Of a stretch of DNA of 64,000 nt, positions 1 to 64,000 are shown one piece after another. A model generated the notes under the pieces. It worked only from the letters and a program-made list of their open reading frames with translations, had not been told where the DNA came from and ran no database searches. This DNA is from Ruminococcus sp. (lineage in GTDB: Bacteria; Bacillota; Clostridia; Oscillospirales; Ruminococcaceae), in the NCBI GenBank assembly GCA_017542475.1, contig JAFXXD010000016.1, positions 1 through 64,000 of the forward strand, in the 5' to 3' direction. Numbering within the stretch: the first letter of the stretch is position 1; each line of letters opens with the position of its first letter. Made by a program: the position numbers and the translations under genes.

Positions 1-8
1 GCGCTTTG

Positions 9-28
9 TTTTGCCCTTTAGGGCAAAA
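9..28. repeat. short palindrome at left edge
   Basis: A perfect 8-bp inverted repeat (TTTTGCCC / GGGCAAAA, 4-nt loop). It has no clear U-tract on either side, so it could be a terminator half or another small palindromic repeat. The gene it serves, if any, is outside the window. Confidence 0.4.
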
Positions 29-41
29 TGAGCTTGACATC

Positions 42-147
42 AATTAATGTAATGCGCAAATTCCATATATTATCAAAGAATTTGCGCACCCCGAACGAAG
101 TTCGGGGCAATAACCGCCTAACGGCGGTTATTGAGTACACATTAATT
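42..147. repeat. 106-bp cloverleaf repeat, copy 1
   Basis: Terminal inverted repeats AATTAATGT / ACATTAATT enclose three hairpins: GCGCAAATTC / GAATTTGCGC (54-63 with 78-87), CCCCGAA / TTCGGGG (about 89-107), and AATAACCGCC / GGCGGTTATT (about 109-132). A closing stem plus three arms gives a cloverleaf if transcribed. A nearly identical copy in the same orientation lies at 385-490. It has no coding capacity and resembles a MITE in size and termini; the class is not identified. Confidence 0.8.
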
Positions 148-384
148 ATAATCCCCGGAGTTCTTCTGTTCAAGCTGCACAAAAATAATTTCACATTTAT
201 TTAATAAAAATCGGCAGTATATACAACTTTGCAATCAGATGTATGTGCATTGAGTACATAGCAAGCCTCAATCCTCTTGCTGTCCTTCGGCGCCATTCTA
301 TTTTAGTCAGGTATATCACCTTCGCTGATTTTTCAATAACAAGTTCATCAGCAGCACTTAAATAACGCTCTAAAAAGCTATCGT
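148..384. other. unassigned DNA between two repeat copies
   Basis: This 237-bp AT-rich stretch is bracketed by the two 106-bp repeats. It holds a short leftward open frame (about 60 codons) that begins inside the right-hand repeat and matches no family I recognise. There is no ribosome binding site. It is probably a decayed gene fragment or spacer. Confidence 0.4.
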
Positions 385-490
385 AATTAATGTGATACGC
401 AAATCCCATATATTATCAAAGAATTTGCGCACCCCGAACGAAGTTCGGGGCAATAACCGCCTAACGGCGGTTATTGAGTATACATTAATT
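385..490. repeat. 106-bp cloverleaf repeat, copy 2
   Basis: Same length, orientation and hairpin order as the copy at 42-147. The second and third hairpins are identical. The left arm of the first hairpin has two substitutions (ACGCAAATCC instead of GCGCAAATTC), so that stem is weakened. The outer inverted repeat AATTAATGT / ACATTAATT is intact. It lies 8 bp past the stop of the HIRAN gene, where it could act as a 3' structure for that leftward operon. Confidence 0.8.
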
Positions 491-498
491 ATTATCTC

Positions 499-891
499 TC
501 AGAAATCCACAAGATAAATGCCGATACTTATTATGTGGAAAGTCCCCTTAATGTCGATGTTCCTGACCTGCGCGGAAAGCATTTTTCCTGCGTCCATAAG
601 GCGGGCGAAAATGATATTGTCCTTCTCGGGAACGTACCCGACCTTTCGACCGTCCGCCGCAAGTATCAGAATTGCATTGCTGTCGAACTTGTTGTCCTCA
701 CGCTGCAAAGACAGCTTGTCCCCCACTTTTATCACGTCAAGAACGGTCTTGTCGCTCAGATGCGTCGTGCCTGCTATGTACGAATCAAACAGGTGTATCT
801 CGTTTATAAGTGGCTTCAGCAGTTCGCCTATCTGACCGTTTTCCGCGGCGACTGCAATTTCATTTTTCTTTATCTCTGCAAGTTCATTCAT
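499..891 (-). CDS. HIRAN domain protein
   Basis: 130 residues. The central and C-terminal part matches the HIRAN domain: strand motif LFDSYIAGTTH (about 34-44), then VGDKLSLQREDNKFDSNAI and KVGYVPEKDNIIFARLMDAGK. In known proteins (HLTF/Rad5, and stand-alone bacterial forms) HIRAN is a small beta-barrel that can bind DNA ends; the bacterial role is poorly known. The N-terminal 30 residues look helical. It is the last gene of a three-gene operon: its ATG overlaps the stop of the J-domain gene by 4 nt, and its AGGAGG lies in the last codons of that gene. The family call is firm; the function is not known. Confidence 0.85.
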   Translation of the reverse strand: MNELAEIKKNEIAVAAENGQIGELLKPLINEIHLFDSYIAGTTHLSDKTVLDVIKVGDKLSLQREDNKFDSNAILILAADGRKVGYVPEKDNIIFARLMDAGKMLSAQVRNIDIKGTFHIISIGIYLVDF

Positions 892-1646
892 AGCGCACCT
901 CCTATGAGTATATCAAGCTGATGTCTAAGCTGCTTTTCGTACTCGGTATACTGTGTCAGCTCAGTCTCATAGGCAGCTTTTCTGTCGGCTGTCTCGTCCT
1001 TGTCCTCAAGAACGAGCTTGTATGAATATGGCTCGGTGGTTATTATGGTATGTATCTCCTGTTCGAGCTCAGCAATGCGTGAGCCGATATCGGGAATAGT
1101 TACGGTAAAGCCCTCCTCTCCGAGCTGGGCTATTGCTTGCTGAACAAGGAAATCAGTTTCCCTCAGCAGTTTCAGGTCGTTGCATTCATAGGCATAGGAG
1201 GCACGCTCCCACAGCTCACGCAATTCGGGGTGTTCGGCGGTAAGAGTGCTCATATCGGGGTGAAGCTGACGCGCTATCCTGCGATATATAGCTTTTATCT
1301 CCTTGGCGTCGGCAGGACTGATAGTGGTATCTTTTTTAGTGCTGTTGAGCTCCTTTACCATATCATCGAGCTGCCTGCGGTATTCCTTCATCTGCTGAGC
1401 GATATACTCGTTCATAGCAGCAATATCGGGCTTCTGTCCCTTATTACGTGCAATCTGACAGAACGCTATCGACTTTTTGAGACGAATGCACTCTATCTTC
1501 TTTTCAAATACCTTGTTTATCAGTTCGCCAAATTTGCGGATATAGGCGCGTCGGTACTGTAAAGCTTCCTTTTTCAGCTGGTCGCGCTGCAATAGCAGAG
1601 CTTCATATTTTGGATAATCGCCAGCGGCAATATGTACTATCTCCAT
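888..1646 (-). CDS. J-domain protein with coiled-coil flanks
   Basis: 252 residues. The middle carries a J-domain core with the diagnostic HPD tripeptide (IYRRIARQLHPDMSTLT, about residues 120-136), the loop by which DnaJ-type co-chaperones stimulate Hsp70 ATPase. The sequence before and after is charged, probably helical coiled coil (for example VFEKKIECIRLKKSI, and SRIAELEQEIHTI near 190). Zinc-finger and Gly/Phe regions of classical DnaJ are missing, and no hsp70 gene is nearby. The start codon overlaps the upstream TPR stop (TGATG), with GAGG ten bases upstream, so translation is coupled. It may be a client-specific J-protein working with the HIRAN and TPR products; that is inference. Confidence 0.8.
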   Translation of the reverse strand: MEIVHIAAGDYPKYEALLLQRDQLKKEALQYRRAYIRKFGELINKVFEKKIECIRLKKSIAFCQIARNKGQKPDIAAMNEYIAQQMKEYRRQLDDMVKELNSTKKDTTISPADAKEIKAIYRRIARQLHPDMSTLTAEHPELRELWERASYAYECNDLKLLRETDFLVQQAIAQLGEEGFTVTIPDIGSRIAELEQEIHTIITTEPYSYKLVLEDKDETADRKAAYETELTQYTEYEKQLRHQLDILIGGAL

Positions 1647-2461
1647 CAGCTTATCACCTCAATAAAATCAATATCCTCTGCAAGCGAAGTAATAGAGTCA
1701 CTTCCTATCTTTGCATCAAGATAAAAATCCTCCACGCTTCTGAACCACTTGTCGCCGAATCTGACGATAATCCCGTCTTTATCGTCGATTGATTCAATCT
1801 CATAAAATCTATTATCGTACATAAACTGTATCCTGACCGGCTTTTTCATCATATAGCTGACAGTATAGATATCCATTTCATCTTCATCAAAGTCAACGAG
1901 CTGATAATACCTGTCGATCGTTTTCAAAAGATCCTTGATCGAACCTGTAAACCTTCTGAAAGCTATAAATTCCTCGAATTTCACAATTAGTTCACTGTAC
2001 AATTCAGTCAGTTCCTCATTTCTTCCCTCATTGTTCAGTATTTCGGAATATCGGAAAGCAATATCAGGATACATTTGCCAGTGCTCTTCATTATCCTTCG
2101 TTAAATTGTATAATTCCTCGATTATCTCCTTGTGCTTATTTGGGTCTGCCTTAACAAAAAGACCGTCACGGTACATCTCCGCTATCCTGTACTTGCAATA
2201 CAGATTATCAAGCTCTGCCCCTTTTGAATAGAATTCAAAGGCTTTCTTGTAATCTCTTTTTAGTGATTCGTCAAAGCTATATATATCACCCAGTCCTGAC
2301 CAAGCAGCAACAAATCCATTTTCAGCAGCCATTAGCCAATACTTTTCAGCAAGGTCATAACGCTCATAACCGCTGTAGTATTCTCCAAGATAAAACTGTG
2401 CCTCACCTTGCAGGTCGCGCCCTTCCTCGGTGGCAAGGAACATAAAGCATTCAAGAAACAA
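1646..2461 (-). CDS. TPR/Sel1-repeat protein, N-terminus interrupted
   Basis: 271 residues from the TTG at 2461. The first 110 residues contain Sel1/TPR-type helical hairpins (GEAQFYLGEYYSGYERYDLA, then AAWSGLGDIYSFD, then KYRIAEMYRDG), usual protein-protein scaffolds. The C-terminal third (about 180-271) is beta-rich and unrecognised. The better ribosome binding site (GGGAGG at 2545-2550) precedes a GTG at 2534-2536. That frame reads 11 codons, meets a TGA at 2501-2503, and then continues in the same frame into this gene. So the original start was probably 2536, and the copy carries a nonsense mutation, or it restarts at 2461. It is the first gene of the operon with the J-domain and HIRAN genes. 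Confidence 0.65.
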   Translation of the reverse strand: MFLECFMFLATEEGRDLQGEAQFYLGEYYSGYERYDLAEKYWLMAAENGFVAAWSGLGDIYSFDESLKRDYKKAFEFYSKGAELDNLYCKYRIAEMYRDGLFVKADPNKHKEIIEELYNLTKDNEEHWQMYPDIAFRYSEILNNEGRNEELTELYSELIVKFEEFIAFRRFTGSIKDLLKTIDRYYQLVDFDEDEMDIYTVSYMMKKPVRIQFMYDNRFYEIESIDDKDGIIVRFGDKWFRSVEDFYLDAKIGSDSITSLAEDIDFIEVIS

Positions 2462-2696
2462 TGGTTCATCCTCTTCTTTTATTTCAGGTGCACTGAATAG
2501 TCATTCAAGTATTTCTACTGCTTCATCGTATGTCACGCCTCACACCTCCCACACAATTTATTATATTATAGCATAATTTTTGTCTATTTTCAATATTTTG
2601 CTGTAACTTACATCAGAAGGTGTCACCTGTAGGTCGACATATTACTGCTGTATGAGCATTGCGGTCACAAAGCGCGCTTTTAATCTCCCGTTATCA

Positions 2697-2725
2697 TTGA
2701 CACTTCGGCGTCAATGTGATACAAT
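2697..2725 (+). promoter_or_regulatory. sigma-A promoter of lipoprotein-radA operon, with dyad
   Basis: TTGACA (2697-2702), 17-bp spacer, TACAAT (2720-2725). An inverted repeat CATTGAC / GTCAATG (2696-2702 and 2710-2716) overlaps the -35 box and spacer, where a repressor dimer could bind. The start codon lies 40 bp downstream. Confidence 0.75.
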
Positions 2726-2764
2726 ATAAGACAGATATATAACAACAAAACGGAGGTCTTAACT

Positions 2765-3835
2765 TTGAAATCAATCAAACCTATCATTCTCGCGGCTGTG
2801 ATGACCGTCTCTGTGTGCGCTGTCGGCTGCTCCGACGCAAAGTCGAGCTCGCCGTCACAGTCGGATTCAAGCGAGCAGGCTGTCTCCCCCGAGGACATCT
2901 CATTCAAGTGGCAGAAGTCCTACCAAAGCAAGCTCGACGAGTTCAAGGGCTCGGATACGTTCAGCTCCGACTCTGCCTTCGACCTCTTCGATATGACGGG
3001 CGACGGCAACCCCGAGCTCATCATCTCACAGGGTACGGACAAGACCGCAGTCTGCGATATATACACATACACTGACGGAGCTCTCACCGCACTCGGCACG
3101 GCGGGCTATAACGGCGAATTCGACTACCTCCCCGAGTTCGGGCTCATTCGCGAGGAATACCACGGCGACGGCTTCCTCATCGGCAAGTTCAGGCAGTTCG
3201 ACCACGGCGAGCTCGCCGATTTCCTCACCTACAGCGACAACTCCGATTCCGCCTCCGAGGGCGTTTCCATCAAGCACGTGATAAACGGCGAGGAGGTGCT
3301 TCTCCGCGACTACGAAGCCGCACTCGTGCAGTACGTTGATTCACTGACTATGCACCTCGGCAGGAAGTACACCTTCGGCGACGACTCGCTGAATTACGCT
3401 ATCCGCCGCGCCGAGAGCTGGGGAGCTGTCCTCGGCTCGGGCAGAAAGGCGACGTGCAGAAAGAAGCTCCTTGAGATAGCCGAAGAAATGGGCGAGGACA
3501 ACAAGGATGCCGCATTCGAGCTCTGCGATCTCAACGGCGACGATACGCCCGAGATGATAGTTTCATCGGGCTCGGCTCCCGACTCCGCGTGCAGGATATA
3601 CTACTTCAGCGGCGAGGATATAGAGCAGCTCGACGGCGAGTACGGAAGATACGGCAGGCTGATGTTCGACATCGGATGCCTCGTTTTCTACTCTGAATCC
3701 GAGACGGGTATGACCTACTGGAGCCTTGCTGACAGCGCCTTCACAGCCGACAAGTACACGAGCTCGGGCAGCATTATGGAGGCAGGCAGACGCTTCGCCC
3801 TCACAAGCACGGGCATCGACGCCTCACTGGTATAA
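2765..3835 (+). CDS. lipoprotein with two EF-hand-like calcium loops
   Basis: 356 residues from a TTG with GGAGG eight bases upstream. The signal peptide ends in a lipobox AVGC with Cys22 as the lipidation site, followed by a Ser-rich tether. Two internal repeats share the pattern aromatic-D-x-N/T-G-D-x-x-PE-hydrophobic: FDLFDMTGDGNPELII (about 72-87) and CDLNGDDTPEMIV (about 253-265). These are VCBS/FG-GAP-like calcium loops common in surface lipoproteins of Ruminococcus. The protein therefore has two similar halves outside the membrane. The function is unknown. Its stop is only 2 bp before radA, so the two are cotranscribed. Confidence 0.85.
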   Translation: MKSIKPIILAAVMTVSVCAVGCSDAKSSSPSQSDSSEQAVSPEDISFKWQKSYQSKLDEFKGSDTFSSDSAFDLFDMTGDGNPELIISQGTDKTAVCDIYTYTDGALTALGTAGYNGEFDYLPEFGLIREEYHGDGFLIGKFRQFDHGELADFLTYSDNSDSASEGVSIKHVINGEEVLLRDYEAALVQYVDSLTMHLGRKYTFGDDSLNYAIRRAESWGAVLGSGRKATCRKKLLEIAEEMGEDNKDAAFELCDLNGDDTPEMIVSSGSAPDSACRIYYFSGEDIEQLDGEYGRYGRLMFDIGCLVFYSESETGMTYWSLADSAFTADKYTSSGSIMEAGRRFALTSTGIDASLV

Positions 3836-3837
3836 AA

Positions 3838-5208
3838 ATGGCTAAATCGAAATACGTTTACACCTGCAATCAGTGCGGGTACGAGAGCTCGAAATGGAAC
3901 GGCAAATGCCCGTCCTGCGGTGCGTGGAACAGCTTCGAGGAGGAGCTCGCGGACACTTCTCCCGCGGGCGGTAATGCCTCCCTCGCGAGCGCTCCCGACC
4001 TCTACGACAGTATCCTTGAGCTCGCGGATATAGGCGCGGACAGCGATGTCCGCTATGATACAGGCGTCGGCGAGCTCAACCGCGTGCTCGGCGGCGGACT
4101 CGTCAAGGGCTCGCTGGTGCTGCTCGGCGGAGAGCCCGGTATCGGCAAGAGCACGCTGCTGCTGCAAATCTGCCAGTTTCTCGGCGAGGAGCACTCGGTG
4201 CTGTACGTCTCGGGCGAGGAATCCGCACGGCAGATAAAGCTCCGCGCGAAGAGGCTCGGTGTTGATACCGAGAACCTCTACATCCTCACCGCAAACGACG
4301 CGGAGGCTGTTGCCGCTACGATAGCGGGCAGCAACATCGACATCGTCATCATCGACTCGATACAGACTATGACCATCAGCCGCATATCCTCGACCGCAGG
4401 CAGCCTCACTCAGGTGCGCGAATGTACGAACCTGTTTATGCGCACTGCCAAGTCGCAGGAGATACCCGTCATCATCGTCGGACACATCAACAAGGACGGC
4501 GCTATCGCGGGTCCGAAGGTGATGGAGCACATCGTGGACGCCGTCCTCTACTTCGAGGGCGAGCGCCATCAGAGCTACCGCCTGCTGCGTGCCGTCAAGA
4601 ACCGTTTCGGCTCGACAAACGAGATAGGCGTGTTTGAAATGCTCGACAAGGGGCTCGCGGAGGTCGCCAATCCCTCGCAGATGCTTCTCTCGGGCAGACC
4701 GCTCAACGTCTCGGGTACGTGCGTCGCCTGCGTTATGGAGGGCAGCAGACCTATCCTCGCGGAGGTGCAGGCTCTCGCCGCAAAGACGAGCTATGCCGCT
4801 CCGAGGAGAATGGCTACGGGCTTCGATTTCAACAGGCTCAACATCATAATTGCCGTGCTCGAAAAGAGGCTCGGCATATTTATGGGCAGCCTCGACGTCT
4901 ACCTCAACATCGTCGGCGGCTTCCGCCTCGACGAGCCCGCCGCAGACCTGCCCGTCGCTATGGCGCTGTACTCGGGCATAATGGACAAGCAGATCAACGA
5001 GGAGCTCGTTGCCTTCGGGGAGATAGGTCTCGGCGGCGAGATACGCTCCGTTTCGCACGCCTCACAGCGCATACGCGAAGCCGAACGAATGGGCTTTAAG
5101 CAGGTCGTTGTGCCGAAGCAGTGTATGTCCGCCATCGACAAGGAGAGCTACGATATCGAGATAATCCCCGTGTCGAATCTGAAGCAGGCATTTGCTGTGA
5201 TTAAATAA
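3838..5208 (+). CDS. radA: DNA repair protein RadA/Sms
   Basis: 456 residues, the usual family length. The N-terminal four-cysteine zinc finger is intact (C10, C13, C24, C27). A RecA-like ATPase follows, with Walker A GEPGIGKST near residue 98, the RadA-specific KNRFG motif at about 254, and a C-terminal Lon-like domain. RadA is a hexameric ATPase that drives branch migration during recombination and repair, also in natural transformation. There is no Shine-Dalgarno sequence in front of the ATG; the 2-bp gap to the lipoprotein stop suggests termination-reinitiation. A terminator follows at 5217. Confidence 0.97.
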   Translation: MAKSKYVYTCNQCGYESSKWNGKCPSCGAWNSFEEELADTSPAGGNASLASAPDLYDSILELADIGADSDVRYDTGVGELNRVLGGGLVKGSLVLLGGEPGIGKSTLLLQICQFLGEEHSVLYVSGEESARQIKLRAKRLGVDTENLYILTANDAEAVAATIAGSNIDIVIIDSIQTMTISRISSTAGSLTQVRECTNLFMRTAKSQEIPVIIVGHINKDGAIAGPKVMEHIVDAVLYFEGERHQSYRLLRAVKNRFGSTNEIGVFEMLDKGLAEVANPSQMLLSGRPLNVSGTCVACVMEGSRPILAEVQALAAKTSYAAPRRMATGFDFNRLNIIIAVLEKRLGIFMGSLDVYLNIVGGFRLDEPAADLPVAMALYSGIMDKQINEELVAFGEIGLGGEIRSVSHASQRIREAERMGFKQVVVPKQCMSAIDKESYDIEIIPVSNLKQAFAVIK

Positions 5209-5216
5209 ATGTGTAG

Positions 5217-5240
5217 GGACCGCCTTTGGCGGTCCTTTTT
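5217..5240 (+). terminator. radA terminator, also a GTAG-type palindrome
   Basis: GGACCGCC / GGCGGTCC hairpin followed by TTTTT. With the GTAG just before it (from 5213), it has the form of the dispersed GTAG palindromes found elsewhere in the window, so a repeat appears to serve as the terminator. Confidence 0.85.
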
Positions 5241-5365
5241 ATATCCCCACGGACACCTCTGCAAAAAGCGGCAGTTGAAGCCGTCAACAGTTAGTTTATG
5301 ATTTATCGTGTATAACAAATTTTAACTTGAAGCACGATAGTTCAGTTAATGAGGACTATATATCA

Positions 5366-5394
5366 TTGAAACTTGAATTTATATGGTATATAAT
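5366..5394 (+). promoter_or_regulatory. sigma-A promoter of pectate lyase gene
   Basis: TTGAAA (5366-5371), 17-bp spacer, TATAAT (5389-5394). It lies 108 bp upstream of the lyase start codon. Confidence 0.8.
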
Positions 5395-5410
5395 GGGACT
5401 ATGGGAAAAA

Positions 5411-5481
5411 GGGGAGCAGAATGTGGAATAGTCCACTTCTCCTCCCGCAGAATGTCAGCCGCTCCGTTGGTAGGGAGCGGC
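5411..5481 (+). promoter_or_regulatory. two hairpins in pectate lyase 5' leader
   Basis: The first hairpin pairs GTGGA (5423-5427) with TCCAC (5432-5436) inside a weaker GGAG/CTCC stem. The second pairs GCCGCTCC (5458-5465) with GGAGCGGC (5474-5481). Neither has a U-tract. They may stabilise the mRNA 5' end; the regulatory role is unknown. Confidence 0.45.
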
Positions 5482-5502
5482 ATAAGACGGAGGGAATGAA
5501 CA

Positions 5503-8500
5503 ATGAAAAACTCTTTATTTGCAAAGAGAGCGGCTGCGGCTGCTTTCTCGGCTGTGATGTCGGTCACAGCGGCAACAGGTACGCTCACAGGCACATTCAT
5601 ATCTAACCTCTCTGATACGGCTATGACAGCCGTCGCAGCTGAAAGCAGCGTCAAGGTGCTTTCAGCTGTGGGCTACGGCGAGGGTATGTATGCAACGTGG
5701 TCATCAGTTTCGGGAGCTTCGGGCTATAACGTTTACGTTGACGGCACGAAGATAGACTCCATGCTCATCAGGCAGTACGCGGGCTATATGAGAGCCGACG
5801 CCGTGGGTCTGAAGGCAGGCAGCCACACTATGAAGATAGTTCCCGTGATAAACGGCAGCGAGGACGGCTCGAAGGCAGGTCAGGCGACCGCTAATGCGAC
5901 CGCCCACAAACGCGAGGGCTTCGGCTTCAAGAACGGCACCTCCTCGGGTGCCTACAACGAGGACGGCACACTCAAATCGAATGCGACCGTCGTATACGTA
6001 ACAAATGCGAACAAGGACAGCGTTACCGTGTCTCTCCCCGATAAAAATGGCAATAACACGCAGCTCACGGGCGTCCAGAACATAATTACAAACCTCAAGA
6101 GCAACACCAAGGTGGGACCCGTATGTATCCGCTTCATCGGCAACATCACCGACCCGTCCGTGCTGACAAAGGGCGACCTCTATGTTGACACCGCTACCTG
6201 CGGTCTGACTATAGAGGGTATCGGCAGCGACGCAACCTTCAACGGCTTCGGACTCGTACTCAAGAACACATCGAACTGCGAGATACGCAACCTCGGCTTT
6301 ATGAACTGCAACAGCAATGAGGGCGACGACTGCGGGCTCCAGCAGGGCAACGACCATATATGGGTGCACAACTGCGACTTCTTCTACGGTGATGCAGGCT
6401 CCGATGCCGATCAGAAAAAGGGCGACGGAGCTCTCGACACCAAGAAGTCTACCTATGTCACTCACTCCTTCAACCACTTCTGGGATAACGGCAAGTGCAA
6501 TCTTCAGGGTATGAAGGATGAGACTACGAGCAACTACATCACGTACCACCACAACTGGTACGACCATTCTGATTCGCGCCACCCGCGAATCAGGACTTGC
6601 TCGGTACACTGCTACAACAACTACTTCGACGGCAACGCCAAGTACGGCGTGGGCGTTACTATGGGAGCTTCCTGCTTCGTCGAGAACAACTACTTCCGCA
6701 GCTGCGCAAAGCCTATGCTCATCTCCATGCAGGGCACCGATATCGCAGAGGGCACAGCAGGCGCTACGTTCTCGAGCGAGGACGGCGGCGTTATCAAGTC
6801 GTTCGGCAACTATATGACAAGTCAGAAGGCTTACGTCACATATCAGCAGAACAGCACGGAGTTCGACGCGTATGAGGCTTCCTCGCGCAATGAGAAGGTA
6901 CCCGCCAATGCAAAGGCAAAGCAGGGCGGCACTACCTACAACAACTTCGACACCGATTCGAGCATAATGTACAGCTACACTCCCGACAGCGCGGAGAACG
7001 TACCCGCCATCGTTATGGCAGGTGCAGGACGCGTTGACGGCGGCGACTTCAAGTGGACTTTCGACAATTCCGTTGACGACAAGAGCTCCGACGTGAACGA
7101 GGCTCTCAAGAGCGCACTCGTCAGCTACAAGGACAAGATAACGGCTATCGGAAGCGGCTTCAAGGAGGACAACACTCCCGCTCCCACGGTTACGACTACA
7201 ACTGTGATTCAGCCCGTTGTTACGACAACGCAGGCTCCCGTCGTTACCGATATCGCCACAACAACTACTACGACAACAACATCACAGGGCACCTATACAC
7301 CGCCCACGACCAACGGCAAATCGCCTGTCTACGGCGAAAAGACCATATTCGCTTCTCCTGACGGCGGCGGAGACGGCAAGTCCGTTAACTCGCCCACAGA
7401 CGTCCTCACAGCTATAAAGAACGTGCAGGCTGGAGGCTATATCTACCTCCTCGAGGGCACTTACAAATACACGAACACTATCAATATCGAGGAGTCGAAC
7501 TCGGGAGCGCAGGGGCAGTACAAGACCATCGCCGCTTACCCCGGAGCTAAGGTAACGTTCGACTTCACGGGACAGGCTGTTGACGCCTCCGCGAGAGGCT
7601 TTGTCCTCGACGGAAGCTACTGGCACTTCTACGGCTTCACTATCGCCAATGCAGGCGACAACGGTATGCTCCTCTCGGGCGACAACAACATCATCGAGAT
7701 GATGGTATTCGAGAAGAATCAGGACACGGGCTTGCAGATATCCCGCCTCAACGGCTCGTACAACACCATAGCCCAGTGGCCCACGAACAACCTCGTCAAG
7801 AACTGCACGTCCCGCAACAACTGCGACGACGCCACAATGGAGAATGCCGACGGCTTCGCGGCGAAGCTCACCTGCGGCGAGGGCAACGTCTTCGACGGCT
7901 GTATCGCGTACAACAACTCCGACGACGGCTGGGACCTCTACGCCAAGGAGGCAACAGGTCCTATCGGCGTGGTAACTATCAAAAACTGTATCGCCTTCCG
8001 CAACGGCTTCACCGAGTACGGAAAGGGCTACGGCGACTGCGACGGCAACGGCTTCAAGCTCGGCGGCGGCGGTGTAGGTACTCGCCACGTTGTTGAGAAC
8101 TGCCTCGCCTTCGAAAACCTCAACTGCGGCTTCACCGACAACAACAACCCCAAGTTCGGCGATATGAAGAACTGCACAGCCTACAACAACGGTATCGGCG
8201 GCAAGGGCAAGGCTAACTATATGGTTTATCGCTGTGATACCTCCGCGACCTTCGACGGTATGATGTCCTATACCAATACCTCTAAGGTATCAAAGACCAA
8301 TGCGGCAGGCATAAAGCTCGCGAATGACAAGTTTGTCGGCAATATGACGAATTCCATCTACTACAACAGCAAGTATTACTTCGCGAAGTCGAGCACGACT
8401 ATGACAAACGGCGCTAAGCTCGGCGACGTGGTAACTCCTGCTGACAGCGACTTCATCACGCTGAACGTTCCCGCTATGGGTACGGACTTCCACAAGGAAT

Positions 8501-9000
8501 GGAGAAACGAGGACGGCTCTCCCAAGCCCGCGGGCTTCGCGGAGACGAACGGCACGTACAAGTCGCTCGGCTACCATATGGCTTCGGGTATCTCGCAGAG
8601 CTCCGCTCCCGCAGTATACGGCGACGGACAGACGCCTCCTCCCGAGACTACTACCACTGCTTCTGAGACAACAACGACCACGACTACAACTACAACTGAA
8701 TCCACTACTACGACGACAACTACCACAGCTCCCGAGACGACAACTACAACTACTGCGAGCGCGACTGCAACAACTCCCGTGGCTGCTCTTCTCGGCGACG
8801 TAAACCTCGACAAGAAGGTCACTATCGCGGACGCAGTAGCTATCCTCCAGTACGTAGCCAACAAGGACAAGTACGCACTCACTCCCGAGGCTGTTGACAA
8901 CGCTGACGTCTACAACAGAGGCGACGGCGTGACAGCAAGGGACGCCCTCACGATACAGAAGCTCGACGCGGGCGTTATCACAGACCTCCCCGAGGTATAA
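5503..9000 (+). CDS. cellulosomal double pectate lyase PL1-PL9 with dockerin
   Basis: 1165 residues. A signal peptide (about 1-47) is followed by an Fn3-like module (about 48-132), a PL1 pectate lyase (about 137-555, with GDGALDTKKSTYVTHSFNHF and HSDSRHPRIR around the catalytic Arg), a Thr-rich linker (about 560-603), a PL9 lyase (about 606-1040), a second Thr-rich linker, and a dockerin (about 1098-1165). In the PL9 part SDDGWDLY matches the calcium-binding aspartates and GNGFKLGG the catalytic lysine of Pel9A-type enzymes. The dockerin loops are DVNLDKKVTIAD and DVYNRGDGVTARD. Both lyases cleave homogalacturonan by beta-elimination with calcium. The protein is probably secreted and docked on a cellulosome scaffoldin. 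The start is fixed by GGAGG nine bases upstream; an ATG at 5495 is out of frame. Confidence 0.93.
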   Translation: MKNSLFAKRAAAAAFSAVMSVTAATGTLTGTFISNLSDTAMTAVAAESSVKVLSAVGYGEGMYATWSSVSGASGYNVYVDGTKIDSMLIRQYAGYMRADAVGLKAGSHTMKIVPVINGSEDGSKAGQATANATAHKREGFGFKNGTSSGAYNEDGTLKSNATVVYVTNANKDSVTVSLPDKNGNNTQLTGVQNIITNLKSNTKVGPVCIRFIGNITDPSVLTKGDLYVDTATCGLTIEGIGSDATFNGFGLVLKNTSNCEIRNLGFMNCNSNEGDDCGLQQGNDHIWVHNCDFFYGDAGSDADQKKGDGALDTKKSTYVTHSFNHFWDNGKCNLQGMKDETTSNYITYHHNWYDHSDSRHPRIRTCSVHCYNNYFDGNAKYGVGVTMGASCFVENNYFRSCAKPMLISMQGTDIAEGTAGATFSSEDGGVIKSFGNYMTSQKAYVTYQQNSTEFDAYEASSRNEKVPANAKAKQGGTTYNNFDTDSSIMYSYTPDSAENVPAIVMAGAGRVDGGDFKWTFDNSVDDKSSDVNEALKSALVSYKDKITAIGSGFKEDNTPAPTVTTTTVIQPVVTTTQAPVVTDIATTTTTTTTSQGTYTPPTTNGKSPVYGEKTIFASPDGGGDGKSVNSPTDVLTAIKNVQAGGYIYLLEGTYKYTNTINIEESNSGAQGQYKTIAAYPGAKVTFDFTGQAVDASARGFVLDGSYWHFYGFTIANAGDNGMLLSGDNNIIEMMVFEKNQDTGLQISRLNGSYNTIAQWPTNNLVKNCTSRNNCDDATMENADGFAAKLTCGEGNVFDGCIAYNNSDDGWDLYAKEATGPIGVVTIKNCIAFRNGFTEYGKGYGDCDGNGFKLGGGGVGTRHVVENCLAFENLNCGFTDNNNPKFGDMKNCTAYNNGIGGKGKANYMVYRCDTSATFDGMMSYTNTSKVSKTNAAGIKLANDKFVGNMTNSIYYNSKYYFAKSSTTMTNGAKLGDVVTPADSDFITLNVPAMGTDFHKEWRNEDGSPKPAGFAETNGTYKSLGYHMASGISQSSAPAVYGDGQTPPPETTTTASETTTTTTTTTTESTTTTTTTTAPETTTTTTASATATTPVAALLGDVNLDKKVTIADAVAILQYVANKDKYALTPEAVDNADVYNRGDGVTARDALTIQKLDAGVITDLPEV

Positions 9001-9035
9001 TTTCAGCCAGCTTCCCCTTGGATATAATGATAGAA

Positions 9036-9063
9036 GAAAAGGACTCCTCGGAGCCCTTTTCTT
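9036..9063 (+). terminator. terminator after pectate lyase gene
   Basis: GAAAAGG / CCTTTTC stem with an inner TCC/GGA, followed by TTCTTT. It begins 36 bp past the stop codon. Confidence 0.7.
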
Positions 9064-9137
9064 CTTTGCCAAAAACGGAATTCCGTGCACGGCGTTCCCT
9101 ACAATGTGTTGAATCAACGTTGTTTACGTATTTGTTT

Positions 9138-9189
9138 CCCGCCGAAAGCAGACTTTGACTTTTGTACAGAGCGAGCGAGCTTGCGAGCG
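9138..9189 (-). repeat. dispersed 51-bp repeat (CTCGCAAGCTCGCTC family), copy 1
   Basis: Read on the minus strand it starts CGCTCGCAAGCTCGCTC and ends CAGACTTTGACTTTTGT read in reverse, i.e. the conserved end is TCTGCTTTCGGCGGG. Close copies are at 56248-56298 and 61463-61513. It sits in a gene-poor stretch (9001-9308) that otherwise holds only degenerate palindromes and two terminators. Confidence 0.7.
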
Positions 9190-9272
9190 TCAACGTAGTT
9201 GGATTCCAAAGGCAGAGCCTTTGGCGGGTCAAGGACAGAGCCCTTGCAGGAGGGCGGGAAGCATCCCGAAAA

Positions 9273-9304
9273 AAAAGGGCTGTTGTATTCCCAACAGCCC
9301 TTTT
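9273..9304 (-). terminator. terminator of diguanylate cyclase gene
   Basis: Hairpin AAAAGGGCTGTTG / CAACAGCCCTTTT starting 5 bp past the stop; on the minus strand it is followed by a run of eight Ts. Confidence 0.85.
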
Positions 9305-9308
9305 ATAC

Positions 9309-11189
9309 TTATTCGCTCAGATGTCTGCGCTTGGCAAGCTTTTCCGCATACATATCCGCGTCGGTCTCCTTGACGAGGAACTCGAAATCCGTGTTCTGTG
9401 TGGAATCCGTGCGGTATACGCCCATACTCGCCGCGATAAGGTAGGGCTTGCCCTCCTTGACGTTGTACCTGTTCAACTTGCGGTTGATGTCGTACTTTAT
9501 CTGCTCGGGCACACATTCGCCCGTGATGACCGCAAGCATTTCGTCTCCGCCGAAGCGGACACATATCGCGTCATCGGGCACGGAGTCCCTCAGCGCCTCC
9601 GCAACGGTGCGTATAGCGTTGTCGCCCGCACCGTGACCGTAGTTGTCGTTGATGTATTTTAGCCCGTCGAGATCCACGAGAATGACGGTTATCGGCACCT
9701 TCCCGCCCATAAGCTCACGCTTGCGCTGCTCGAACTCGTTGTTGAAGCTGAGGCGGTTGTACAGTCCCGTCAGCGCGTCGTACTTGTACATCCTCTCGAT
9801 ACGCGACGTGAGATAGAGCTGATACTTGAGGTTTACATATCCGCCGAGACCGCTTCCTATGGTGTTGACTATCTGCGGTATCTTGCAGAAATCGACTATG
9901 TCGTAGTCATCGAAGTGGAAGCACACATAGCCGAGCGGCACGTTCATATACGATATGACGTTAAATATCAGCGGGTTGCCGCCCTTCAGCACCTTGTCAA
10001 GATTGGGAATGATGTCCCTGCGGTTGAAGGGGCATTGTCTGAACGTTTCAAGGTCGCTGTCGAAGAACACGAACATCTCGCTCGGGAACTGCATACGGCT
10101 GCTCGCTGCGAAGTAGTTCTTGTTGCAGTCGATGCAGTCCTTGTTGATGATGCAGGTCATACTGCTTATTGTATCAGTGAAGAGCTTGCAGGCACAGTCA
10201 ACGATGTCGGTGCAGCTCTGCATATTCTCGGCAACTGCGTTCAATACCATAGTATCGTCCTGATAGCGGTAGAAGCGGTCGTTGAAGCTCCTGATAACGC
10301 CGTCGCGCATAGCCTCGTCGATGTGGTCGCAGCCGCAGGAATTATTTATCACGAGCTCGGGCTCAACAAGGTATTCGCCCGTTGTCGTACCGTCCTCGTA
10401 AAGCTTCCTGATAACCTCAAGCAGCTTCGGGACAGACGCAGCGGCTCCGCAGTAGCTCGAGGTCATACGCGGGATAGAGAGGTTTATCTCGTCGATGCCG
10501 TCGAAGCCCGTGACGATGATGTCATCAGGCACTCTGTAGCCGTGCTCGAACAGCACAGCACACGTATTGATCGCCATAATATCGTTCGCGCATATCACGG
10601 CATCGGGGATATTTCCCGTCGCGAGCAGAGCCTCTATCGCGTCACGCGCGGGCTTAGCCCAGAAGTTGCCGTAGCTTACCATATCATCGGTGAACTTTAT
10701 CCCGTTCTCCTCAATGACCTTTCTGAATACGTCCTTGCGCTCCTCGGAGAAGATATTGTCCTTGAAGCCGCCGAGAAAATGCGGCTTTTTAGCTCCGTGG
10801 AACTCTATTACGTGGCGCACTACCTCCTCGAAGCCCTTCTTGTAGTCGAAGCATATGCTTATACAGCCCTCCCGCACGCCATCGACGATGATGACGGGGA
10901 CGCCGTGCCTCTTTGCTTCATCAATAAGCTTATCCGTGATAGTATTGTTTTTTATTCTCTCGTACATTATGATGAGCACATCGGTCACATTATAATCAAC
11001 GAGTCCGAAAACGGCTGCTTCTGCGCGGATATTCTCGTCGCTCCAGTATAGGTCGATATTGACGTTATAGATAAACAGGGTGGAATCAAGCTCTTTCAGT
11101 CCCTTGTTCAGCTGCATAATAAATCTTATATTGTCAATGTCATTCAGTCGTGTCGTACACAGTGAAACGACCTTGCGTCCGTTCAGCAT
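9309..11189 (-). CDS. diguanylate cyclase with LacI-type sugar-binding sensor
   Basis: 626 residues, no signal peptide and no membrane segment, so cytoplasmic. Residues 1-290 are a periplasmic-binding-protein-like domain of the LacI/GalR effector type (VICANDIMAINTCAVLFEHG, then GFDGIDEINLSIP) but without the N-terminal helix-turn-helix. A middle GAF-like segment (about 300-450) contains several cysteines. A GGDEF domain (about 460-626) follows, with YDALTGLYNRLSF and signature GGDEM near 547. The last residue differs from the consensus F, but the metal- and substrate-binding GGDE is intact. No RxxD inhibitory site precedes it. It probably makes cyclic-di-GMP from GTP in response to a small ligand, possibly a sugar. 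Single-gene unit with its own promoter and terminator. Confidence 0.88.
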   Translation of the reverse strand: MLNGRKVVSLCTTRLNDIDNIRFIMQLNKGLKELDSTLFIYNVNIDLYWSDENIRAEAAVFGLVDYNVTDVLIIMYERIKNNTITDKLIDEAKRHGVPVIIVDGVREGCISICFDYKKGFEEVVRHVIEFHGAKKPHFLGGFKDNIFSEERKDVFRKVIEENGIKFTDDMVSYGNFWAKPARDAIEALLATGNIPDAVICANDIMAINTCAVLFEHGYRVPDDIIVTGFDGIDEINLSIPRMTSSYCGAAASVPKLLEVIRKLYEDGTTTGEYLVEPELVINNSCGCDHIDEAMRDGVIRSFNDRFYRYQDDTMVLNAVAENMQSCTDIVDCACKLFTDTISSMTCIINKDCIDCNKNYFAASSRMQFPSEMFVFFDSDLETFRQCPFNRRDIIPNLDKVLKGGNPLIFNVISYMNVPLGYVCFHFDDYDIVDFCKIPQIVNTIGSGLGGYVNLKYQLYLTSRIERMYKYDALTGLYNRLSFNNEFEQRKRELMGGKVPITVILVDLDGLKYINDNYGHGAGDNAIRTVAEALRDSVPDDAICVRFGGDEMLAVITGECVPEQIKYDINRKLNRYNVKEGKPYLIAASMGVYRTDSTQNTDFEFLVKETDADMYAEKLAKRRHLSE

Positions 11190-11251
11190 CTTCTCACCAG
11201 CTTTAAAATGAAATTTAGCATCATATCCGAATCATCATACACCATATAATA

Positions 11252-11280
11252 ATTATATCACTCTTTGCTGCCGATTTCAA
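11252..11280 (-). promoter_or_regulatory. sigma-A promoter of diguanylate cyclase gene
   Basis: On the minus strand: TTGAAA (11275-11280), 17-bp spacer, TATAAT (11252-11257), about 63 bp before the start codon. Confidence 0.75.
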
Positions 11281-11443
11281 CCATCAAATCAATAACAAGG
11301 TGACATCAAAGGTAAATTTTCTGTTAACTTTTTGCGCGGTGTCCGCGCCGCCGATTCACGCGGTCGCTCGCAAGCTCGCTCACACATACAGAGCACAAGT
11401 CTTTTCCCGCGTCTGTCACAATTGCAGAGATAAAACATTTTTA

Positions 11444-11466
11444 GTAGGGGCGGATATTATCCGCCC
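11444..11466 (+). repeat. GTAG-headed palindrome
   Basis: GTAG followed by GGGCGGATA / TATCCGCCC. An identical unit lies at 13034-13056. About 80 bp upstream (11363-11383) is a partial copy of the CTCGCAAGCTCGCTC repeat. The stretch 11190-11515 otherwise holds only the cyclase promoter and the metK terminator. Confidence 0.8.
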
Positions 11467-11472
11467 GCGCAG

Positions 11473-11502
11473 CAAAAAGGGCGCACAATTGTGCGCCCTT
11501 AC
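11473..11502 (-). terminator. metK terminator
   Basis: AAGGGCGCACAA / TTGTGCGCCCTT perfect hairpin, followed on the minus strand by TTTTT; 14 bp past the metK stop. Confidence 0.85.
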
Positions 11503-11515
11503 TGTATTCTTACTC

Positions 11516-12700
11516 TTACTTTAATGCAGCCTTGAGTGCATCGACTCTGTCGGTCTTTTCCCATGCAACGCCGAGGTCCTCGCGTCCCATATGTCCGTAT
11601 GCCGCAAGCTGTCTGTACTGCGGCTTTCTGAGGCTGAGCATCTTGATGATAGCCGCGGGACGGAGGTCGAATACCTCTGCTACAGCCGCGGAGAGCTTGT
11701 CCTCGTCCACCTTGCCTGTGCCGAAGGTGTCAACGAGTATGGATATGGGCTTAGCTACGCCGATAGCGTAGGAGAGCTGCACCTCGCACTTGTCGGCAAG
11801 TCCTGCCGCAACGATGTTCTTGGCGATATAGCGTGCCGCGTAAGCCGCACTTCTGTCGACCTTCGTCGGGTCCTTGCCGCTGAAGGCTCCGCCGCCGTGG
11901 CGCGAATAGCCGCCGTATGTATCAACGATTATCTTGCGTCCCGTCAGACCACTGTCGCCCTGAGGTCCGCCCACAACGAAGCGTCCTGTGGGATTGATGA
12001 ATATCTTTGTGTTTTCGTCCATGAGGTTCGCGGGGATGACCTCGCGGATAACGACCTCCTCGATGTCGCGTCTGAGCTGCTCAAGCGAGATGTCAGCCGA
12101 GTGCTGAGAGGAAACTACAACTGCGTCAACGCGGACAGGCTTGCCGTCGTCGTACTCAACTGTCACCTGCGACTTGCCGTCGGGACGGAGATAGCGCAGA
12201 GTGCCGTCCTTTCGCACCTCTGTGAGACGGAGAGCGAGCTTGTGAGCGAGCGAGATCGGGAGCGGCATAAGCTCGGGAGTCTCATTGCACGCGAAGCCGA
12301 ACATAATGCCCTGATCTCCAGCGCCGTTGGACAGACCGTCGCTGTCGCTGTTCTGCTCGCGGTACTCGAATGCCTCGTCAACACCCATAGCGATGTCGGG
12401 CGACTGCTCGTCGATAGAAGTGAGCACAGAGCAGGTGTGAGCGTCAAAGCCGTACTTGGCTCTGTCGTAGCCGATATCTGTGATGACCTGACGTGCGATA
12501 GCGGGGATATCTACCCTCGCCTTTGTGGATATCTCACCGATGCAGAGCACCATACCCGTAGTTACCACAGTCTCGCACGCAACGCGCGAGTTCTCGTCCT
12601 GCTCAAGCATAGCGTCGAGGACGGCGTCGGATATCTGGTCGCATATTTTATCGGGGTGACCCTCAGTTACCGATTCCGAAGTGAAAAAGACCTTACTCAT
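11516..12700 (-). CDS. metK: S-adenosylmethionine synthetase
   Basis: 394 residues, the normal length. Signature segments are present: [17 protein letters not shown] at the N-terminus, [13 protein letters not shown] in the middle, and the glycine-rich [19 protein letters not shown] loop. The enzyme condenses methionine with ATP to give SAM. The start chosen is the ATG at 12700, with GGAGG eight bases upstream; the frame is open 11 codons further but without a ribosome binding site. Expression is controlled by the SAM-I riboswitch just upstream. Confidence 0.98.
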
Positions 12701-12731
12701 ATTTATTCCTCCAAAAAATGATTTCCTTATC

Positions 12732-12760
12732 AAAAAACGCGCGTCCGGAAAGACGCGCGC
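12732..12760 (-). terminator. riboswitch-controlled intrinsic terminator
   Basis: On the minus strand CGCGCGTC / GACGCGCG (12752-12759 with 12738-12745), then six Ts. It is the expression platform of the SAM-I riboswitch. Confidence 0.88.
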
Positions 12761-12773
12761 GCAGAACCTTGTT

Positions 12774-12880
12774 CATACTCCTCATCTTTCGGTTTATATA
12801 CCGCAGGATTTAGCACCTTGAATATCAGGTTGCCGGGCTTCACAGGACCTGTTTCCTCCGCCGCTCTTGATAAGGTATGA
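12774..12880 (-). ncRNA. SAM-I (S-box) riboswitch
   Basis: The minus strand carries the conserved S-box blocks in order: CTTATCAAGAG opening P1/P2, GAAGCCCGGCAACC of P3, AAGGTGCTAAATCCTGC of P4, and GATGAGGAGTATG closing P1. The P1 arms CATAC-CTTATC and GATGAG-GAGTATG pair. SAM binding stabilises P1 and lets the terminator at 12732-12760 form, switching metK off. The RNA starts a few bases after the promoter. Confidence 0.96.
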
Positions 12881-12884
12881 ATTA

Positions 12885-12913
12885 ATTATACTACATCGAT
12901 AGGAATTTGTCAA
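12885..12913 (-). promoter_or_regulatory. sigma-A promoter of metK
   Basis: Minus strand: TTGACA (12908-12913), 17-bp spacer, TATAAT (12885-12890). A dyad CGATAGG / CCTATCG (12897-12903 and 12916-12922) surrounds the -35 box. Confidence 0.9.
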
Positions 12914-13033
12914 TACCTATCGAAAAATGTTATAGCAGGTTAACGGGGAGCCCCCGCGGGCGGTTCGCGCGGACGCTCGCAAGCTTGCTTACCCATACAA
13001 ACGTCAAATCTTTTCCCGCGAGCCATACCAAAC

Positions 13034-13243
13034 GTAGGGGCGGATATTATCCGCCCAACATTATACCGACAAAGCACCAATTGTAGGGACGACCATTGGT
13101 CGTCCGCGCCTTTCAAATCGACCACCGTTTCCGTGATTGCGGACGCGCAATGCGCGTCCCTACAATGGAAACGTGTAGGGGCGCATTCCGTGCGCCCGTT
13201 GGGATACAAACAAACGGCACGGGCGGCGGAACGCCGCCCTTAC
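13034..13243. repeat. cluster of five GTAG palindromes
   Basis: Units at 13034-13056, 13083-13105, 13141-13163 (inverted), 13175-13197 and 13221-13243 (inverted). Each is GTAG (or CTAC) next to a 19-20-bp palindrome; the last unit reads TTAC. The palindrome sequence differs in every unit: GGGCGGATA, GGACGACCA, GGACGCGCA, GGGCGCATT and GGGCGGCGG arms. A partial CTCGCAAGCTTGCT repeat lies at about 12971-12990. Nothing else was found between 12923 and the AraC stop. Confidence 0.85.
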
Positions 13244-13268
13244 ACTGAGCTCATAGCACTGAGTTCTT

Positions 13269-14057
13269 TCACGTGACTGCCTTCTTCCTGTAGCCCGTAG
13301 GGGTGACTCCGACTATCTTCTTGAACTGGCGCATAAAGTGCTCCTCGTTGTCGTAGCCGCACATCGCTGCCACCTGCGACACGGTACAGCTCGTCTCGCT
13401 GAGTATCTCCTTCGCCTTCTCTATCTTGCCGTTGATGACGTCCGTCATACACGACACCCCGAACACCTCGCGGTAGATGTGCTGGAAGTACGAGCGCGAC
13501 ATACTCACGTCCGCCGCCATAAGGTCTACGTTCCACTTCTTCTGTGGGTTGCGGTATATCTTCTCGCGTAGCTCAACGAGCAGGTTGTAGTGCGGCTCGG
13601 CTGCCGATGACTGGCTAAGCTCGCGCGGACGGCACTGCTCGTCCACCTTGAGCAGCAGCGTTTTCAGCATAACGTCCGTCATTTTCAGCCTGTGGCTGTT
13701 CAAGGAGTAAAACTCCGACGTGATGTTGCGCATAAGCGAGTCGATAAAGTCTGTGTCTGTGAAGCGGAACGGCAGGTTGAAGATGAGCTCGAGCGGCTCG
13801 AAGAATTCGCTGTCGCCCTCGGCGTCGAAAACGACCCAGTTACAGATGAGGAAGTCGTCCTCGGCGGCGTAATCGACCTCGCAGCTGCCGTCGTAGATGA
13901 TGAGGGTATCCTCGGGGAGCACGGATTTCCTGCCGCCGAAGCTCAGGGCTATCCTGCTCTTGGCGTGCACGAGCAGGAACACGCCGCCCTCAGTCCCGCG
14001 CGTGAACCTGTAGCCTCTCTCATATACCGAGCTGTAGCCTGTCGAGCGTATATTCAC
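13269..14057 (-). CDS. AraC-family transcriptional regulator
   Basis: 262 residues. The N-terminal half is a beta-rich cupin-like sensor. The C-terminal half (about 155-257) has two helix-turn-helix units typical of AraC/XylS: DLMAADVSMSRSYFQHIYRE and VSQVAAMCGYDNEEHFMRQF, ending in VGVTPTGYRKK. It is the last gene of the leftward run, 3 bp after the glycosylase stop. Its ligand and targets are unknown; sugar-responsive control is common for this family in plant-fibre bacteria. Confidence 0.9.
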   Translation of the reverse strand: MNIRSTGYSSVYERGYRFTRGTEGGVFLLVHAKSRIALSFGGRKSVLPEDTLIIYDGSCEVDYAAEDDFLICNWVVFDAEGDSEFFEPLELIFNLPFRFTDTDFIDSLMRNITSEFYSLNSHRLKMTDVMLKTLLLKVDEQCRPRELSQSSAAEPHYNLLVELREKIYRNPQKKWNVDLMAADVSMSRSYFQHIYREVFGVSCMTDVINGKIEKAKEILSETSCTVSQVAAMCGYDNEEHFMRQFKKIVGVTPTGYRKKAVT

Positions 14058-14060
14058 CCA

Positions 14061-14576
14061 TTACTCCTCCTTTTCTGCGATAAACCGCCATTCTATGCTT
14101 TTCCAGTAATCCCCCGCGTAGTCTATCCCCACGCGCGGAGCCGTCCTTATCCTCGGTCGCGAGCCGTCATCCTCTATCCATATCCGCTCGTTGCCGTCAA
14201 TGGGCTCGCCGTTGAAGCTGCCGTCCACCTGCAGGAACTTTGTCAGCTTCGCGGGACCGTCGTGCAGCTCGCCCGCGCGTATCAGCACGCCCTGCGGCTG
14301 ACCGTCCTCGCCCGTTATCACGTTCATCAGCCAGTGCATACCGTAGCAGAGGTAGACGTATATCCTGCCGCTCTCGCCGAAGAGGAGCTCCGTCCTCGGA
14401 GTACGTCCCTTCGATGCGTGGCAGCCCTTGTCCTCCTCGCCGCGGTAAGCCTCGGTCTCGGCTATGCGCTCGCGGAGCTCGCTGCCGTCGGGCAGTCTGC
14501 GCACGAGCACCTTCCCGACAAGGTCGGGCGCGACGTCGAGCACGTCCCGTGCGAAAAATTCACCTGTCAGCCTCAT
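14061..14576 (-). CDS. 3-methyladenine DNA glycosylase (AAG/MPG family)
   Basis: 171 residues, slightly short of the usual 180-200. It starts LTGEFFARDVLDVAPDLVGK, carries ETEAY (the catalytic glutamate region), TPRTELLFGESGRIYVYLCYGM and NVITGED, and ends RVGIDYAG, all typical of Pur_DNA_glyco. It removes alkylated purines from DNA. The ATG at 14576 overlaps the RqcH stop (ATGA); the frame upstream of it is only antisense-like readthrough of the neighbouring gene. Confidence 0.93.
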   Translation of the reverse strand: MRLTGEFFARDVLDVAPDLVGKVLVRRLPDGSELRERIAETEAYRGEEDKGCHASKGRTPRTELLFGESGRIYVYLCYGMHWLMNVITGEDGQPQGVLIRAGELHDGPAKLTKFLQVDGSFNGEPIDGNERIWIEDDGSRPRIRTAPRVGIDYAGDYWKSIEWRFIAEKEE

Positions 14577-16324
14577 ACGCGAAGACTCTGCTCGAGCTCG
14601 GTATCGGGCTTGACGAAGGCGGTCTTGTAGTTGGTGAAGATGACCTTGCCCGGCTTCGCTCCCGACGGCTTCTTCACGTACCGCGCGAGGCAGTAGTCCA
14701 CAGGCACGAGCGTGGAATTGCGTCCCTTGCTGTTGACTGCGGCGATAACCGCAGCCTCCTCTATGGTCTTGTCGGGCGGAGTCTCGCCGTCGGTAACGAT
14801 GATGACGTGCGAGCCCGTTATCGTCTGCGTATGGAGCCATATATCGGTCTTTTCCGCGAATTTCAGTGTCAGCTGGTCGTTCTGGCAGTTGTTTCTCCCG
14901 ACGAGTATCGTGAAACCGTCCGTGGACTTATACTCTATCGGCGGCAGAGCCTTCGGCGGCTTCGCCTTGCTGCCTCCCGAGCGGATATAGCCCTGCTGTA
15001 TGAGCTCAAGGCGGAGCTGAATGATGTCGTTCTCGGACTCGGCACGTGTGAGCGCGTCGAACACGCTGTCAAGATAGGCGAGCTCCTCCTCGCCCTTTTC
15101 GATCTGCCCCGCGAGCTTCTCCTCGGCGGTCACACACTTCTTGTACTCGGAGTAGTACCTCTGCGCGTTCTGCGCGGGCGTCTTGCGGATGTCAAGCTCT
15201 ATGCTCACGGTCGGGCAGCCCTCCTCGTAGAAGTTCTCTACCTCCGCCGAGCTGTCGCCCTTCTGTATGCGGTAGATGTTCGCGGAGATGAGGTCGCCCC
15301 ACAGCTTGTAGGTGTCCTTTTCCGCGCACGCCGCAAGCTCCTGCTGCTGGGCGGAGATTCGGCGCGAGGTGCGCTCCGTAAGGTTGACAAGGAGCTTGAA
15401 GAGGTCGTTTGCACGCTGTTTTGTACGTGCGGCGCGGTCGCGCTCGAAGTAGAAGCAGTCGAGAAGCTCCGACGCCGAGCCGAGCTCCTTTGTCAGCATA
15501 AGCGTGCCGTACTGGTTGAGCCGTATGAACGAGAAATCCTTCAGCATACCGTCCTTGTCGGCGGCAACGCAGAAGCAGCACTCGCCCTCGGTGAGCTTTT
15601 GCTTCGCTGACTTTATCGCAAAGAGCAGGCGGTCGAGCTGGTCGCCGTCTACGGTGTCGCTGCGGAGCTCCGCTCCCCTGCCCGCGAAGAAGGTCCACTC
15701 GCGGGCGAGCACGGGAGATATGCCCTCGAATACGCGTATCAGCGCCTTTGAGAGCTCCGCGGGCTGCTCCTCGCGCAGACGTGCCGTTATCTCGTCGGGC
15801 TCTGCGGTGAGGAAGTTGAGCCTGTCGTCGCGAGGCGGCAGGCTGTACCTCATACCCGGAAGCACCATTCGCTCACGGGACATCTCCTCGTCAACGCGCT
15901 TGATACTGTCGATGACTCTGCCCTCGTGGTCGATGACGATGAGGTTCGAGCACCGCCCCATTATCTCGCAGGCGAGCGTGACCGTCACAATGTCGCCGAG
16001 CTCGTTCACGCACTCGAAGTCAAGGAAGAGTATGCGCTCAAGCCCGTCCTGCCGCACCGCAAGGAGCTTGCCGCTGCCGAGCCTTTTCCGCAGCAGCATA
16101 CAGAACATCGGCGGGGTCTGCGGGTTATCCACCGACTTCTCGGTGACGTGCACCCTCGCGCTGCCCGCATTTGCCGAGATATAGAGCTTCCTGCTGCCTT
16201 CGCGGGTACGTATCGAAATGACTGCCTCCTCGCGCGAGGGCTGGTGTATCTTCTCTATCCTTCCGCCGACAAGCGGCTGAAGCTCGTTTTTTACTGCGTA
16301 CAGAAATGCTCCGTCCAGAGCCAT
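14573..16324 (-). CDS. rqcH: RqcH / NFACT-family ribosome quality-control protein
   Basis: 583 residues. The NFACT-N domain begins MALDGAFLYAVKNEL with the substrate-like pocket segment PPMFCMLLRKRLGSGKL. A central coiled coil spans about 280-420. The NFACT-R (DUF814) domain near 450-560 has FTILVGRNNCQNDQLT and DIWLHTQ..GSHVII. RqcH binds stalled 50S subunits and adds C-terminal alanine tails that mark nascent chains for proteolysis; older annotations call it fibronectin-binding protein. The usual Asp-Arg pair of NFACT-N reads Glu-Arg here (LERILFLDF). It lies 4 bp after the AAC(3)-like gene and overlaps the glycosylase. Confidence 0.93.
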   Translation of the reverse strand: MALDGAFLYAVKNELQPLVGGRIEKIHQPSREEAVISIRTREGSRKLYISANAGSARVHVTEKSVDNPQTPPMFCMLLRKRLGSGKLLAVRQDGLERILFLDFECVNELGDIVTVTLACEIMGRCSNLIVIDHEGRVIDSIKRVDEEMSRERMVLPGMRYSLPPRDDRLNFLTAEPDEITARLREEQPAELSKALIRVFEGISPVLAREWTFFAGRGAELRSDTVDGDQLDRLLFAIKSAKQKLTEGECCFCVAADKDGMLKDFSFIRLNQYGTLMLTKELGSASELLDCFYFERDRAARTKQRANDLFKLLVNLTERTSRRISAQQQELAACAEKDTYKLWGDLISANIYRIQKGDSSAEVENFYEEGCPTVSIELDIRKTPAQNAQRYYSEYKKCVTAEEKLAGQIEKGEEELAYLDSVFDALTRAESENDIIQLRLELIQQGYIRSGGSKAKPPKALPPIEYKSTDGFTILVGRNNCQNDQLTLKFAEKTDIWLHTQTITGSHVIIVTDGETPPDKTIEEAAVIAAVNSKGRNSTLVPVDYCLARYVKKPSGAKPGKVIFTNYKTAFVKPDTELEQSLRV

Positions 16325-16328
16325 AGTA

Positions 16329-17075
16329 TCAATCCTCTCGTTTTATACCCCAAAGTCCGTAGGGGTCGTTTTTCAGCGCGTCCTCGTACAGCGACACCAC
16401 CGACCATATGTCGAAGAACATCGCCTTGCACGCGCCTATCTGCGCCTCTTTTATAAGTCCCCTCCCGTAAGCCGCAGCCTGTATGGTATACCACGCCTTC
16501 ACGGGAGGGTGCCCAGCCTCGATGAACCACTCGTCGGGCGGATATATGCGGTCAATCGCCTCGCTCGGCGCGAACATCGCCGTGATATCCGTGGGAGTTA
16601 TCGGCTCGACATAGTGCATGGCAGTCAGCTTGTAGATGTCAACTCCGAGCAGCAGAGCCTTCCCGCCGTGGTGAATAGCGTAGTCGAGCCCGCCCGTCAG
16701 AGCCTCTTCTGCGTGCTTTCCCCAGCCTGCGGTGCTTATCGTATCGCACCCGCAGACCGTGTCGGGTAGCTGCCTGAACGTGTCCGCGACTGCTCCCATA
16801 GCCGTTTTTTCGGCGTCGGGGTCGAGCACCTTTATCTTGACCGTTATGCCAAGCTCCCTGTCGGCGTCGGTCAGCGGGAGCTCCCTGCTCAGCCTCAGCG
16901 CGGGCATAAAAATGCTGCCCTCCTCAGTGACGAGCTCCTTCAGCGCGTCGATGACCGTCATCGCGCCGCCCTCGAGCTCCCCGAAGCTGCTCAGCGAGCT
17001 GTGCACCTCCAGTATCATTCCCTTTTCGACGCCGAACTCCGCCAGCGCGTGCTTCAGTTCCTCTTTCGTGACCAT
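16329..17075 (-). CDS. AAC(3)-family N-acetyltransferase
   Basis: 248 residues, matching the Antibiotic_NAT family: VHSSLSSFGELEGGA near residues 24-38, SIFMPALR, the His-containing MHYVEPIT near 180, and a basic YGRGLIKEAQIGACK close to the end. Family members acetylate the 3-amino group of aminoglycosides using acetyl-CoA, but many chromosomal homologues such as YokD have unknown substrates. Its setting among housekeeping genes argues against a dedicated resistance gene. It sits 9 bp after the epimerase gene. Confidence 0.88.
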   Translation of the reverse strand: MVTKEELKHALAEFGVEKGMILEVHSSLSSFGELEGGAMTVIDALKELVTEEGSIFMPALRLSRELPLTDADRELGITVKIKVLDPDAEKTAMGAVADTFRQLPDTVCGCDTISTAGWGKHAEEALTGGLDYAIHHGGKALLLGVDIYKLTAMHYVEPITPTDITAMFAPSEAIDRIYPPDEWFIEAGHPPVKAWYTIQAAAYGRGLIKEAQIGACKAMFFDIWSVVSLYEDALKNDPYGLWGIKRED

Positions 17076-17084
17076 TCCGCGCTC

Positions 17085-17984
17085 CTATCGAAGATTCGCT
17101 GCTATGAAATCGACCAGCGGCTTGCGCACGATGAGGTCGCTGTGCACGCTGTACCACTCATACGCCCCGCGAAGTCCCGCGCCGAGCGACATCACACGCG
17201 GCATTATCGCGCTCATCGCCGTCACATCGAGGACGTACTCATAATCGTAGAACGGGAAGTAGCTCCTCTGAGGCACGTCCGCGCCGACATAGCGGAGCTC
17301 GGGCTCTCTGCCGATAACTCCGTAGCACAGCCGCACCCACTCGTTGATATCAACGGTTTCGGGGTTGCCGACGTTGAAAACACGCTGTTCAGGCTTCTGC
17401 ACGAGCAGAAGCTCCATGAAGCGGCAAAGGTCGGCGATGTTGAAGAACTGGAGCCTCATACTCCCGTCCTTCGGCACATAAAATGGAACTTTTCCCTCCG
17501 CGCACTCGAAGACGAACGCCTCGCGGTAGAGGTTGTTCATCGCACCGTAGAGATACGGCGGGCGCAGTATATAGGCGCTCGGGACGTGCTCACGCAGCCA
17601 GTTCTCGGCGGCGAGCTTGTTCGTGCCGTATGCTCCCCATATCGAGTTAGCGCCGCACTCCATGTCCTCGCGGAAGGGCTGCGGCAGGGTCTCGGGATAG
17701 ACCGCACTCGAGCTAATAAAGATGTAGCTCCCGAAGTCTCCAAGTGCCTCGTTCAGCGTGCGGACGTCGTTTTCATTGTAGGAGGTCACGTCGAGCACGG
17801 CGTCAAAGCGGTGCTGCTTCAGGGTGTCGCCGAGAGCGTACCTGTCCGCGCAGATATGACGTACATTCGGGGACTGCGGCTTGCTGCCGCGGTTGAGGAC
17901 GTATACCTCGTGGCCCTTGCCAGCAAAATATTCGGCGGTGTATCTGCTTGCGAACACAGTTCCGCCTGTGACCAGTATCTTCAT
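17085..17984 (-). CDS. NAD-dependent epimerase/dehydratase
   Basis: 299 residues of the extended SDR fold. The N-terminal dinucleotide-binding loop reads ILVTGGTVFASRY, a variant of GxxGxxG. FISSSAVYPETL supplies the catalytic serine region and YGTNKLAAE is the YxxxK motif. It probably acts on a nucleotide sugar, but the substrate cannot be read from the sequence. It begins 10 bp after the RlmA-like stop and is followed by the AAC(3)-like gene in the same operon. Confidence 0.87.
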   Translation of the reverse strand: MKILVTGGTVFASRYTAEYFAGKGHEVYVLNRGSKPQSPNVRHICADRYALGDTLKQHRFDAVLDVTSYNENDVRTLNEALGDFGSYIFISSSAVYPETLPQPFREDMECGANSIWGAYGTNKLAAENWLREHVPSAYILRPPYLYGAMNNLYREAFVFECAEGKVPFYVPKDGSMRLQFFNIADLCRFMELLLVQKPEQRVFNVGNPETVDINEWVRLCYGVIGREPELRYVGADVPQRSYFPFYDYEYVLDVTAMSAIMPRVMSLGAGLRGAYEWYSVHSDLIVRKPLVDFIAANLR

Positions 17985-17994
17985 AGTTTTCTCC

Positions 17995-18816
17995 TCATTT
18001 CTTGCGGTAGGTCAAAACTTCAAAATCTGCCTGCACGGTCAGCTCTGACAACGCTTCAAGACGTTCCTGCTCGATTCTGCCAGTCTTGTAATAATACGGA
18101 GTCATCGAGAACAGGCTGCGTATATCGGTGCTGTCACGCAGCTTCATCGTGAAGCTCACGCGGCGGGCTCCGATGTGCCCGAAGCCGTCGAGCTCATACG
18201 GTTTGACCTCGTTTTTATACGGCGTATCGTAAATCGCCTGCTTCAGCTCCCACAGGTGGTTCTCGGACGGGATAGCCATTATCATAATCCCGCCGCTTTT
18301 CAGCACGCGGAGGTACTCCTCGCCGCAGTAGGGCGCGAACATCGTGATGAGCAGGTCGCAGCTGCTGCTCGCGACAGGCAGGTGAAACACGCTCGCTGCC
18401 GCAAATTTAACTGACTTGTCCCGCTTGGCAGCGTACTCGACCGCCACCTTCGAGATGTCAACTCCGTACATCTTCACCGCAATATCTGACCTGTCAAATC
18501 CTGCTCTCGCAGCAGAGGTATAGTAGCCCTCTCCGCAGCCCGCGTCGAGCACGACGCTCCCGTTTTGGGCATATTTAAGCGTTTCCTCGCACACCGCCTC
18601 GCAGAGCGGCGCGTAATAGCCCTTGTCAAGAAAATCGCGCCGAGCCTGCACCATCAGCTTGTTGTCACCGTGGACAGCCTTACCCGCGTGCTTCGAGAGC
18701 AGCAGATTCACGTAGCCGCTCCGCGCGATATCGAAGCTGTGGTGCTTCCCGCAGATGTAGCTTTTCCCCGTGTTTTCGAGCATCCCGCCACACACGGGAC
18801 ATATGAGCACGCTCAT
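17995..18816 (-). CDS. rlmA: 23S rRNA (guanine-N1) methyltransferase, RlmA type
   Basis: 273 residues. An N-terminal zinc site (CPVC, then C and H in YICGKHHSFD) precedes the family phrase ARSGYVNLL, and a class I SAM fold with VLDAGCGEGYYTSA at about 90. RlmA(I)/RlmA(II) enzymes methylate G745 or G748 in helix 35 of 23S rRNA; the II type also gives resistance to some macrolides. The subtype is not decidable by eye. It begins 9 bp after the TrmK-Nif3 stop. Confidence 0.9.
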   Translation of the reverse strand: MSVLICPVCGGMLENTGKSYICGKHHSFDIARSGYVNLLLSKHAGKAVHGDNKLMVQARRDFLDKGYYAPLCEAVCEETLKYAQNGSVVLDAGCGEGYYTSAARAGFDRSDIAVKMYGVDISKVAVEYAAKRDKSVKFAAASVFHLPVASSSCDLLITMFAPYCGEEYLRVLKSGGIMIMAIPSENHLWELKQAIYDTPYKNEVKPYELDGFGHIGARRVSFTMKLRDSTDIRSLFSMTPYYYKTGRIEQERLEALSELTVQADFEVLTYRKK

Positions 18817-18825
18817 CGGCTCACC

Positions 18826-20277
18826 TCACACGTACACGCACGGGTCAACGGAACTCTCCGCTATCTCCACGTCGAGCTGCGGGAATTTTTCCTCAAGGGC
18901 ACGGCGAATCTCAGGCAGAACAAGGTTTTCCGTGTGAAAATGTCCGCAGTCGATCAGTGTGAATCCGCGGTTATTCGCCCCGATCCACACATCGTACTTC
19001 ACATCGCCTGTGATATATGCATCGCAGCCCTTTTCGAGCGCAAGCTCCAGCTCAGAGCCGCCCGAGCCTGAGCAAAAGGCTATCCTGCGCACTTTCCACT
19101 GCTTCTCCCCAGACATTCTGACGTACTCACAGCCGAATATCTCTTTGAGCCCGACAACAAGCTCCTCAGCGCTTATCTTCTCAGGAAGCTCCACTATCCA
19201 CCCGAGGCTCCTGCCGCAGCCAAGCTCCTCAAAAGGCTCGGGCTCACCCGCAAGCTTCAGATTTTCCGACAGCTTTTCAAGGATAACGCCATTAGTACCG
19301 CCTGCTGCGATATCAAGGTCAGTATGCATACAAATAGCCGCTATCTCACGCTCTATGAGCCTGAAAACAGGATCGTTACGTGTTATCCTCTTTCGGGCTT
19401 CAAATATAACGGGGTGATGAGAAATAATGAGTTCCGCCCCCTTTTCAAAAGCTTCGTCTATTACCTTGTTGGTGATGTCAAGTGAAAGCACGACCTTGCT
19501 GCACTTCATATCGTAGTTTTCCACCAGAAGTCCCGAGTTGTCCCATTTTTCCTGTAGACTGAAAGGATAAAGACTGTCAAGGAAGCGATAAATATCCGCT
19601 ATTTCAACAATGTCGCCTCCGCTCTCCATTTTCTGAGCCAGAGCCGCATAATGCTGTGAACCGTTTATATCGCCTGCGCTTTTCAGCGAAGCGCTTATCT
19701 TTTCAAGTCTCTCCTTTTCGTGGCTGCGGTATTTCTTTCCCAGCTCATCATTATCGTCAAAAAATCCGTACAGAGCGTCACTCTCTGTAAGCTGTTTCCA
19801 ATCAGCCGACCTTTCCGCAGTGATTATAACGTATATCTTGTCTTTATCCTCTACGGCATATTCCCCTGTTATCTCATACTGATATTCGTAGAGCTTTTTG
19901 CGGAGATGCTCCACCTTTGTCATTGGCTGTAGTATGAATTTGATGTTATCAGGCTTATCGGCTGTGGAATTGCCGATTATCTCTGCAATAGTCTCGCCGC
20001 CCATTCCCGCGATGACTACGTCGCTGACGCCGTCGAGCGGCACATTCGCCAGCCCGTCAGAGAGCACAAGCTCCACCTTGTCGGCAATGCCGTACTTCTC
20101 GACCGTCCTGCGCGCGGAATCGAGCGGCCCCTCCTTAATGTCGGACGCGATAACGCGCCCGCACTTTCCCGAGCGTATCAGCTCTGCTGCAAGCAGGGCG
20201 TGGTCTGTTCCGACGTCGCACACTATCCCCTCTCCGCCTACGAGGTCAAAGCAGGTCTGCAATCTGATATCGAGCAT
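18826..20277 (-). CDS. trmK: fused tRNA (adenine22-N1) methyltransferase TrmK and Nif3-like protein
   Basis: 483 residues from the ATG at 20277, which has GGAGG seven bases upstream. Residues 1-225 match TrmK: MLDIRLQTCFDLV, VCDVGTDHALL as SAM motif I, VVIAGMGGETI as motif IV. From about residue 230 the sequence is a Nif3/DUF34 protein: KWDNSGLLV, ISHHPVIF and CMHTDLDIA metal-binding segments, and ITGDVKYD and CGHFHTEN near the end. In B. subtilis the two are adjacent genes (yqfN, yqfO); here they are one frame. TrmK makes m1A22 in tRNA; the Nif3 part binds two metals and has no settled role. The middle of the gene (about 19250-19950) looks AT-richer than its ends. Confidence 0.92.
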   Translation of the reverse strand: MLDIRLQTCFDLVGGEGIVCDVGTDHALLAAELIRSGKCGRVIASDIKEGPLDSARRTVEKYGIADKVELVLSDGLANVPLDGVSDVVIAGMGGETIAEIIGNSTADKPDNIKFILQPMTKVEHLRKKLYEYQYEITGEYAVEDKDKIYVIITAERSADWKQLTESDALYGFFDDNDELGKKYRSHEKERLEKISASLKSAGDINGSQHYAALAQKMESGGDIVEIADIYRFLDSLYPFSLQEKWDNSGLLVENYDMKCSKVVLSLDITNKVIDEAFEKGAELIISHHPVIFEARKRITRNDPVFRLIEREIAAICMHTDLDIAAGGTNGVILEKLSENLKLAGEPEPFEELGCGRSLGWIVELPEKISAEELVVGLKEIFGCEYVRMSGEKQWKVRRIAFCSGSGGSELELALEKGCDAYITGDVKYDVWIGANNRGFTLIDCGHFHTENLVLPEIRRALEEKFPQLDVEIAESSVDPCVYV

Positions 20278-20300
20278 AGAAAAACCTCCGCAAATCAAAA

Positions 20301-20332
20301 ATTTCGGCGTGCCGAAGCCCGACACGCCGTGC
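20301..20332 (-). terminator. hairpin between zinc-ribbon gene and trmK
   Basis: CGGCGTG / CACGCCG stem followed on the minus strand by AAATTTTTG. It lies just past the zinc-ribbon stop and only about 25 bp before the trmK start, so it is a partial or leaky terminator between the two genes. Confidence 0.6.
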
Positions 20333-20345
20333 TTGTACTATTAAA

Positions 20346-20624
20346 TTATTCCTCGGAATTCAGCTTTGCAAAGCAATCGCTGCAGTAAACGGGTCTGCCG
20401 TCCTTGGGCTCGAAGGGCACCTTAGCCTCTCCGCCGCAGGTTGCACAGACGCCTGTATACATAACGCGCTCGGCTCTGCCTGCGTTCTTTCTTGCGTCGC
20501 GGCAAGCCTTGCAGCGCTGGGGCTCATGTGTGAGACCTTTCTCTGCGTAAAATTCCTGTTCGCCTGCTGTGAATACGAACTCGTTTCCACAATCCTTGCA
20601 GACTAATGTCTTGTCTTCGTACAT
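20346..20624 (-). CDS. small zinc-ribbon protein
   Basis: 92 residues. Two CxxC pairs (CKDC and CKAC) form one zinc ribbon in the first half, and CATC with CSDC form a second. The charged spacer HEPQRCKACRDARKN is typical of zf-trcl/zinc-ribbon proteins common in Clostridia. The start MYEDKTLVCKDC at 20624 has GAGG eight bases upstream; the frame is open further but without support. It probably binds nucleic acid or a protein partner; function unknown. Confidence 0.88.
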   Translation of the reverse strand: MYEDKTLVCKDCGNEFVFTAGEQEFYAEKGLTHEPQRCKACRDARKNAGRAERVMYTGVCATCGGEAKVPFEPKDGRPVYCSDCFAKLNSEE

Positions 20625-20750
20625 TTTTAATACCTCGCTTATAATATTTGGACCACGAGCCGGACTCACACCGACACCTTTGATAAACAACGCTCTTGAT
20701 TTAAGCTACCCGGTCATATTCTGAGCTGTCCCAAAGGGAACAGTTCGGTT

Positions 20751-21362
20751 TCATTTAAGATACGCCCGAATCTTCCGCCTTGCTCTCTGCATGGCGTTAT
20801 CGACGGACTTCTCGGTTATACCGAGCATTGAAGCAGTCTCTCTGTAGCTTGCCCCGCGTATCACCGAATCGAACACCTGTCTCTCGGTACCCGAGAGCTC
20901 GGTCTCGACAGCGCGTCTGAGCTCCGAGAAAAACTCCTTGTTCATATATATGCTCTCGGGAGTTTCTTCCTCTGAGAGCACCTCCTCGCTCACATCGTCT
21001 ATATTCTCACACACCGCGGGAGCCTTTGCCGCTCTCGCACGGACTGTACGCATCTGATTTACGATGCACACCTCCGCAAACGTGGAGAACTTCGCGTTCC
21101 TGCCTGCATCATACGACGATATAGCTCTCAGCAGAGCCATAAGCCCCTCCTGACAGAGGTCGTCGCGGTCTGCCTCGGAAGCGGAAAATACAGCCGCCTT
21201 GATAAAGATAAGCTTGGTATAACGGAGGATAAGCGCCTCACACGCGAGCTTATCTGAAACGGCTCTGTCCGCGAGTTCCTCGTCGGACATACTTCCGTAC
21301 ATATTGACATTATCCGACAATTCTTCCACAGGCATCTCCTTGCTGTCAGATGAGCGATACAC
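20751..21362 (-). CDS. sigma factor, SigH-like
   Basis: 203 residues. Region 2 reads DRDDLCQEGLMALLRAISSYD and KFSTFAEVCIVNQM; region 4 ends in EKSVDNAMQRARRKIRAYL, very close to B. subtilis SigH (KSIDNALQRVKRKL). The linker 110-140 is acidic and variable. In B. subtilis SigH controls early sporulation and competence and its gene precedes rpmGB-secE-nusG; here that operon is 25 kb away. The exact ortholog is uncertain. A perfect dyad between this gene and the upstream coiled-coil gene may limit readthrough. Confidence 0.9.
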   Translation of the reverse strand: MYRSSDSKEMPVEELSDNVNMYGSMSDEELADRAVSDKLACEALILRYTKLIFIKAAVFSASEADRDDLCQEGLMALLRAISSYDAGRNAKFSTFAEVCIVNQMRTVRARAAKAPAVCENIDDVSEEVLSEEETPESIYMNKEFFSELRRAVETELSGTERQVFDSVIRGASYRETASMLGITEKSVDNAMQRARRKIRAYLK

Positions 21363-21377
21363 AATAACGCCCGTCGG

Positions 21378-21403
21378 TCCCGTTCAGACAGGACCGACGG
21401 TAC
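21378..21403 (-). terminator. dyad downstream of coiled-coil gene
   Basis: CCGTCGGTCC / GGGACCGACGG separated by 8-9 nt, followed on the minus strand by GCGTTATTG. There is no strong U-tract, so termination is probably partial and sigma factor transcription may run through. Confidence 0.5.
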
Positions 21404-21412
21404 ATCTATTGA

Positions 21413-23170
21413 TTATTCAGTTTCCTTAGCAGCCTCTTCCTCTGCCGCCTTCAGAAGGTCGGACATATCGAAGCTGAAGTTGTTCTTCTTGGCAGCGTTC
21501 TTGTCTGCCGAATTATTATTGTTGTTATTTACGGGGCCATTGTGAGCAGGCTTGTTATTGTTATTGCCTGCGCCGCTGTTGTACGAGCCGCCCGATACTC
21601 TTGCGAAAGCCTCATCGGCAACGGAGTTCTTGCCGCAATCCTTAGCGGAAGGAGCGTCAGCCGCGGGAGCAGTACCGAGAGGAGCCTTTGCAGCCTCGAA
21701 TGCAGCCTGCGGAGCGTCAGCTCTCTCGACTGTAGCCTTGTCCTCGGGCTCGATGGAGTTGCGTGCCTCGCCGATGATGTTCTGAGCCTCAGCCATTCTG
21801 TCGGTAGCCTGACTTGTGAGCTTGCTCATAGCAGCCTTGATATCGGCAAACTTTGTATTTACGCTCTCAATCTCGTTGATGAGCATGAGGCGTACAGTAG
21901 AGGACATAGCGTTTATCTTGTCAGCCTTGCTGTTAGCGTCGTCAACAGTAGACTTAGCCTGAACATTGGCGTCCTTGATGGTCTTCTCGGCAGCAGCATT
22001 AGCCTTCGCAACTGTCATCTCGGCTGTATCGTTAGCCTCCTTGACTGTCTTCTCGGCAGTAGCATTAGCCTCCTTGACCGTCTTCTCAGCGTTTGCGTTA
22101 GCCTCGCTGACAGTCTTCTCAGCCTTCTCGCTTGCTTCCTTGATAGTCTTGTCAGCATTAGCCTGAGCCTCGCTGATGACCTTATCAGCCTTCTCCTTGG
22201 CTTCCTTGGTGAGGGCATTAGCCTCGTCCTCAGCCTGCTTCTTGAGCGTATCAACAGTCTTCTGAGCCTCTGCGAACAGAGTACCCATCATAGCAGCAGG
22301 ATTGCTTGCGTTAGCCTTGAGCTCTGCGATCTCCTTGTTGAGGTCGCCTATCTCAGCGTCCTTCTTAGCCACAGCCTCGGCAACAGCGTCAGCCACAGCG
22401 CTCTCGCCTGACTTCTTGAGCTCAGCGATCTTGTTTTCGGTCTCGGAAGCTTCCTTTATCTTAGCCTCGAGCTGAGCAGTCTTAGCCTCGAGGTCGGAGG
22501 TGAGCTTGGTGATCTCCTGCTTAGCCTTGACGAGTTCAGCCTCGGCAGCGGGATTGCCTGCGGGAGCAGCATTCTTGGGTGCGGCAGCAGCAGCCTTCTC
22601 GGCAGCCTCGAGCTTATCGTTAGAAGCCTTGAGCTGACCTCTGAGAGTGTCTATTTCCTTCTTTGCAGCCTCGAGAGCAGCGGTTATCTGCGCATTTGCG
22701 GGAGCGCCTGCGCCTGCTGCGGGAGCAGCTGCAGCAGCCTTATCGTTAGCAGCCTTGACCTCGGCTCTGAGCTTGTCTATTTCCTTCTTTGCAGCCTCAA
22801 GCGCAGCCTGAGTCTGAGCGTTCATCTGAGCTCCGCCCGCAGCGTGTGCAGCAGCAGGAGCGCCGCCGCCTGCTCTGAGCTGAGCGATGATCTTCTCACT
22901 CTCCGCTACCTTCTTCTGGAGGTCTTCGTTCTCCTTCTTGGCAGTTCTGAGAGCATTGTTTGAGGCATTGAGCTTCTCCTGAAGGTTATCTACCTGATTC
23001 CTGTATTTGAGGAGCTCCTGCGGGTCGGCGGGACCTGATTCCTTTGCTTCCTTGAGCTCGGCTTCAAGACCTGATATCTTGGAATTGAGCTCGTCGAGGT
23101 AAGTAAGTACGTCTTCTTTTACAAAGCCTCCACCGATCTTGGTGGTTCGTAATACGGTTGGTTCGTCCAT
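21413..23170 (-). CDS. DivIVA-like coiled-coil protein with hendecad repeats
   Basis: 585 residues from the ATG at 23170 with GGAG upstream. The N-terminus (TTKIGGGFVKEDVLTYLDEL) has a DivIVA-like lipid-binding start followed by coiled coil. An Ala/Pro/Gly-rich region spans about 100-210. Then comes a long coiled coil. Residues about 330-430 consist of at least eight 11-residue repeats of the form AEKTVKEANAT, a hendecad pattern that gives a nearly straight, slightly right-handed coil. The tail is Asn-rich (NNNNKPAHNG, NNNNNSADKN) and ends SFDMSDLLKAAEEE. Lying between ftsZ and a sigma gene, it probably acts at the septum or pole. Confidence 0.85.
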   Translation of the reverse strand: MDEPTVLRTTKIGGGFVKEDVLTYLDELNSKISGLEAELKEAKESGPADPQELLKYRNQVDNLQEKLNASNNALRTAKKENEDLQKKVAESEKIIAQLRAGGGAPAAAHAAGGAQMNAQTQAALEAAKKEIDKLRAEVKAANDKAAAAAPAAGAGAPANAQITAALEAAKKEIDTLRGQLKASNDKLEAAEKAAAAAPKNAAPAGNPAAEAELVKAKQEITKLTSDLEAKTAQLEAKIKEASETENKIAELKKSGESAVADAVAEAVAKKDAEIGDLNKEIAELKANASNPAAMMGTLFAEAQKTVDTLKKQAEDEANALTKEAKEKADKVISEAQANADKTIKEASEKAEKTVSEANANAEKTVKEANATAEKTVKEANDTAEMTVAKANAAAEKTIKDANVQAKSTVDDANSKADKINAMSSTVRLMLINEIESVNTKFADIKAAMSKLTSQATDRMAEAQNIIGEARNSIEPEDKATVERADAPQAAFEAAKAPLGTAPAADAPSAKDCGKNSVADEAFARVSGGSYNSGAGNNNNKPAHNGPVNNNNNNSADKNAAKKNNFSFDMSDLLKAAEEEAAKETE

Positions 23171-23235
23171 GGTACACTCCGTTCCCCGCAGCAAGTGCGG
23201 AATAAAAAAATTAAGGGATAATACGCCTTGTAATA

Positions 23236-23264
23236 ATTATAACACATATACAATTTCAATTCAA
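23236..23264 (-). promoter_or_regulatory. sigma-A promoter of coiled-coil gene
   Basis: Minus strand: TTGAAT (23259-23264), 17-bp spacer, TATAAT (23236-23241), 66 bp upstream of the start codon. Confidence 0.75.
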
Positions 23265-23327
23265 CCATTAAAATGTAGAATTTTTTAGTTGATTTTAGTG
23301 CACTTTACTATATTTGCAAGCCTTAAA

Positions 23328-23370
23328 TGATAAAAAAAGCGGTTGCACATTCGTGTGCAACCGCTTTATC
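23328..23370 (-). terminator. ftsZ terminator
   Basis: AAAGCGGTTGCAC / GTGCAACCGCTTT perfect stem, followed on the minus strand by TTTTTTTAT. It closes the division cluster. Confidence 0.92.
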
Positions 23371-23377
23371 TGTTAAA

Positions 23378-24505
23378 TCAGTTACCGAGTATCTTGAGGA
23401 TATCGTCAAGGTCGTAATCCGTATTGGACGATACGGGCTTGGGGTCGTTGCCGCCGAGTCCGAGACCGTCGATGAGCGGATTGTCTATCTGGATGATATC
23501 GTCGAGCTCACTGCCGCCCTCAGTTGAGGAAACGTCAGCAGGCATATCGCTGTCGTCGAAGCCTGCCGCGATAACAGTGATGGTCATCTCGTCCTGCATA
23601 TCCTCCTTGAATGCAGTACCGAAGATGAACTCAACTCCGTCAGCAGCTGTATCTGTTATCATCTTTGTTGCCTCATCAACATCAGCAGAGAGAACGTCCT
23701 CGGACATAGCGATATTGATAAGGAGTCTCTTAGCGCCCGAGATAGAGGTCTCAAGCAGCGGGCTGGAGATGACTGCGTTTGCAGCCTCCTTCGCCTTTTC
23801 CTTGCCCGAGCCGTGACCTATAGCCATATGAGCATAGCCAGCGCCTCTCATAATGGTGGAAACGTCCGCGAAGTCGAGGTTGATGTAGCCCTCTTCAACG
23901 ATGAGGTCGGAAATGCTCTTGACACCTGTCTTGAGCACGTCGTCAGAAAGCGAGAAGGACTGCTTCATAGTAAGCTGCTGCTTACCGTCGAGGAGCTTCT
24001 CGTTTGGTATTACGATAAGTGAGTCAACATACTTTCTAAGCTCTGCGATACCTTTTTCAGCCTGAGCCATTTTCTGCTCTCTCTCGAAGAGGAAGGGCTT
24101 GGTAACTACCGCAACTGTGAGTATGTCCATTTCCTTTGCTATCTTTGCAACTACAGGAGCAGCACCTGTACCTGTTCCGCCGCCCATACCTGCTGTGATG
24201 AAGATCATATCTGCGCCCTTGAGGTGAGCTTCGATCTCGTCTCTGTTCTCTTCAGCGCTGCGCTGACCGATCTCGGGCTTGTTGCCTGCGCCTCTGCCCT
24301 TTGTGAGCTTTGTGCCGATCGGTATCCTTGTTGTAGCCTTGGATTTATTGAGAGCCTTAGCGTCAGTATTGATAGCGATGTACTCGATGTCGTTAACGCC
24401 CGAATCGACCATGCAGTTAACAGCGTTTCCGCCGCCGCCGCCGACGCCTATGACCTTTATGTTAACATCGGGTTCCATTGCTTCTTCATAATTAAAATCT
24501 GACAT
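23378..24505 (-). CDS. ftsZ: cell division GTPase FtsZ
   Basis: 375 residues. All tubulin-like signatures are present: [13 protein letters not shown] near 18, [11 protein letters not shown] (tubulin signature) near 108, and the [17 protein letters not shown] stretch with the T7 loop. FtsZ polymerises with GTP into the Z ring. The C-terminal linker is short and acidic, and the conserved tail peptide (normally like DIPTFLR) reads [13 protein letters not shown], without the proline and arginine. GGAGG lies 8-9 bases upstream. It has its own promoter at 24575-24603. Confidence 0.98.
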
Positions 24506-24574
24506 TTCGAAACTCCTCCTACTTTTATTTATCTGTATCTTTTAAGTAAATTTCACCCTATAAATACACATATC

Positions 24575-24603
24575 ATTTTAGCATATAATTCTGATTTTTG
24601 CAA
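24575..24603 (-). promoter_or_regulatory. sigma-A promoter of ftsZ
   Basis: Minus strand: TTGCAA (24598-24603), 17-bp spacer, TAAAAT (24575-24580). It lets ftsZ be transcribed apart from the upstream wall genes; 70-bp leader. Confidence 0.75.
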
Positions 24604-24681
24604 GTAATCACAAAATATTTTGAAATTTCGGCATTTCGCACAATCGGTGACTTCTGCGCTGCCTGTATTTGCACGTTTTCA

Positions 24682-25740
24682 TCACTGCTGGACGTATATT
24701 TCTTCGTTTTCATAGCCATCATAGCCGAAATCGTCGCCGTACCAGCCCTCGCCGCCGTCGCCCTCATCTCCGCCGTAGTCCTGACCGTCGTCCTGCCAGT
24801 CATTGCCGCCGTTGCCGTAGTCCTGCCAGTTGTTGGCTCCACCGTCGTCCTGCGGGGTATAGTCGGGAACGGCTGTCGTTGTGGTAGTGGTCGTATTCAC
24901 GGGTACGCCGTTTTCGTCGGTGACTATCTCGGGAGCCGTCTCCTCCGCGAGCTCGCCGTTCGGGCGGAAGCTGCACTGCTTCGTGCCTACCATCATAAGA
25001 TAGCCCTTCTTGCCTTTGACGCTCTCGTCATCCATTACCTTCTGCGCGAGGTCGAGCTTGTACTCCACATCGTTCCAGTTGCCCATCTTGAAGGGGATAC
25101 CGTTCCTGTAATTCACGGTTATAGAATACTCGTTGGAAAGGTCTATCGACGCGATATTGGTGTTGTCGTCCCTGTCGAAGCGGCTTATCAGCTGCGTGAA
25201 GGCGTCGTACTTGTTCTCGTTCTTCGAGCGCAGTGGCTTGCCTGCCTCGGTATCTGCGGGCTCAAAGCCGTAGATTATCGGCAGATTATCGGTATCGGTG
25301 TAGAAGTCGTTGTCCGCGAGTATCTTGCCCTTGCGGCTGACGAGGAGCACGCCCTTGTCATACTGCACGTTGTACGCGGGTATGCAGCGCGTCACCGTTA
25401 TCCTCAGCGTTGACGGGAAGTCCCTGTCAACGTCCGCTGTCTCGACGTAGAGAAGCGAGTCGAGTATGCGCTGCTCCGCCTTCTTGTAGTCGAGCCTGAG
25501 CAGGTTGTCGCCCGCGTGTATGCCCGAAGCCTCGACTATCTCCATATAGGTATAGGTCTCGGACTCGCCCGAAATGACAATCTCGTCAATGTTGAACAGG
25601 AAGGTGAAGCACATCGTCACGCCCACTGTCAGCACCAGAAGTATGACAACGACCGTATACACGCTCATCATACGCCTCCTGCGGCGCATACGCTTGCCGC
25701 TGTTCTTCCTTTCTATATTGGTTTTTTCGACATCGTTCAT
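24682..25740 (-). CDS. ftsQ: cell division protein FtsQ/DivIB
   Basis: 352 residues. A basic cytoplasmic head (KRMRRRRRMM), one membrane segment (about 26-48) and a POTRA domain starting IDEIVISGESETYTYMEI, then the beta domain. The extracytoplasmic tail after about residue 285 is a Thr run followed by a low-complexity stretch rich in Asp, Gly, Trp and Tyr (NNWQDYGNGGNDWQDDGQD and onward), which is unusual for the family. FtsQ links FtsL/FtsB to the divisome. It follows murA by 21 bp. Confidence 0.9.
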   Translation of the reverse strand: MNDVEKTNIERKNSGKRMRRRRRMMSVYTVVVILLVLTVGVTMCFTFLFNIDEIVISGESETYTYMEIVEASGIHAGDNLLRLDYKKAEQRILDSLLYVETADVDRDFPSTLRITVTRCIPAYNVQYDKGVLLVSRKGKILADNDFYTDTDNLPIIYGFEPADTEAGKPLRSKNENKYDAFTQLISRFDRDDNTNIASIDLSNEYSITVNYRNGIPFKMGNWNDVEYKLDLAQKVMDDESVKGKKGYLMMVGTKQCSFRPNGELAEETAPEIVTDENGVPVNTTTTTTTAVPDYTPQDDGGANNWQDYGNGGNDWQDDGQDYGGDEGDGGEGWYGDDFGYDGYENEEIYVQQ

Positions 25741-25761
25741 ATTAACACCAATCCCTGCCGT

Positions 25762-27021
25762 TCACGCTCTGCGTATCCTTCCGCCGAGCGAGCCGACAGC
25801 CTCCTCAAATTTTTCATATCCCCTGTCTATGTGCGATATCCCGCTGAGACAGGTTGTTCCCTCCGCTGCAAGCGCCGCAGCAGCCATTGCCGCACCGCCG
25901 CGCAGGTCGGTAGCCTCGACGTCCGCGCCGTGGAGCCTTGCTACTCCGCGCACGACCGCGACCTTGCCGAGCACCTCGATATCCGCGCCCATTTTGTTGA
26001 GCGCCGCGGTATGGCGGTATCGGCAGTCGAAGATATTCTCCTCAAAAACGCTCGCGCCGTCAGCTGTGGCGAGTGCCGCCATCAGCACAGCCTGCGCGTC
26101 CGTGGGAAATCCCGGGTGCGGCATAGTGCGTATCCTGTCGCGGACAGCCCTCAGCCTCGCGCCGCTTCTGAGGTATATCCTGTTCTCCGCGGGAAATATC
26201 CGACACCCCGTTTGCTCCAGTACGGAGAGGAATGGCTCCATTTCCGCGGTACAGGTATTTTTCAGTATTATCTCTCCGCCCGCGGCAGCGGTCATGGAGA
26301 GGTAGGTGGCGCCCGCGATACGGTCGGGCATAATGGTATGCTCGCAGCCGCGGAGAGTCTCCACGCCGCTTATCACAATCGTACTTCCGCCGTCGCCCTT
26401 TATATCAGCGCCGCGCTTCCGCAGGAATGAGCAGAGATCGCAGATCTCGGGCTCGCGGGCGGCGTTGTTGACGATAGTTTCGCCCTCTGCGCAGACTGCG
26501 CAGAGGATAATGTTCTCGGTGGCTCCCACCGAAGGGAAGGGCAGATTAATCTTGGCTCCGCGAGCCCTGCCTCCCGTAATGCGGCAGTGAATCCTCCCGC
26601 CGCTGTCGGAAATATCGGCGCCCATTCTTCTCAGCGCCGCAAGGTGCATATCTATCGGGCGCGGACCGAGCTCGCAGCCTCCGGGCGCACTGAACGTGCA
26701 CTCGCCTGTCCTGCCGAGTATCGCGCCGATGAACATAATTGACGAGCGCATCTCGCGCATAAGGTCGTCGGGTATCTCCGTACCCGCCGCGCCGCTCGGG
26801 TCGATGACAGCCGTGCCGTCCGAGACCGTGCATTTGCAGCCGAGACAGCTCAGTATCCTCGACGCGGAGTAGACGTCCGTCAGCGTCGGACAGCTCCTCA
26901 GCAACGACTCGCCCTCTCCGAGCAGAGCCGCCGCCATTATCGGGAGTGCGCTGTTCTTGCTGCCCTGAAGGGTCAGCTCGCCGCTGAGACGGCTGCCTCC
27001 CGTGATGATGAATTTCTGCAT
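25762..27021 (-). CDS. murA: UDP-N-acetylglucosamine 1-carboxyvinyltransferase
   Basis: 419 residues, standard length. Lys in LQGSKNSALPIMAAALL and the catalytic cysteine in PGGCELGPRPIDMHL (the fosfomycin target in E. coli MurA) are present. It transfers enolpyruvate from PEP to UDP-GlcNAc, the first committed step of peptidoglycan synthesis. Firmicutes often have two copies; only one is in the window. GAGG precedes the ATG. A 79-bp gap with a GCGGGA/TCCCGC dyad separates it from the hydrolase gene. Confidence 0.97.
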   Translation of the reverse strand: MQKFIITGGSRLSGELTLQGSKNSALPIMAAALLGEGESLLRSCPTLTDVYSASRILSCLGCKCTVSDGTAVIDPSGAAGTEIPDDLMREMRSSIMFIGAILGRTGECTFSAPGGCELGPRPIDMHLAALRRMGADISDSGGRIHCRITGGRARGAKINLPFPSVGATENIILCAVCAEGETIVNNAAREPEICDLCSFLRKRGADIKGDGGSTIVISGVETLRGCEHTIMPDRIAGATYLSMTAAAGGEIILKNTCTAEMEPFLSVLEQTGCRIFPAENRIYLRSGARLRAVRDRIRTMPHPGFPTDAQAVLMAALATADGASVFEENIFDCRYRHTAALNKMGADIEVLGKVAVVRGVARLHGADVEATDLRGGAAMAAAALAAEGTTCLSGISHIDRGYEKFEEAVGSLGGRIRRA

Positions 27022-27100
27022 GATACCACCTCGCAGCTTTTTGTGTATATTATGCTGTCGGTGGATTTTGCGTTACTTGCGGGATGTTGTCCCGCGTATG

Positions 27101-27967
27101 TTACAGGTTAGCCTGCAGGAATTTGTCAAAGGTGTCTGCCATTTCGTCGGGTATGAAAGCATACATCATATGCCCCTTGTCGGAGAGATGCATCTCGCCT
27201 CCGCACTTCTTTGCGTAATCGATGCCGTTCTGTTTCCATGAAACATTTTTCACGGGCAGCTTCATATCGCTGATGAAGAAGCAGCACGGACATTTCAGAA
27301 GTCCCGTTTTGTCGGTTTTTACAGCGTTATCAATTAAAAGCAAAGCTTCATCAGCGTATTCCTTATGGGCGAGATTTTTATAGAAGTACTCCTTGTAGAC
27401 TGCTTTTTCGTCCTCGGTGAGTTCATTTCCGCTCATAAGTCCTGTGGCATTTTCAAGCTTGTTTTTCATCAGCTTCGTGAGAATACCGCCCTTTGATATC
27501 TTATGGATCAGTTTCTGCTGTTTCTGTATCATGACCCTGCGCTTTTCTTCGGGAAGCTCCCTTGACTGCGCTATTGCCGTATCGGGTACAGCCATATCCA
27601 TGCTCAGGACTGCCTTTACCTCGTCGGGATAGGTATTCGCCCAGTATACAGCCTCTAAGCCCGAATAGGAGTGGGCAGCGAGCACATAAGGCGGCTCAAG
27701 TCTCGCCTTGCGCAGAGCCTCGCGGTCAGCCGCAACGAGGTTCTCTATCGTGCGGGGCTCGCTTGCGCTCTCGCTGAAGCCGTAGCCCGCCTTCTCGATG
27801 ACGGCAATGCGGTACTTCTTCGACATACGCCTGTATATCGGCTTGTATTCGAGCACGGGCAGCGTAACGCCGTTTCCCGCCATAAATACGATGGTAACGG
27901 CTCCCTCGCCCTCGGTGTAGACATTGAGCTTTGTGCCGCCTACCTCAACTAAGTTTTCATAGCTCAT
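27101..27967 (-). CDS. alpha/beta hydrolase in the wall gene cluster
   Basis: 288 residues with the alpha/beta-hydrolase fold: oxyanion segment VFMAGNGVTLP, nucleophile elbow AHSYSG (Ser in a GxSxG variant with Ala first), and a C-terminal LSDKGHMMYAF supplying the histidine. No signal peptide. The substrate is unknown. Its ATG overlaps the murG stop by 4 nt, so it is translationally coupled to murG, an uncommon place for such an enzyme. It uses more AT-rich codons in the middle than its neighbours, which may mean later insertion. Confidence 0.85.
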   Translation of the reverse strand: MSYENLVEVGGTKLNVYTEGEGAVTIVFMAGNGVTLPVLEYKPIYRRMSKKYRIAVIEKAGYGFSESASEPRTIENLVAADREALRKARLEPPYVLAAHSYSGLEAVYWANTYPDEVKAVLSMDMAVPDTAIAQSRELPEEKRRVMIQKQQKLIHKISKGGILTKLMKNKLENATGLMSGNELTEDEKAVYKEYFYKNLAHKEYADEALLLIDNAVKTDKTGLLKCPCCFFISDMKLPVKNVSWKQNGIDYAKKCGGEMHLSDKGHMMYAFIPDEMADTFDKFLQANL

Positions 27968-29100
27968 TTCTTCTCCCCCTTGGCGATGAGCTTGTCAACG
28001 ACCGCAAGTATGCGCTCGTTGGTGTCGGAAAGATGGAGGTCAGCCGCGCTCTGCGACATCACCTCGACCTTGTCGGGCTCGTTGTAAAGGCACTCTATCT
28101 CGGAAATAATTTTCTCGTTCGTGACGTCCTTCTGCTCGATGACCACAGCTGCACCCGCCTTGCCGAGCACCATTGCGTTGTGGTACTGGTGATTACCCGC
28201 GACTATCGGGGACGGTATCAGTATCGACGCCTTGCCCGCCGCTTCGAGCTCCGCGAGCGTGGAAGCTCCCGAGCGGCAGATAACGAGGTCAGCCGCCGCG
28301 AGGCAGACGTCCATATCGTTTATGTATTCGGTAATGCGCAGGCGGTCGCTTTTCAGCGGTATGCCCGCCGCCTCCATAGCCTGCGGGAAGGTGTCCTTAC
28401 CCATGCCGCCGTAGCCGTGGATATGGTTGATGCTGAGCTTGTTGCCGACGTGCCACTTTATCACGGCTTCCATAGTCTCGTTTATGCAGCCCGCACCGAG
28501 ACTTCCGCCGAACGAGAGTATCGTGAAATCGTCATTGAAGCCGAGCTTCTTTCTCGCCTCGGACTTCGACAGCGTGTTGATATTGCTTCTCACGGGAAGT
28601 CCCGTGACGCTGTACTCGAACTTGCTCTTGTCCATAAATTCGAGCGCTTCCTTGACGGTAAGCATTACATAATCGACTTCCTTCGAGAGCAGCCTGTTCG
28701 TTACCCCTGGGTAGGCGTTCTGCTCGTGGATAGCGGTGGGTATGCCCATTCTCGCAGCCTTGCGTATAACGGGACCCGCGGCATATCCGCCCGTGCCTAT
28801 CGCGATATCGGGCTTGAAGCCCTCGATTATAGCCTTGGCTCTCCTGCCCGAAGCCGCAAGATAAGCTACAGCCTTGGCGTTCCTGCCGATGTTCTCGATA
28901 GAGATTCGGCGCTGGAAGCCAGCGACCTTGATAGTCTCCATTTTATAGCCTGCCTGCGGGACGAGCTTCGCCTCCATACCCTTGGGCGTGCCCGCGAAGA
29001 GGAACTCCGTATCGGGGTATTTCGACTTTATGATGTCTGCGATAGCGAGACCCGGGTTGATGTGTCCGCCCGTGCCTCCGCATGAGATAAGAACTCTCAT
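27964..29100 (-). CDS. murG: UDP-GlcNAc:lipid I glycosyltransferase MurG
   Basis: 378 residues. GT28-type fold with GGTGGHINPGLAIAD at the N-terminus, IHEQNAYPG, and the C-terminal donor site SGASTLAELEAAGKASILIP. It adds GlcNAc to lipid I to form lipid II at the inner membrane face. It begins 12 bp after ftsW. Confidence 0.97.
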   Translation of the reverse strand: MRVLISCGGTGGHINPGLAIADIIKSKYPDTEFLFAGTPKGMEAKLVPQAGYKMETIKVAGFQRRISIENIGRNAKAVAYLAASGRRAKAIIEGFKPDIAIGTGGYAAGPVIRKAARMGIPTAIHEQNAYPGVTNRLLSKEVDYVMLTVKEALEFMDKSKFEYSVTGLPVRSNINTLSKSEARKKLGFNDDFTILSFGGSLGAGCINETMEAVIKWHVGNKLSINHIHGYGGMGKDTFPQAMEAAGIPLKSDRLRITEYINDMDVCLAAADLVICRSGASTLAELEAAGKASILIPSPIVAGNHQYHNAMVLGKAGAAVVIEQKDVTNEKIISEIECLYNEPDKVEVMSQSAADLHLSDTNERILAVVDKLIAKGEKK

Positions 29101-29112
29101 ATGACCGCTCCT

Positions 29113-30396
29113 TTATGCGTTTTTGGGTTCGTTGTAGTCTCCGCCGTCCTCGTCAGTCTCGGGGACGGGTACGGGCTCCTCCTTTTCGGGCGGGTAGTAC
29201 CTGTGCTGTGAGATGTTCAGCATTATGCCCATTTCCACGAGCTGCATTACAAGCGCCGTGCCTCCGTAGCTGAAGAACGGCAGCGAGATACCCGTATTGG
29301 GTATGAGGTTGCTGACAACTGCGAGGTTGAGGACGGTCTGTATGCCTATCTGCGTGGTGATTCCGACCGCTATCAGCATACCGAAGCGGTCCTTGCAGCG
29401 GACCGCTATCGAATAGCCTTCAACAATGAGGAGGAAGAATACGATGATTATGGCGAGAGCTCCGACAAAACCTATCTCCTCGCATACTATCGGGAAAACG
29501 AAGTCGTTCTTCGTCTCCGGGAGGTAGAGGTACTTCTGGCGGGAGTTTCCGAGTCCGAGACCGAAAAGTCCGCCCGAGCCTATCGCGATTATGGAGTTTG
29601 CGGTCTGCCACGTTACGTCGAGGACGTCCGAGAAGGGGTCCTTCCACGAAGCGATACGATTCGCAACATAGCTTCCCGGCACCTTTGACTGCCACGATAC
29701 ATAGCCGAAGGCTCCGCACGCCGCAGCAAGTCCGAGTGCCGTGTACTGCTTCCAGTTAGCACCGCCGCAGAGTATCATCGCAATGGCTATGGAGCCGATG
29801 AGCATAATACCCGAGATGTGCTTCTCGAGCGCGATAAGTCCGACATATATGCCGAGGAGCACCGCGTACTTGACAATACCCGTCTTGAATTCGTTCATCT
29901 TTTTGCCGTCGCGCTCCATACTGTAGGCGAAGAAGATTATCATCGCCAGCTTCGCGACCTCTGACGGCTGGAGGTTGATAGGTCCGATGTCTATCCAGCG
30001 TCTTGCTCCCATAGTACCGCCCTCGTCGTTACCCATTACAAGCACCAGCACGAGCAGCACCGCCACCGCAACATAGAAGATTCCCGCGATGTTGAAGTTT
30101 TTCAGCAGCGGGAGCTTTATCGTCTTGAAGTTGTGGTAGTCCATCTTCATAAAGAATATCATCGCCACGAAGCCTATGCCCGCGAATACCGCCTGCTTCT
30201 TGGCGTAGTAGAGACCGTCGCCGTAATCGCTGTACGCCCACGCGTAGCTCGCGGAAGCCATCATCACGAGCCCGACCACGAGCAGTATCATAACGTATGC
30301 GAAGAACGCGACGCTTACGTCGCCCGTTCTGCCGTCTCCGATGAAGAACCGCAGGATACCGCCTCGTCTTTTCACTTTTTTCCTTGTCTGTGCCAT
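29113..30396 (-). CDS. ftsW: SEDS glycosyltransferase FtsW/SpoVE
   Basis: 427 residues with about ten membrane segments. SEDS signatures: RRWIDIGPINLQPSEVAK, the putative catalytic region EKHISGIMLIG, and the C-terminal NTGISLPFFSYGGTALV. It polymerises lipid II glycans together with its cognate class B penicillin-binding protein, most likely the one at 33025. AGGAGG precedes the ATG. The tail is acidic. Confidence 0.95.
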   Translation of the reverse strand: MAQTRKKVKRRGGILRFFIGDGRTGDVSVAFFAYVMILLVVGLVMMASASYAWAYSDYGDGLYYAKKQAVFAGIGFVAMIFFMKMDYHNFKTIKLPLLKNFNIAGIFYVAVAVLLVLVLVMGNDEGGTMGARRWIDIGPINLQPSEVAKLAMIIFFAYSMERDGKKMNEFKTGIVKYAVLLGIYVGLIALEKHISGIMLIGSIAIAMILCGGANWKQYTALGLAAACGAFGYVSWQSKVPGSYVANRIASWKDPFSDVLDVTWQTANSIIAIGSGGLFGLGLGNSRQKYLYLPETKNDFVFPIVCEEIGFVGALAIIIVFFLLIVEGYSIAVRCKDRFGMLIAVGITTQIGIQTVLNLAVVSNLIPNTGISLPFFSYGGTALVMQLVEMGIMLNISQHRYYPPEKEEPVPVPETDEDGGDYNEPKNA

Positions 30397-30424
30397 TGCG
30401 ACCTCCTACAGTCCTGAATGAATG

Positions 30425-31471
30425 TTACTTGAAAACGAGAAGTGTTGCCACACCGAGTACGCCGAAGATGATACCCGCGAGCGAGAAGGTGATAACTATC
30501 TTGTACTCGCTGAAGCCGCTCATCTCGAAGTGGTGGTGTATGGGCGTCATCTTGAAGATACGCTGACCCTGATGGTCTGAGCGCAGCTTCTTCGTGAGCT
30601 TGAAGTAGCTCACCTGTATCATTACCGACAGCGCCTCGATTATGTACACGAGTGCCACCAGCAGGAGAAGCAGGTGCTTGTGAAGGACCAGTCCCACGCC
30701 CGTAACCGCCGCACCGAGGAACATCGAGCCAGTATCGCCCATGAAGCACTTTGCGGGGTTGAGGTTCCATATCAGGAAGCCGAGGCAGCCTCCTGCAAGT
30801 GCCATAGTGAAGCACGAGAGCTCGTTCTCGCGAAGGAAGGCACAGCAGACAGTGAATACCAGCATGACCACGAACGTCACCGAGCCGCACAGTCCGTCAA
30901 CACCGTCCGTGAGGTTCACGGCATTCGTGAGATAGATGATGACGGGTATCATTATGATGTAGTAGAAAAGCCCGAGCGAAGGCGATACCCAGAAGCCGAG
31001 GTCGATACACGTCGAACCGTCGCCGAACTTGAATATCATAAACAGGAAGCCGAGCCCGAACAGTGTCTGGAGAACTATCTTCTGCCACGGTGTAAGACCG
31101 TCGTTGTTCTTGCGGGCGACCTTGGTGTAGTCGTCGATGAAGCCGATAAGTCCGAACAGGAACGAGAACACGATGACGCTCAGCAGTCGGAAGAAGGCGT
31201 TGTGAGTTTCGGGAGCCGTCGTATCAAGTCCGTATCTGATGCGGTATGCCCAGTACCCGCCGACAGCGGTTATCACAGTCGATATGATGAACATAAAGCC
31301 GCCCATCGTGGGAGTTCCCTGCTTCTTGGCGTGCCACTGCGGACCGTCCTCGGTCTTGATGGGCTGACCGAATTTTATCCTGTGCAGGAACGGTACGAGC
31401 CATTTGCCGGATATGCCCGCGATAGCGAACGAGAGCAGAGCAGTGATAAGATTGATTATCCATAAAGACAT
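30425..31471 (-). CDS. mraY: phospho-MurNAc-pentapeptide transferase MraY
   Basis: 348 residues, about ten membrane segments. Catalytic aspartate regions are present: IDDYTKV near 118 and NLTDGVDGL near 200, plus the HHHFE loop near 310. It moves phospho-MurNAc-pentapeptide to undecaprenyl phosphate (lipid I). The gene lies 61 bp after murE; murF and murD, often next to it, are missing from the cluster. Confidence 0.97.
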   Translation of the reverse strand: MSLWIINLITALLSFAIAGISGKWLVPFLHRIKFGQPIKTEDGPQWHAKKQGTPTMGGFMFIISTVITAVGGYWAYRIRYGLDTTAPETHNAFFRLLSVIVFSFLFGLIGFIDDYTKVARKNNDGLTPWQKIVLQTLFGLGFLFMIFKFGDGSTCIDLGFWVSPSLGLFYYIIMIPVIIYLTNAVNLTDGVDGLCGSVTFVVMLVFTVCCAFLRENELSCFTMALAGGCLGFLIWNLNPAKCFMGDTGSMFLGAAVTGVGLVLHKHLLLLLVALVYIIEALSVMIQVSYFKLTKKLRSDHQGQRIFKMTPIHHHFEMSGFSEYKIVITFSLAGIIFGVLGVATLLVFK

Positions 31472-31532
31472 TGATTACAACAACTCCAGTTTGTTTATTA
31501 ATGCGGAATCCCTAATTCCGGATTTGAAACGT

Positions 31533-32975
31533 TTAGTTATTTTCGAGCAGCTTTAAGCCTTCCGCGACTACCTCGCGCTCGTCGAAGTGGATATGCTCCA
31601 TTCCCGCGAGTATCTGATAGTCCTCGTGACCCTTTCCCGCAAGGACGATGATATCGCCCTTCTCGGCGATTTTCAGCGCATGGTAGATAGCCTCGCGGCG
31701 GTCGGTGACCACATCATACGGCACATCAGTGCCCTCCAGCCCGACCAGTATATCCTTTATTATAGCCTCGGGGGCTTCGTTGCGGGGATTGTCGGAGGTC
31801 ACGACCAGCCTGTCGGCGTACATAGCCGCCGCCTTAGCCATTTTCGGACGCTTTGCGGCGTCGCGGTTGCCTCCGCAGCCGAACAGGCAGATAAGCCTGC
31901 CCTCGGTGTATTCCTTTACGCTGCGGAGAATGTTCTCGACAGCGTCGGGAGTGTGGGCGTAGTCGCAGATGACGGTGAAATCGCGCCCTGTTGGTATGAC
32001 CTCGCACCTGCCCTTCACGCCGTTGTAGTTCTCGATAGCATTTATCACCGTCTCGGCGGGGATACCCTCGCGCAGACATACCGCGATGGCAGCTGTAAGG
32101 TTCGAGACATTGAAAAGTCCGGGGATACGTGTTTTCACAAGGCGGGACTTGTCGCCGCAGCAGTACCAGAAGCTGCTGCCTGTGGACTTTATCTTTATGC
32201 CGTCGGCGTAGATGTCGGCGTTCTGCTTCACGCTGAACGACTGCTTCTCGCACGATACCTCGTCATAGAGGCGTCTGCCGTAGTCGTCGTCGATATTGAT
32301 TATCGCCGCGTCGCAGATATCGAACAGGAGCTTCTTGGCTTGGAAGTAGTCCTCCATATCCTTGTGGTAGTCAAGGTGGTCCTGCGTGAGGTTGGTGAAG
32401 ACGGCAGTTCTGAAATGCGACGGACCTATGCGCTTCTGACACAGACCGAAGGAGCTCACCTCCATAACGACGTATTCGCAGCCCGCCTCAGCCATTTTCG
32501 CGAGAACGGACATAAACTCATACGTCAGCGGGGTGGTGTTCTCGGTGTGGAGCACCTCGTCGCCTATCTCGTTCTGTATCGTGCCGATGAGACCCGTTTT
32601 GTGTCCCGCGGACATCAGTATGTGCTTGATGACACTGGTTGTCGTGGTCTTGCCGTTCGTGCCCGTAACTCCGAGAAGCTTCATCTTTCTCTCGGGGTGT
32701 CCGAACCACGCCGCGCATATCTTTCCCCACATCGTGCGGGTATCGTCGGTGAGTATCTGCCTGTCACCGAGCCCGAGGTCGCGCTCGCACACGACAGCCG
32801 CCGCTCCCTTTTCGAGCATTTCCTTCGCGGCATCGTGTCCGTCGAACTTCGCGCCCTGTATGCAGACGAAGAGGCTGTCCTTGCCGACTCGGCGGGTATC
32901 GTCGGTTATCGAGGTTATTTCGGCGTCTCCGACTGCCGTAACCGCGTTGTCCTCTATTATGTCTCTCAGTTTCAT
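31533..32975 (-). CDS. murE: UDP-MurNAc-tripeptide synthetase MurE
   Basis: 480 residues from the ATG at 32975 with GGAGG ten bases upstream; the longer frame upstream lies in the penicillin-binding protein gene. ATP loop GTNGKTTTTSVI near 110, TPLTYEFMS for UDP-MurNAc binding, and DNPRNEAP near 400. DNPR is the motif of enzymes that add meso-diaminopimelate rather than lysine. The wall is therefore probably mDAP type; this is inference from one motif. Confidence 0.96.
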   Translation of the reverse strand: MKLRDIIEDNAVTAVGDAEITSITDDTRRVGKDSLFVCIQGAKFDGHDAAKEMLEKGAAAVVCERDLGLGDRQILTDDTRTMWGKICAAWFGHPERKMKLLGVTGTNGKTTTTSVIKHILMSAGHKTGLIGTIQNEIGDEVLHTENTTPLTYEFMSVLAKMAEAGCEYVVMEVSSFGLCQKRIGPSHFRTAVFTNLTQDHLDYHKDMEDYFQAKKLLFDICDAAIINIDDDYGRRLYDEVSCEKQSFSVKQNADIYADGIKIKSTGSSFWYCCGDKSRLVKTRIPGLFNVSNLTAAIAVCLREGIPAETVINAIENYNGVKGRCEVIPTGRDFTVICDYAHTPDAVENILRSVKEYTEGRLICLFGCGGNRDAAKRPKMAKAAAMYADRLVVTSDNPRNEAPEAIIKDILVGLEGTDVPYDVVTDRREAIYHALKIAEKGDIIVLAGKGHEDYQILAGMEHIHFDEREVVAEGLKLLENN

Positions 32976-33024
32976 TTTCGTACAGCCTCCATTCTTTTGT
33001 TCGTTTATTTCTGTGCGGAGAATA

Positions 33025-35418
33025 TCAGTCTCCGCTGCTGTATACCATAAATTCGAGCTCGATCGTCGTTCCCACGGCGACCTTGCTGCCCGCCTCGGGG
33101 TACTGCTTGCTGACTGCAACTCCCGCGTGGTTGACGGAAGCTCCGCGAGCCACGTAGTTGAGCTGGCAGTAGACGATGGAATCGTTAGCCGTGACGGGGT
33201 CAAGTCCCACGAGGTCGGGGACCTCCGTATAATCGACGGTGTGGCTGCTCTCTGTGTAGAGGTAGACAGTTCCGCCCTTTGCTACGGTCGTGCCCGTAAG
33301 AGGCGACTGCGTGACTACTGTCGAGCCCTCGCCGACTATCTTGTACTGTATATCCATTCCCTCAAGCGTCGCGAGAGCGTCGTCGAGAGGTCCTTCAAGA
33401 AGCGGTACCTTCACATCGAGGTTTGCAAGCTCCTCGGTGGAGTATTCGGGGCTTATGCCGAGATACGGGAGAACGTCCGTGAGGATGTTTCTCGCCGTCG
33501 GGACAGCGACCTTGCTTCCGTAGTAGCCGATATCCCTGTTAGGCATATCTGCAAGCACGAGGAGGATGATCTCGGGGTCGTCAGCGGGAGTGAAGCAGCA
33601 GTACGAAGCGCCGTACTCCTGTTGCTCGGCATTCTCGTATTCGGTGCTCTGGTCGTCGTACTGTCCCGTGTACATCAGTCGCTGGGAGGTACCCGACTTT
33701 CCGCCGATGGAATAGCCCTTGATGGTAACGTTTCCGCCGCCGCTTCCCGATACTACCTTTTCAAGGCAGTCACGCATTTTCGCGGAGGTCTCCTCAGAGA
33801 TGACCTGACGCTTTACAGTGCGCTCGTTCTTGAATACGACGTTTCCGTCCTCGTCGAGCACCCTGTCAACGACATAGGGCTGGAGCAGATATCCGCCGTT
33901 TATAGCCGCACAGTAGGAGGTTATCATCTCCATGGGGGTTATAGTTTCGCCCTGTCCGAACGAGCTGACCGCGAGGTCAACGTTCGACATAGTCTCGGGG
34001 TCGAAGCCGATACCCGATACCTCGTAGGGAAGGTCGATACCTGTTTTGCTGTCAAGTCCGAACGCATCGAAGTAGTAGCAGAACTTTTCCACGCCGAGAC
34101 GTCTGCCTATCTCCATAAATGCGGGGTTGCACGAATTCGTGAGCGCCGTCTGGAAGTCCTGCGGACCGTGACCGCCCGTCTCGTGACAGGCAATCGGTCT
34201 GAGCGCACCCGGAAGCTCTACATAGCCCGTACACATAAAGGAGTCCTTCTCGTAGTCGATGAGGTTCTCCTCGAAGGCGGAAGCACTCGTCACCACCTTG
34301 AATACCGAGCCGGGCTCGTATATCTCGGAGATGCACTTGTTGCGCCACTGACGCTCGACCATTGCACTCTCGGTCTCCTCGGGAGTGAGCTTCTCGTTCG
34401 TGATTATCGGCGAGTGGTCTACCACCTCGCGCGGATTGTTGAGGTCGAAGCTCGGGTATGTAGCCATACCGTACACCGCGCCGGTTTTCGCGTTCATAAG
34501 TATCGCACACGCGCGGTTCTTTATCTCGAATTCATCGTACATTTCCTTGAGGTGCTCCTCAAGTCGGTACTGTATGGTCGTATCTATCGTGAGGTACACA
34601 TCGTCGCCGTTTCTGGCGGGATAGGTCTTGGAGTACCTGTACGGGAGCTCATTGCCGTTCGAGTCCTTGGCGGAGATAGTCCTGCCGTCGGTGCCCGAGA
34701 GGTAATCGTTATAGGACGCCTCAATGCCGTAGATTCCGTAGCCGTCGGCGTGTGTGAAGCCGATAACGGAAGCGGCGAGCTCGTTCTGCGGGTAGTATCT
34801 CTTGGTGTCCTCCTCGACATTGAGGCAGGTCATACCGAGGTCGCTGAAGAATTTGAGGAGCTCGTCTGCGACGGGCTTTTCGACCTGCTCCTGAAGGACG
34901 TGGTACTGCGTGTTCTCCTCCATAGCCGCCGAGATCTTCTCGGGTCTGATACCGAGCTTTGTCGCCAGGAGGTTCACAGCCTCCGCACGGAAAGCCTCCG
35001 CCGATTCGGGCAGCGTATTGGTAACGACTACCTGCTGCTCCTCACCGTTCTCGTTGGTGGTAGTCTCTATCTTGGGCTGGAAGCTTCCGTTTGCGATGTC
35101 CTCCTTCTGCTTGTCGATACGCTTCTGGAGACTTTCCATATCCTCGCGGAAGCGCTTGGGGTCGAGGAATACCTTATACACGGACGCGCTCTTCGCAAGA
35201 GGCGTGCCCTTGGAATCGTAGATAGAGCCGCGGTGCGCGGGAATGATTATCGAGCCGAAGTGCTGGTCGTTAGCCATTGCCTGATACTTCTTGTTGTTGA
35301 GCACCGATATATTGAAGAAATTGCCCGCTACTACCGCAAACAGACCAAAGAAGACCGAAGTCATAATGAACCTTGTTCTGAGCTTCATAGACCTTGAAGG
35401 GAGATTCTTGTTTGCCAT
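33025..35418 (-). CDS. class B penicillin-binding protein with PASTA domains (FtsI/SpoVD)
   Basis: 797 residues from the ATG at 35418. One N-terminal membrane segment (about 18-40), a dimerisation domain, then the transpeptidase with SVFK (SxxK), SCN (SxN) and KSGTS (KTG equivalent). Two PASTA domains close the protein (VPLLEGPLDDALATLEGM and VPDLVGLDPVTANDS). It cross-links septal peptidoglycan and pairs with FtsW. The start is not certain: no strong Shine-Dalgarno sequence precedes 35418, and an in-frame ATG at 35460 is no better. A 368-bp hairpin-rich gap separates it from ftsL. Confidence 0.93.
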   Translation of the reverse strand: MANKNLPSRSMKLRTRFIMTSVFFGLFAVVAGNFFNISVLNNKKYQAMANDQHFGSIIIPAHRGSIYDSKGTPLAKSASVYKVFLDPKRFREDMESLQKRIDKQKEDIANGSFQPKIETTTNENGEEQQVVVTNTLPESAEAFRAEAVNLLATKLGIRPEKISAAMEENTQYHVLQEQVEKPVADELLKFFSDLGMTCLNVEEDTKRYYPQNELAASVIGFTHADGYGIYGIEASYNDYLSGTDGRTISAKDSNGNELPYRYSKTYPARNGDDVYLTIDTTIQYRLEEHLKEMYDEFEIKNRACAILMNAKTGAVYGMATYPSFDLNNPREVVDHSPIITNEKLTPEETESAMVERQWRNKCISEIYEPGSVFKVVTSASAFEENLIDYEKDSFMCTGYVELPGALRPIACHETGGHGPQDFQTALTNSCNPAFMEIGRRLGVEKFCYYFDAFGLDSKTGIDLPYEVSGIGFDPETMSNVDLAVSSFGQGETITPMEMITSYCAAINGGYLLQPYVVDRVLDEDGNVVFKNERTVKRQVISEETSAKMRDCLEKVVSGSGGGNVTIKGYSIGGKSGTSQRLMYTGQYDDQSTEYENAEQQEYGASYCCFTPADDPEIILLVLADMPNRDIGYYGSKVAVPTARNILTDVLPYLGISPEYSTEELANLDVKVPLLEGPLDDALATLEGMDIQYKIVGEGSTVVTQSPLTGTTVAKGGTVYLYTESSHTVDYTEVPDLVGLDPVTANDSIVYCQLNYVARGASVNHAGVAVSKQYPEAGSKVAVGTTIELEFMVYSSGD

Positions 35419-35509
35419 CTGATCACACTTTCTATGCTTATCGCCGCAGTCCCTCAACATTCACGCAGAGAAACTGTACGTTTTACTTGATTTCCATATA
35501 AAATAGAAT

Positions 35510-35741
35510 AAGGCAGGGTGTTGTCGTGCCCCGCCTTTGAACATCTTCTTTTTTTATGTGATGTCCGTTTCTATGATACTGCCGTACCGAAAAAACGCTT
35601 GTCAGGCGTGGGAGCGTCCTCCCCTGTCCGTATATTTCCGATCCCGGACAGGGGCAACGTTCCCGAGTATTCCGATCACTCGCTGTATCTCCTTGGTTCT
35701 ACTATCACTACGGCATTATATATTTTTTGGAGCCGTTAGTA
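35510..35741 (-). promoter_or_regulatory. structured leader between ftsL and ftsI
   Basis: Minus-strand hairpins in order: ACGGC/GCCGT with flanking TACTA/TAGTA (about 35700-35741); CAGCG/CGTTG enclosing GAGT/ACTC (about 35653-35693); a perfect 10-bp stem CCCCTGTCCG/CGGACAGGGG (35645-35654 with 35621-35630); ACGCT/AGCGT followed by six Ts (35613-35617 with 35595-35599), terminator-like; and AAGGCGGGG/CCCTGCCTT (35510-35537). GGGAG/CTCCC can compete with two of them. No reading frame of note. This looks like an attenuator, a riboswitch of unknown class, or a small RNA. Confidence 0.5.
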
Positions 35742-35786
35742 TTTAAAAATTATCACGGGTAGCCTGTTTCTTTATATTATACTGGT

Positions 35787-36287
35787 CTACCCTCTGAAAT
35801 ATTCGACGCAGTGCTCAAAAAAGGTCTTTACCTTTCCGAGAATGCTCTCGTCCTGCTGAGGAATATTTACAACGTCATCTGTCTGTATCTCGATATATTT
35901 TATCTGAGACGAGTCTATCTTCTTCATGCCGAGTACGTTTTCGGCATAATCCTCTATGTTCTTGGCTGAGAGCTTGCCCTCCAGCTCAGACTGGAGCCTT
36001 ACGTTCTCTGCCTCGGCAAGATTGAGCTCGCTGTTGAGCGACGCTACCTTGCTGTACATAGTGTTCCGCCTGTTCAGGCTGTAGATGACGGTGCCGAGCA
36101 GCACAACTGCAAGGGCAGATACCAGAATAATAGTAAAAACAGAACCGCGCTTTGCTTCAGTTTGGATCATAGTTATCTGCGGCCTTTTCGCAGGTGTTCC
36201 ATGACTTGGCAGAGATTCGGGCTTTTCAGCCGGTCTACTGCTGTAGACGTCAGCACTATAGCGATATACCGAATCACGTTCAGTCAT
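35787..36287 (-). CDS. ftsL: FtsL/DivIC-like septum protein
   Basis: 166 residues. A cytoplasmic N-terminal 45 residues, one membrane segment (VFTIILVSALAVVLLGTVIY), then a leucine-zipper-like coiled coil (VASLNSELNLAEAENVRLQSEL) and a short tail. This layout is typical of FtsL/DivIC. Identity rests on architecture and on its place between rsmH and ftsI. It overlaps the rsmH end by 8 nt. Confidence 0.85.
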   Translation of the reverse strand: MTERDSVYRYSADVYSSRPAEKPESLPSHGTPAKRPQITMIQTEAKRGSVFTIILVSALAVVLLGTVIYSLNRRNTMYSKVASLNSELNLAEAENVRLQSELEGKLSAKNIEDYAENVLGMKKIDSSQIKYIEIQTDDVVNIPQQDESILGKVKTFFEHCVEYFRG

Positions 36288-37221
36288 TGTCAGCTGCGCT
36301 CCTTTCTATTATTCTCAGTTTTGCCGATCTGCTTCTGTTGTTGGAACTAAGTTCCTTTTCGTCAGCCTCTATGGGCTTCCTGTTGACAAGTATCCCCTGC
36401 GGCTTACGTCCGCATACGCACTGGGGAAAATCGGGCGGACATATACAGCCTCGGCACCAGCCCGCGAATCTCTGCTTGACAAGCCTGTCCTCGAGAGAAT
36501 GGAAGGTGATAACGGCAAGTCTGCCCTGTGGCTTCAGGCACGCGAAGGCTTTGTCAAGTCCCTCTGAGAGGTGGTCGAACTCGCAGTTGACCGCTATCCT
36601 TATCGCCTGAAACGTCTTTTTGCAGGGATTCTTATCGCGTCTTGCCTTTTGCGGGACGCTCTCCCTGACTATGTCTGCGAGCTGAAGTGTTGTTTCAATG
36701 GGAGCCGTTTCTCTTGCACGGACTATATTCGCGGCAATGCGGCGTGAGAACTTCTCCTCGCCGTACTCAAATATTATCTTTGCAAGCTGCTGCTCATCGA
36801 AGGTGTTCACTATGTCCGCAGCACTCATTCCTGACTGGCTCATTCTCATATCGAGCGGCGCATCGGAATGATAGGAAAAACCTCTGCTCTCCTCGTCGAG
36901 CTGATACGACGAAACTCCGAGATCCATCAGGATACCGTCAACTGCCTCTATACCGAGCTCCTCGAGCACCTTATCAATTTCCGAATAGTTGCGGTGTATC
37001 ACCTCAGCGTTCGGGAACTCCGCCAGTCTCTCGCCTGCTGCCTTGACAGCATCGGGGTCGCGGTCGAGAGCGATAAGTCTGCCCTTTTCACTAAGCCTTG
37101 AAGCAATAGCAAAGGAATGTCCTCCGCCGCCCGCGGTGCAGTCCACATAGACTCCGTCGGGGCGGATGTTCAGCCCGCTGACAGTCTCAGCGAGGAGAAC
37201 GGGGATATGTCTGAATTCCAT
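36280..37221 (-). CDS. rsmH: 16S rRNA m4C1402 methyltransferase RsmH
   Basis: 313 residues. It starts MEFRHIPVLLAETVSGL with VDCTAGGGGHS as the SAM motif, and carries ILMDLGVSSYQLDE, RRIAANIVRARE, NPCKKTFQAIRIAVN and ITFHSLEDR, all family signatures (MraW). It N4-methylates C1402 of 16S rRNA. Second gene of the division/wall cluster. Confidence 0.97.
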   Translation of the reverse strand: MEFRHIPVLLAETVSGLNIRPDGVYVDCTAGGGGHSFAIASRLSEKGRLIALDRDPDAVKAAGERLAEFPNAEVIHRNYSEIDKVLEELGIEAVDGILMDLGVSSYQLDEESRGFSYHSDAPLDMRMSQSGMSAADIVNTFDEQQLAKIIFEYGEEKFSRRIAANIVRARETAPIETTLQLADIVRESVPQKARRDKNPCKKTFQAIRIAVNCEFDHLSEGLDKAFACLKPQGRLAVITFHSLEDRLVKQRFAGWCRGCICPPDFPQCVCGRKPQGILVNRKPIEADEKELSSNNRSRSAKLRIIERSAADND

Positions 37222-37290
37222 AAATACTCCTTATTTATACGCTTTTGCCGCGCAGGGTATTGACAAATGTGCCGCAACAGCGTACAATGA

Positions 37291-37722
37291 TTAGAGAGAT
37301 ATAGTTGCAAGGAGAGCAGCTCTCGCAGCCTCGTCGACCTCGTTCTGAGTGTCTTCGAGTCTGTCACTTGCCCATATCTCAGCTCTGTTGTAGTTGCCCA
37401 CTACTGTGACATCGCCCGTTATTCCGGCTTTTTCCCTCAGCTTCTGGGAGATAAATATTCTTCCCTGCGCATCGGGAGACTGCTTTTCAGCTCCGGCAAG
37501 CACCTCACGTCTTATCTGTTCGGCACCGGGACCTGTCAGGTTATAGAGCTTCTGGGTGTATTCATCGAAATCCTCAATGGAAAAAGCGGCAATATAGCGT
37601 CTGTCATGGCTCAGGCAGAGATAGAATTCTCCTCCGAGGATATCACGAAGCTTACTCGGGAAGCTCATACGTCCCTTGGCATCGATACTGGGATTAAAAG
37701 TACCGCATAATGGCTGACGCAT
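37291..37722 (-). CDS. mraZ: transcriptional regulator MraZ
   Basis: 143 residues from the ATG at 37722, with GAGG eight bases upstream; a GTG three codons earlier is less likely. Two SpoVT/AbrB-like halves are seen, each with the D-x-K-G-R type core: SIDAKGRMSFPSKLRD near 14 and SPDAQGRIFISQKLRE near 85. MraZ is a DNA-binding repressor of its own operon. The gene is the first of the cluster and is read from the promoter at 37817-37845. Confidence 0.96.
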   Translation of the reverse strand: MRQPLCGTFNPSIDAKGRMSFPSKLRDILGGEFYLCLSHDRRYIAAFSIEDFDEYTQKLYNLTGPGAEQIRREVLAGAEKQSPDAQGRIFISQKLREKAGITGDVTVVGNYNRAEIWASDRLEDTQNEVDEAARAALLATISL

Positions 37723-37750
37723 GACCTTCACCTCACTTCCTTGACTCTTC

Positions 37751-37777
37751 AGTGGATTGATTCACCTCAAAGTGGGT
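37751..37777. promoter_or_regulatory. candidate MraZ boxes
   Basis: Two direct repeats on the plus strand, AGTGGATTGA at 37751 and AGTGGGTCAA at 37771, spaced exactly 20 bp (two helical turns) in the mraZ leader. MraZ operators in other bacteria are GTGGG-type direct repeats at helical spacing; assignment here is by resemblance. Confidence 0.45.
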
Positions 37778-37816
37778 CAAATTTGCAACTCTTTACCTCT
37801 TTTTACCCCTAACTCT

Positions 37817-37845
37817 ATTATATAACAGGTGAAGATTTTTTACAA
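37817..37845 (-). promoter_or_regulatory. sigma-A promoter of the mraZ cluster
   Basis: Minus strand: TTGTAA (37840-37845), 17-bp spacer, TATAAT (37817-37822), giving an 85-90-nt leader before mraZ. The DNA from 37846 to the spoIID-like gene is AT-rich and otherwise holds only the hairpin at 37955. Confidence 0.8.
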
Positions 37846-37954
37846 TCGTAAATAATTACGATATATATTCACAATTACAGGGATAAATTAGTGATTTTAT
37901 TCAAATTTTAACCAAACGAAGCTAAAAGCGAAACATATGTTTTTAAAATTTTTG

Positions 37955-37994
37955 CCTCTTTTACCCACCAAGGGTTAAAAAGAGGTATTTTTTT
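37955..37994 (+). terminator. orphan terminator-like hairpin
   Basis: CCTCTTTTACCC pairs with GGGTTAAAAAGAGG, followed on the plus strand by TATTTTTTT. No rightward gene ends nearby; the U-tract orientation opposes the leftward spoIID-like gene that ends at 38123. Confidence 0.6.
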
Positions 37995-38122
37995 GGAATT
38001 TTACACCTCCTGAAAGCCAAATGCTCATAAAACTGCAATAAGCCTCTGAGCGGACGGCTTTTCCCGCCGCTCAAAGACTTACTGTTATTGTATCTGAATT
38101 TGTGATATGATGATGCTGAAAC

Positions 38123-39592
38123 TTAATACGTGATCTGTTCCTGTTCTGTAGTTCCGCCGCCGACAGGAGTCTCGCCCGCTGTCTCCGTGGTGAATTCCTC
38201 TGAAGCTGTCGTTTCCTCGGGGAGCGTCGGCTCGGAGGTCTCCTCGCCCGTCCACTCGCTTGTTTCCTCGGTGGTATCCTCGGTCGTTTCCTCCGTCGTA
38301 TCCTCAGGTTCGTCGGCAGGCGACTTCAGGTCGCCGATATTCGTAGGCTGGTTATTCGGGTAAACAACGCCGGGCGTGTAGCGGTAATCCGCGTCAACGA
38401 CCTCTATTTCAGATGTGCCGTGCGGTATATCCTCGCCCTCGGGTCTCGGCGTGTAGAACACGTTGAACTTCGAGGACTTGAGGTTGAGCGCGAGCTTGAA
38501 CTCATAGCCCTTGACCGTCAGCTGGTCGTCTATGTTTACGTATGTAACATAGCCTGTCTCGTCGGAATATTCAGGCTGTATCCATCTTGCAGGCTCGTCC
38601 GAGAGCTTGATGTTGTAAGCCTTTTCTATCATATTCCTTAGCTGGAAGTCGTCGATATAGGTGACAGTGCCGTAATGCGGGTCATAGCAGGCGTCGTAGT
38701 CGCTGGACACCGACCTAAGATAAGGCAGGTTCGCCCAGAAGACCTCGCTGCAATTAGCAGTGATACCGCCGCTCGAAGCCGAGAACATCGTCAGTGCGTA
38801 GTCATCGTTATAGAAGAGCGCCTGACCGAGCACGTCGTTTACCGCGTCAACAACGACCTGCGGAGGATGCGGCTTGCATCTCAGGTCAGCCGAGTCGCCG
38901 TTGTGGTACATACAGTAGGTGTAGACCGCGACCGCCTGAGCCTTGATAGCCTCATAGCTCATCGTGCCGCCGACCTCGTTGAACACTATCTGCGACACCA
39001 TCGAGAGCACGTCTCCCGAAACGCCGTTCACGGTTATCTCGTCGTCCTCGTCCACACACGTATCCATCAGGTACGTGTCGGGGTAGTAATGGAAGAGAAT
39101 ATCCTGATAGGTCCAGTCGGAATAGGTAGCGTAGAAATTCGCGCCGTTCTGGCTCATTCCGACGCCGTGTCCCCAGCCGTAGGTAACTATCGCGAACTTG
39201 CCCGGGGTCGATTCTATCTCGGGCTCGCTCTCGAACCACGGGATATCGCCGACATATCCGCCCGTCACATTTAGCTCGACAGGCGTGGGCTTCTTGTTTT
39301 TCTTCTTGGCTCCGCTGTTTCCCGATTCGGGGGAAGCCTCATAGCTGATGAGAGAGAGACTGTCGTCGTAATCGTCGAGCGTAGCCTTGTACCACTCGAT
39401 CTCCCGCTCCTCCTGCTCTTCCGCCTCGGCAGTAGTCTCCGCAGCGGTGGTATCTGTACCGACAGAGCCTGTGGTCGTGCTTTCGGTCGTTGTGGTATCT
39501 GCGGCGCCTGCCGAGTAGCTCGAACCCGTGAATGCTATCACGACTCCCGCAATGGCAGCCACCGCCCTCTTAAAAGGTGTTTCAGTCTTCAT
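38123..39592 (-). CDS. secreted protein with circularly permuted SpoIID domain
   Basis: 489 residues from the ATG at 39592 (GAGG eight bases upstream). A signal peptide or anchor (about 8-30) and a Thr/Glu-rich stretch lead to a SpoIID/LytB-type domain whose halves are swapped. GWGHGVGMSQNGA and ILFHYYPDT, normally at the C-terminal end of the domain, come first (about 143-180). The catalytic-Glu half, VFNEVGG...EAIKAQAVAVYTY and then FSASSGGITANC and LPYLRSV, comes after (about 205-300). The acidic, Thr-rich tail (about 410-489) has no LPxTG-membrane anchor. SpoIID is a lytic transglycosylase acting on peptide-free glycan. Last gene of the sortase operon. Confidence 0.87.
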   Translation of the reverse strand: MKTETPFKRAVAAIAGVVIAFTGSSYSAGAADTTTTESTTTGSVGTDTTAAETTAEAEEQEEREIEWYKATLDDYDDSLSLISYEASPESGNSGAKKKNKKPTPVELNVTGGYVGDIPWFESEPEIESTPGKFAIVTYGWGHGVGMSQNGANFYATYSDWTYQDILFHYYPDTYLMDTCVDEDDEITVNGVSGDVLSMVSQIVFNEVGGTMSYEAIKAQAVAVYTYCMYHNGDSADLRCKPHPPQVVVDAVNDVLGQALFYNDDYALTMFSASSGGITANCSEVFWANLPYLRSVSSDYDACYDPHYGTVTYIDDFQLRNMIEKAYNIKLSDEPARWIQPEYSDETGYVTYVNIDDQLTVKGYEFKLALNLKSSKFNVFYTPRPEGEDIPHGTSEIEVVDADYRYTPGVVYPNNQPTNIGDLKSPADEPEDTTEETTEDTTEETSEWTGEETSEPTLPEETTASEEFTTETAGETPVGGGTTEQEQITY

Positions 39593-39627
39593 CGCTATCA
39601 CCTCTTTCAATGAATGTATGTCTTAGC

Positions 39628-40569
39628 TTACTGAGCCTCTTCGGTGTTTTCCTCCGCCGAAGGCTCAGTAGGCGCGTGTGCTTTCTTGTACTCCTCTGTC
39701 CTCTCGACTGTGGAGAGGTCGCCTGCCTTCTCGCCGTCGCGCAGACGTCTCGCAATGATGATGAATCGCGAGTTGTCCTCGTCAGCATAGCAGGTTGAGA
39801 GCGTGAGAAGCTTGTCGCCGTACTTCACATCGACGCCCGTATCAAAGAGCTGCCGTCCTCTTGCGAGATCGATGTACTCGTTGAAGATCTCCTCGTCGTC
39901 GAGCTCCTCCATATCCCAGTAGCCGTAATCGGTATAGGTGTGACCGCTGGTTATGGCACAGCAGCAGATGACGTAGTCATAGTCCCTGTAATTCGAGCTC
40001 AGCTCGATGAACGGCGCCTTCTCGAAGAAGCCGAAGTCCTGCCTGTACCTTCTTATAGAGCCGAACATCGTATTGTTAGCCATATTGTGACCGTAGATGA
40101 CGATATTCTCGGACTGGCTGTCCTCGTCGCTGCCGAAGTAGTCGCGGAAGTCCATGAACAGGCAGCCCTCGCGGTGGTACTGGCGGTCGATGCCGCGCTC
40201 GAGGTAATAGGAATTGACCTCATGTGCATCTCCGCCGTAATAATCCACGCCCTCGGGCACCTCGCCCGGGTCTCTTACGACGGGGTAATCGACCTTTGTC
40301 TGGTCTATTTTTATCCAGCCGATGATGTCCTTGTTCTGTTTGAGGAGCTGCTTTGCTCTCTCCGTCATACCCTGTTCCGAAGGAACGTAGTCATATGTCG
40401 GGAGCGTGGTCGGCTCGGTGGACGCCTCGGTCACCGGCTGAGCCTTGCCGACGATGTGTTCCTCTTTTTTATCCTCGCAGCCGAAAAGCGCTGCCGCAGA
40501 AAGTCCCGCCGCAGCGGCAAGGGCAGTGCAGGCTGCGATAAGCCTGATTTTGCTTTTCAAATGTATCAA
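39628..40569 (-). CDS. class B sortase, small
   Basis: 313 residues. An N-terminal signal or anchor ends LFGC (residues 28-31), a possible but imperfect lipobox. The catalytic core has IVIYGHNM (His) near 150, TLSTC (Cys) near 252, and the Arg in RFIIIARR, as in SrtB-type transpeptidases. The C-terminal extension is acidic. Sortases join secreted proteins to peptidoglycan or to each other. The start overlaps the stop of the larger sortase gene by 4 nt. Confidence 0.9.
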   Translation of the reverse strand: MIHLKSKIRLIAACTALAAAAGLSAAALFGCEDKKEEHIVGKAQPVTEASTEPTTLPTYDYVPSEQGMTERAKQLLKQNKDIIGWIKIDQTKVDYPVVRDPGEVPEGVDYYGGDAHEVNSYYLERGIDRQYHREGCLFMDFRDYFGSDEDSQSENIVIYGHNMANNTMFGSIRRYRQDFGFFEKAPFIELSSNYRDYDYVICCCAITSGHTYTDYGYWDMEELDDEEIFNEYIDLARGRQLFDTGVDVKYGDKLLTLSTCYADEDNSRFIIIARRLRDGEKAGDLSTVERTEEYKKAHAPTEPSAEENTEEAQ

Positions 40570-42092
40570 TCCTCGATATTTGCTTTGCTATTCTCGTTTT
40601 TTGGTTTGTACGGAACAAACGAGTCAGGGTCGTACTTCTCGTTCGGGTGCTGCTGGTAGTAGATGTTCGGCCACTTTATATTTGTATTCTTCTCGCTGTT
40701 CTTGGTTCCCTCGTAGAGGTCCTCGCCCACGCGGACGCGGCGTGCCATAAGTATCAGTCTTCCGCGGCTGTCGCCGATAACGTCGGTGTTGCAGGTGGAT
40801 ATCGTGAGTATCGGGTCACCGTACTGCACATCCACGTCATTTGTGCGGAGAGTGCGTCTTTTCGCCTCGTTGACGAAGTCGTAGAACTCCTCCTCATCGT
40901 CGAAGTTGAGGGTGTTCCAGCAGTCGTACTCGGTATCGGTGTCGTCCTCCGCGTCGAGCAGGAAGAACGAGAATATCTTGTACGTGTACTGCTCGTAGTT
41001 GGAGTTGAACTCGATTATCGGGTGGTTCTCGTAGTAGTTTTCGTTGCGGTAGTAGTATTTAAGGGCTCCGAACATACTCTCGTCAGCCATATTGTGACCG
41101 TAGACGATGAGGTTATCGGAATTCTTCTCGATGAGGCGGTGGTTCTCGACGACGTCGAAGTGGTTGCGCCAGTCGAGGAAGAGAGCTCCCGCACGCGAAT
41201 CCTCGCCCTTGAAATTAAGGTGGAGGTACTTGCTGTTGTCCTCAGCCTGCACGACGGGCAGAGCCACTATCGGGTTGCCGTCAATTGTAGGTATAGTCAT
41301 ATATCCTATGACATCAGGGTTGATGTCGAGCAGCTTCTTCGCACCCGGGAGAAGGTCGTAATACTTGTCGCCCACGTTCTGCTTCTCGTCAACCGAGGTG
41401 ATAATGGGCGTGTAGGTACGGTAGATGTCGTCGATGTTGCTGTACTCGATACGGCTGCGCCACAGGTCGAGGTAGTAGTCACCGACCATATATCCGCACA
41501 CGACTATCGCCACCAGCGAGCCGAGGAACACGAACTTCCTGACGATCTCGAGCGGCTTGTCCCCCTTCTCGGGGAAGAGACCGCGGAGCCTCTGCCCGAG
41601 GGTCTTGGGCTTTTTCTTCTTTTTCTTCTTCTTTTTCGGGTCGGTGTGCATACGCGGCTCGGTATGGGGAGTATTCGCCCATGCCTCGCGCGGCTTTCTC
41701 ATAGGGTTGAGCAGCGGAGCCTGCGGTGCTGTCTGCGGCTGTACTGCCTCAGCGGGAGCCTCCTTCACGGGAGCGGTCACCTCAGCGGGAGCCTCAGTCG
41801 CAGGAGCTGTCTCCGCAGCCGTCTCCTCTGCGGGAGCTGCTGCTTCTGCGGGAGCCTCGTCCGCTCTGTTCTGCGCGGCGAGCTTGTTGCGTCTCACGCG
41901 GTCGAACTTAGCCGCAAAGCTCTCCTCCGCGGCAGAAACGGCTTCCTCCGCGGTCTGAGCCTGTACGGGAGCGGTCTCCTGCGGCTCTTCGGCGCGGAGC
42001 GAAGCTCTGATAGCCTTTATCTTGTCGGCTTTGCGCTTAGCCTCGGCGGCGGCTTGCTCTTCATTCAGTTTATCTATGTAATTATCGCTCAT
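40566..42092 (-). CDS. class B sortase with long cytoplasmic extension
   Basis: 508 residues. Residues 1-155 are low-complexity and charged, rich in Ala, Pro and Glu. They end in a run of nine lysines (about 154-162). One membrane segment (about 188-208) follows, then the sortase domain with LIVYGHNM, TISTC and RLILMARR. The catalytic triad is complete. A 185-residue cytoplasmic part is unusual for a sortase and may bind an acidic partner or the membrane. First gene of the operon with the small sortase and the SpoIID-like protein. Confidence 0.9.
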   Translation of the reverse strand: MSDNYIDKLNEEQAAAEAKRKADKIKAIRASLRAEEPQETAPVQAQTAEEAVSAAEESFAAKFDRVRRNKLAAQNRADEAPAEAAAPAEETAAETAPATEAPAEVTAPVKEAPAEAVQPQTAPQAPLLNPMRKPREAWANTPHTEPRMHTDPKKKKKKKKKPKTLGQRLRGLFPEKGDKPLEIVRKFVFLGSLVAIVVCGYMVGDYYLDLWRSRIEYSNIDDIYRTYTPIITSVDEKQNVGDKYYDLLPGAKKLLDINPDVIGYMTIPTIDGNPIVALPVVQAEDNSKYLHLNFKGEDSRAGALFLDWRNHFDVVENHRLIEKNSDNLIVYGHNMADESMFGALKYYYRNENYYENHPIIEFNSNYEQYTYKIFSFFLLDAEDDTDTEYDCWNTLNFDDEEEFYDFVNEAKRRTLRTNDVDVQYGDPILTISTCNTDVIGDSRGRLILMARRVRVGEDLYEGTKNSEKNTNIKWPNIYYQQHPNEKYDPDSFVPYKPKNENSKANIED

Positions 42093-42167
42093 AAGTTGAT
42101 TTCAGCCTCCGCGTGTGGTTTGCGACAGCTGTCTCCGTCAGGATACAGCTATCCCCTTATCCATATA

Positions 42168-42197
42168 ATTTTACACTATCAGCCGACCCTTTGTCAA
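42168..42197 (-). promoter_or_regulatory. promoter of sortase operon
   Basis: Minus strand: TTGACA (42192-42197), 18-bp spacer, TAAAAT (42168-42173), about 76 bp before the start codon. Confidence 0.75.
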
Positions 42198-42319
42198 GGT
42201 CTGCGCTCAAAGTTTCACAGTATCACCTTGAACTGTTCCGACTTAGTTCACATTTGCACCGTTCTGCACAAAAATGATATGTTGAATTTGTGCATAAGTT
42301 AAAATGTGCGACATCTTTT

Positions 42320-42389
42320 GTAGGGGACGGCGTCCCCGACGTCCCGCAAATACAACGACAATCGTAGAGGCGGCGTTCCGTCGTCCGCA
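42320..42389 (+). repeat. two GTAG palindromes
   Basis: Unit 42320-42345 is GTAG with GGGACG ... CGTCCC arms. Unit 42364-42389 is GTAG with a degenerate GGCGG...CCGC palindrome. They occupy the gap between the sortase promoter and the thiI end and may serve as the thiI 3' structure. Confidence 0.75.
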
Positions 42390-42393
42390 CATC

Positions 42394-43572
42394 TTATTTG
42401 GAATAATTGAACGTCTTTATGGTCGTCCCCTCTACTGCCTTCTGTATCAGCGGCTCGAAATCGAAGCTGTTCTGCGCCTTTTCGATGTCCTCGAGGCGCG
42501 GACGCACCTTCGGGTGGCGGGGTGTGAACACGGTGCAGCAGTCCTCATACGGAAGGGTAGAGGTCTCGAAAGTGTCGATTTTTCGCGATATCTCGATTAT
42601 CTCCGTCTTATCCATACCTATGAGCGGACGCAGAACGGGTATGCGGCAGACGGCGTCCGTACAGCCGATAGCCGCCATGGTCTGACTCGCGACCTGTCCG
42701 ACGCTCTCGCCCGTGATGAGGGCGAGGCAGTTGTCCTTTTCGGCTATTCTCTGCGCTATCTCCATCATCAGACGGCGCATTATTATCGTGAAGAACTCCT
42801 CGGGACAGTTGTCCTTGATAGCCTCCTGAATCTCGGTGAACGGCACGCAGTAGAACGCGATACCGCCGCACCAGTCGGTCAGCTTCTCGCAGAGCTGCTC
42901 CACCTTGAGCTGTGCGCGGTCGGAGGTATAGGGCGGGCTGACGTAGTGTATCGCCGCGATGTGTACTCCCCTCTTCGCCATCATCCAGCCCGCAACTGGA
43001 CTGTCAATGCCTCCCGACAGCAGCAGCAGAGCCTTTCCGCTGCTTCCCACGGGAAGTCCACCCGCGCCCTTGAGCTTCTCGGCGTGGACGTAGGCGTTGG
43101 TGTCGCGTATCTCGACCGTTACCGTCACCTCGGGCTCTTTCACGTCGACCGTGAGGTTCGGGAACTTTTCAAGCAGTATCGCGCCGAGCTCGGTGCATAT
43201 CTCGGGCGACTTCATGGGGAACGCCTTATCCGAGCGCTTGGACGCCACCTTGAACGTCCTCGCCGTGCCGAGCACGCCGCCGCAGTAGTCTATCGCCTTT
43301 GCCGTGATATCGGCAAAATCCTTCTCGCAGACACAGGCTCTGCACAGAGCCGCAATGCCGAAGACCTTGCTCACGCGGTCAACAACCTCGTCGAGGTCTA
43401 TGTCGTCGTCGAGCGGGGTTATGTAGGTCGTGGACTGCGCGCTCGTGAGCTGGAAATGTCCGAGGCGCTTCAGTCTGCGCTTGATGTTTTTGGTGAGCAT
43501 ATCCTCGAAGGTCTTTTTGTTCAGTCCCTTCAGCACCATTTCGCCGTATTTTACAAGAACTATCTCTTTCAT
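42394..43572 (-). CDS. thiI: tRNA 4-thiouridine synthetase ThiI
   Basis: 392 residues. NFLD/THUMP region at 1-165, then the PP-loop ATPase with LLLSGGIDSPVAGW near 182. ThiI adenylates U8 of tRNA and transfers sulfur from a cysteine desulfurase persulfide; it may also feed thiamine thiazole. The rhodanese domain of the E. coli protein is absent, as in most Firmicutes. The desulfurase that should supply it is encoded three genes upstream in the same operon. Confidence 0.96.
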   Translation of the reverse strand: MKEIVLVKYGEMVLKGLNKKTFEDMLTKNIKRRLKRLGHFQLTSAQSTTYITPLDDDIDLDEVVDRVSKVFGIAALCRACVCEKDFADITAKAIDYCGGVLGTARTFKVASKRSDKAFPMKSPEICTELGAILLEKFPNLTVDVKEPEVTVTVEIRDTNAYVHAEKLKGAGGLPVGSSGKALLLLSGGIDSPVAGWMMAKRGVHIAAIHYVSPPYTSDRAQLKVEQLCEKLTDWCGGIAFYCVPFTEIQEAIKDNCPEEFFTIIMRRLMMEIAQRIAEKDNCLALITGESVGQVASQTMAAIGCTDAVCRIPVLRPLIGMDKTEIIEISRKIDTFETSTLPYEDCCTVFTPRHPKVRPRLEDIEKAQNSFDFEPLIQKAVEGTTIKTFNYSK

Positions 43573-43598
43573 AATTTTCTCCTATACTATTTATAATA

Positions 43599-44168
43599 TC
43601 AGTGGAAATATTTAAGCTCGCTTCTGTAGCCGACATACACGATAAGGTCCCTGTCCCTTTTCAGAGGTCCGTACATATCCTGCATCTCATATCTGTCATA
43701 CGGGACAAGCACGTCATCGGTGAGCTCTTTGCGGCTCATCCACATTTCGGAAAATTTCCCGTCCTTATACTTCATGATAATGTTGTAGGTGTAACGAGAG
43801 TGTCCATCAAAATAATTCTGATTCACACTCTCGGGGAAAAACTCGCACGGCTCGCTGACGAGCCCGTCGGGGCCGAATGTCGCATATATGGTGTATTCCT
43901 TGTCGGCGGGTATCTCCTTTTTCTGCTCTTCGTAGTAGTCGACTATTGAACTGTCCGTAGCCTTCCTGCACGATGTCGCCTGACCGATATAGCTATCCAC
44001 CACATATCCGCCAAAATAAGAACCAAACAGAAGGTACATTCCGAACAATCCGCCGACAATGCACAGCGACACCATCAGAAATGCGAAAGCCGCAATTTTC
44101 AGTTCCTTGAGAGCCTTGCCGCCCTTCTTCGGGGTGTTTTCATCTTTCATATTCTTCATCTCGTCCAT
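43599..44168 (-). CDS. membrane-anchored protein, paralog 1
   Basis: 189 residues. A charged cytoplasmic N-terminus, one membrane segment (about 27-50, AAFAFLMVSLCIVGGLFGMY), and an extracytoplasmic domain. It shares with the upstream gene the start MDEM, the segment IPADKEYTIYAT, the phrase GLVSEPCEFFP and the end pattern ELTDDVLVPYDRYE. The two are therefore a tandem duplication. No family is recognised. It lies between the desulfurase and thiI with 26-bp gaps on both sides, so it is in the operon. Confidence 0.8.
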   Translation of the reverse strand: MDEMKNMKDENTPKKGGKALKELKIAAFAFLMVSLCIVGGLFGMYLLFGSYFGGYVVDSYIGQATSCRKATDSSIVDYYEEQKKEIPADKEYTIYATFGPDGLVSEPCEFFPESVNQNYFDGHSRYTYNIIMKYKDGKFSEMWMSRKELTDDVLVPYDRYEMQDMYGPLKRDRDLIVYVGYRSELKYFH

Positions 44169-44194
44169 AGTGAGCCTCCATTCGCATCGTCATT

Positions 44195-44746
44195 TCACTT
44201 GTTTTTCCAGACTGCATCCTTGAAGCTGCTGTAACCGATGACGTCCTTCGCGCCCTTCAATTTTCCGAACATCTCGCGCTGCTCCTCCCTGCTGTAGCTG
44301 CGGAGCATATCATCGGTGAGCGGCTTCTTCTCCAGCGACCACGCTTCGGCGGGGACTCCGTCCCTGAATCGGACAGCGATATTGAAGGTCGTTTTCCACT
44401 GCCTTGAATAATAAGCGTTGGTCGCGCTCTGCGGAAGGAGCTCGCACGGCTCGTTGACCAGTCCGTCCTTGGTGCAGGTCGCCCTGACGAGGTATTCCTT
44501 ATCAGCGGGAACAGTCTTGCCCTGCGCTTCATAGCAGTCACTTGCCTGTGCGTAGATAGCCTTTGCACACTCCAAAGCCACGGCGTCCCTGTCGTCTATC
44601 ATACGGCTGCCCCACGCCATGTTTATTCCATACACATACATCAATCCGAGGACGACAAACACCGTCGTTACTCCAAGGAGCCATATCAGCCCCTTTTTCC
44701 GCGCCTTTTCCTGTTTGCCCTGTTCCATATCAAGCATCTCGTCCAT
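44195..44746 (-). CDS. membrane-anchored protein, paralog 2
   Basis: 183 residues. One membrane segment (about 20-43, LIWLLGVTTVFVVLGLMYVYG) and an extracytoplasmic domain with VPADKEYLVRAT, GLVNEPCELLP and PLTDDMLRSYSREE, matching the neighbour at 43599. The conserved cysteine in EPCE and another in the ASDC/ATSC region are shared by both. It begins 16 bp after the cysteine desulfurase stop. Function unknown. Confidence 0.8.
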   Translation of the reverse strand: MDEMLDMEQGKQEKARKKGLIWLLGVTTVFVVLGLMYVYGINMAWGSRMIDDRDAVALECAKAIYAQASDCYEAQGKTVPADKEYLVRATCTKDGLVNEPCELLPQSATNAYYSRQWKTTFNIAVRFRDGVPAEAWSLEKKPLTDDMLRSYSREEQREMFGKLKGAKDVIGYSSFKDAVWKNK

Positions 44747-44762
44747 ATTGACCTCCTTTGGG

Positions 44763-45890
44763 TCAGCCTCTCACGCTCACGATACCCTCGGCGAGAGCCC
44801 GCGCGAACTCCTCTATCTCGGCTTCGGTGGTCTCGGCGGTCATACTCACACGCAGCGCCGAATCAGCCCTCTTGCCCGAAATGCCGAACTGCCCGAGCAC
44901 GCCGCTCTGCTGTCCCTTCGAGCACGCCGAGCCGCTTGACACGTATATCCCGCGGCTTTCGAGGTAGTGGAGCATTATCTCCGAGCGCTTGCCTGCCGCG
45001 GAGATGTTCACCACGTAGGGCGAGCCGTCCGCAGGCGAGTTGACCTCCACGCCGTCTATCGCGGAGACGAGCTCCGTAAGCCTTGCTTTCAGCGATGTTA
45101 CGCGCTCATAGCGGTCGCTTATCGTCGGAGAGAGCTTCTCAACAGCCGCTCCGAACGCACATATCAGCGGGACGCTCTCCGTGCCCGAGCGAATGCCCTT
45201 TTCCTGCTTCCCGCCCGTAACTACGGGGATAAGCCGCACGCCCCTGCGGATATAGAGGGCTCCCACGCCCTTTACTCCGTGTATTTTATGCCCGCTCAGC
45301 GATATGAGGTCGGCGCCGAGCTGATTCGCCTTCACAGGAAGCTTCATATACGCCTGCACGCAGTCGGTGTGCGTGATTATGTCCTTGAAGCGGCGCTTTA
45401 CGGCGGTGAAGGTCTCCTTCACGGGCAGGATATAGCCCGTCTCGTTGTTGACGTACATCATCGTCAGCAGCACCGTGTCCTCATTGCACGCGGAGAGGAA
45501 GTCCTCGGCGCAGAAGCGCCCGTCCTCCCTCGGCGACACGCGCACCACCTCGAAGCCCTTGCTTTCGAGGTCGGAGAGGGTCTCGTCCACGGAGGCGTGC
45601 TCCACAGCGGAGGCGACTATCCTGCGGCGTCTTTTGCCGTAAGCAGCAGAGGCTCCGCGGAGGGCGAGATTATTGCTCTCGGTCGCACCCGAGGTGAAAA
45701 TTATGTTGTCGGGCTCAGCTCCGATCGAGTCCGCGATCGTCTTTCTCGCCCTATCCATAGCCAGCTGAGCGTTCAGCCCCGCCCTGTGCAGGGACGACGG
45801 ATTGCCGAAATTATCGGTCATAGCCTCCAGCGCAGCCTGCACCGCTTCGGGACAGGGCTTTGTCGTGGCGGCGTTGTCAAGATATATCAT
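44763..45890 (-). CDS. cysteine desulfurase (NifS/IscS family)
   Basis: 375 residues. PLP-dependent fold type I: YLDNAATTKPCPEA at the start, FTSGATESNNLALRG, the PLP lysine in SGHKIHGVKGVGALYI near 200, and the active-site cysteine in SSGSACSKGQQ near 325. It takes sulfur from cysteine as a persulfide. As first gene of an operon ending in thiI it most likely feeds tRNA thiolation; a role in Fe-S assembly is possible. Confidence 0.95.
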   Translation of the reverse strand: MIYLDNAATTKPCPEAVQAALEAMTDNFGNPSSLHRAGLNAQLAMDRARKTIADSIGAEPDNIIFTSGATESNNLALRGASAAYGKRRRRIVASAVEHASVDETLSDLESKGFEVVRVSPREDGRFCAEDFLSACNEDTVLLTMMYVNNETGYILPVKETFTAVKRRFKDIITHTDCVQAYMKLPVKANQLGADLISLSGHKIHGVKGVGALYIRRGVRLIPVVTGGKQEKGIRSGTESVPLICAFGAAVEKLSPTISDRYERVTSLKARLTELVSAIDGVEVNSPADGSPYVVNISAAGKRSEIMLHYLESRGIYVSSGSACSKGQQSGVLGQFGISGKRADSALRVSMTAETTEAEIEEFARALAEGIVSVRG

Positions 45891-45923
45891 AGCTTCAACT
45901 ACTTTCTGTCAACAGTATTTCTC

Positions 45924-45952
45924 ATTATAACATATTTTTCGGTGATTGTCAA
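45924..45952 (-). promoter_or_regulatory. sigma-A promoter of desulfurase-thiI operon
   Basis: Minus strand: TTGACA (45947-45952), 17-bp spacer, TATAAT (45924-45929), 34 bp before the start codon. Confidence 0.88.
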
Positions 45953-45965
45953 AATCTGCTTTTTC

Positions 45966-46166
45966 GGACGACCAATGGTCGTCCCTACAATCGGTCGAAT
46001 CAACATTGTGTAGGGGACGGCGTCCTCGACGTCCCGTGTAGGGGCGGACATAATCCATCCATTGAGGCTGGCTTCGGTGAAAATTGCGGGCGCACACTGT
46101 GCGCCCCTACGATTGGTTGCCGTTAGGCTATCGGGATGTTGACGGGCGGCGGAACGCCGCCCCTAC
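45966..46166. repeat. cluster of five GTAG palindromes
   Basis: Units at 45966-45988 (inverted), 46010-46035, 46038-46060 (right arm mutated), 46089-46111 (inverted) and 46144-46166 (inverted). Each is GTAG/CTAC joined to a different 19-22-bp palindrome. They fill the gap between two divergent promoters. Confidence 0.85.
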
Positions 46167-46197
46167 ATATAATATAGGAAAAAATGTCAAAAAGCCC

Positions 46198-46226
46198 TTG
46201 ACAAGCCCGAATTATTGTGTTATAAT
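46198..46226 (+). promoter_or_regulatory. sigma-A promoter of rpmG-secE-nusG
   Basis: TTGACA (46198-46203), 17-bp spacer, TATAAT (46221-46226). Confidence 0.92.
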
Positions 46227-46235
46227 AGTTTTACC

Positions 46236-46300
46236 TCGTTTGGGGTTATTTTTTATGCCCCGCAGAGGGAGGCAAACGACCTACCTCCGCTCGCGGAGGA
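46236..46300 (+). promoter_or_regulatory. structured rpmG leader
   Basis: TCGTTTG (46236-46242) pairs with CAAACGA (46273-46279), enclosing GGG/CCC pairing. A second hairpin CCTCCG/CGGAGG follows (about 46284-46299). No U-tract. It may be an autoregulatory r-protein leader, but I recognise no known class. Confidence 0.45.
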
Positions 46301-46324
46301 AATATTAATTCAGGAGGTGCCGTT

Positions 46325-46474
46325 ATGAGAGTGAAGATTACATTGGCTTGCACTGAGTGCAAACAGCGTAATTACGTTTCCAAGAAGAACAAGAAGAACG
46401 ATCCGGACAGAATTGAAATGATGAAGCACTGCAAATTCTGCCGCAAGCACACTCATCACAAGGAAACAAAGTGA
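46325..46474 (+). CDS. rpmG: 50S ribosomal protein L33
   Basis: 49 residues: begins [17 protein letters not shown] and ends [14 protein letters not shown]. Four cysteines (CTEC, CKFC) make it the zinc-binding form. AGGAGG eight bases upstream of the ATG. The order rpmG-secE-nusG is conserved in Firmicutes. Confidence 0.97.
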
Positions 46475-46491
46475 TCGGAGGGAGTATTTGA

Positions 46492-46752
46492 ATGGCTAAG
46501 GACAAGGAAAATACAACATCCGAAAAGAAGGATAAGAAGGAAAAGAAGTCCAAGAAGGAACCCAACAAGATCGTTAAGTGGTTCAAGGACCTGAGGATCG
46601 AATTCAAGAAAGTCGTATGGCCCACAAAGGAGACCGTCATCAACAACACAGCGGTTGTTCTCGCAGTTGTTGCAGGCTCGGCTATCATCGTAGGCGCGCT
46701 CGACTTCGGATTCCTCCATTTGCTTAGCTTCATCTATACGCTGGGCAAGTAA
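46492..46752 (+). CDS. secE: preprotein translocase subunit SecE
   Basis: 86 residues. A Lys-rich N-terminus (about 1-25), the amphipathic helix WFKDLRIEFKKVVWPTKE typical of SecE, and one membrane segment (about 52-80). SecE clamps SecY in the translocon. It lies 17 bp after rpmG. Confidence 0.96.
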   Translation: MAKDKENTTSEKKDKKEKKSKKEPNKIVKWFKDLRIEFKKVVWPTKETVINNTAVVLAVVAGSAIIVGALDFGFLHLLSFIYTLGK

Positions 46753-46773
46753 TGAGCTCTGAGGAGGATATTT

Positions 46774-47301
46774 ATGTCAGAAGCAGCAAAGTGGTACGTT
46801 ATCCACACTTATTCGGGCTATGAGAATAAAGTAGCCCAGAATATTGAAAAGGTTGTAGAAAACCGTAAGCTTCATGACCTTATCCAGGAGGTCAGAGTCC
46901 CTACCGAGAAGGTGACCGAGATCACCGACGGTAAAAGCAAGGAAATAGAGCGTAAGACCTTCCCGGGCTACGTTCTTGTCAAGATGGTTGTTACCGAGGA
47001 CACATGGTATGTTGTCAGAAATACAAGAGGCTGCACGGGCTTTGTAGGTCCTGCATCCGAGCCCACTCCCCTCTCCGAGGAGGAGGTCAAGAAGACCTTC
47101 GGCATTGACGTTTCAACAGTCGAGGTCAACTTCAAGGAGGGCGACAGAGTTCAGATCTCGGGCACTGCTATGGACGGCTTCATCGGAGTTGTTCAGGGTA
47201 TCAACATCGAAGAGCGAACAGTTGATCTTCTCGTATCAATGTTCGGCAGAGAAACCCCCACCACACTGCCTATCAATCAGGTAATATCGGTGGAGGACTA
47301 A
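46774..47301 (+). CDS. nusG: transcription elongation factor NusG
   Basis: 175 residues. NGN domain starting WYVIHTYSGYENKVAQNIEK, with FPGYVLVKM and RNTRGCTGFVG, and a C-terminal KOW domain (FKEGDRVQISGTAMDGFIG). It binds RNA polymerase and Rho or S10. It lies 21 bp after secE with GAGGA upstream. Confidence 0.98.
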   Translation: MSEAAKWYVIHTYSGYENKVAQNIEKVVENRKLHDLIQEVRVPTEKVTEITDGKSKEIERKTFPGYVLVKMVVTEDTWYVVRNTRGCTGFVGPASEPTPLSEEEVKKTFGIDVSTVEVNFKEGDRVQISGTAMDGFIGVVQGINIEERTVDLLVSMFGRETPTTLPINQVISVED

Positions 47302-47314
47302 TTAGGTCAAAAGA

Positions 47315-47374
47315 GAAGCCGAAGTCGGCTTCAGTGGGAGAGGTAAAATCAAGCTTGCCTCGCCATTTACCACA
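47315..47374 (+). promoter_or_regulatory. L1-binding leader before rplK
   Basis: A hairpin GAAGCCG/CGGCTTC (47315-47332) is followed by GTGGGAGAGG at 47334 and ATTTACCAC ending at 47373, with a stem between. GUGGGAGG ... ACCAC is the signature of the L1 site of 23S rRNA (helices 76-78), which L1 operon leaders copy for feedback. A second example lies before rplA. Confidence 0.7.
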
Positions 47375-47394
47375 TTTATGGAGGTGCGAATTCA

Positions 47395-47820
47395 ATGGCA
47401 CAGAAAGTAGTTGGCTACATTAAGCTTCAGATCGCAGCAGGAAAGGCTACTCCTGCACCGCCTGTTGGACCTGCTCTTGGTCAGCACGGCGTAAACATCA
47501 TGGCATTCACAAAGGAATTCAACGAGAGAACTAAGAACGACATCGGTATGATAATCCCTGTTGTTATCACAGTATACGCTGACCGTTCGTTCTCTTTCAT
47601 CACTAAGACTCCCCCCGCAGCTGTTCTTATCAAGAAGGCTTGCAAGATCGAAAAGGCATCGGGAGTTCCGAACAAGACTAAGGTCGCTAACATCTCTAAG
47701 GCAGACGTTCAGAAGATCGCTGAGATAAAGATGCCCGACCTCAACGCAGGCTCGCTCGAAGCTGCTATGAGCATGATCGCTGGTACAGCTCGTTCAATGG
47801 GCATTGTAGTTGTTGACTAA
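47395..47820 (+). CDS. rplK: 50S ribosomal protein L11
   Basis: 141 residues. [19 protein letters not shown], the [13 protein letters not shown] segment and [13 protein letters not shown] are canonical. L11 forms the GTPase-associated centre with 23S rRNA. GGAGG precedes the ATG. Confidence 0.98.
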
Positions 47821-47876
47821 TTGTTGAATAATAACTTGAATGACGATAGGGGCAATCCCCTGTTCCGACTTCTCAA

Positions 47877-47924
47877 TGGTGGGAGGAAAATTCCGCTAAT
47901 CGGGTAAAATCCCGATATTACCAC
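47877..47924 (+). promoter_or_regulatory. L1-binding leader before rplA
   Basis: GTGGGAGGAAAATTCC at 47879 and GATATTACCAC ending at 47924, with a CGGG/CCCG hairpin between. It has the same L1-stalk mimic as the leader before rplK, and is also preceded by a small hairpin (AGGGG/CCCCT at 47847-47861). Confidence 0.72.
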
Positions 47925-47943
47925 TTTAATAGGAGGAAATATA

Positions 47944-48639
47944 ATGAAACACGGCAAGAAATATGTTGACAGCGCAAAGGCTGTTGATTCTGCAAAATTT
48001 TACGAGTCTGCTGAGGCTCTCGAGCTCGTTTGCCAGAACGCAAAGGCTAAGTTCGATGAGACTATCGAGGCTCACATCCGTCTCGGCGTTGACTCACGTC
48101 ACGCTGACCAGCAGGTAAGAGGCGCTGTTGTACTTCCCAACGGTACAGGTAAGACAGTTCGCGCTCTCGTTTTCTGCAAGGAGGACAAGTACGAGGCTGC
48201 TAAGGCTGCAGGCGCTGACTACGTTGGCGGTATGGATCTCGTAGACAAGATCACTAAGGAAAACTGGATGGACTTCGATGTTGTAATCGCTTCTCCCGAT
48301 ATGATGGGCGTTGTAGGTCGTCTCGGTAAGGTCCTCGGTCCCCGCGGACTTATGCCTAACCCGAAGGCAGGTACTGTAACTCCCGATGTTGCAAAGGCTG
48401 TTACAGAGGCTAAGGCTGGTAAGATCGAGTACCGTCTCGACAAGACCAACATCATCCACTGCCCCATCGGCAAGGCTTCTTTCGGTGCTGCTAAGCTCGA
48501 CGAGAACTTCACAACACTTATGGAGGCTATCGTAAAGGCTAAGCCTGCTGCTGCTAAGGGTACTTACCTCAAGAGCTGCACAGTTACTTCCACAATGGGA
48601 CCCGGAGTTCCCGTTGCTACAGCTAAATACGGTGTCTGA
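47944..48639 (+). CDS. rplA: 50S ribosomal protein L1
   Basis: 231 residues. [15 protein letters not shown] start, [16 protein letters not shown] and the signature [24 protein letters not shown]1 forms the mobile stalk at the E site and usually represses its own operon by binding an mRNA mimic of its rRNA site. AGGAGG upstream; a strong terminator follows. Confidence 0.98.
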
Positions 48640-48660
48640 TTCAGACTAACAGCAATAATT

Positions 48661-48690
48661 AAGGGCGTTCGTAATGAACGCCCTTTTTAT
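48661..48690. terminator. terminator between convergent rplA and yhfC-like genes
   Basis: AAGGGCGTTC / GAACGCCCTT hairpin with TTTTTATT on the plus side. It overlaps the end of the leftward gene at 48687 and mainly serves rplA. Confidence 0.88.
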
Positions 48691-49535
48691 TGTGCCTGAA
48701 TATCGGACTGTATCGGTGGTGCCGTCTCTTCACCGAGTATCTGCGGGAGTCGGAGATAATATATCACCGTCGGAACAGCCACCGCCACGCTTGCGGCAAA
48801 GAAGATTATCTCAAACAGCCACAGAGGCATTCCGAATACGTGAACGAGGATAACGGTACAGTCGGCTGCAAAATGAAGGAATACAGCCAGCGGATAGTGC
48901 CAAAGCCTGCCCTTGATACGAACGCCCGTGAATACTATCACCGAAAGCGAAACGTGGAGAATTATCGCGGAGACGCGCTCGAAGCCTGCGAGGATATAGT
49001 CCGCGAATCTGCCTCCTGTCATAGCTTTTAAGTTAGTGATGAACATTTCCTTCAATGCAGGACTGTACTGAGCAGTAACAGTATCCAGCATACCCGTATT
49101 TGTCAGAAACGCGATAAACAGCGTCAGAAACGAAGCACCGCCGACTATAATAATGCTCTCGATACCGCCGTGACCGATACCGTAGGTGATGCCGTCACGC
49201 TTGTCCTTATACTTGCGCATCAGCGTTTTCATACCGATAAGGCGTCCTGTTTCCTCGAATATTCCAGCCATAGCCGCAGAAAAGAGGTAAAGCGGGAGCG
49301 GTTTTGTGAGGATACCAAGAGTGTACTTGTCGATAAGCGTGATACCTAACGCGGCACTGCCCTCGATTATGAACGCAAATACGGGAAATACAAGACATCC
49401 CACCCAGAACGGCACAAGCTTCGCCTTTGTTTTCAGCTTCCACGCCACAATGAGAACTATCGGCAGCATAACTCCGATGAAGCCCTGAGCTATCGCGCCG
49501 ATGACAGTCTCAGCCGAAAAGTGAATGTTTTCCAT
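48687..49535 (-). CDS. YhfC-family membrane protease-like protein
   Basis: 282 residues with about seven to eight membrane segments. Motifs FEETGR (EExxR-like, about residue 92) and GIGHGGIES (about 120), plus the later FLHFAADC, match the YhfC/PrsW-like intramembrane metalloprotease superfamily. No substrate is known. Single gene with a consensus promoter at 49566-49594; convergent with rplA. Confidence 0.82.
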   Translation of the reverse strand: MENIHFSAETVIGAIAQGFIGVMLPIVLIVAWKLKTKAKLVPFWVGCLVFPVFAFIIEGSAALGITLIDKYTLGILTKPLPLYLFSAAMAGIFEETGRLIGMKTLMRKYKDKRDGITYGIGHGGIESIIIVGGASFLTLFIAFLTNTGMLDTVTAQYSPALKEMFITNLKAMTGGRFADYILAGFERVSAIILHVSLSVIVFTGVRIKGRLWHYPLAVFLHFAADCTVILVHVFGMPLWLFEIIFFAASVAVAVPTVIYYLRLPQILGEETAPPIQSDIQAQ

Positions 49536-49565
49536 GATCCCCTCCTAAATCAAAAGTTATACTTA

Positions 49566-49594
49566 ATTATACCACTTCCGACTCCAATTGTCAA
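49566..49594 (-). promoter_or_regulatory. sigma-A promoter of yhfC-like gene
   Basis: Minus strand: TTGACA (49589-49594), 17-bp spacer, TATAAT (49566-49571). Confidence 0.85.
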
Positions 49595-49758
49595 ACCGTT
49601 GGTAACAATCGCGGGAATGAACTTCCGCAACAAAAATGTATCAACGCGAAGCCGAAAGTTTCGCTCAAGCCTTTTCAAAGGCTTGCGGGTCGAGGGCAGC
49701 GCCCTGCGGGTCAAGGGCAGAGCCCTTGGATACGAAGTGCGCTCTGAGAGGGGATGAA

Positions 49759-49935
49759 TTTCAAAACAGCCCAGTGGACTGTTTTGAAAGATAAGCTGTG
49801 TACCAAATCTTTGATTTGGATTTCACAGCTATATGCAGCAAAGTCGCAGGGGAGGCTCTGCAAGATAAGCAGCACACCAAATCTCTGATTTAAATTGTGA
49901 TGCTATATGCAACTCCGTTGTAGAGAGCCTCCCCT
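49759..49935. repeat. tandem hairpin module, two related units
   Basis: Unit A (49788-49837) and unit B (49862-49910) share AAGATAAGC ... ACCAAATCT.TGATTT ... GCTATATGCA. Each has inner CAAATC/GATTTG-type and outer AGCTGTG/CACAGCT-type pairing. Unit A is preceded by a perfect palindrome TTTCAAAACAG/CTGTTTTGAAA (49759-49789). Unit B is enclosed by GGGGAGGCTCT / AGAGAGCCTCCCC (49850-49860, 49922-49934). No coding capacity. The stretch 49600-49758 has degenerate repeats only. Confidence 0.65.
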
Positions 49936-50022
49936 TCTACCGTTCCGTGTTTGGTATATCCGCGGAATTATTCCGCGCAATAAATGTTGCGATAACGAAT
50001 CACATCAATACAGGTCAAAATT

Positions 50023-50050
50023 AAAAGGACGCTCAGAAGAGCGTCCTTTT
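50023..50050 (-). terminator. terminator of GH9-CBM4 cellulase gene
   Basis: AAAAGGACGCTC / GAGCGTCCTTTT stem, minus-strand tail AATTTTG; 15 bp past the stop. Confidence 0.85.
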
Positions 50051-50064
50051 AGTGTTTAAGCTAA

Positions 50065-53000
50065 TTACTTAAGAGCGTCAAGCTTAGCAGATGTTACAGG
50101 GAAATCTGTCTGCTTGAGGAGACCTGCATCCATCATCTGGATAGCAAGAGCGTCCTTGGATGTAACACCGTCGCCGTCAACAACGTCAGCGTTAGCCTTA
50201 CCCTCAGCCTTGAGAGCGTACTTATCCTTGTTAGCGATGGACTGGAGGATAGCTGTTGCGTCAGCAACTGTTACCTTACCGTCAACGTTAGCGTCGCCCC
50301 AGAGAGTTGCCTCGCTGCTGCCGCCGCCTGTTGTTGTAGTTGTTGTGTTAGCCTTTGTTGTAGTAGCAGCAGTTGTGCCTGTAGAGCTTGAACCGCCGCC
50401 CTTGCCGTCATCAACAACGCCGGGAGCTACGTCCTCAAGGTAGGATGTGATCCAAGCAAGAGGAGCGTTCCAGTTGATGGTGATCTCGTTTACAGACCAT
50501 GCCTCAGCAGAGTCAACGTAGCACTTCTGGCTTGCGAGAGTACCTCTCTTGAAGCCGAGACCGCCTACGTAAGGATCCTGCATACCTGCGCCGGGTCCGC
50601 CAGACATAACGCCTGCGGGAGCCTTCGGGAAGTCGGGATCGATACCGTTAGCCCAGAGTCTGTGGTGAGGCCACTGGAGAGTAACGTCGCCGTAACCAGA
50701 TACGTAAGAGAAGTCATTTCCGTTACGTCCGAAGATGTAGTCCATAGCAGTTGTAGCACCGCTGAGGTACTTAGGAGTCTCTGTAGCGTCGTAAGCGTAA
50801 GCCATTACGATAGCGTTGTTAGCAACGAAGGAGTTTGAACCCCACTCGTAACCGGTAACCTCGATCGGGTTGCCGTTGTCATCAAGACCGATGTTGATCT
50901 CATCTGTGAAGGTAGAGCCAACGTACGGGATACCCATACCTGAAGCATCTTCCTGCTCGATGTATCTGTCAGCAGCAGCTACGATAGAATCCTTAACTGT
51001 CTTAGCGTCAGCATCGCTGAGCTTGTCGCTGTTGAGGTAGAGTGACAGAGTACCCATACCTGATGTACAGCCCCAGTTGAACGAGCTGAATGAGCCCTTG
51101 TTCTCGCCGCCGCCGAGGTTGGATGTAAGGCTGAGAGCCTTATCATTGCCTGTTGAATCGTTCTGATTCTTGTAAGTCATGAGCTTGTCGTAATACTCTT
51201 CGTCACCAGTTGTAGCAAAGAGCTCACAGAGTGCCCAGTAGTAGTCATCTGTTACGTATGTATCGCCGTAAGGACCACCGCCGATAGCCTGATCGAGAGG
51301 AGCGAAGTAAACGTCGCCCTTCTTAGCGTTTGTGCCCTTAATATCGTCCTGCTGCTCGGACTGACCGTTCTTATCTAACCAGTTAGCCTTGTTCTTCTCA
51401 ACAGCTGCAAGACCGATCTTAGCGTTCTCGAGGCACTCCTTGGCGAAGTCATCGTCGATGCCTTCCCAGAGACGTGCAGCCTGAGCAGCACAAGCAACCA
51501 TGTTGAGTGTAGCAGCATACGTAGGCGGCTTAACGATACGTGACATATCCTCGAAGCCCTCATACTTCCAAGCGTGGATAGCAAGACCTGTCCACTTGTG
51601 GTCGTGGAGCTTGTGGTAAACCATACCGGCGTCCTTGCCGAAGTAAGGATCCTTGGAGTCAACCATCATCTTGAAGAACCACTCGAGCTCAACTCTTGCC
51701 TCATCGAGAACGTCAGGAGAGCCTGTACCGTCGAATTCGATCTCGCCCTTGTTTACGTTATACTTCTGAGGAATGAGCATCGACTTGCCGTCAGCCCACT
51801 TGTCCTCTTCGCCAATGTGCTTGGACATCTCGTACATATTCTGGAGTGTCCATACGGAAACGCCGCCGTTAACAACGTACTTACCGTGGTCGCCGGCGTC
51901 GTACCAACCGCCCGAAGCAGTTATCTCATACTTCTCATCGCCGTCGAATACGCCTGAGTAGGACTTGATCCACTTAGGCTGAACGTAAGCCTTATCGGGG
52001 CTGTGACCGAACTGAGAGTGAGCAAGTGAAGCAGAGTCGCCGTTCTTGATGTACTCGCCCTCTATCGCAACACCTGAACGGTTCTGATAGAAGTAAGACA
52101 TAGAGTCACGGAGGAGGCCGTCATAAAGAGTATCAGAGATAGCGAACTCGTGGGACTTGTTCATCTGGTATTCCTTCTTGGTCTTCCAGTTTGTCCACAT
52201 TACCTTGTCGCCTGAGATCTTTGTATCGTAAGCGTTCTTGATGATACCCGACTGAGTACCCGAAACACCTACATCGTCCTTAACGATGATGTAGTAGCCT
52301 GTACCGCCTGTCTGAAGCTCTGTGAAGTCAAGGATATGAACGTACTCACCGCTGTCCTTGTACTTTGTAGCTGCCTTGCCGCCGTCGGTCTTGGTCTGAG
52401 TTGTCTTGGGCGTACCGGAATCCTCATCGCCCGAGATAACTGTAGAAGTACCGTGATATACGGAAGTGCCCGACTTATCGTAAACGTCGAACTCAAGGGG
52501 TGAAGAAGCGTCCGAAGTATAGGAAGCTCTCTTTCTAAGACCCTGATAGTAACCTACCTGATTGAGACGAACGTTGGACTGAGGTCTGATAACGCCGAAC
52601 TCGTTTGAAGGATCGAAGTCATAGTCGCTGCCTGTAGTATCCTCGAGGGACATATTATCGAATGTAAGAGTAGAATCGTTGGGCATACCCTTATCAGAGC
52701 CGCCGTAGAGTGAAGCACCGTCAGTGCCTGCGTGGCAAGCATAGTGGAAAGCCCACTCAGCAGGGCCGTCCTGAAGAGGCTTAGGACCGCTGCCTGCAAC
52801 GAAGTCAGTATCAATGATGAATGTCTGACCCTTTGTTACCTTGCTTACTGTCCAGTTACCGCTGCCGGAGTCGTTCCAGTACTCGTTCTCACCGCTGTAG
52901 TCACCGATCTTTGTGTAGATCTCACCGTCAGCTGAAGGAGTGATCTCAGCGTGAACGTGGTATGTATGACCGCTTACGAGCTGGAGACCTCTGTGACGGA

Positions 53001-53262
53001 GCTGAAGATCCCATCTTCCGTTACCGCCCATGTTGTTCTTGATAGTAACCGTGTAAGCACCGTCGTTGATATCGAAGGTCTGCTTAGCGGGGTTAGTTTC
53101 GCAGGTGTGCCAAGGAAGACCAACGCCGTCCTCGAAGTCGGTCGCACCGAGAAGCTCGCCTGCATTCGCGCTCATAGGAGCCATAACGCCTGCTACGGAA
53201 GTAGCAGCCATAGCTGCTGCCATCAGGCTGCCTGTGAGAGCTTTTGTGATTTTCTTGTGCAT
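50065..53262 (-). CDS. cellulosomal GH9 cellulase with CBM4 and dockerin
   Basis: 1065 residues. A signal peptide (cut near 34, SANA-GE) is followed by a CBM4-type beta-sandwich (about 36-205), the CelD_N immunoglobulin-like module (VRLNQVGYYQGLRKRASYT, about 228-325), and the GH9 catalytic domain (about 345-945). A Thr/Ser/Gly linker and a dockerin (about 988-1055) end the protein. Catalytic features: WYDAGDHGKYV near 451 (two Asp), PHHRLW near 865, and the acid Glu in VNEITINWNAP near 924. The dockerin loops are DANVDGKVTVAD and DVVDGDGVTSKD. It cleaves cellulose or mixed-linkage glucan with inversion. Its codon use looks more like the ribosomal genes here than that of the other two dockerin enzymes. 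Confidence 0.94.
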   Translation of the reverse strand: MHKKITKALTGSLMAAAMAATSVAGVMAPMSANAGELLGATDFEDGVGLPWHTCETNPAKQTFDINDGAYTVTIKNNMGGNGRWDLQLRHRGLQLVSGHTYHVHAEITPSADGEIYTKIGDYSGENEYWNDSGSGNWTVSKVTKGQTFIIDTDFVAGSGPKPLQDGPAEWAFHYACHAGTDGASLYGGSDKGMPNDSTLTFDNMSLEDTTGSDYDFDPSNEFGVIRPQSNVRLNQVGYYQGLRKRASYTSDASSPLEFDVYDKSGTSVYHGTSTVISGDEDSGTPKTTQTKTDGGKAATKYKDSGEYVHILDFTELQTGGTGYYIIVKDDVGVSGTQSGIIKNAYDTKISGDKVMWTNWKTKKEYQMNKSHEFAISDTLYDGLLRDSMSYFYQNRSGVAIEGEYIKNGDSASLAHSQFGHSPDKAYVQPKWIKSYSGVFDGDEKYEITASGGWYDAGDHGKYVVNGGVSVWTLQNMYEMSKHIGEEDKWADGKSMLIPQKYNVNKGEIEFDGTGSPDVLDEARVELEWFFKMMVDSKDPYFGKDAGMVYHKLHDHKWTGLAIHAWKYEGFEDMSRIVKPPTYAATLNMVACAAQAARLWEGIDDDFAKECLENAKIGLAAVEKNKANWLDKNGQSEQQDDIKGTNAKKGDVYFAPLDQAIGGGPYGDTYVTDDYYWALCELFATTGDEEYYDKLMTYKNQNDSTGNDKALSLTSNLGGGENKGSFSSFNWGCTSGMGTLSLYLNSDKLSDADAKTVKDSIVAAADRYIEQEDASGMGIPYVGSTFTDEINIGLDDNGNPIEVTGYEWGSNSFVANNAIVMAYAYDATETPKYLSGATTAMDYIFGRNGNDFSYVSGYGDVTLQWPHHRLWANGIDPDFPKAPAGVMSGGPGAGMQDPYVGGLGFKRGTLASQKCYVDSAEAWSVNEITINWNAPLAWITSYLEDVAPGVVDDGKGGGSSSTGTTAATTTKANTTTTTTGGGSSEATLWGDANVDGKVTVADATAILQSIANKDKYALKAEGKANADVVDGDGVTSKDALAIQMMDAGLLKQTDFPVTSAKLDALK

Positions 53263-53296
53263 TTTTTATACCCTCCCTGATAAAATAAAAAATATA

Positions 53297-53335
53297 AAGT
53301 TTATAACGCAATACCAGTGCACGTACTGCGGTTAT
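53297..53335 (-). promoter_or_regulatory. hairpin in GH9-CBM4 leader
   Basis: An imperfect stem of TATAAC-GCA-TAC with GTA-TGC-GTTATA (bulges) in the roughly 130-nt untranslated leader, without U-tract. Function unknown. Confidence 0.35.
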
Positions 53336-53402
53336 ACCGTGTGAAAACTGCGACAGATCCAATCCCTACGCGGACAAATTGCTGCACTGATCCATCATTC
53401 AT

Positions 53403-53431
53403 ATTATATTATATCCGCAAATAAAAGTAAA
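53403..53431 (-). promoter_or_regulatory. promoter of GH9-CBM4 gene
   Basis: Minus strand: TTTACT (53426-53431), 17-bp spacer, TATAAT (53403-53408). The -35 is weak. No other feature lies between here and the terminator at 53502. Confidence 0.6.
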
Positions 53432-53501
53432 TAGCTTTCCGTAATTTCGTGTATTTCAATAATGTGCCATTCAAAATTTTGTATACTTTGCCAGTAGACA
53501 C

Positions 53502-53535
53502 AAAAAACACAAAGGGAGACGAATCTCCCTTTGTG
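53502..53535 (-). terminator. terminator of GH9-CBM3 cellulase gene
   Basis: CACAAAGGGAGA / TCTCCCTTTGTG perfect stem followed on the minus strand by TTTTTTG. Confidence 0.92.
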
Positions 53536-53585
53536 AATGAAATATGAATTTGTTTCAAAGCGTCATTGTGTTAGTCGTTATACTA

Positions 53586-56093
53586 TCACATTCCCGCATA
53601 ATGAGGCAACTTATCAATAACTCCCGCGTCCTTCTTCTGAATAAGGAGAGCGTCATTAGCCGTGATACCTGCTACGCCGTCAACATCGCCGTTTATCTTG
53701 CCCTTAGCCTTGAGCTCGTACTTGTCCTTGTTGGCGATGGACTGGAGGATAGCAACGGCGTCGGCAACAGTTACCTTGCCGTCTACGTTCGCGTCGCCGT
53801 AGAGTATATCATCGCTGCCAGCGGAGACAGTAGTACCATTGCCAGCGGTGCTCGACGTCGTTTCGGACTGGCGAAAGGAGGTAGTGGTCTCCTCGGAGGT
53901 CGTCGCCGTCGTTGTAGCTGTAGTTGTGGTAGTTGTGACTGTAGTAGTCGTTGTAGCCTTTGTAGTCGAAGGAGTAGTTGTAGGTGCAGTACCTGTGCCG
54001 CCCTGTCCCGACCTTGTGGGAACGTAGTCAGACTGCGTGGGAACGGTGCCGTAGGGCTCCTCGCCCCATACGAGCACGCCGTTTACGTACATCGGGATAT
54101 GCTCGTTGAGTGAATCCTCCTTCTTGAGGTCTGTAGCTGTCGCAAGACCGCCCTTGTAAGACCAGTCATTCGTAGCGTCCCATGCGCCCGCTGTGGACTT
54201 GCCGTCAACAGCGTCTGGGATAGAAATGCGGAACTGCACCTCGTCGCGGTGCTCGGACTGACCTGTGGGCTGGATAGCTCTGCCGTCCTCGAACTTTATG
54301 GAAGCGTAGTAGATGTTGCCGTCGTACTGATAAGGACCCGATACAGTGGCGTAGCCCTGCTCGCCCTCGCTGTACTGCTGCGACTTGCCCTCTACCTTGA
54401 TATCGTCAATGGAAAGTCCGCCGTCGATTATCTCTGATACGTCGAAGAAGTAGCGGTACTCGATGTCCTTGGCAACTCTTGCGGGCCATGCTGTGTGGTT
54501 CATTGCCCACGCCTTGACCTCGGTGTAGCTCTTGCCCTCAGTACCGTTGATAACCGCTGCTACCTCCCACTCAGCCCACTTGGGAGTTTCCTGAACGGGG
54601 AAGTCCGCAAGAGGAGTTCCGCCGTAGTCGTCTATCATAGCACACAGACAAGCCGTATAGCCTGCGTTGTAGTCGATAGCGACCTCTGTATACTGGTAAT
54701 CAGATACCTTGTAGTCGCCGTAGTTGCCCTTGCTGTCAGGACCGCCGATGAGCGCGCCGTAAAGAGTATGAGCGTACTCAGTCTGCCAGCCCTCGCTGCT
54801 CTCCTGACCGAGGTCGTTCCAGTGGTCGTCGTGGATACCCGAGGCTGTTCTGTGGTGGATAGCCGTAGGCGACTTCTCACCCATACCGAGAACATAGCTC
54901 AGACCCATTTCGTTGTCGCCGAAGCAGTAGTTCATCTGGAGGTCGCCCCAGTCATTGATCTTCTGCTCGTTAGCCGAGCCCTTGAAGATGGTATCGGAGC
55001 CGAGCTTAGCGAGCCACGCGGTAGTCGTCGCGTGACGGAGACAGCCCCACTGGAAGAGCCACGAAAGACCCTTGGGAGTTATGCTCTGGAGCTTCTTCTC
55101 GTCCTCGCCCATCCAGTACTTGATGTGGCGCTCACAGTGCGATATCCACTCCTGATCGCCTGTTATCTGAGCATAGAGGAAAGCGGCACCCTGCGAGGTA
55201 TCGTCCCAGCAGAGACCCCATGTATACTTTTTCGCTGTAGACTGCTCCTCAAGCGGGAAATTTGGGATATAGTCCTTCTCTACCTTGTCGAGGTAGGACT
55301 TGTCGCCTGTAGCCTTGTAGAGCCACAGAGCCGCATACATACAGTCGTCTATCCACGAGGCTGTGCTGTACATTCCCGACATACCGCCGATATCCTTGCA
55401 GGCTCTTATCTTGTCGGCACCCTCGAAGAGGTCCTTCGCGTGCTCGAGGTACTCAGCAGCCTTGGCAGGCTGTTCGTCCTTGAAGATGATATAGCCCTCA
55501 GCAAGAGCCGCGGAAGCGAGTCCCGCAACGGAAGCGTTCTCGATTATATCGTAGGGACGCTCCCAGTCTCCGTTGTTGAGGTGGTGCTTGCGGAGGTATA
55601 CCTCGGCGCTGCACCAGATGTTATGGTCGGTAGAGCCGCCCGTGAAGTCGCCGATAGTGCCGACTACCTTACCGCCGCCCTGATCGCAGCCCATAACGTA
55701 GTCAAGACCCCACTGGAGGTTGTCCTTGTAGAGCTGACCGAGACCCGCATTATCAACGGCGTCCTTGTACTCGATATAGCCCCAGCCCAGCAGAGAAGCG
55801 GAATAAGCGTTGGTGAGGCAGAACTTGAAGTGGTCGCCCGCGTCGTACCAGCCGCCCTTTACGAAGTCGGTATCCTTGCCGCTCTCATCGACCATGGAAT
55901 TCTCTCTCCACGGAACCATGTTCCAGTCGGGGAGCTCGCCCGACTGCTGCACCTCATAGAAGAACATCGACTTCTGCAAGGCTTCACCGTAGTTGTACTT
56001 GCCGTCCGCGGCGTCAGCGACAGGCATTGACGGTACCATAGAAGCCGTCAGTGCCAGAGCCGAGAACGCAGACACGATCTTGTTGATTTTCAT
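53586..56093 (-). CDS. cellulosomal GH9 cellulase with CBM3c and dockerin
   Basis: 835 residues from the ATG at 56093 (GAGAGGGG seven bases upstream). A signal peptide (cut near 28) leads directly to the GH9 domain (about 31-485): YNYGEALQKSMFFYE, WYDAGDHFKF near 79, HHRTASG near 425, and the acid Glu in TEVAIDYNAG near 468 (Asn-Glu in most relatives, Thr-Glu here). A CBM3c-like module follows (about 495-675), an arrangement called theme B that makes GH9 enzymes processive. Then a Thr-rich linker and a dockerin (about 765-830; DANVDGKVTVAD). It differs from the neighbouring GH9 in having no CBM4 or Ig module. Confidence 0.94.
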   Translation of the reverse strand: MKINKIVSAFSALALTASMVPSMPVADAADGKYNYGEALQKSMFFYEVQQSGELPDWNMVPWRENSMVDESGKDTDFVKGGWYDAGDHFKFCLTNAYSASLLGWGYIEYKDAVDNAGLGQLYKDNLQWGLDYVMGCDQGGGKVVGTIGDFTGGSTDHNIWCSAEVYLRKHHLNNGDWERPYDIIENASVAGLASAALAEGYIIFKDEQPAKAAEYLEHAKDLFEGADKIRACKDIGGMSGMYSTASWIDDCMYAALWLYKATGDKSYLDKVEKDYIPNFPLEEQSTAKKYTWGLCWDDTSQGAAFLYAQITGDQEWISHCERHIKYWMGEDEKKLQSITPKGLSWLFQWGCLRHATTTAWLAKLGSDTIFKGSANEQKINDWGDLQMNYCFGDNEMGLSYVLGMGEKSPTAIHHRTASGIHDDHWNDLGQESSEGWQTEYAHTLYGALIGGPDSKGNYGDYKVSDYQYTEVAIDYNAGYTACLCAMIDDYGGTPLADFPVQETPKWAEWEVAAVINGTEGKSYTEVKAWAMNHTAWPARVAKDIEYRYFFDVSEIIDGGLSIDDIKVEGKSQQYSEGEQGYATVSGPYQYDGNIYYASIKFEDGRAIQPTGQSEHRDEVQFRISIPDAVDGKSTAGAWDATNDWSYKGGLATATDLKKEDSLNEHIPMYVNGVLVWGEEPYGTVPTQSDYVPTRSGQGGTGTAPTTTPSTTKATTTTTVTTTTTTATTTATTSEETTTSFRQSETTSSTAGNGTTVSAGSDDILYGDANVDGKVTVADAVAILQSIANKDKYELKAKGKINGDVDGVAGITANDALLIQKKDAGVIDKLPHYAGM

Positions 56094-56147
56094 TAGATTA
56101 CCCCTCTCAATTTTTTTGTGCGGCAGTGAACGCACCTATACACATTA

Positions 56148-56176
56148 ACTATACAATATTTGTGCAGATTTGTCAA
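56148..56176 (-). promoter_or_regulatory. sigma-A promoter of GH9-CBM3 gene
   Basis: Minus strand: TTGACA (56171-56176), 17-bp spacer, TATAGT (56148-56153), 55 bp before the start codon. Confidence 0.85.
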
Positions 56177-56247
56177 GAAAAAATTGCAAGGGCTCTGCCC
56201 TTGACCCGTCGGGGGACGCAGTCCCCCACGCCCCCATCTCCGCTGCT

Positions 56248-56298
56248 GCTCGCAAGCTCGCTCACTCTGAACATAAGTCTCAGTCTGCTTTAGGCGGG
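56248..56298 (+). repeat. dispersed 51-bp repeat (CTCGCAAGCTCGCTC family), copy 2
   Basis: Starts GCTCGCAAGCTCGCTCACTC and ends GTCTGCTTTAGGCGGG. Preceded by a GGGCTCTGCCC-type and a GGGGGACGCAGTCCCCC palindrome, also seen near copy 3. Confidence 0.8.
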
Positions 56299-56333
56299 TA
56301 ACAGCCGCGGCACATAGACCGCGCTCCGAGCTC

Positions 56334-56363
56334 TAAAAAAGGACGGGTATCAGCCGTCCTTTT
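56334..56363 (-). terminator. terminator of zinc-ribbon membrane protein gene
   Basis: AAAAAGGACGG / CCGTCCTTTTT hairpin, minus-strand T-run, 8 bp past the stop. Confidence 0.85.
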
Positions 56364-56370
56364 TCCGTAT

Positions 56371-57528
56371 TCACCTTTTGAGCCTGCACCATTCAAGCTG
56401 TATATACTGCCCGTCGGTGAGTGTGACCTTATCACCCTCGTCAAAGCTGAATGTTCTGTTATCGTAGCCGTCGGTGTCCGACATAACGTCCTCAATGCTG
56501 TCATAGACGGCATAGCTCTCGTAGCCCTGATCCGTCAGCGGTTCGAGACTGTACGTGCCTGCCTTCACGTCTCTGCCGACGCAGAACATACCCGCGTGCT
56601 CGAACGGGTCATTCCCGCCGTCGTACTGCTCGGCGGGACAAGCCTTCGCCCACGAGAAATGGAGCCTCTGCCCGTCCTCGAGCTTCATATAGGTCGTCAT
56701 CTGATACCAGCCCGTGCGGACGGGCTTCTTCTCGTTGTCGTCCAGATACACACCCGCATAGAAGCTGGGGATATACTCGTCGTTTTCCTCACCGTCTCCG
56801 AGCAATGATATCTCCTCGGCGATGAAGATATACTCCCCCGCCTTGATATTCTCGCCGACGGTATAGTCGCCGTCCTCGATGTAGTCAACAGCCTTGCCGC
56901 CGACTCCGCTGTACTCGCTGCCTCTGCTCTCCGACGAAGACCGACCTTTACTCGGCTTAGTCGTCACAGCGGGAGGCTCGGTCGGCTTGACGATAGAAAT
57001 GCTCGCGGAGGACTTATCCTTCGACTGGTGCGTCATACTCAGCTTATTCGTCATAAATATCGTCCATACAAGGAGAGCCACGATGAACAGCGCTCCTCCG
57101 ATGAGGAGGATATAGGCGGGGTGTATGCCGCCCTCGCTCTTGGGCTCGGGTATCTCCTCGACCTGCGGCTGCTCGGGCTCGCCGTTGTTGAGGTAGCTGC
57201 GGTAGTCGGGAACAGGTCTCGGCTCGGGCTTGGGAGCCTCCGCAGCAGGCTGCGGCTCGGGCACAGGTGCGACCTGCTCTGTCGCCTCTTCGATAGCTTC
57301 AACGGGCTCTTCGACCGTCTCCGCGACCGTTTCCTCCGCCTTTTCGGCAATCTCTTCCACCGCCTTAACAGGCTCGGCGACCACTTCCTCAACAGGCTCA
57401 GCCTGTGTGACAGCTCCCGCAAGCTCGTTCGGCAGCTTTATCTCGGGCTGTCTCCTGCCGCAGGCACGGCAGAATCTCGCGTCAATGCTTATCCTCGCGC
57501 CGCACTCGACGCAGAATTTTCCGTCCAT
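56371..57528 (-). CDS. zinc-ribbon membrane protein
   Basis: 385 residues from the ATG at 57528 (AAGGAG eight bases upstream). Two CxxC pairs at the N-terminus (FCVECGARI, FCRACGRRQ) form a zinc ribbon. A Glu/Pro/Val-rich cytoplasmic spacer follows (about 25-135), then one membrane segment (about 140-163) and an extracytoplasmic part. The outer part contains two related beta motifs: YTVGENIKAGEYIFIAE and FCVGRDVKAGTYSLEP. Such GxDIKAGTY modules occur in many Firmicutes surface proteins of unknown role. Single gene between two terminators. Confidence 0.82.
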   Translation of the reverse strand: MDGKFCVECGARISIDARFCRACGRRQPEIKLPNELAGAVTQAEPVEEVVAEPVKAVEEIAEKAEETVAETVEEPVEAIEEATEQVAPVPEPQPAAEAPKPEPRPVPDYRSYLNNGEPEQPQVEEIPEPKSEGGIHPAYILLIGGALFIVALLVWTIFMTNKLSMTHQSKDKSSASISIVKPTEPPAVTTKPSKGRSSSESRGSEYSGVGGKAVDYIEDGDYTVGENIKAGEYIFIAEEISLLGDGEENDEYIPSFYAGVYLDDNEKKPVRTGWYQMTTYMKLEDGQRLHFSWAKACPAEQYDGGNDPFEHAGMFCVGRDVKAGTYSLEPLTDQGYESYAVYDSIEDVMSDTDGYDNRTFSFDEGDKVTLTDGQYIQLEWCRLKR

Positions 57529-57552
57529 ACATCTCACTCCTTATCATAGCAG

Positions 57553-57582
57553 AAAAGGCTGCACCGTATGGTACAGCCTTAA
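57553..57582 (-). terminator. terminator of ispH-rpsA
   Basis: AAGGCTGTACC / GGTGCAGCCTT stem, followed on the minus strand by TTTTCTG. Confidence 0.8.
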
Positions 57583-57595
57583 AATATCTGTTGGA

Positions 57596-59596
57596 TTATT
57601 CAGCATCCTCAGCAGGAGCTTCCTCAGCGGGAGCCTCCTCTGTCTCAGCTTCCTCGTCAGCTGCGTCCTCGAGGAGAGCGCGTATCGAGATGCTTATTCT
57701 CTTTGACTCGGTGTCGATGTCGATGATCTTAACGTCAACAACGTCGCCTACAGTGAGGATATCCTTTACGTTCTCGACCTTCTTGTCAGCGATCTGAGAG
57801 ATGTGGATAAGACCGTCAACGCCGTCGATGATCTGAGCGAATGCACCGAAGCTTGTGATGGAAACGATAGTAGCCTTAACTACATCGCCTACCTGATACT
57901 TCGAGAGGAATACCTCCCACGGGTTGTCCTCAGCCTTCTTGAAGCCGAGTGAGATGCGGTTCTCCTCGCGGTTGAGATCCTTGATGTATACTTCGATAGT
58001 GTCGCCTACATTTACGACCTCGCTGGGGTGCTTGATGCGCTTCCATGAGAGCTCGGAGATATGTACCATACCGTCGATACCGCCGAGGTCAACGAATGCA
58101 CCGAAGCTTGTGAGGGACTTTACCTTGCCCGAGAATGTCTGACCAACTTCAGCAGACTCCCAGAACTTAGCTCTTGCCTCTTCCTTCTTAGCGCTGTCAA
58201 CATCCTTGATGGAGCCGACTGCTCTCTTCTTGCCGCCCTCTTCAACTTCCTTGATCTTGAACTGGACCTTCTGCTTGTTGAGCTGCTCGAGATCGGTACC
58301 TCTTGCAAGGCCTGTCTGTGAAGCGGGGATGAATACTCTTACGCCGAGGTAGTTAACGATAACGCCCTTGTTGACGATACGAGTAACAGTGCCCTCGAGA
58401 ACAGTGCCGTCCTCCTTAGCCTTTACGATAGTATCGTAGCCAGCCTGCTCGTCTACCTTTCTCTTGGAAAGGGCAGCAGTACCGTCAGCGTCATTTACCT
58501 TGACAACGATGAGCTCGATCTCATCGCCTACGGAAACGATGTCCTCGGGCTTCTTTGTGGGGTCGTCCGTGAGATCCTCGAGCTTAACGTAGCCTGTGTG
58601 CTTTGTACCGAGGTCTACTGTTATTTCAGCGTTGTCTACACCGACAACGATACCCTTGACTTTCTCTCCTGTATGTATTTTTTTGAATGATTCATCGAGT
58701 GCCTGAGCGAAATCGATCTCCTCATCCGAGTTTGCTGTGAGATTTACATTCTCTGTCATAGTGGTTTGTACCTCCTTGATTATATATGCGGGAGTCGAAG
58801 CACCTGCAGTGATGCCTATCCTGCCCGCACAGGGCAGCTTCAAAGATGAAAGCTCGTCCGAATTTTCTATGTGATACGTCTTGCAGTACCTGCTGCACAC
58901 CTCGTACAGCTTGACTGTGTTAGAGCTATGCCTGCCTCCTACAACGATCATGATGTCAGAGCTTTTAGCAAGCTCAGCCGCGTCTGACTGTCTTGTATCG
59001 GTCGCATTGCAGATAGTATCGAATATAACAATATCGGGATCGTTCTTTGGGATCACCTTTAAACACTCTTCCCATACTACTATATTATACGTTGTTTGCG
59101 CAACAAATGCAAGCTTTTTTCCCAAAAAATTATCATTTTTTTCAAAAAGGTGTTTTAGCTCAAAGTTATCCTTGAACACGTAATAATTTTGGTCACAATG
59201 TCCAATGATACCCTGTATCTCGGGGTGGTTGACGTCTCCCGCGATGAGCACAAGGTAGCCCTCCTTGGTCTTTTCGGCTACTATGCGGTGTATCTTCGAT
59301 ACGAACGGACAGGTCGCGTCGAGCATACGGTTGCCCTTAGCCTCTATCTGCTCGTATACGTCCCTGCCGACTCCGTGCGAGCGGATAACGACTGTCTCAT
59401 CGGGCGCGAGCTCGTCCACGGACTCTATCACCCTTGCGCCTCTCGACTTCATATCGTCCACGACGTCCTGATTGTGGATTATCGGTCCGAGCGTCGCCAC
59501 CTTCGAGTTCTTCTCAAGCTCGTTGTACACCATTTTCACGGCTCTGTCAACGCCGAAGCAGAAGCCCGCCGACGCCGCAACAGTTACCTCACGCAT
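57596..59596 (-). CDS. ispH: fused HMBPP reductase IspH and ribosomal protein S1
   Basis: 666 residues from the ATG at 59596 (GGAGG nine bases upstream). Residues 1-280 are IspH with the three Fe-S cysteines in GFCFGV, DATCPFV and TICNATDTRQ; it makes IPP and DMAPP in the MEP pathway. From about 310 four S1 RNA-binding domains follow (starts GEKVKGIVV, VLEGTVTRI, GQTFSGKVKS and GDVVKATIVS), then an acidic Glu/Ala tail. The IspH-S1 fusion is known in Clostridia. It overlaps plsC by 8 nt. Confidence 0.96.
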   Translation of the reverse strand: MREVTVAASAGFCFGVDRAVKMVYNELEKNSKVATLGPIIHNQDVVDDMKSRGARVIESVDELAPDETVVIRSHGVGRDVYEQIEAKGNRMLDATCPFVSKIHRIVAEKTKEGYLVLIAGDVNHPEIQGIIGHCDQNYYVFKDNFELKHLFEKNDNFLGKKLAFVAQTTYNIVVWEECLKVIPKNDPDIVIFDTICNATDTRQSDAAELAKSSDIMIVVGGRHSSNTVKLYEVCSRYCKTYHIENSDELSSLKLPCAGRIGITAGASTPAYIIKEVQTTMTENVNLTANSDEEIDFAQALDESFKKIHTGEKVKGIVVGVDNAEITVDLGTKHTGYVKLEDLTDDPTKKPEDIVSVGDEIELIVVKVNDADGTAALSKRKVDEQAGYDTIVKAKEDGTVLEGTVTRIVNKGVIVNYLGVRVFIPASQTGLARGTDLEQLNKQKVQFKIKEVEEGGKKRAVGSIKDVDSAKKEEARAKFWESAEVGQTFSGKVKSLTSFGAFVDLGGIDGMVHISELSWKRIKHPSEVVNVGDTIEVYIKDLNREENRISLGFKKAEDNPWEVFLSKYQVGDVVKATIVSITSFGAFAQIIDGVDGLIHISQIADKKVENVKDILTVGDVVDVKIIDIDTESKRISISIRALLEDAADEEAETEEAPAEEAPAEDAE

Positions 59597-60218
59597 TGTC
59601 CTTTTCCTCCTTGACCTTTTGCTCGGGAGCTCCCTCAACGAGCTCCTTAATGTCCGCCATATAGCGGTTCTTCAGCTTCACGAGCTGTCTCGGGTTCGGC
59701 TCGTCCGCAGGCTCGACATAGTCCTTCGGGTCTATGGGCTTGCCGAATTTGACCGTCACTCTCGTGCGGAATTTCAGCTTCTCGCCGAAGACGATACCCA
59801 CGGGTACTACCCGTCTGTCAGCCTTCGCGGCGATAAGCGCCGCTCCCGCGTGTCCCTTGCCGACCTTACCGTCCTTCGAGCGCGTACCCTCGGGGAATAT
59901 CATCAGACTGCGCCCGCTGTGGAGCCTGTCCACAGCCGTATCAATGACAGCCATATCGCCCTTGCCGCGCGATACGGGGAAGGCTCCGAGCGTGCGTATC
60001 AGCCACGCGAACAGCTTCTTCCGAAAAAGCTCCTCCTTCGCCATAAAAGCGTACTTGCCGACAGCTCCCGCTCCCACGAGTGGCGGGTCTGCATTCGAGC
60101 GGTGGTTCGAGGCGTAGATGACCTCCTCCCCGCGCGGGATATTGTCCCTGCCCTCGTAGTGCAGGTTATACATTATGCGGAAAAACAGCCGCACAAAGAA
60201 TTTAGCGATATAATACAT
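59589..60218 (-). CDS. plsC: 1-acyl-glycerol-3-phosphate acyltransferase
   Basis: 209 residues. An N-terminal hydrophobic segment, the acyltransferase box NHRSNADPP (the usual NHxxxxD with Asp seven residues on) and FPEGTRSKDG for glycerol phosphate binding. It acylates lysophosphatidate to phosphatidate at the membrane. The order cmk-plsC-ispH-rpsA is common in Clostridia; here a GNAT gene lies in between. Confidence 0.94.
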   Translation of the reverse strand: MYYIAKFFVRLFFRIMYNLHYEGRDNIPRGEEVIYASNHRSNADPPLVGAGAVGKYAFMAKEELFRKKLFAWLIRTLGAFPVSRGKGDMAVIDTAVDRLHSGRSLMIFPEGTRSKDGKVGKGHAGAALIAAKADRRVVPVGIVFGEKLKFRTRVTVKFGKPIDPKDYVEPADEPNPRQLVKLKNRYMADIKELVEGAPEQKVKEEKDNA

Positions 60219-60666
60219 CTGTCCGACCCTTTCTGATGTGTTTTGTCATTTTCAAGCGGCTCTCGTCCTCGTCGGTGACGGCGTATCCGAGCCGCTGATA
60301 CAGGTATCTTGCCGCGGTGTTGGTCCTCTCGACGTGCAGAGCCGCAGAAGAGACGCTGCTGTCGGCTGCATACCGCTCCGCGAATTTTATCAGCTTTGTC
60401 CCTATGCCCATTCCGCGAAAAGCCTCGGTCACCGACAGGTCGTCGAGGTAGACGTAGTCGGGGTAGACCTCGACCGAAATATAGCCGACCACTTCACCGT
60501 CCGAAACAGCGACGTATATCACGTCTCCGCCGCCGAAGAACTTATCGAGGTAGCCGCTCTCGTAGCCCTCGGTCTCATCGTCGCCGACACTTGCGAGCAT
60601 ATCCGCGAAAAGCCGCTCTATTACAGGGATATCTGCGGGGACAGCCCGCCTGTACGTGACTTTCAT
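60202..60666 (-). CDS. GNAT-family N-acetyltransferase
   Basis: 154 residues. GNAT fold with the acetyl-CoA loop in FRGMGIGTKLIKFAE (Q/RxxGxG/A) and a C-terminal NTAARYLYQRLGYAV. The substrate is unknown. It overlaps plsC by 17 nt and touches cmk by 1 nt, so it is tightly coupled in the operon. Confidence 0.9.
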   Translation of the reverse strand: MKVTYRRAVPADIPVIERLFADMLASVGDDETEGYESGYLDKFFGGGDVIYVAVSDGEVVGYISVEVYPDYVYLDDLSVTEAFRGMGIGTKLIKFAERYAADSSVSSAALHVERTNTAARYLYQRLGYAVTDEDESRLKMTKHIRKGRTDVLYR

Positions 60667-61328
60667 CAGCCTATCTTGCTCTCGATGACCTTGACGATAG
60701 CCTCCGCAGACTCCTCAAGGTTGAGGGTGGTCGTGTCCACGAGAACAGCGTCCTCCGCCTGCTTGAGCGGAGATATCTCGCGGTGCATATCGGCGTAGTC
60801 GCGCTTGATGATGTCCTGAAGTATCTCATCATACGGCGGGCAGTCGGGCTTCTCGGCGAGCTCCTTGTAGCGGCGGTTAGCGCGCTCCTCAGCAGAAGCG
60901 GTGAGGAAGATCTTCACGTCCGCATTCGGGAGCACGACCGTACCGATGTCTCTGCCGTCCATGATGATGTTGTTCTCGCGTGCTATCTTCTGCTGTGTCT
61001 CGAACAGATAAGCTCTTACCGCGGGAATGGCGGAAGTGCGCGACGCCGCCATAGATATAGCGGGAGTGCGGATAAGGTCGGAGACGTCCCTGTCGCCGAG
61101 GAAGACGCGCTGAGCGCCGTCCACGAAGCGGAGCGAAACGTCCGCACCCGCGAGAGCCTTTTCGATGTCCTCGTCAGCGATGTTATTCTCGGTTATATAG
61201 AGAGCCACTGCGCGGTAGAGCGCGCCCGTGTCCACGTAGATGTAGCCGAGCCTTGCCGATACCATTTTAGCGATAGTGCTCTTGCCTGCACCTGCAGGTC
61301 CGTCGATAGCGATGTTGATAGTTTTCAT
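60666..61328 (-). CDS. cmk: cytidylate kinase
   Basis: 220 residues. P-loop GPAGAGKSTIAK near residue 9, YVDTGALYRAVAL for CMP binding, and DGRDIGTVVLPNADVKIFLTA. It phosphorylates CMP and dCMP. First gene of the cmk-GNAT-plsC-ispH/rpsA operon; GGAGG precedes the ATG. Confidence 0.97.
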   Translation of the reverse strand: MKTINIAIDGPAGAGKSTIAKMVSARLGYIYVDTGALYRAVALYITENNIADEDIEKALAGADVSLRFVDGAQRVFLGDRDVSDLIRTPAISMAASRTSAIPAVRAYLFETQQKIARENNIIMDGRDIGTVVLPNADVKIFLTASAEERANRRYKELAEKPDCPPYDEILQDIIKRDYADMHREISPLKQAEDAVLVDTTTLNLEESAEAIVKVIESKIG

Positions 61329-61462
61329 TTTTATATTCCTCCAAATTTATTATTCACTCTTATATGCGGGACGCTGTCCCACACCCTGCCTAAGGCTCTG
61401 CCTTAGGAATCCGCTGGGACTCTGTCGGGGAGCGCACTCCCCGAACCCCTAATTACGAGCCC

Positions 61463-61513
61463 GCTCGCAAGCTCGCTCACTCTTTACAAAAGGCTCAGTC
61501 TGCTTTCGGCGGG
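61463..61513 (+). repeat. dispersed 51-bp repeat (CTCGCAAGCTCGCTC family), copy 3
   Basis: Starts GCTCGCAAGCTCGCTCACTC and ends GTCTGCTTTCGGCGGG. It is preceded by palindromes GCGGGACGCTGTCCC-like, AAGGCTCTGCCTT and GGGGAGCGCACTCCCC, as near copy 2. Confidence 0.8.
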
Positions 61514-61532
61514 TAGCAATTATGATAGCGCC

Positions 61533-62069
61533 TTACTGCTTGTTTTTCAGCAGCTCGGTCACCGAAATCACTAAATCGGTCAGCACCGCTCCCGAGGCGA
61601 GCACCGAAAAGCTGATACATACGGCTTTCGGGAGCTTGTCGCAGAGCTTCCCCGACAGCGGGTGCAGCCAGAAGAAGTACCCGACAGCCAATATGCCGAA
61701 TATGGCGCTTGACACAAGGCTCGACCTGTCCTGTATCGAGCCGAACCAGCCCTCATACGTCCAGAACTGCCTGTGGAAGATGAACTCCAGCAGATACGAC
61801 GCTCCGAGCTCGAACGCGGTAGTCACCACAGCCGAGAATATGAACACGAATACGGGGTGTCTCTCGCGCTCGCCGAGCATAGCGAGCAGTATGAACGCTC
61901 CCACCGCGTAGATAGGCACTATCGGCAGGTGGAGTATGCCGCGGTTGACGAAGTGGCGGTACAGGATATACACGGTCACGACCTCGTATACCCAGCCGAA
62001 CAGTCCCGCGGCCACGAATTCAAATATATAGCGGAATATCCGCTGACTCAAATCTCTTTTCATAGGCAC
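61533..62069 (-). CDS. CmpB-family membrane protein (putative ABC transporter type IV)
   Basis: 178 residues, about four to five membrane segments. It matches the ABC_trans_CmpB family by the head FEFVAAGLFGWVYEVVTVYI, the loop NRGILHLPIVPIYAVGA and a middle W-x-Y region (FWTYEGWFG). Despite the family name no ATPase is nearby and the role is unknown. It starts at a GTG touching the flavoprotein stop, or at an ATG 6 bp later (62063). Confidence 0.82.
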   Translation of the reverse strand: MPMKRDLSQRIFRYIFEFVAAGLFGWVYEVVTVYILYRHFVNRGILHLPIVPIYAVGAFILLAMLGERERHPVFVFIFSAVVTTAFELGASYLLEFIFHRQFWTYEGWFGSIQDRSSLVSSAIFGILAVGYFFWLHPLSGKLCDKLPKAVCISFSVLASGAVLTDLVISVTELLKNKQ

Positions 62070-63290
62070 TCACAAGTAAAGCGCCGCCGCGTATGCGGTC
62101 GAGAACGCGATCTGCAGGTTGAAGCCGCCCGTGTAGGCGTCCACGTCGATGACCTCGCCCGCGAAGAAAAGTCTGCGGCAAAGCTTCGACTCCATTGTCT
62201 TCGGGTCTATCTCCTTCACGGAGACGCCGCCGCTCGTAACGATAGCCTCGTCGATAGGACGGAAGCCCGATATCCTCACAGGGAAAGCCTTTATCAGCTC
62301 GCCGAACCTGCGCCTCTGCTCCTTCGTTATGCCGTTGACCTTCTGCTCAGGCGCTATCCCCGACAGCCTCACGACTACGGGTATCAGCTTCGCGGGCAGC
62401 AGCTTGCGTATGCCGTTGATAAAGTCGCGGTTGAGGTTCTCGGCGAAGTCGCGCTGTATCCGCGCGTCGAGCTGCTCGGGTGTGAGCGCGGGCTTGAGGT
62501 CGATGACGAGCCTGTACCGATTCGGCTGCATATCGCGGATATGGCTGCTCGCACTCAGCACGAGCGGACCGCTCACGCCGAAGTGGGTGAACAGCATCTC
62601 GCCGAGCTCCGAGAATATGCGCTTGTCGCCGTCATACAGCGAGAGCGTGACGTTTCTCAGCGAGAGCCCCATCATCTCCGCGCAGTATTTATCGGGCGAC
62701 ACCAGCGGCACAAGGCTCGGCTTCAGCTCCGTGACGGTGTGACCCGCACTCTCCGCGAGGGTGTAGCCGTCGCCCGTCGAGCCCGTATTCGGGTACGACT
62801 TGCCGCCGCACGCAATGAGGACGCTTCCGCTTCGGAACTCCTCGCCACCCGCTTTTACTCCGACGCACGCGCCGTCCTCGACTATGAGGGAGCTCACGCG
62901 CCTGTGCACAATTTTCACGCCGAGCTGCTTCAGCTCGTGCCCGAACGCCGCAACTATGTCCTCGGCGTTGTCGCTTACGGGGAAAACGCGGTTGCCGCGC
63001 TCGGTTTTCAGCGGGACTCCCAGCTCCTCGAAGAAGCTCTTTGTCTCGTCCGCACCGAACATCGAAAACGCGCTGTACATAAACCGCGGATTCACGGGTA
63101 TATTGCGGAGGTGCTCCTCGGTCGGGGAATCGTTGGTGACGTTGCATCTGCCCTTACCCGTTATGCGGAGCTTCCGCCCGATGTTGTCGTTTTTCTCGAA
63201 AAGCAGAACGGACTTGCCGTACCTCGCCGCCCATACAGCCGCCATACAGCCTGCCGCTCCGCCGCCTATTATAATAGTATCAGTCATCAC
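62070..63290 (-). CDS. HI0933-family FAD-dependent oxidoreductase
   Basis: 406 residues. N-terminal Rossmann fold IIIGGGAAGCMAAVWAAR, the family phrase GRKLRITGKGRCNVTN, IACGGKSYPNTGSTGDGY in the middle and, near the end, FFAGEVIDVDAYTGGFNLQ. The YhiN/HI0933 family has unknown substrates. It overlaps the DUF3006 gene by 11 nt. Confidence 0.93.
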   Translation of the reverse strand: MMTDTIIIGGGAAGCMAAVWAARYGKSVLLFEKNDNIGRKLRITGKGRCNVTNDSPTEEHLRNIPVNPRFMYSAFSMFGADETKSFFEELGVPLKTERGNRVFPVSDNAEDIVAAFGHELKQLGVKIVHRRVSSLIVEDGACVGVKAGGEEFRSGSVLIACGGKSYPNTGSTGDGYTLAESAGHTVTELKPSLVPLVSPDKYCAEMMGLSLRNVTLSLYDGDKRIFSELGEMLFTHFGVSGPLVLSASSHIRDMQPNRYRLVIDLKPALTPEQLDARIQRDFAENLNRDFINGIRKLLPAKLIPVVVRLSGIAPEQKVNGITKEQRRRFGELIKAFPVRISGFRPIDEAIVTSGGVSVKEIDPKTMESKLCRRLFFAGEVIDVDAYTGGFNLQIAFSTAYAAALYL

Positions 63291-63495
63291 TGTCAGTCAG
63301 CAGTCGGTGGAGCTTCTCACGCACCTCTGCGCGGAGGTCGTCGGTGGCTTCGCGGTCAATCGAAAAACCGCCGTTGCTGTAGGTCACGACATCGCCCTCG
63401 CGAGCCGAGCTCGGGAGATGTGCGCGGTGGATATTTACCATGCCCTCGTCAGTCTCGAGCACGGCGTAGTCGCCCTCAAATCTGTCGATAGTCAT
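63280..63495 (-). CDS. DUF3006 protein
   Basis: 71 residues: MTIDRFEGDYAVLETDEGM start, then HRAHLPSSAREGDVVTY. DUF3006 proteins are small beta-rich proteins usually encoded next to ComEC-like hydrolases, as here. The ATG overlaps the upstream stop by 4 nt (ATGA). Confidence 0.88.
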   Translation of the reverse strand: MTIDRFEGDYAVLETDEGMVNIHRAHLPSSAREGDVVTYSNGGFSIDREATDDLRAEVREKLHRLLTDSDD

Positions 63496-64000
63496 CTGCT
63501 GCTCCTTTCCGCCGAGACGCGCAGACTGCTGCCGTCCGACGTGATAACTATATTCCCGCACAGGTCGGTGCGGTAGATATTGTCAGTGTAAGCCGACAGC
63601 CGCTTGATGACAGCGTCGGTGGGGTGTCCGTAGGGATTGCCCGCTCCGCAGGATATGACCGCTACCTCGGGACGTATCACACCGAGGAAAGCCGCCGTAC
63701 TCGACGAGCTGCTCCCGTGGTGACCGACCTTGTAGACGTTCACCCTTCCAAGCCTGCCGCCGTCGATCATCTCGCGCTCGGCAACACCCTCGGCGTCGCC
63801 CGTGAAAATGAAGCTCCTGCTCCCATGACGCATCACGATACCCACGGAGTAGTTGTTGATATCCTCGTATTTATCGCTGTTCGGAGCGATAATCTCGCAG
63901 TGGGCGTCGCCCACAGTGAACTCGCTCCCCGTGACAGCCTCCGTCAGCTTCACGCCGTGCTTTTCAGCAGCGTCGAGGAAGCGCAGGAAGTAAGAGGTCG
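63492..64000 (-). CDS. ComEC-like metallo-beta-lactamase protein (partial)
   Basis: The 5' end lies outside the window; the frame stays open to base 64000 and reads TSYFLRFLDAAEKHGVKLT at the edge. The visible part is the C-terminal half of a ComEC/Rec2-type metallo-beta-lactamase domain: NNYSVGIVMRHGSRSFIFTGD, then KVGHHGSSSSST, then VAVISCGAGNPYGHPT. These are metal ligands and the family's typical GHP ending. It may be a secreted nuclease-like hydrolase or the ComEC nuclease domain; with DUF3006 next to it the stand-alone hydrolase is more likely. Confidence 0.9.
   Translation of the reverse strand, partial: TSYFLRFLDAAEKHGVKLTEAVTGSEFTVGDAHCEIIAPNSDKYEDINNYSVGIVMRHGSRSFIFTGDAEGVAEREMIDGGRLGRVNVYKVGHHGSSSSSTAAFLGVIRPEVAVISCGAGNPYGHPTDAVIKRLSAYTDNIYRTDLCGNIVITSDGSSLRVSAERSSR

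Follow-up and report, generated by a model that had tools for sequence, protein, structure and literature searches.

A circularly permuted SpoIID/LytB domain encoded beside class B sortases in Ruminococcus

The sortase locus and its SpoIID-like gene

The window, that is, the whole stretch of 64,000 nucleotides analyzed here, comes from Ruminococcus sp. (assembly GCA_017542475.1, contig JAFXXD010000016.1, positions 1 to 64,000), and all the features located in it below are on the minus strand. The gene under study (38123..39592) is an open reading frame for a permuted SpoIID-domain protein of 489 aa, with its ATG at 39592 and its stop codon ending at 38123; a ribosome-binding-site-like AGAGGTG was recognized by eye just ahead of the ATG (39599..39605). 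By eye, the protein is composed of a signal-peptide-like N-terminus (residues 1-31, 39500..39592, read from the sequence), a Thr/Glu-rich spacer, a SpoIID-like core (approximately residues 125-385), and a Thr/Glu-rich C-terminal tail (residues 389-489, 38126..38428), in which no sorting signal was seen by eye. Judging by its sequence, the protein is probably exported.

The 489-aa protein reached the curated SpoIID/LytB family scores of both PF08486 and TIGR02669. The PF08486 match (23.4 bits, cut-off 23) extends over 35 residues only (198-232), and TIGR02669 matched in two stretches with 105.8 bits against a cut-off of 83.3. The sporulation SpoIID equivalog TIGR02870 was missed, with 115.2 of the 234.75 bits required.

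Concerning the neighboring genes, a class B sortase-like gene (39628..40569) lies 35 nt upstream of the SpoIID gene. It scored over the Pfam Sortase cut-off and under that of TIGR03064 (125.2 vs 153.75 bits), which is passed by the second class B sortase gene (40566..42092) with 156.8 bits. With the listed TTG start of the second gene, the two sortase genes share 4 nt. A promoter-like TTGACA-18-TAAAAT, identified as a consensus match only, is located ahead of the sortase/SpoIID group (42168..42197), and no minus-strand promoter-like site is listed between the three genes. Given this overlap, the 35-nt gap, and the single upstream promoter-like site, the joint expression of the sortases and the SpoIID gene is likely.

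Further upstream, thiI (42394..43572) was identified by family profile matches and a class V aminotransferase gene (44763..45890) by Pfam; the latter is called iscS here as a working label that implies no subtype. Between them, 43602-44168 and 44198-44746 encode two similar small proteins of 189 and 183 aa, a pair resembling a tandem duplicate, without Pfam match and with one likely membrane segment each as seen by eye. On the downstream side, mraZ (37291..37731, Pfam) starts a division/cell-wall gene cluster.

Order of the two blocks in the SpoIID domain

An earlier note, made from the letters of this DNA alone, had proposed that the two halves of a SpoIID domain are swapped in this protein while keeping their motifs, as expected from a circular permutation. 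The motif positions on which it relied are right: GHGVGMSQNGA at residues 141-151, FHYYPDT at 167-173, FNEVGG at 204-209, EAIKAQAVA at 214-222, and MFSASSGG at 269-276. The protein contains a single complete SpoIID domain, in which the GHGVGMSQ/YYP block (approximately residues 131-175, GHGVGMSQNGA...YQDILFHYYPDT, 39068..39202), C-terminal in ordinary SpoIID, precedes the block that comes first in ordinary SpoIID (approximately residues 192-381, 38450..39019). This second block runs from the catalytic-Glu helix through SASSGG and PYLRSV to KSSKFNVFY, and carries the codon of Glu206 (38975..38977), the equivalent of the catalytic Glu101 of Clostridioides difficile SpoIID according to the alignments to solved SpoIID. 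The new joint of the two blocks (approximately residues 176-191, 39020..39067) was placed by a rotation scan, linker counts, and a loop in the predicted model. Since its GHGVGMSQ block is N-terminal, the protein is a permuted variant and not an ordinary member of the SpoIID/LytB family.

The comparison with solved structures extends this order to the entire domain. A phmmer search of the PDB aligned the protein with C. difficile SpoIID (5i1t) in three pieces, which follow one another differently in the two chains; the short KAQAVA piece is weak on its own (6.4 bits, i-E 29). Profile A1 was built from 27 permuted proteins, all of which are matched by PF08486 at E<=0.001. Four permuted loci are absent from it: L011, L013, and L034 because the first motif script did not detect them, and L028 because of a premature stop in its frame. 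This profile matched 5i1t_A, 5txu_A, and 4rwr_A in three significant stretches each, in permuted order. On 5i1t, profile positions 69-125 correspond to chain residues 56-112 (i-E 1.1e-6), 125-264 to 141-281 (i-E 5.6e-20), and 14-60 to 282-327 (i-E 1.2e-11). Residues 281 and 282 of the C. difficile protein are contiguous, yet they are matched by profile positions 264 and 14, respectively; the cut thus lies between them, and this, together with the match over the whole domain, is what a circular permutation predicts.

Furthermore, an HMM of the normal order, built from 101 normal-order sequences, recognized the native protein in two swapped pieces (64.2 and 147.0 bits). When the core was rotated in silico, the best normal-order domain rose to 222.9 bits from 149.2 unrotated, with an optimum when the rotated core started at residues 178-184, giving one domain that spans positions 8-268 of the 269 of the model. 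Both this HMM and the comparison of A1 with the PDB indicate that the two blocks jointly cover the SpoIID domain once, in swapped order. The linker between the blocks has 6-10 residues in 57 of 58 permuted ORFs and 18 in the remaining one.

A second GHGVGMSQ block, which the earlier note had named as contrary evidence, was searched for in all 227 ORFs that carry both blocks (the window ORF included, and some genes counted repeatedly through several loci), and none was a two-block ORF at the HMM threshold used. A tandem-domain protein with an overlooked second block was thus rejected as an explanation, as that block is seen in none of these ORFs. A misassembly, or two short motifs brought together by chance, would be another explanation, for which no support was found; the identical order in many assemblies and genera and the extension of the matches over the whole domain, both in the rotation scan and with A1 against the PDB, leave it next to no probability.

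The AlphaFold2 model obtained from A1 (mean pLDDT 91.5, pTM 0.86) was compared with known structures by Foldseek. Only three hits appeared at E<=0.001 and all of them are SpoIID, namely 5i1t_A (E 3.0e-9, TM 0.67 by query, 2.4 A) and two 4rwr chains (E about 1.5e-5, TM 0.52); hence, the other contrary outcome that had been foreseen, a fold unlike SpoIID, was not observed. Of the structural check suggested earlier, the prediction was obtained and the superposition was achieved in part, with the moved block outside the aligned region because Foldseek aligns in chain order. The model places the new ends at strands 16-21 and 260-265, whose normal-order counterparts are consecutive across a short turn, and a short loop from strand 58-61 to strand 69-72 connects the old ends; these strands would pair in space. 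Both the short linker and this strand pattern agree with old ends that are close together and new ends within a turn. According to this prediction, the SpoIID fold is retained.

Taken together, that this is a genuine and complete circular permutation of the SpoIID/LytB lytic-transglycosylase domain can hardly be doubted. The whole domain is homologous to the SpoIID proteins of C. difficile (5i1t, 5txu) and Bacillus anthracis (4rwr), with which it has in common the catalytic Glu, the KAQAVA and GHGVGMSQ motifs, and the fold. However, it differs from them in the swapped order of the blocks, in a Phe at the position of Tyr194, in a shortened loop that lacks the clostridial zinc ligands, in its long low-complexity ends, and in being encoded at a sortase locus instead of a sporulation locus.

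Natural circular permutations of enzymes are known, and the NlpC/P60 fold differs from the SpoIID fold. No report of a circularly permuted SpoIID was found in the open-licence PMC literature, a scope beyond which most subscription papers lie. A precedent is described in part of PMC6403190, where NlpC/P60 and LRAT/YaeF represent a circularly permuted catalytic domain within a superfamily that includes cell-wall hydrolases, with a chemistry other than that of SpoIID. The protein described here belongs to a known enzyme family as a permuted variant. As the Pfam SpoIID model matches only 35 of its residues, annotation can hide the rearrangement, and permuted proteins may be counted as partial or as sporulation SpoIIDs.

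Relatives at the same locus and number of rearrangements

Proteins with the same block order, whose search had been recommended in the earlier note, were found in many genera. Profile A3 represents the joint between the blocks, which only permuted proteins can span, and was run on overlapping samples of public genomes. In the window's family, 35 of 298 genomes, from 11 genera, span it without stops (127-160 bits), and nine further genomes of this family were above the threshold with partial matches or internal stops (78-81 bits). Among 394 genomes of the order there were five full spans, three from the window's genus, its own genome included, and two from another family, as well as a sixth, partial match. 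In the 391 genomes of the class, only the window's own genome appeared among the matches listed, and it was also the only one in the 199 genomes of the phylum. In a second family, A3 was spanned in 43/250 genomes and 20/135 genera, with 88-136 bits.

A scan of GTDB genomes was also carried out, and the best 80 of 393 loci consist of 25 permuted and 55 normal-order ones. The nearest relatives among these 80 are Ruminococcus MAGs, including one labelled R. flavefaciens (L059). A yak-rumen Ruminococcus MAG (L055) encodes a protein 98% identical to that of the window over the core. In other relatives, the permuted SpoIID is fused to dockerin-type repeats (L096 and L105 by Pfam; L173, L190, and L197 by eye), hinting at surface or cellulosome-like complexes, and in L108:9425-10825 it is joined to an M23 peptidase domain, so two likely wall-cutting activities are found in one protein.

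The genes upstream of these best 80 of 393 loci were surveyed. In the window's clade, a class B sortase is upstream of all 16 named permuted loci and iscS and thiI are also present in 14, the remaining two having only 2.2 and 3.0 kb of upstream sequence. The nine other permuted loci comprise four with the iscS-thiI-sortase trio, two with the sortase only, one with the aminotransferase only, and two with none. Among the 55 normal-order loci, the trio is upstream in 11, iscS and thiI but no free-standing sortase gene in five (L102, with its fused sortase, among them), and a sortase with or without thiI in seven; four with none had less than 700 nt of upstream sequence, and the other 28 are of the sporulation type. 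On the downstream side, 7/16 named loci of the window's clade have mraZ and/or rsmH within 2.5 kb of the permuted gene (both genes in five); they were not seen in six further loci, and the sequence was too short in three.

As the same upstream genes accompany both orders, the normal and the permuted versions are alternatives at one iscS-thiI-srtB locus. The normal-order locus proteins (e.g., L071-L075, L092, and the fusion L102, with L035 in the same subfamily) resemble the permuted ones in their neighborhood where flanks are present, in the shortened loop, and in their subfamily on trees, but they keep the GHGVGMSQ block at the C-terminus. Since both orders share this gene position in related genera, a phylogeny can locate the event and the two versions can be compared. 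Some genes of this group show sortase fusions: L102:7076-10744 encodes CinA, sortase, and normal-order SpoIID in one protein at an iscS-thiI locus (Pfam), and a sortase match lies inside the normal-order SpoIID ORF in L097, L098, and L103. In L043:1-2496, the sortase-like region of a CinA/sortase/SpoIID-type protein seemingly lacks the active-site Cys (by eye). The NPP motif of the shortened loop was considered as a marker tying the window's clade to its normal-order neighbors and proved weak, being present in 32/46 proteins of this clade (clade A), 3/54 normal-order locus proteins, 0/79 sporulation-type proteins, 0/39 of the other permuted clade, and 0/1 for L037.

To build trees, the blocks were restored to the normal order before alignment. 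The 141-row tree, with 41 permuted proteins, was obtained from 168 ORFs minus duplicates, truncated rows, and near-copies, and it needs three order changes, two of them forced by starred branches. The 44-row tree (10 permuted; eight long or odd rows dropped, <55% identity, 14 of 36 outgroup rows) needs three changes, all three forced. In the 76-row tree (29 permuted), the second family is denser; 19 loci were dropped in advance along with odd block lengths, the rows were thinned to <58% identity, and every third of 59 outgroup rows was kept. It also needs three changes, with two forced by starred branches, and a tree without the moved block gave the same grouping, with three changes and two forced.

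Given the three order changes that the trees require, at least two rearrangements are favored on the basis of these alignments. The alternative of a single ancestral permutation, with all the permuted proteins forming one clade, would agree with the similar cut point and linker length of the two big permuted clades, and an AU test on the 76 rows does not reject it (p 0.119). Nevertheless, it is rejected on the 44 rows (AU p 0.0028; 0.045 with L037 not counted), trees with one change appeared in 0/200 bootstraps of both the 44-row and the 76-row trees, and each of the four trees requires three changes. Moreover, the window's clade is placed inside the normal-order locus proteins with 100/97 support (76 rows), a nesting that persists with the moved block left out (SH-aLRT 96). 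A single origin is therefore considered rather unlikely. Grouping the second clade with L037 is not rejected either (AU p 0.181), a result that also speaks for a single origin and by which two events may suffice, and a gain, a reversal, and a second gain amount to as many changes as three gains. It is somewhat likelier than the contrary that permutation of the domain occurred on two or three separate occasions at one orthologous sortase locus, or that a first permutation was reversed and then followed by another, at approximately the same hairpin each time.

Regarding the route, the chain would have been opened in a beta-hairpin-like turn immediately preceding the GHGVGMSQ strand. A short linker would have connected the former ends, one following YYPGT and the other preceding the strand that leads into the catalytic-Glu helix, with the fold and the active-site motifs kept. 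At the iscS-thiI-srtB locus, the permuted gene occupies the place of a normal-order orthologue. Duplication, fusion, and trimming of the ends seems the likeliest mutational route; PMC3320104 counts duplication with subsequent trimming as one of two main models of circular permutation. Tandem arrays of two or three sortase genes occur at several loci, which makes a duplication at the sortase locus plausible. An intermediate with two GHGVGMSQ blocks, predicted by this route and not required by the definition of a permutation, was found in 0/227 ORFs.

Predicted activity and role in the cell

SpoIID is a lytic transglycosylase that acts on glycan stripped by SpoIIP, with E101 as the catalytic residue in C. 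difficile, as described in part of PMC6934232. Glu206 aligns with this residue and is invariant in A1. By a strict pattern, the Glu motif is present in 46/46 proteins of the window's clade, 36/39 of the other permuted clade, 53/54 normal-order locus proteins, and 74/79 sporulation-type ones. In the 27 aligned proteins, little or no variation is seen at the catalytic Glu and over most of the KAQAVA and GHGVGMSQ motifs, and this argues against a folded but inactive domain that would bind peptidoglycan as a scaffold or regulator for the sortases. That reading could draw on two features of the same alignment. The position of C. difficile Tyr194, the one sugar-contacting residue reported to abolish activity (PMC6934232), corresponds here to Phe270 and is Phe in 25/27 proteins as counted by eye. 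In addition, by eye, a shortened loop connects the KAQAVA helix to the SASSGG strand and lacks the Cys/His stretch that forms the zinc site of clostridial SpoIID. Nevertheless, according to PMC6934232, zinc-binding residues are confined to the clostridial proteins, so they are not needed everywhere. An inactive scaffold is thus unlikely, and the protein is probably an active lytic transglycosylase, as far as conserved residues can indicate.

The family names that fit best are SpoIID and the genome contains Spo0A and SpoIIP, from which it could be thought that the 489-aa protein is the sporulation SpoIID of this organism. However, an ordinary-order SpoIID of 336 aa (L001) is encoded on another contig of the same genome, and the locus family is separated from the sporulation-type SpoIID with 100/98 support in the 76-row tree. 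In addition, none of the 28 sporulation-type normal-order loci among the best 80 of 393 has iscS, thiI, or a sortase upstream (four of them had less than 1 kb). Such an identity is very improbable, and it was rejected given the other, ordinary SpoIID of the genome. One study describes its Ruminococcus/Faecalibacterium group as lacking SpoIID orthologues; this genome has an ordinary-order one. Contig C56 of the same genome also encodes a SpoIID-like fragment (L004:1099-2496) with a degenerate GLSQWG before peptidoglycan-binding-like repeats, as seen by eye.

A vegetative, non-sporulation role would fit the sortase context, the ordinary SpoIID, SpoIIP, and Spo0A elsewhere in the genome, and the dockerin and M23 fusions of the permuted relatives. 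The enzyme would be expressed with the two class B sortases, and Glu206 would cleave peptidoglycan glycan strands in cells that are growing and not sporulating, perhaps to open or trim the wall at the attachment sites of sortase substrates. The chances that a functional link to the class B sortases exists appear evenly balanced. As an overall explanation, a permuted SpoIID with its fold kept, likely cutting the cell wall and associated with sortases, is quite probable.

The conserved pairing of a SpoIID-type enzyme and class B sortases points to a sortase-linked step of wall editing in gut Clostridia. Moreover, if the domain was indeed permuted repeatedly, the sortase locus would be a natural repeated experiment in permuting an enzyme.
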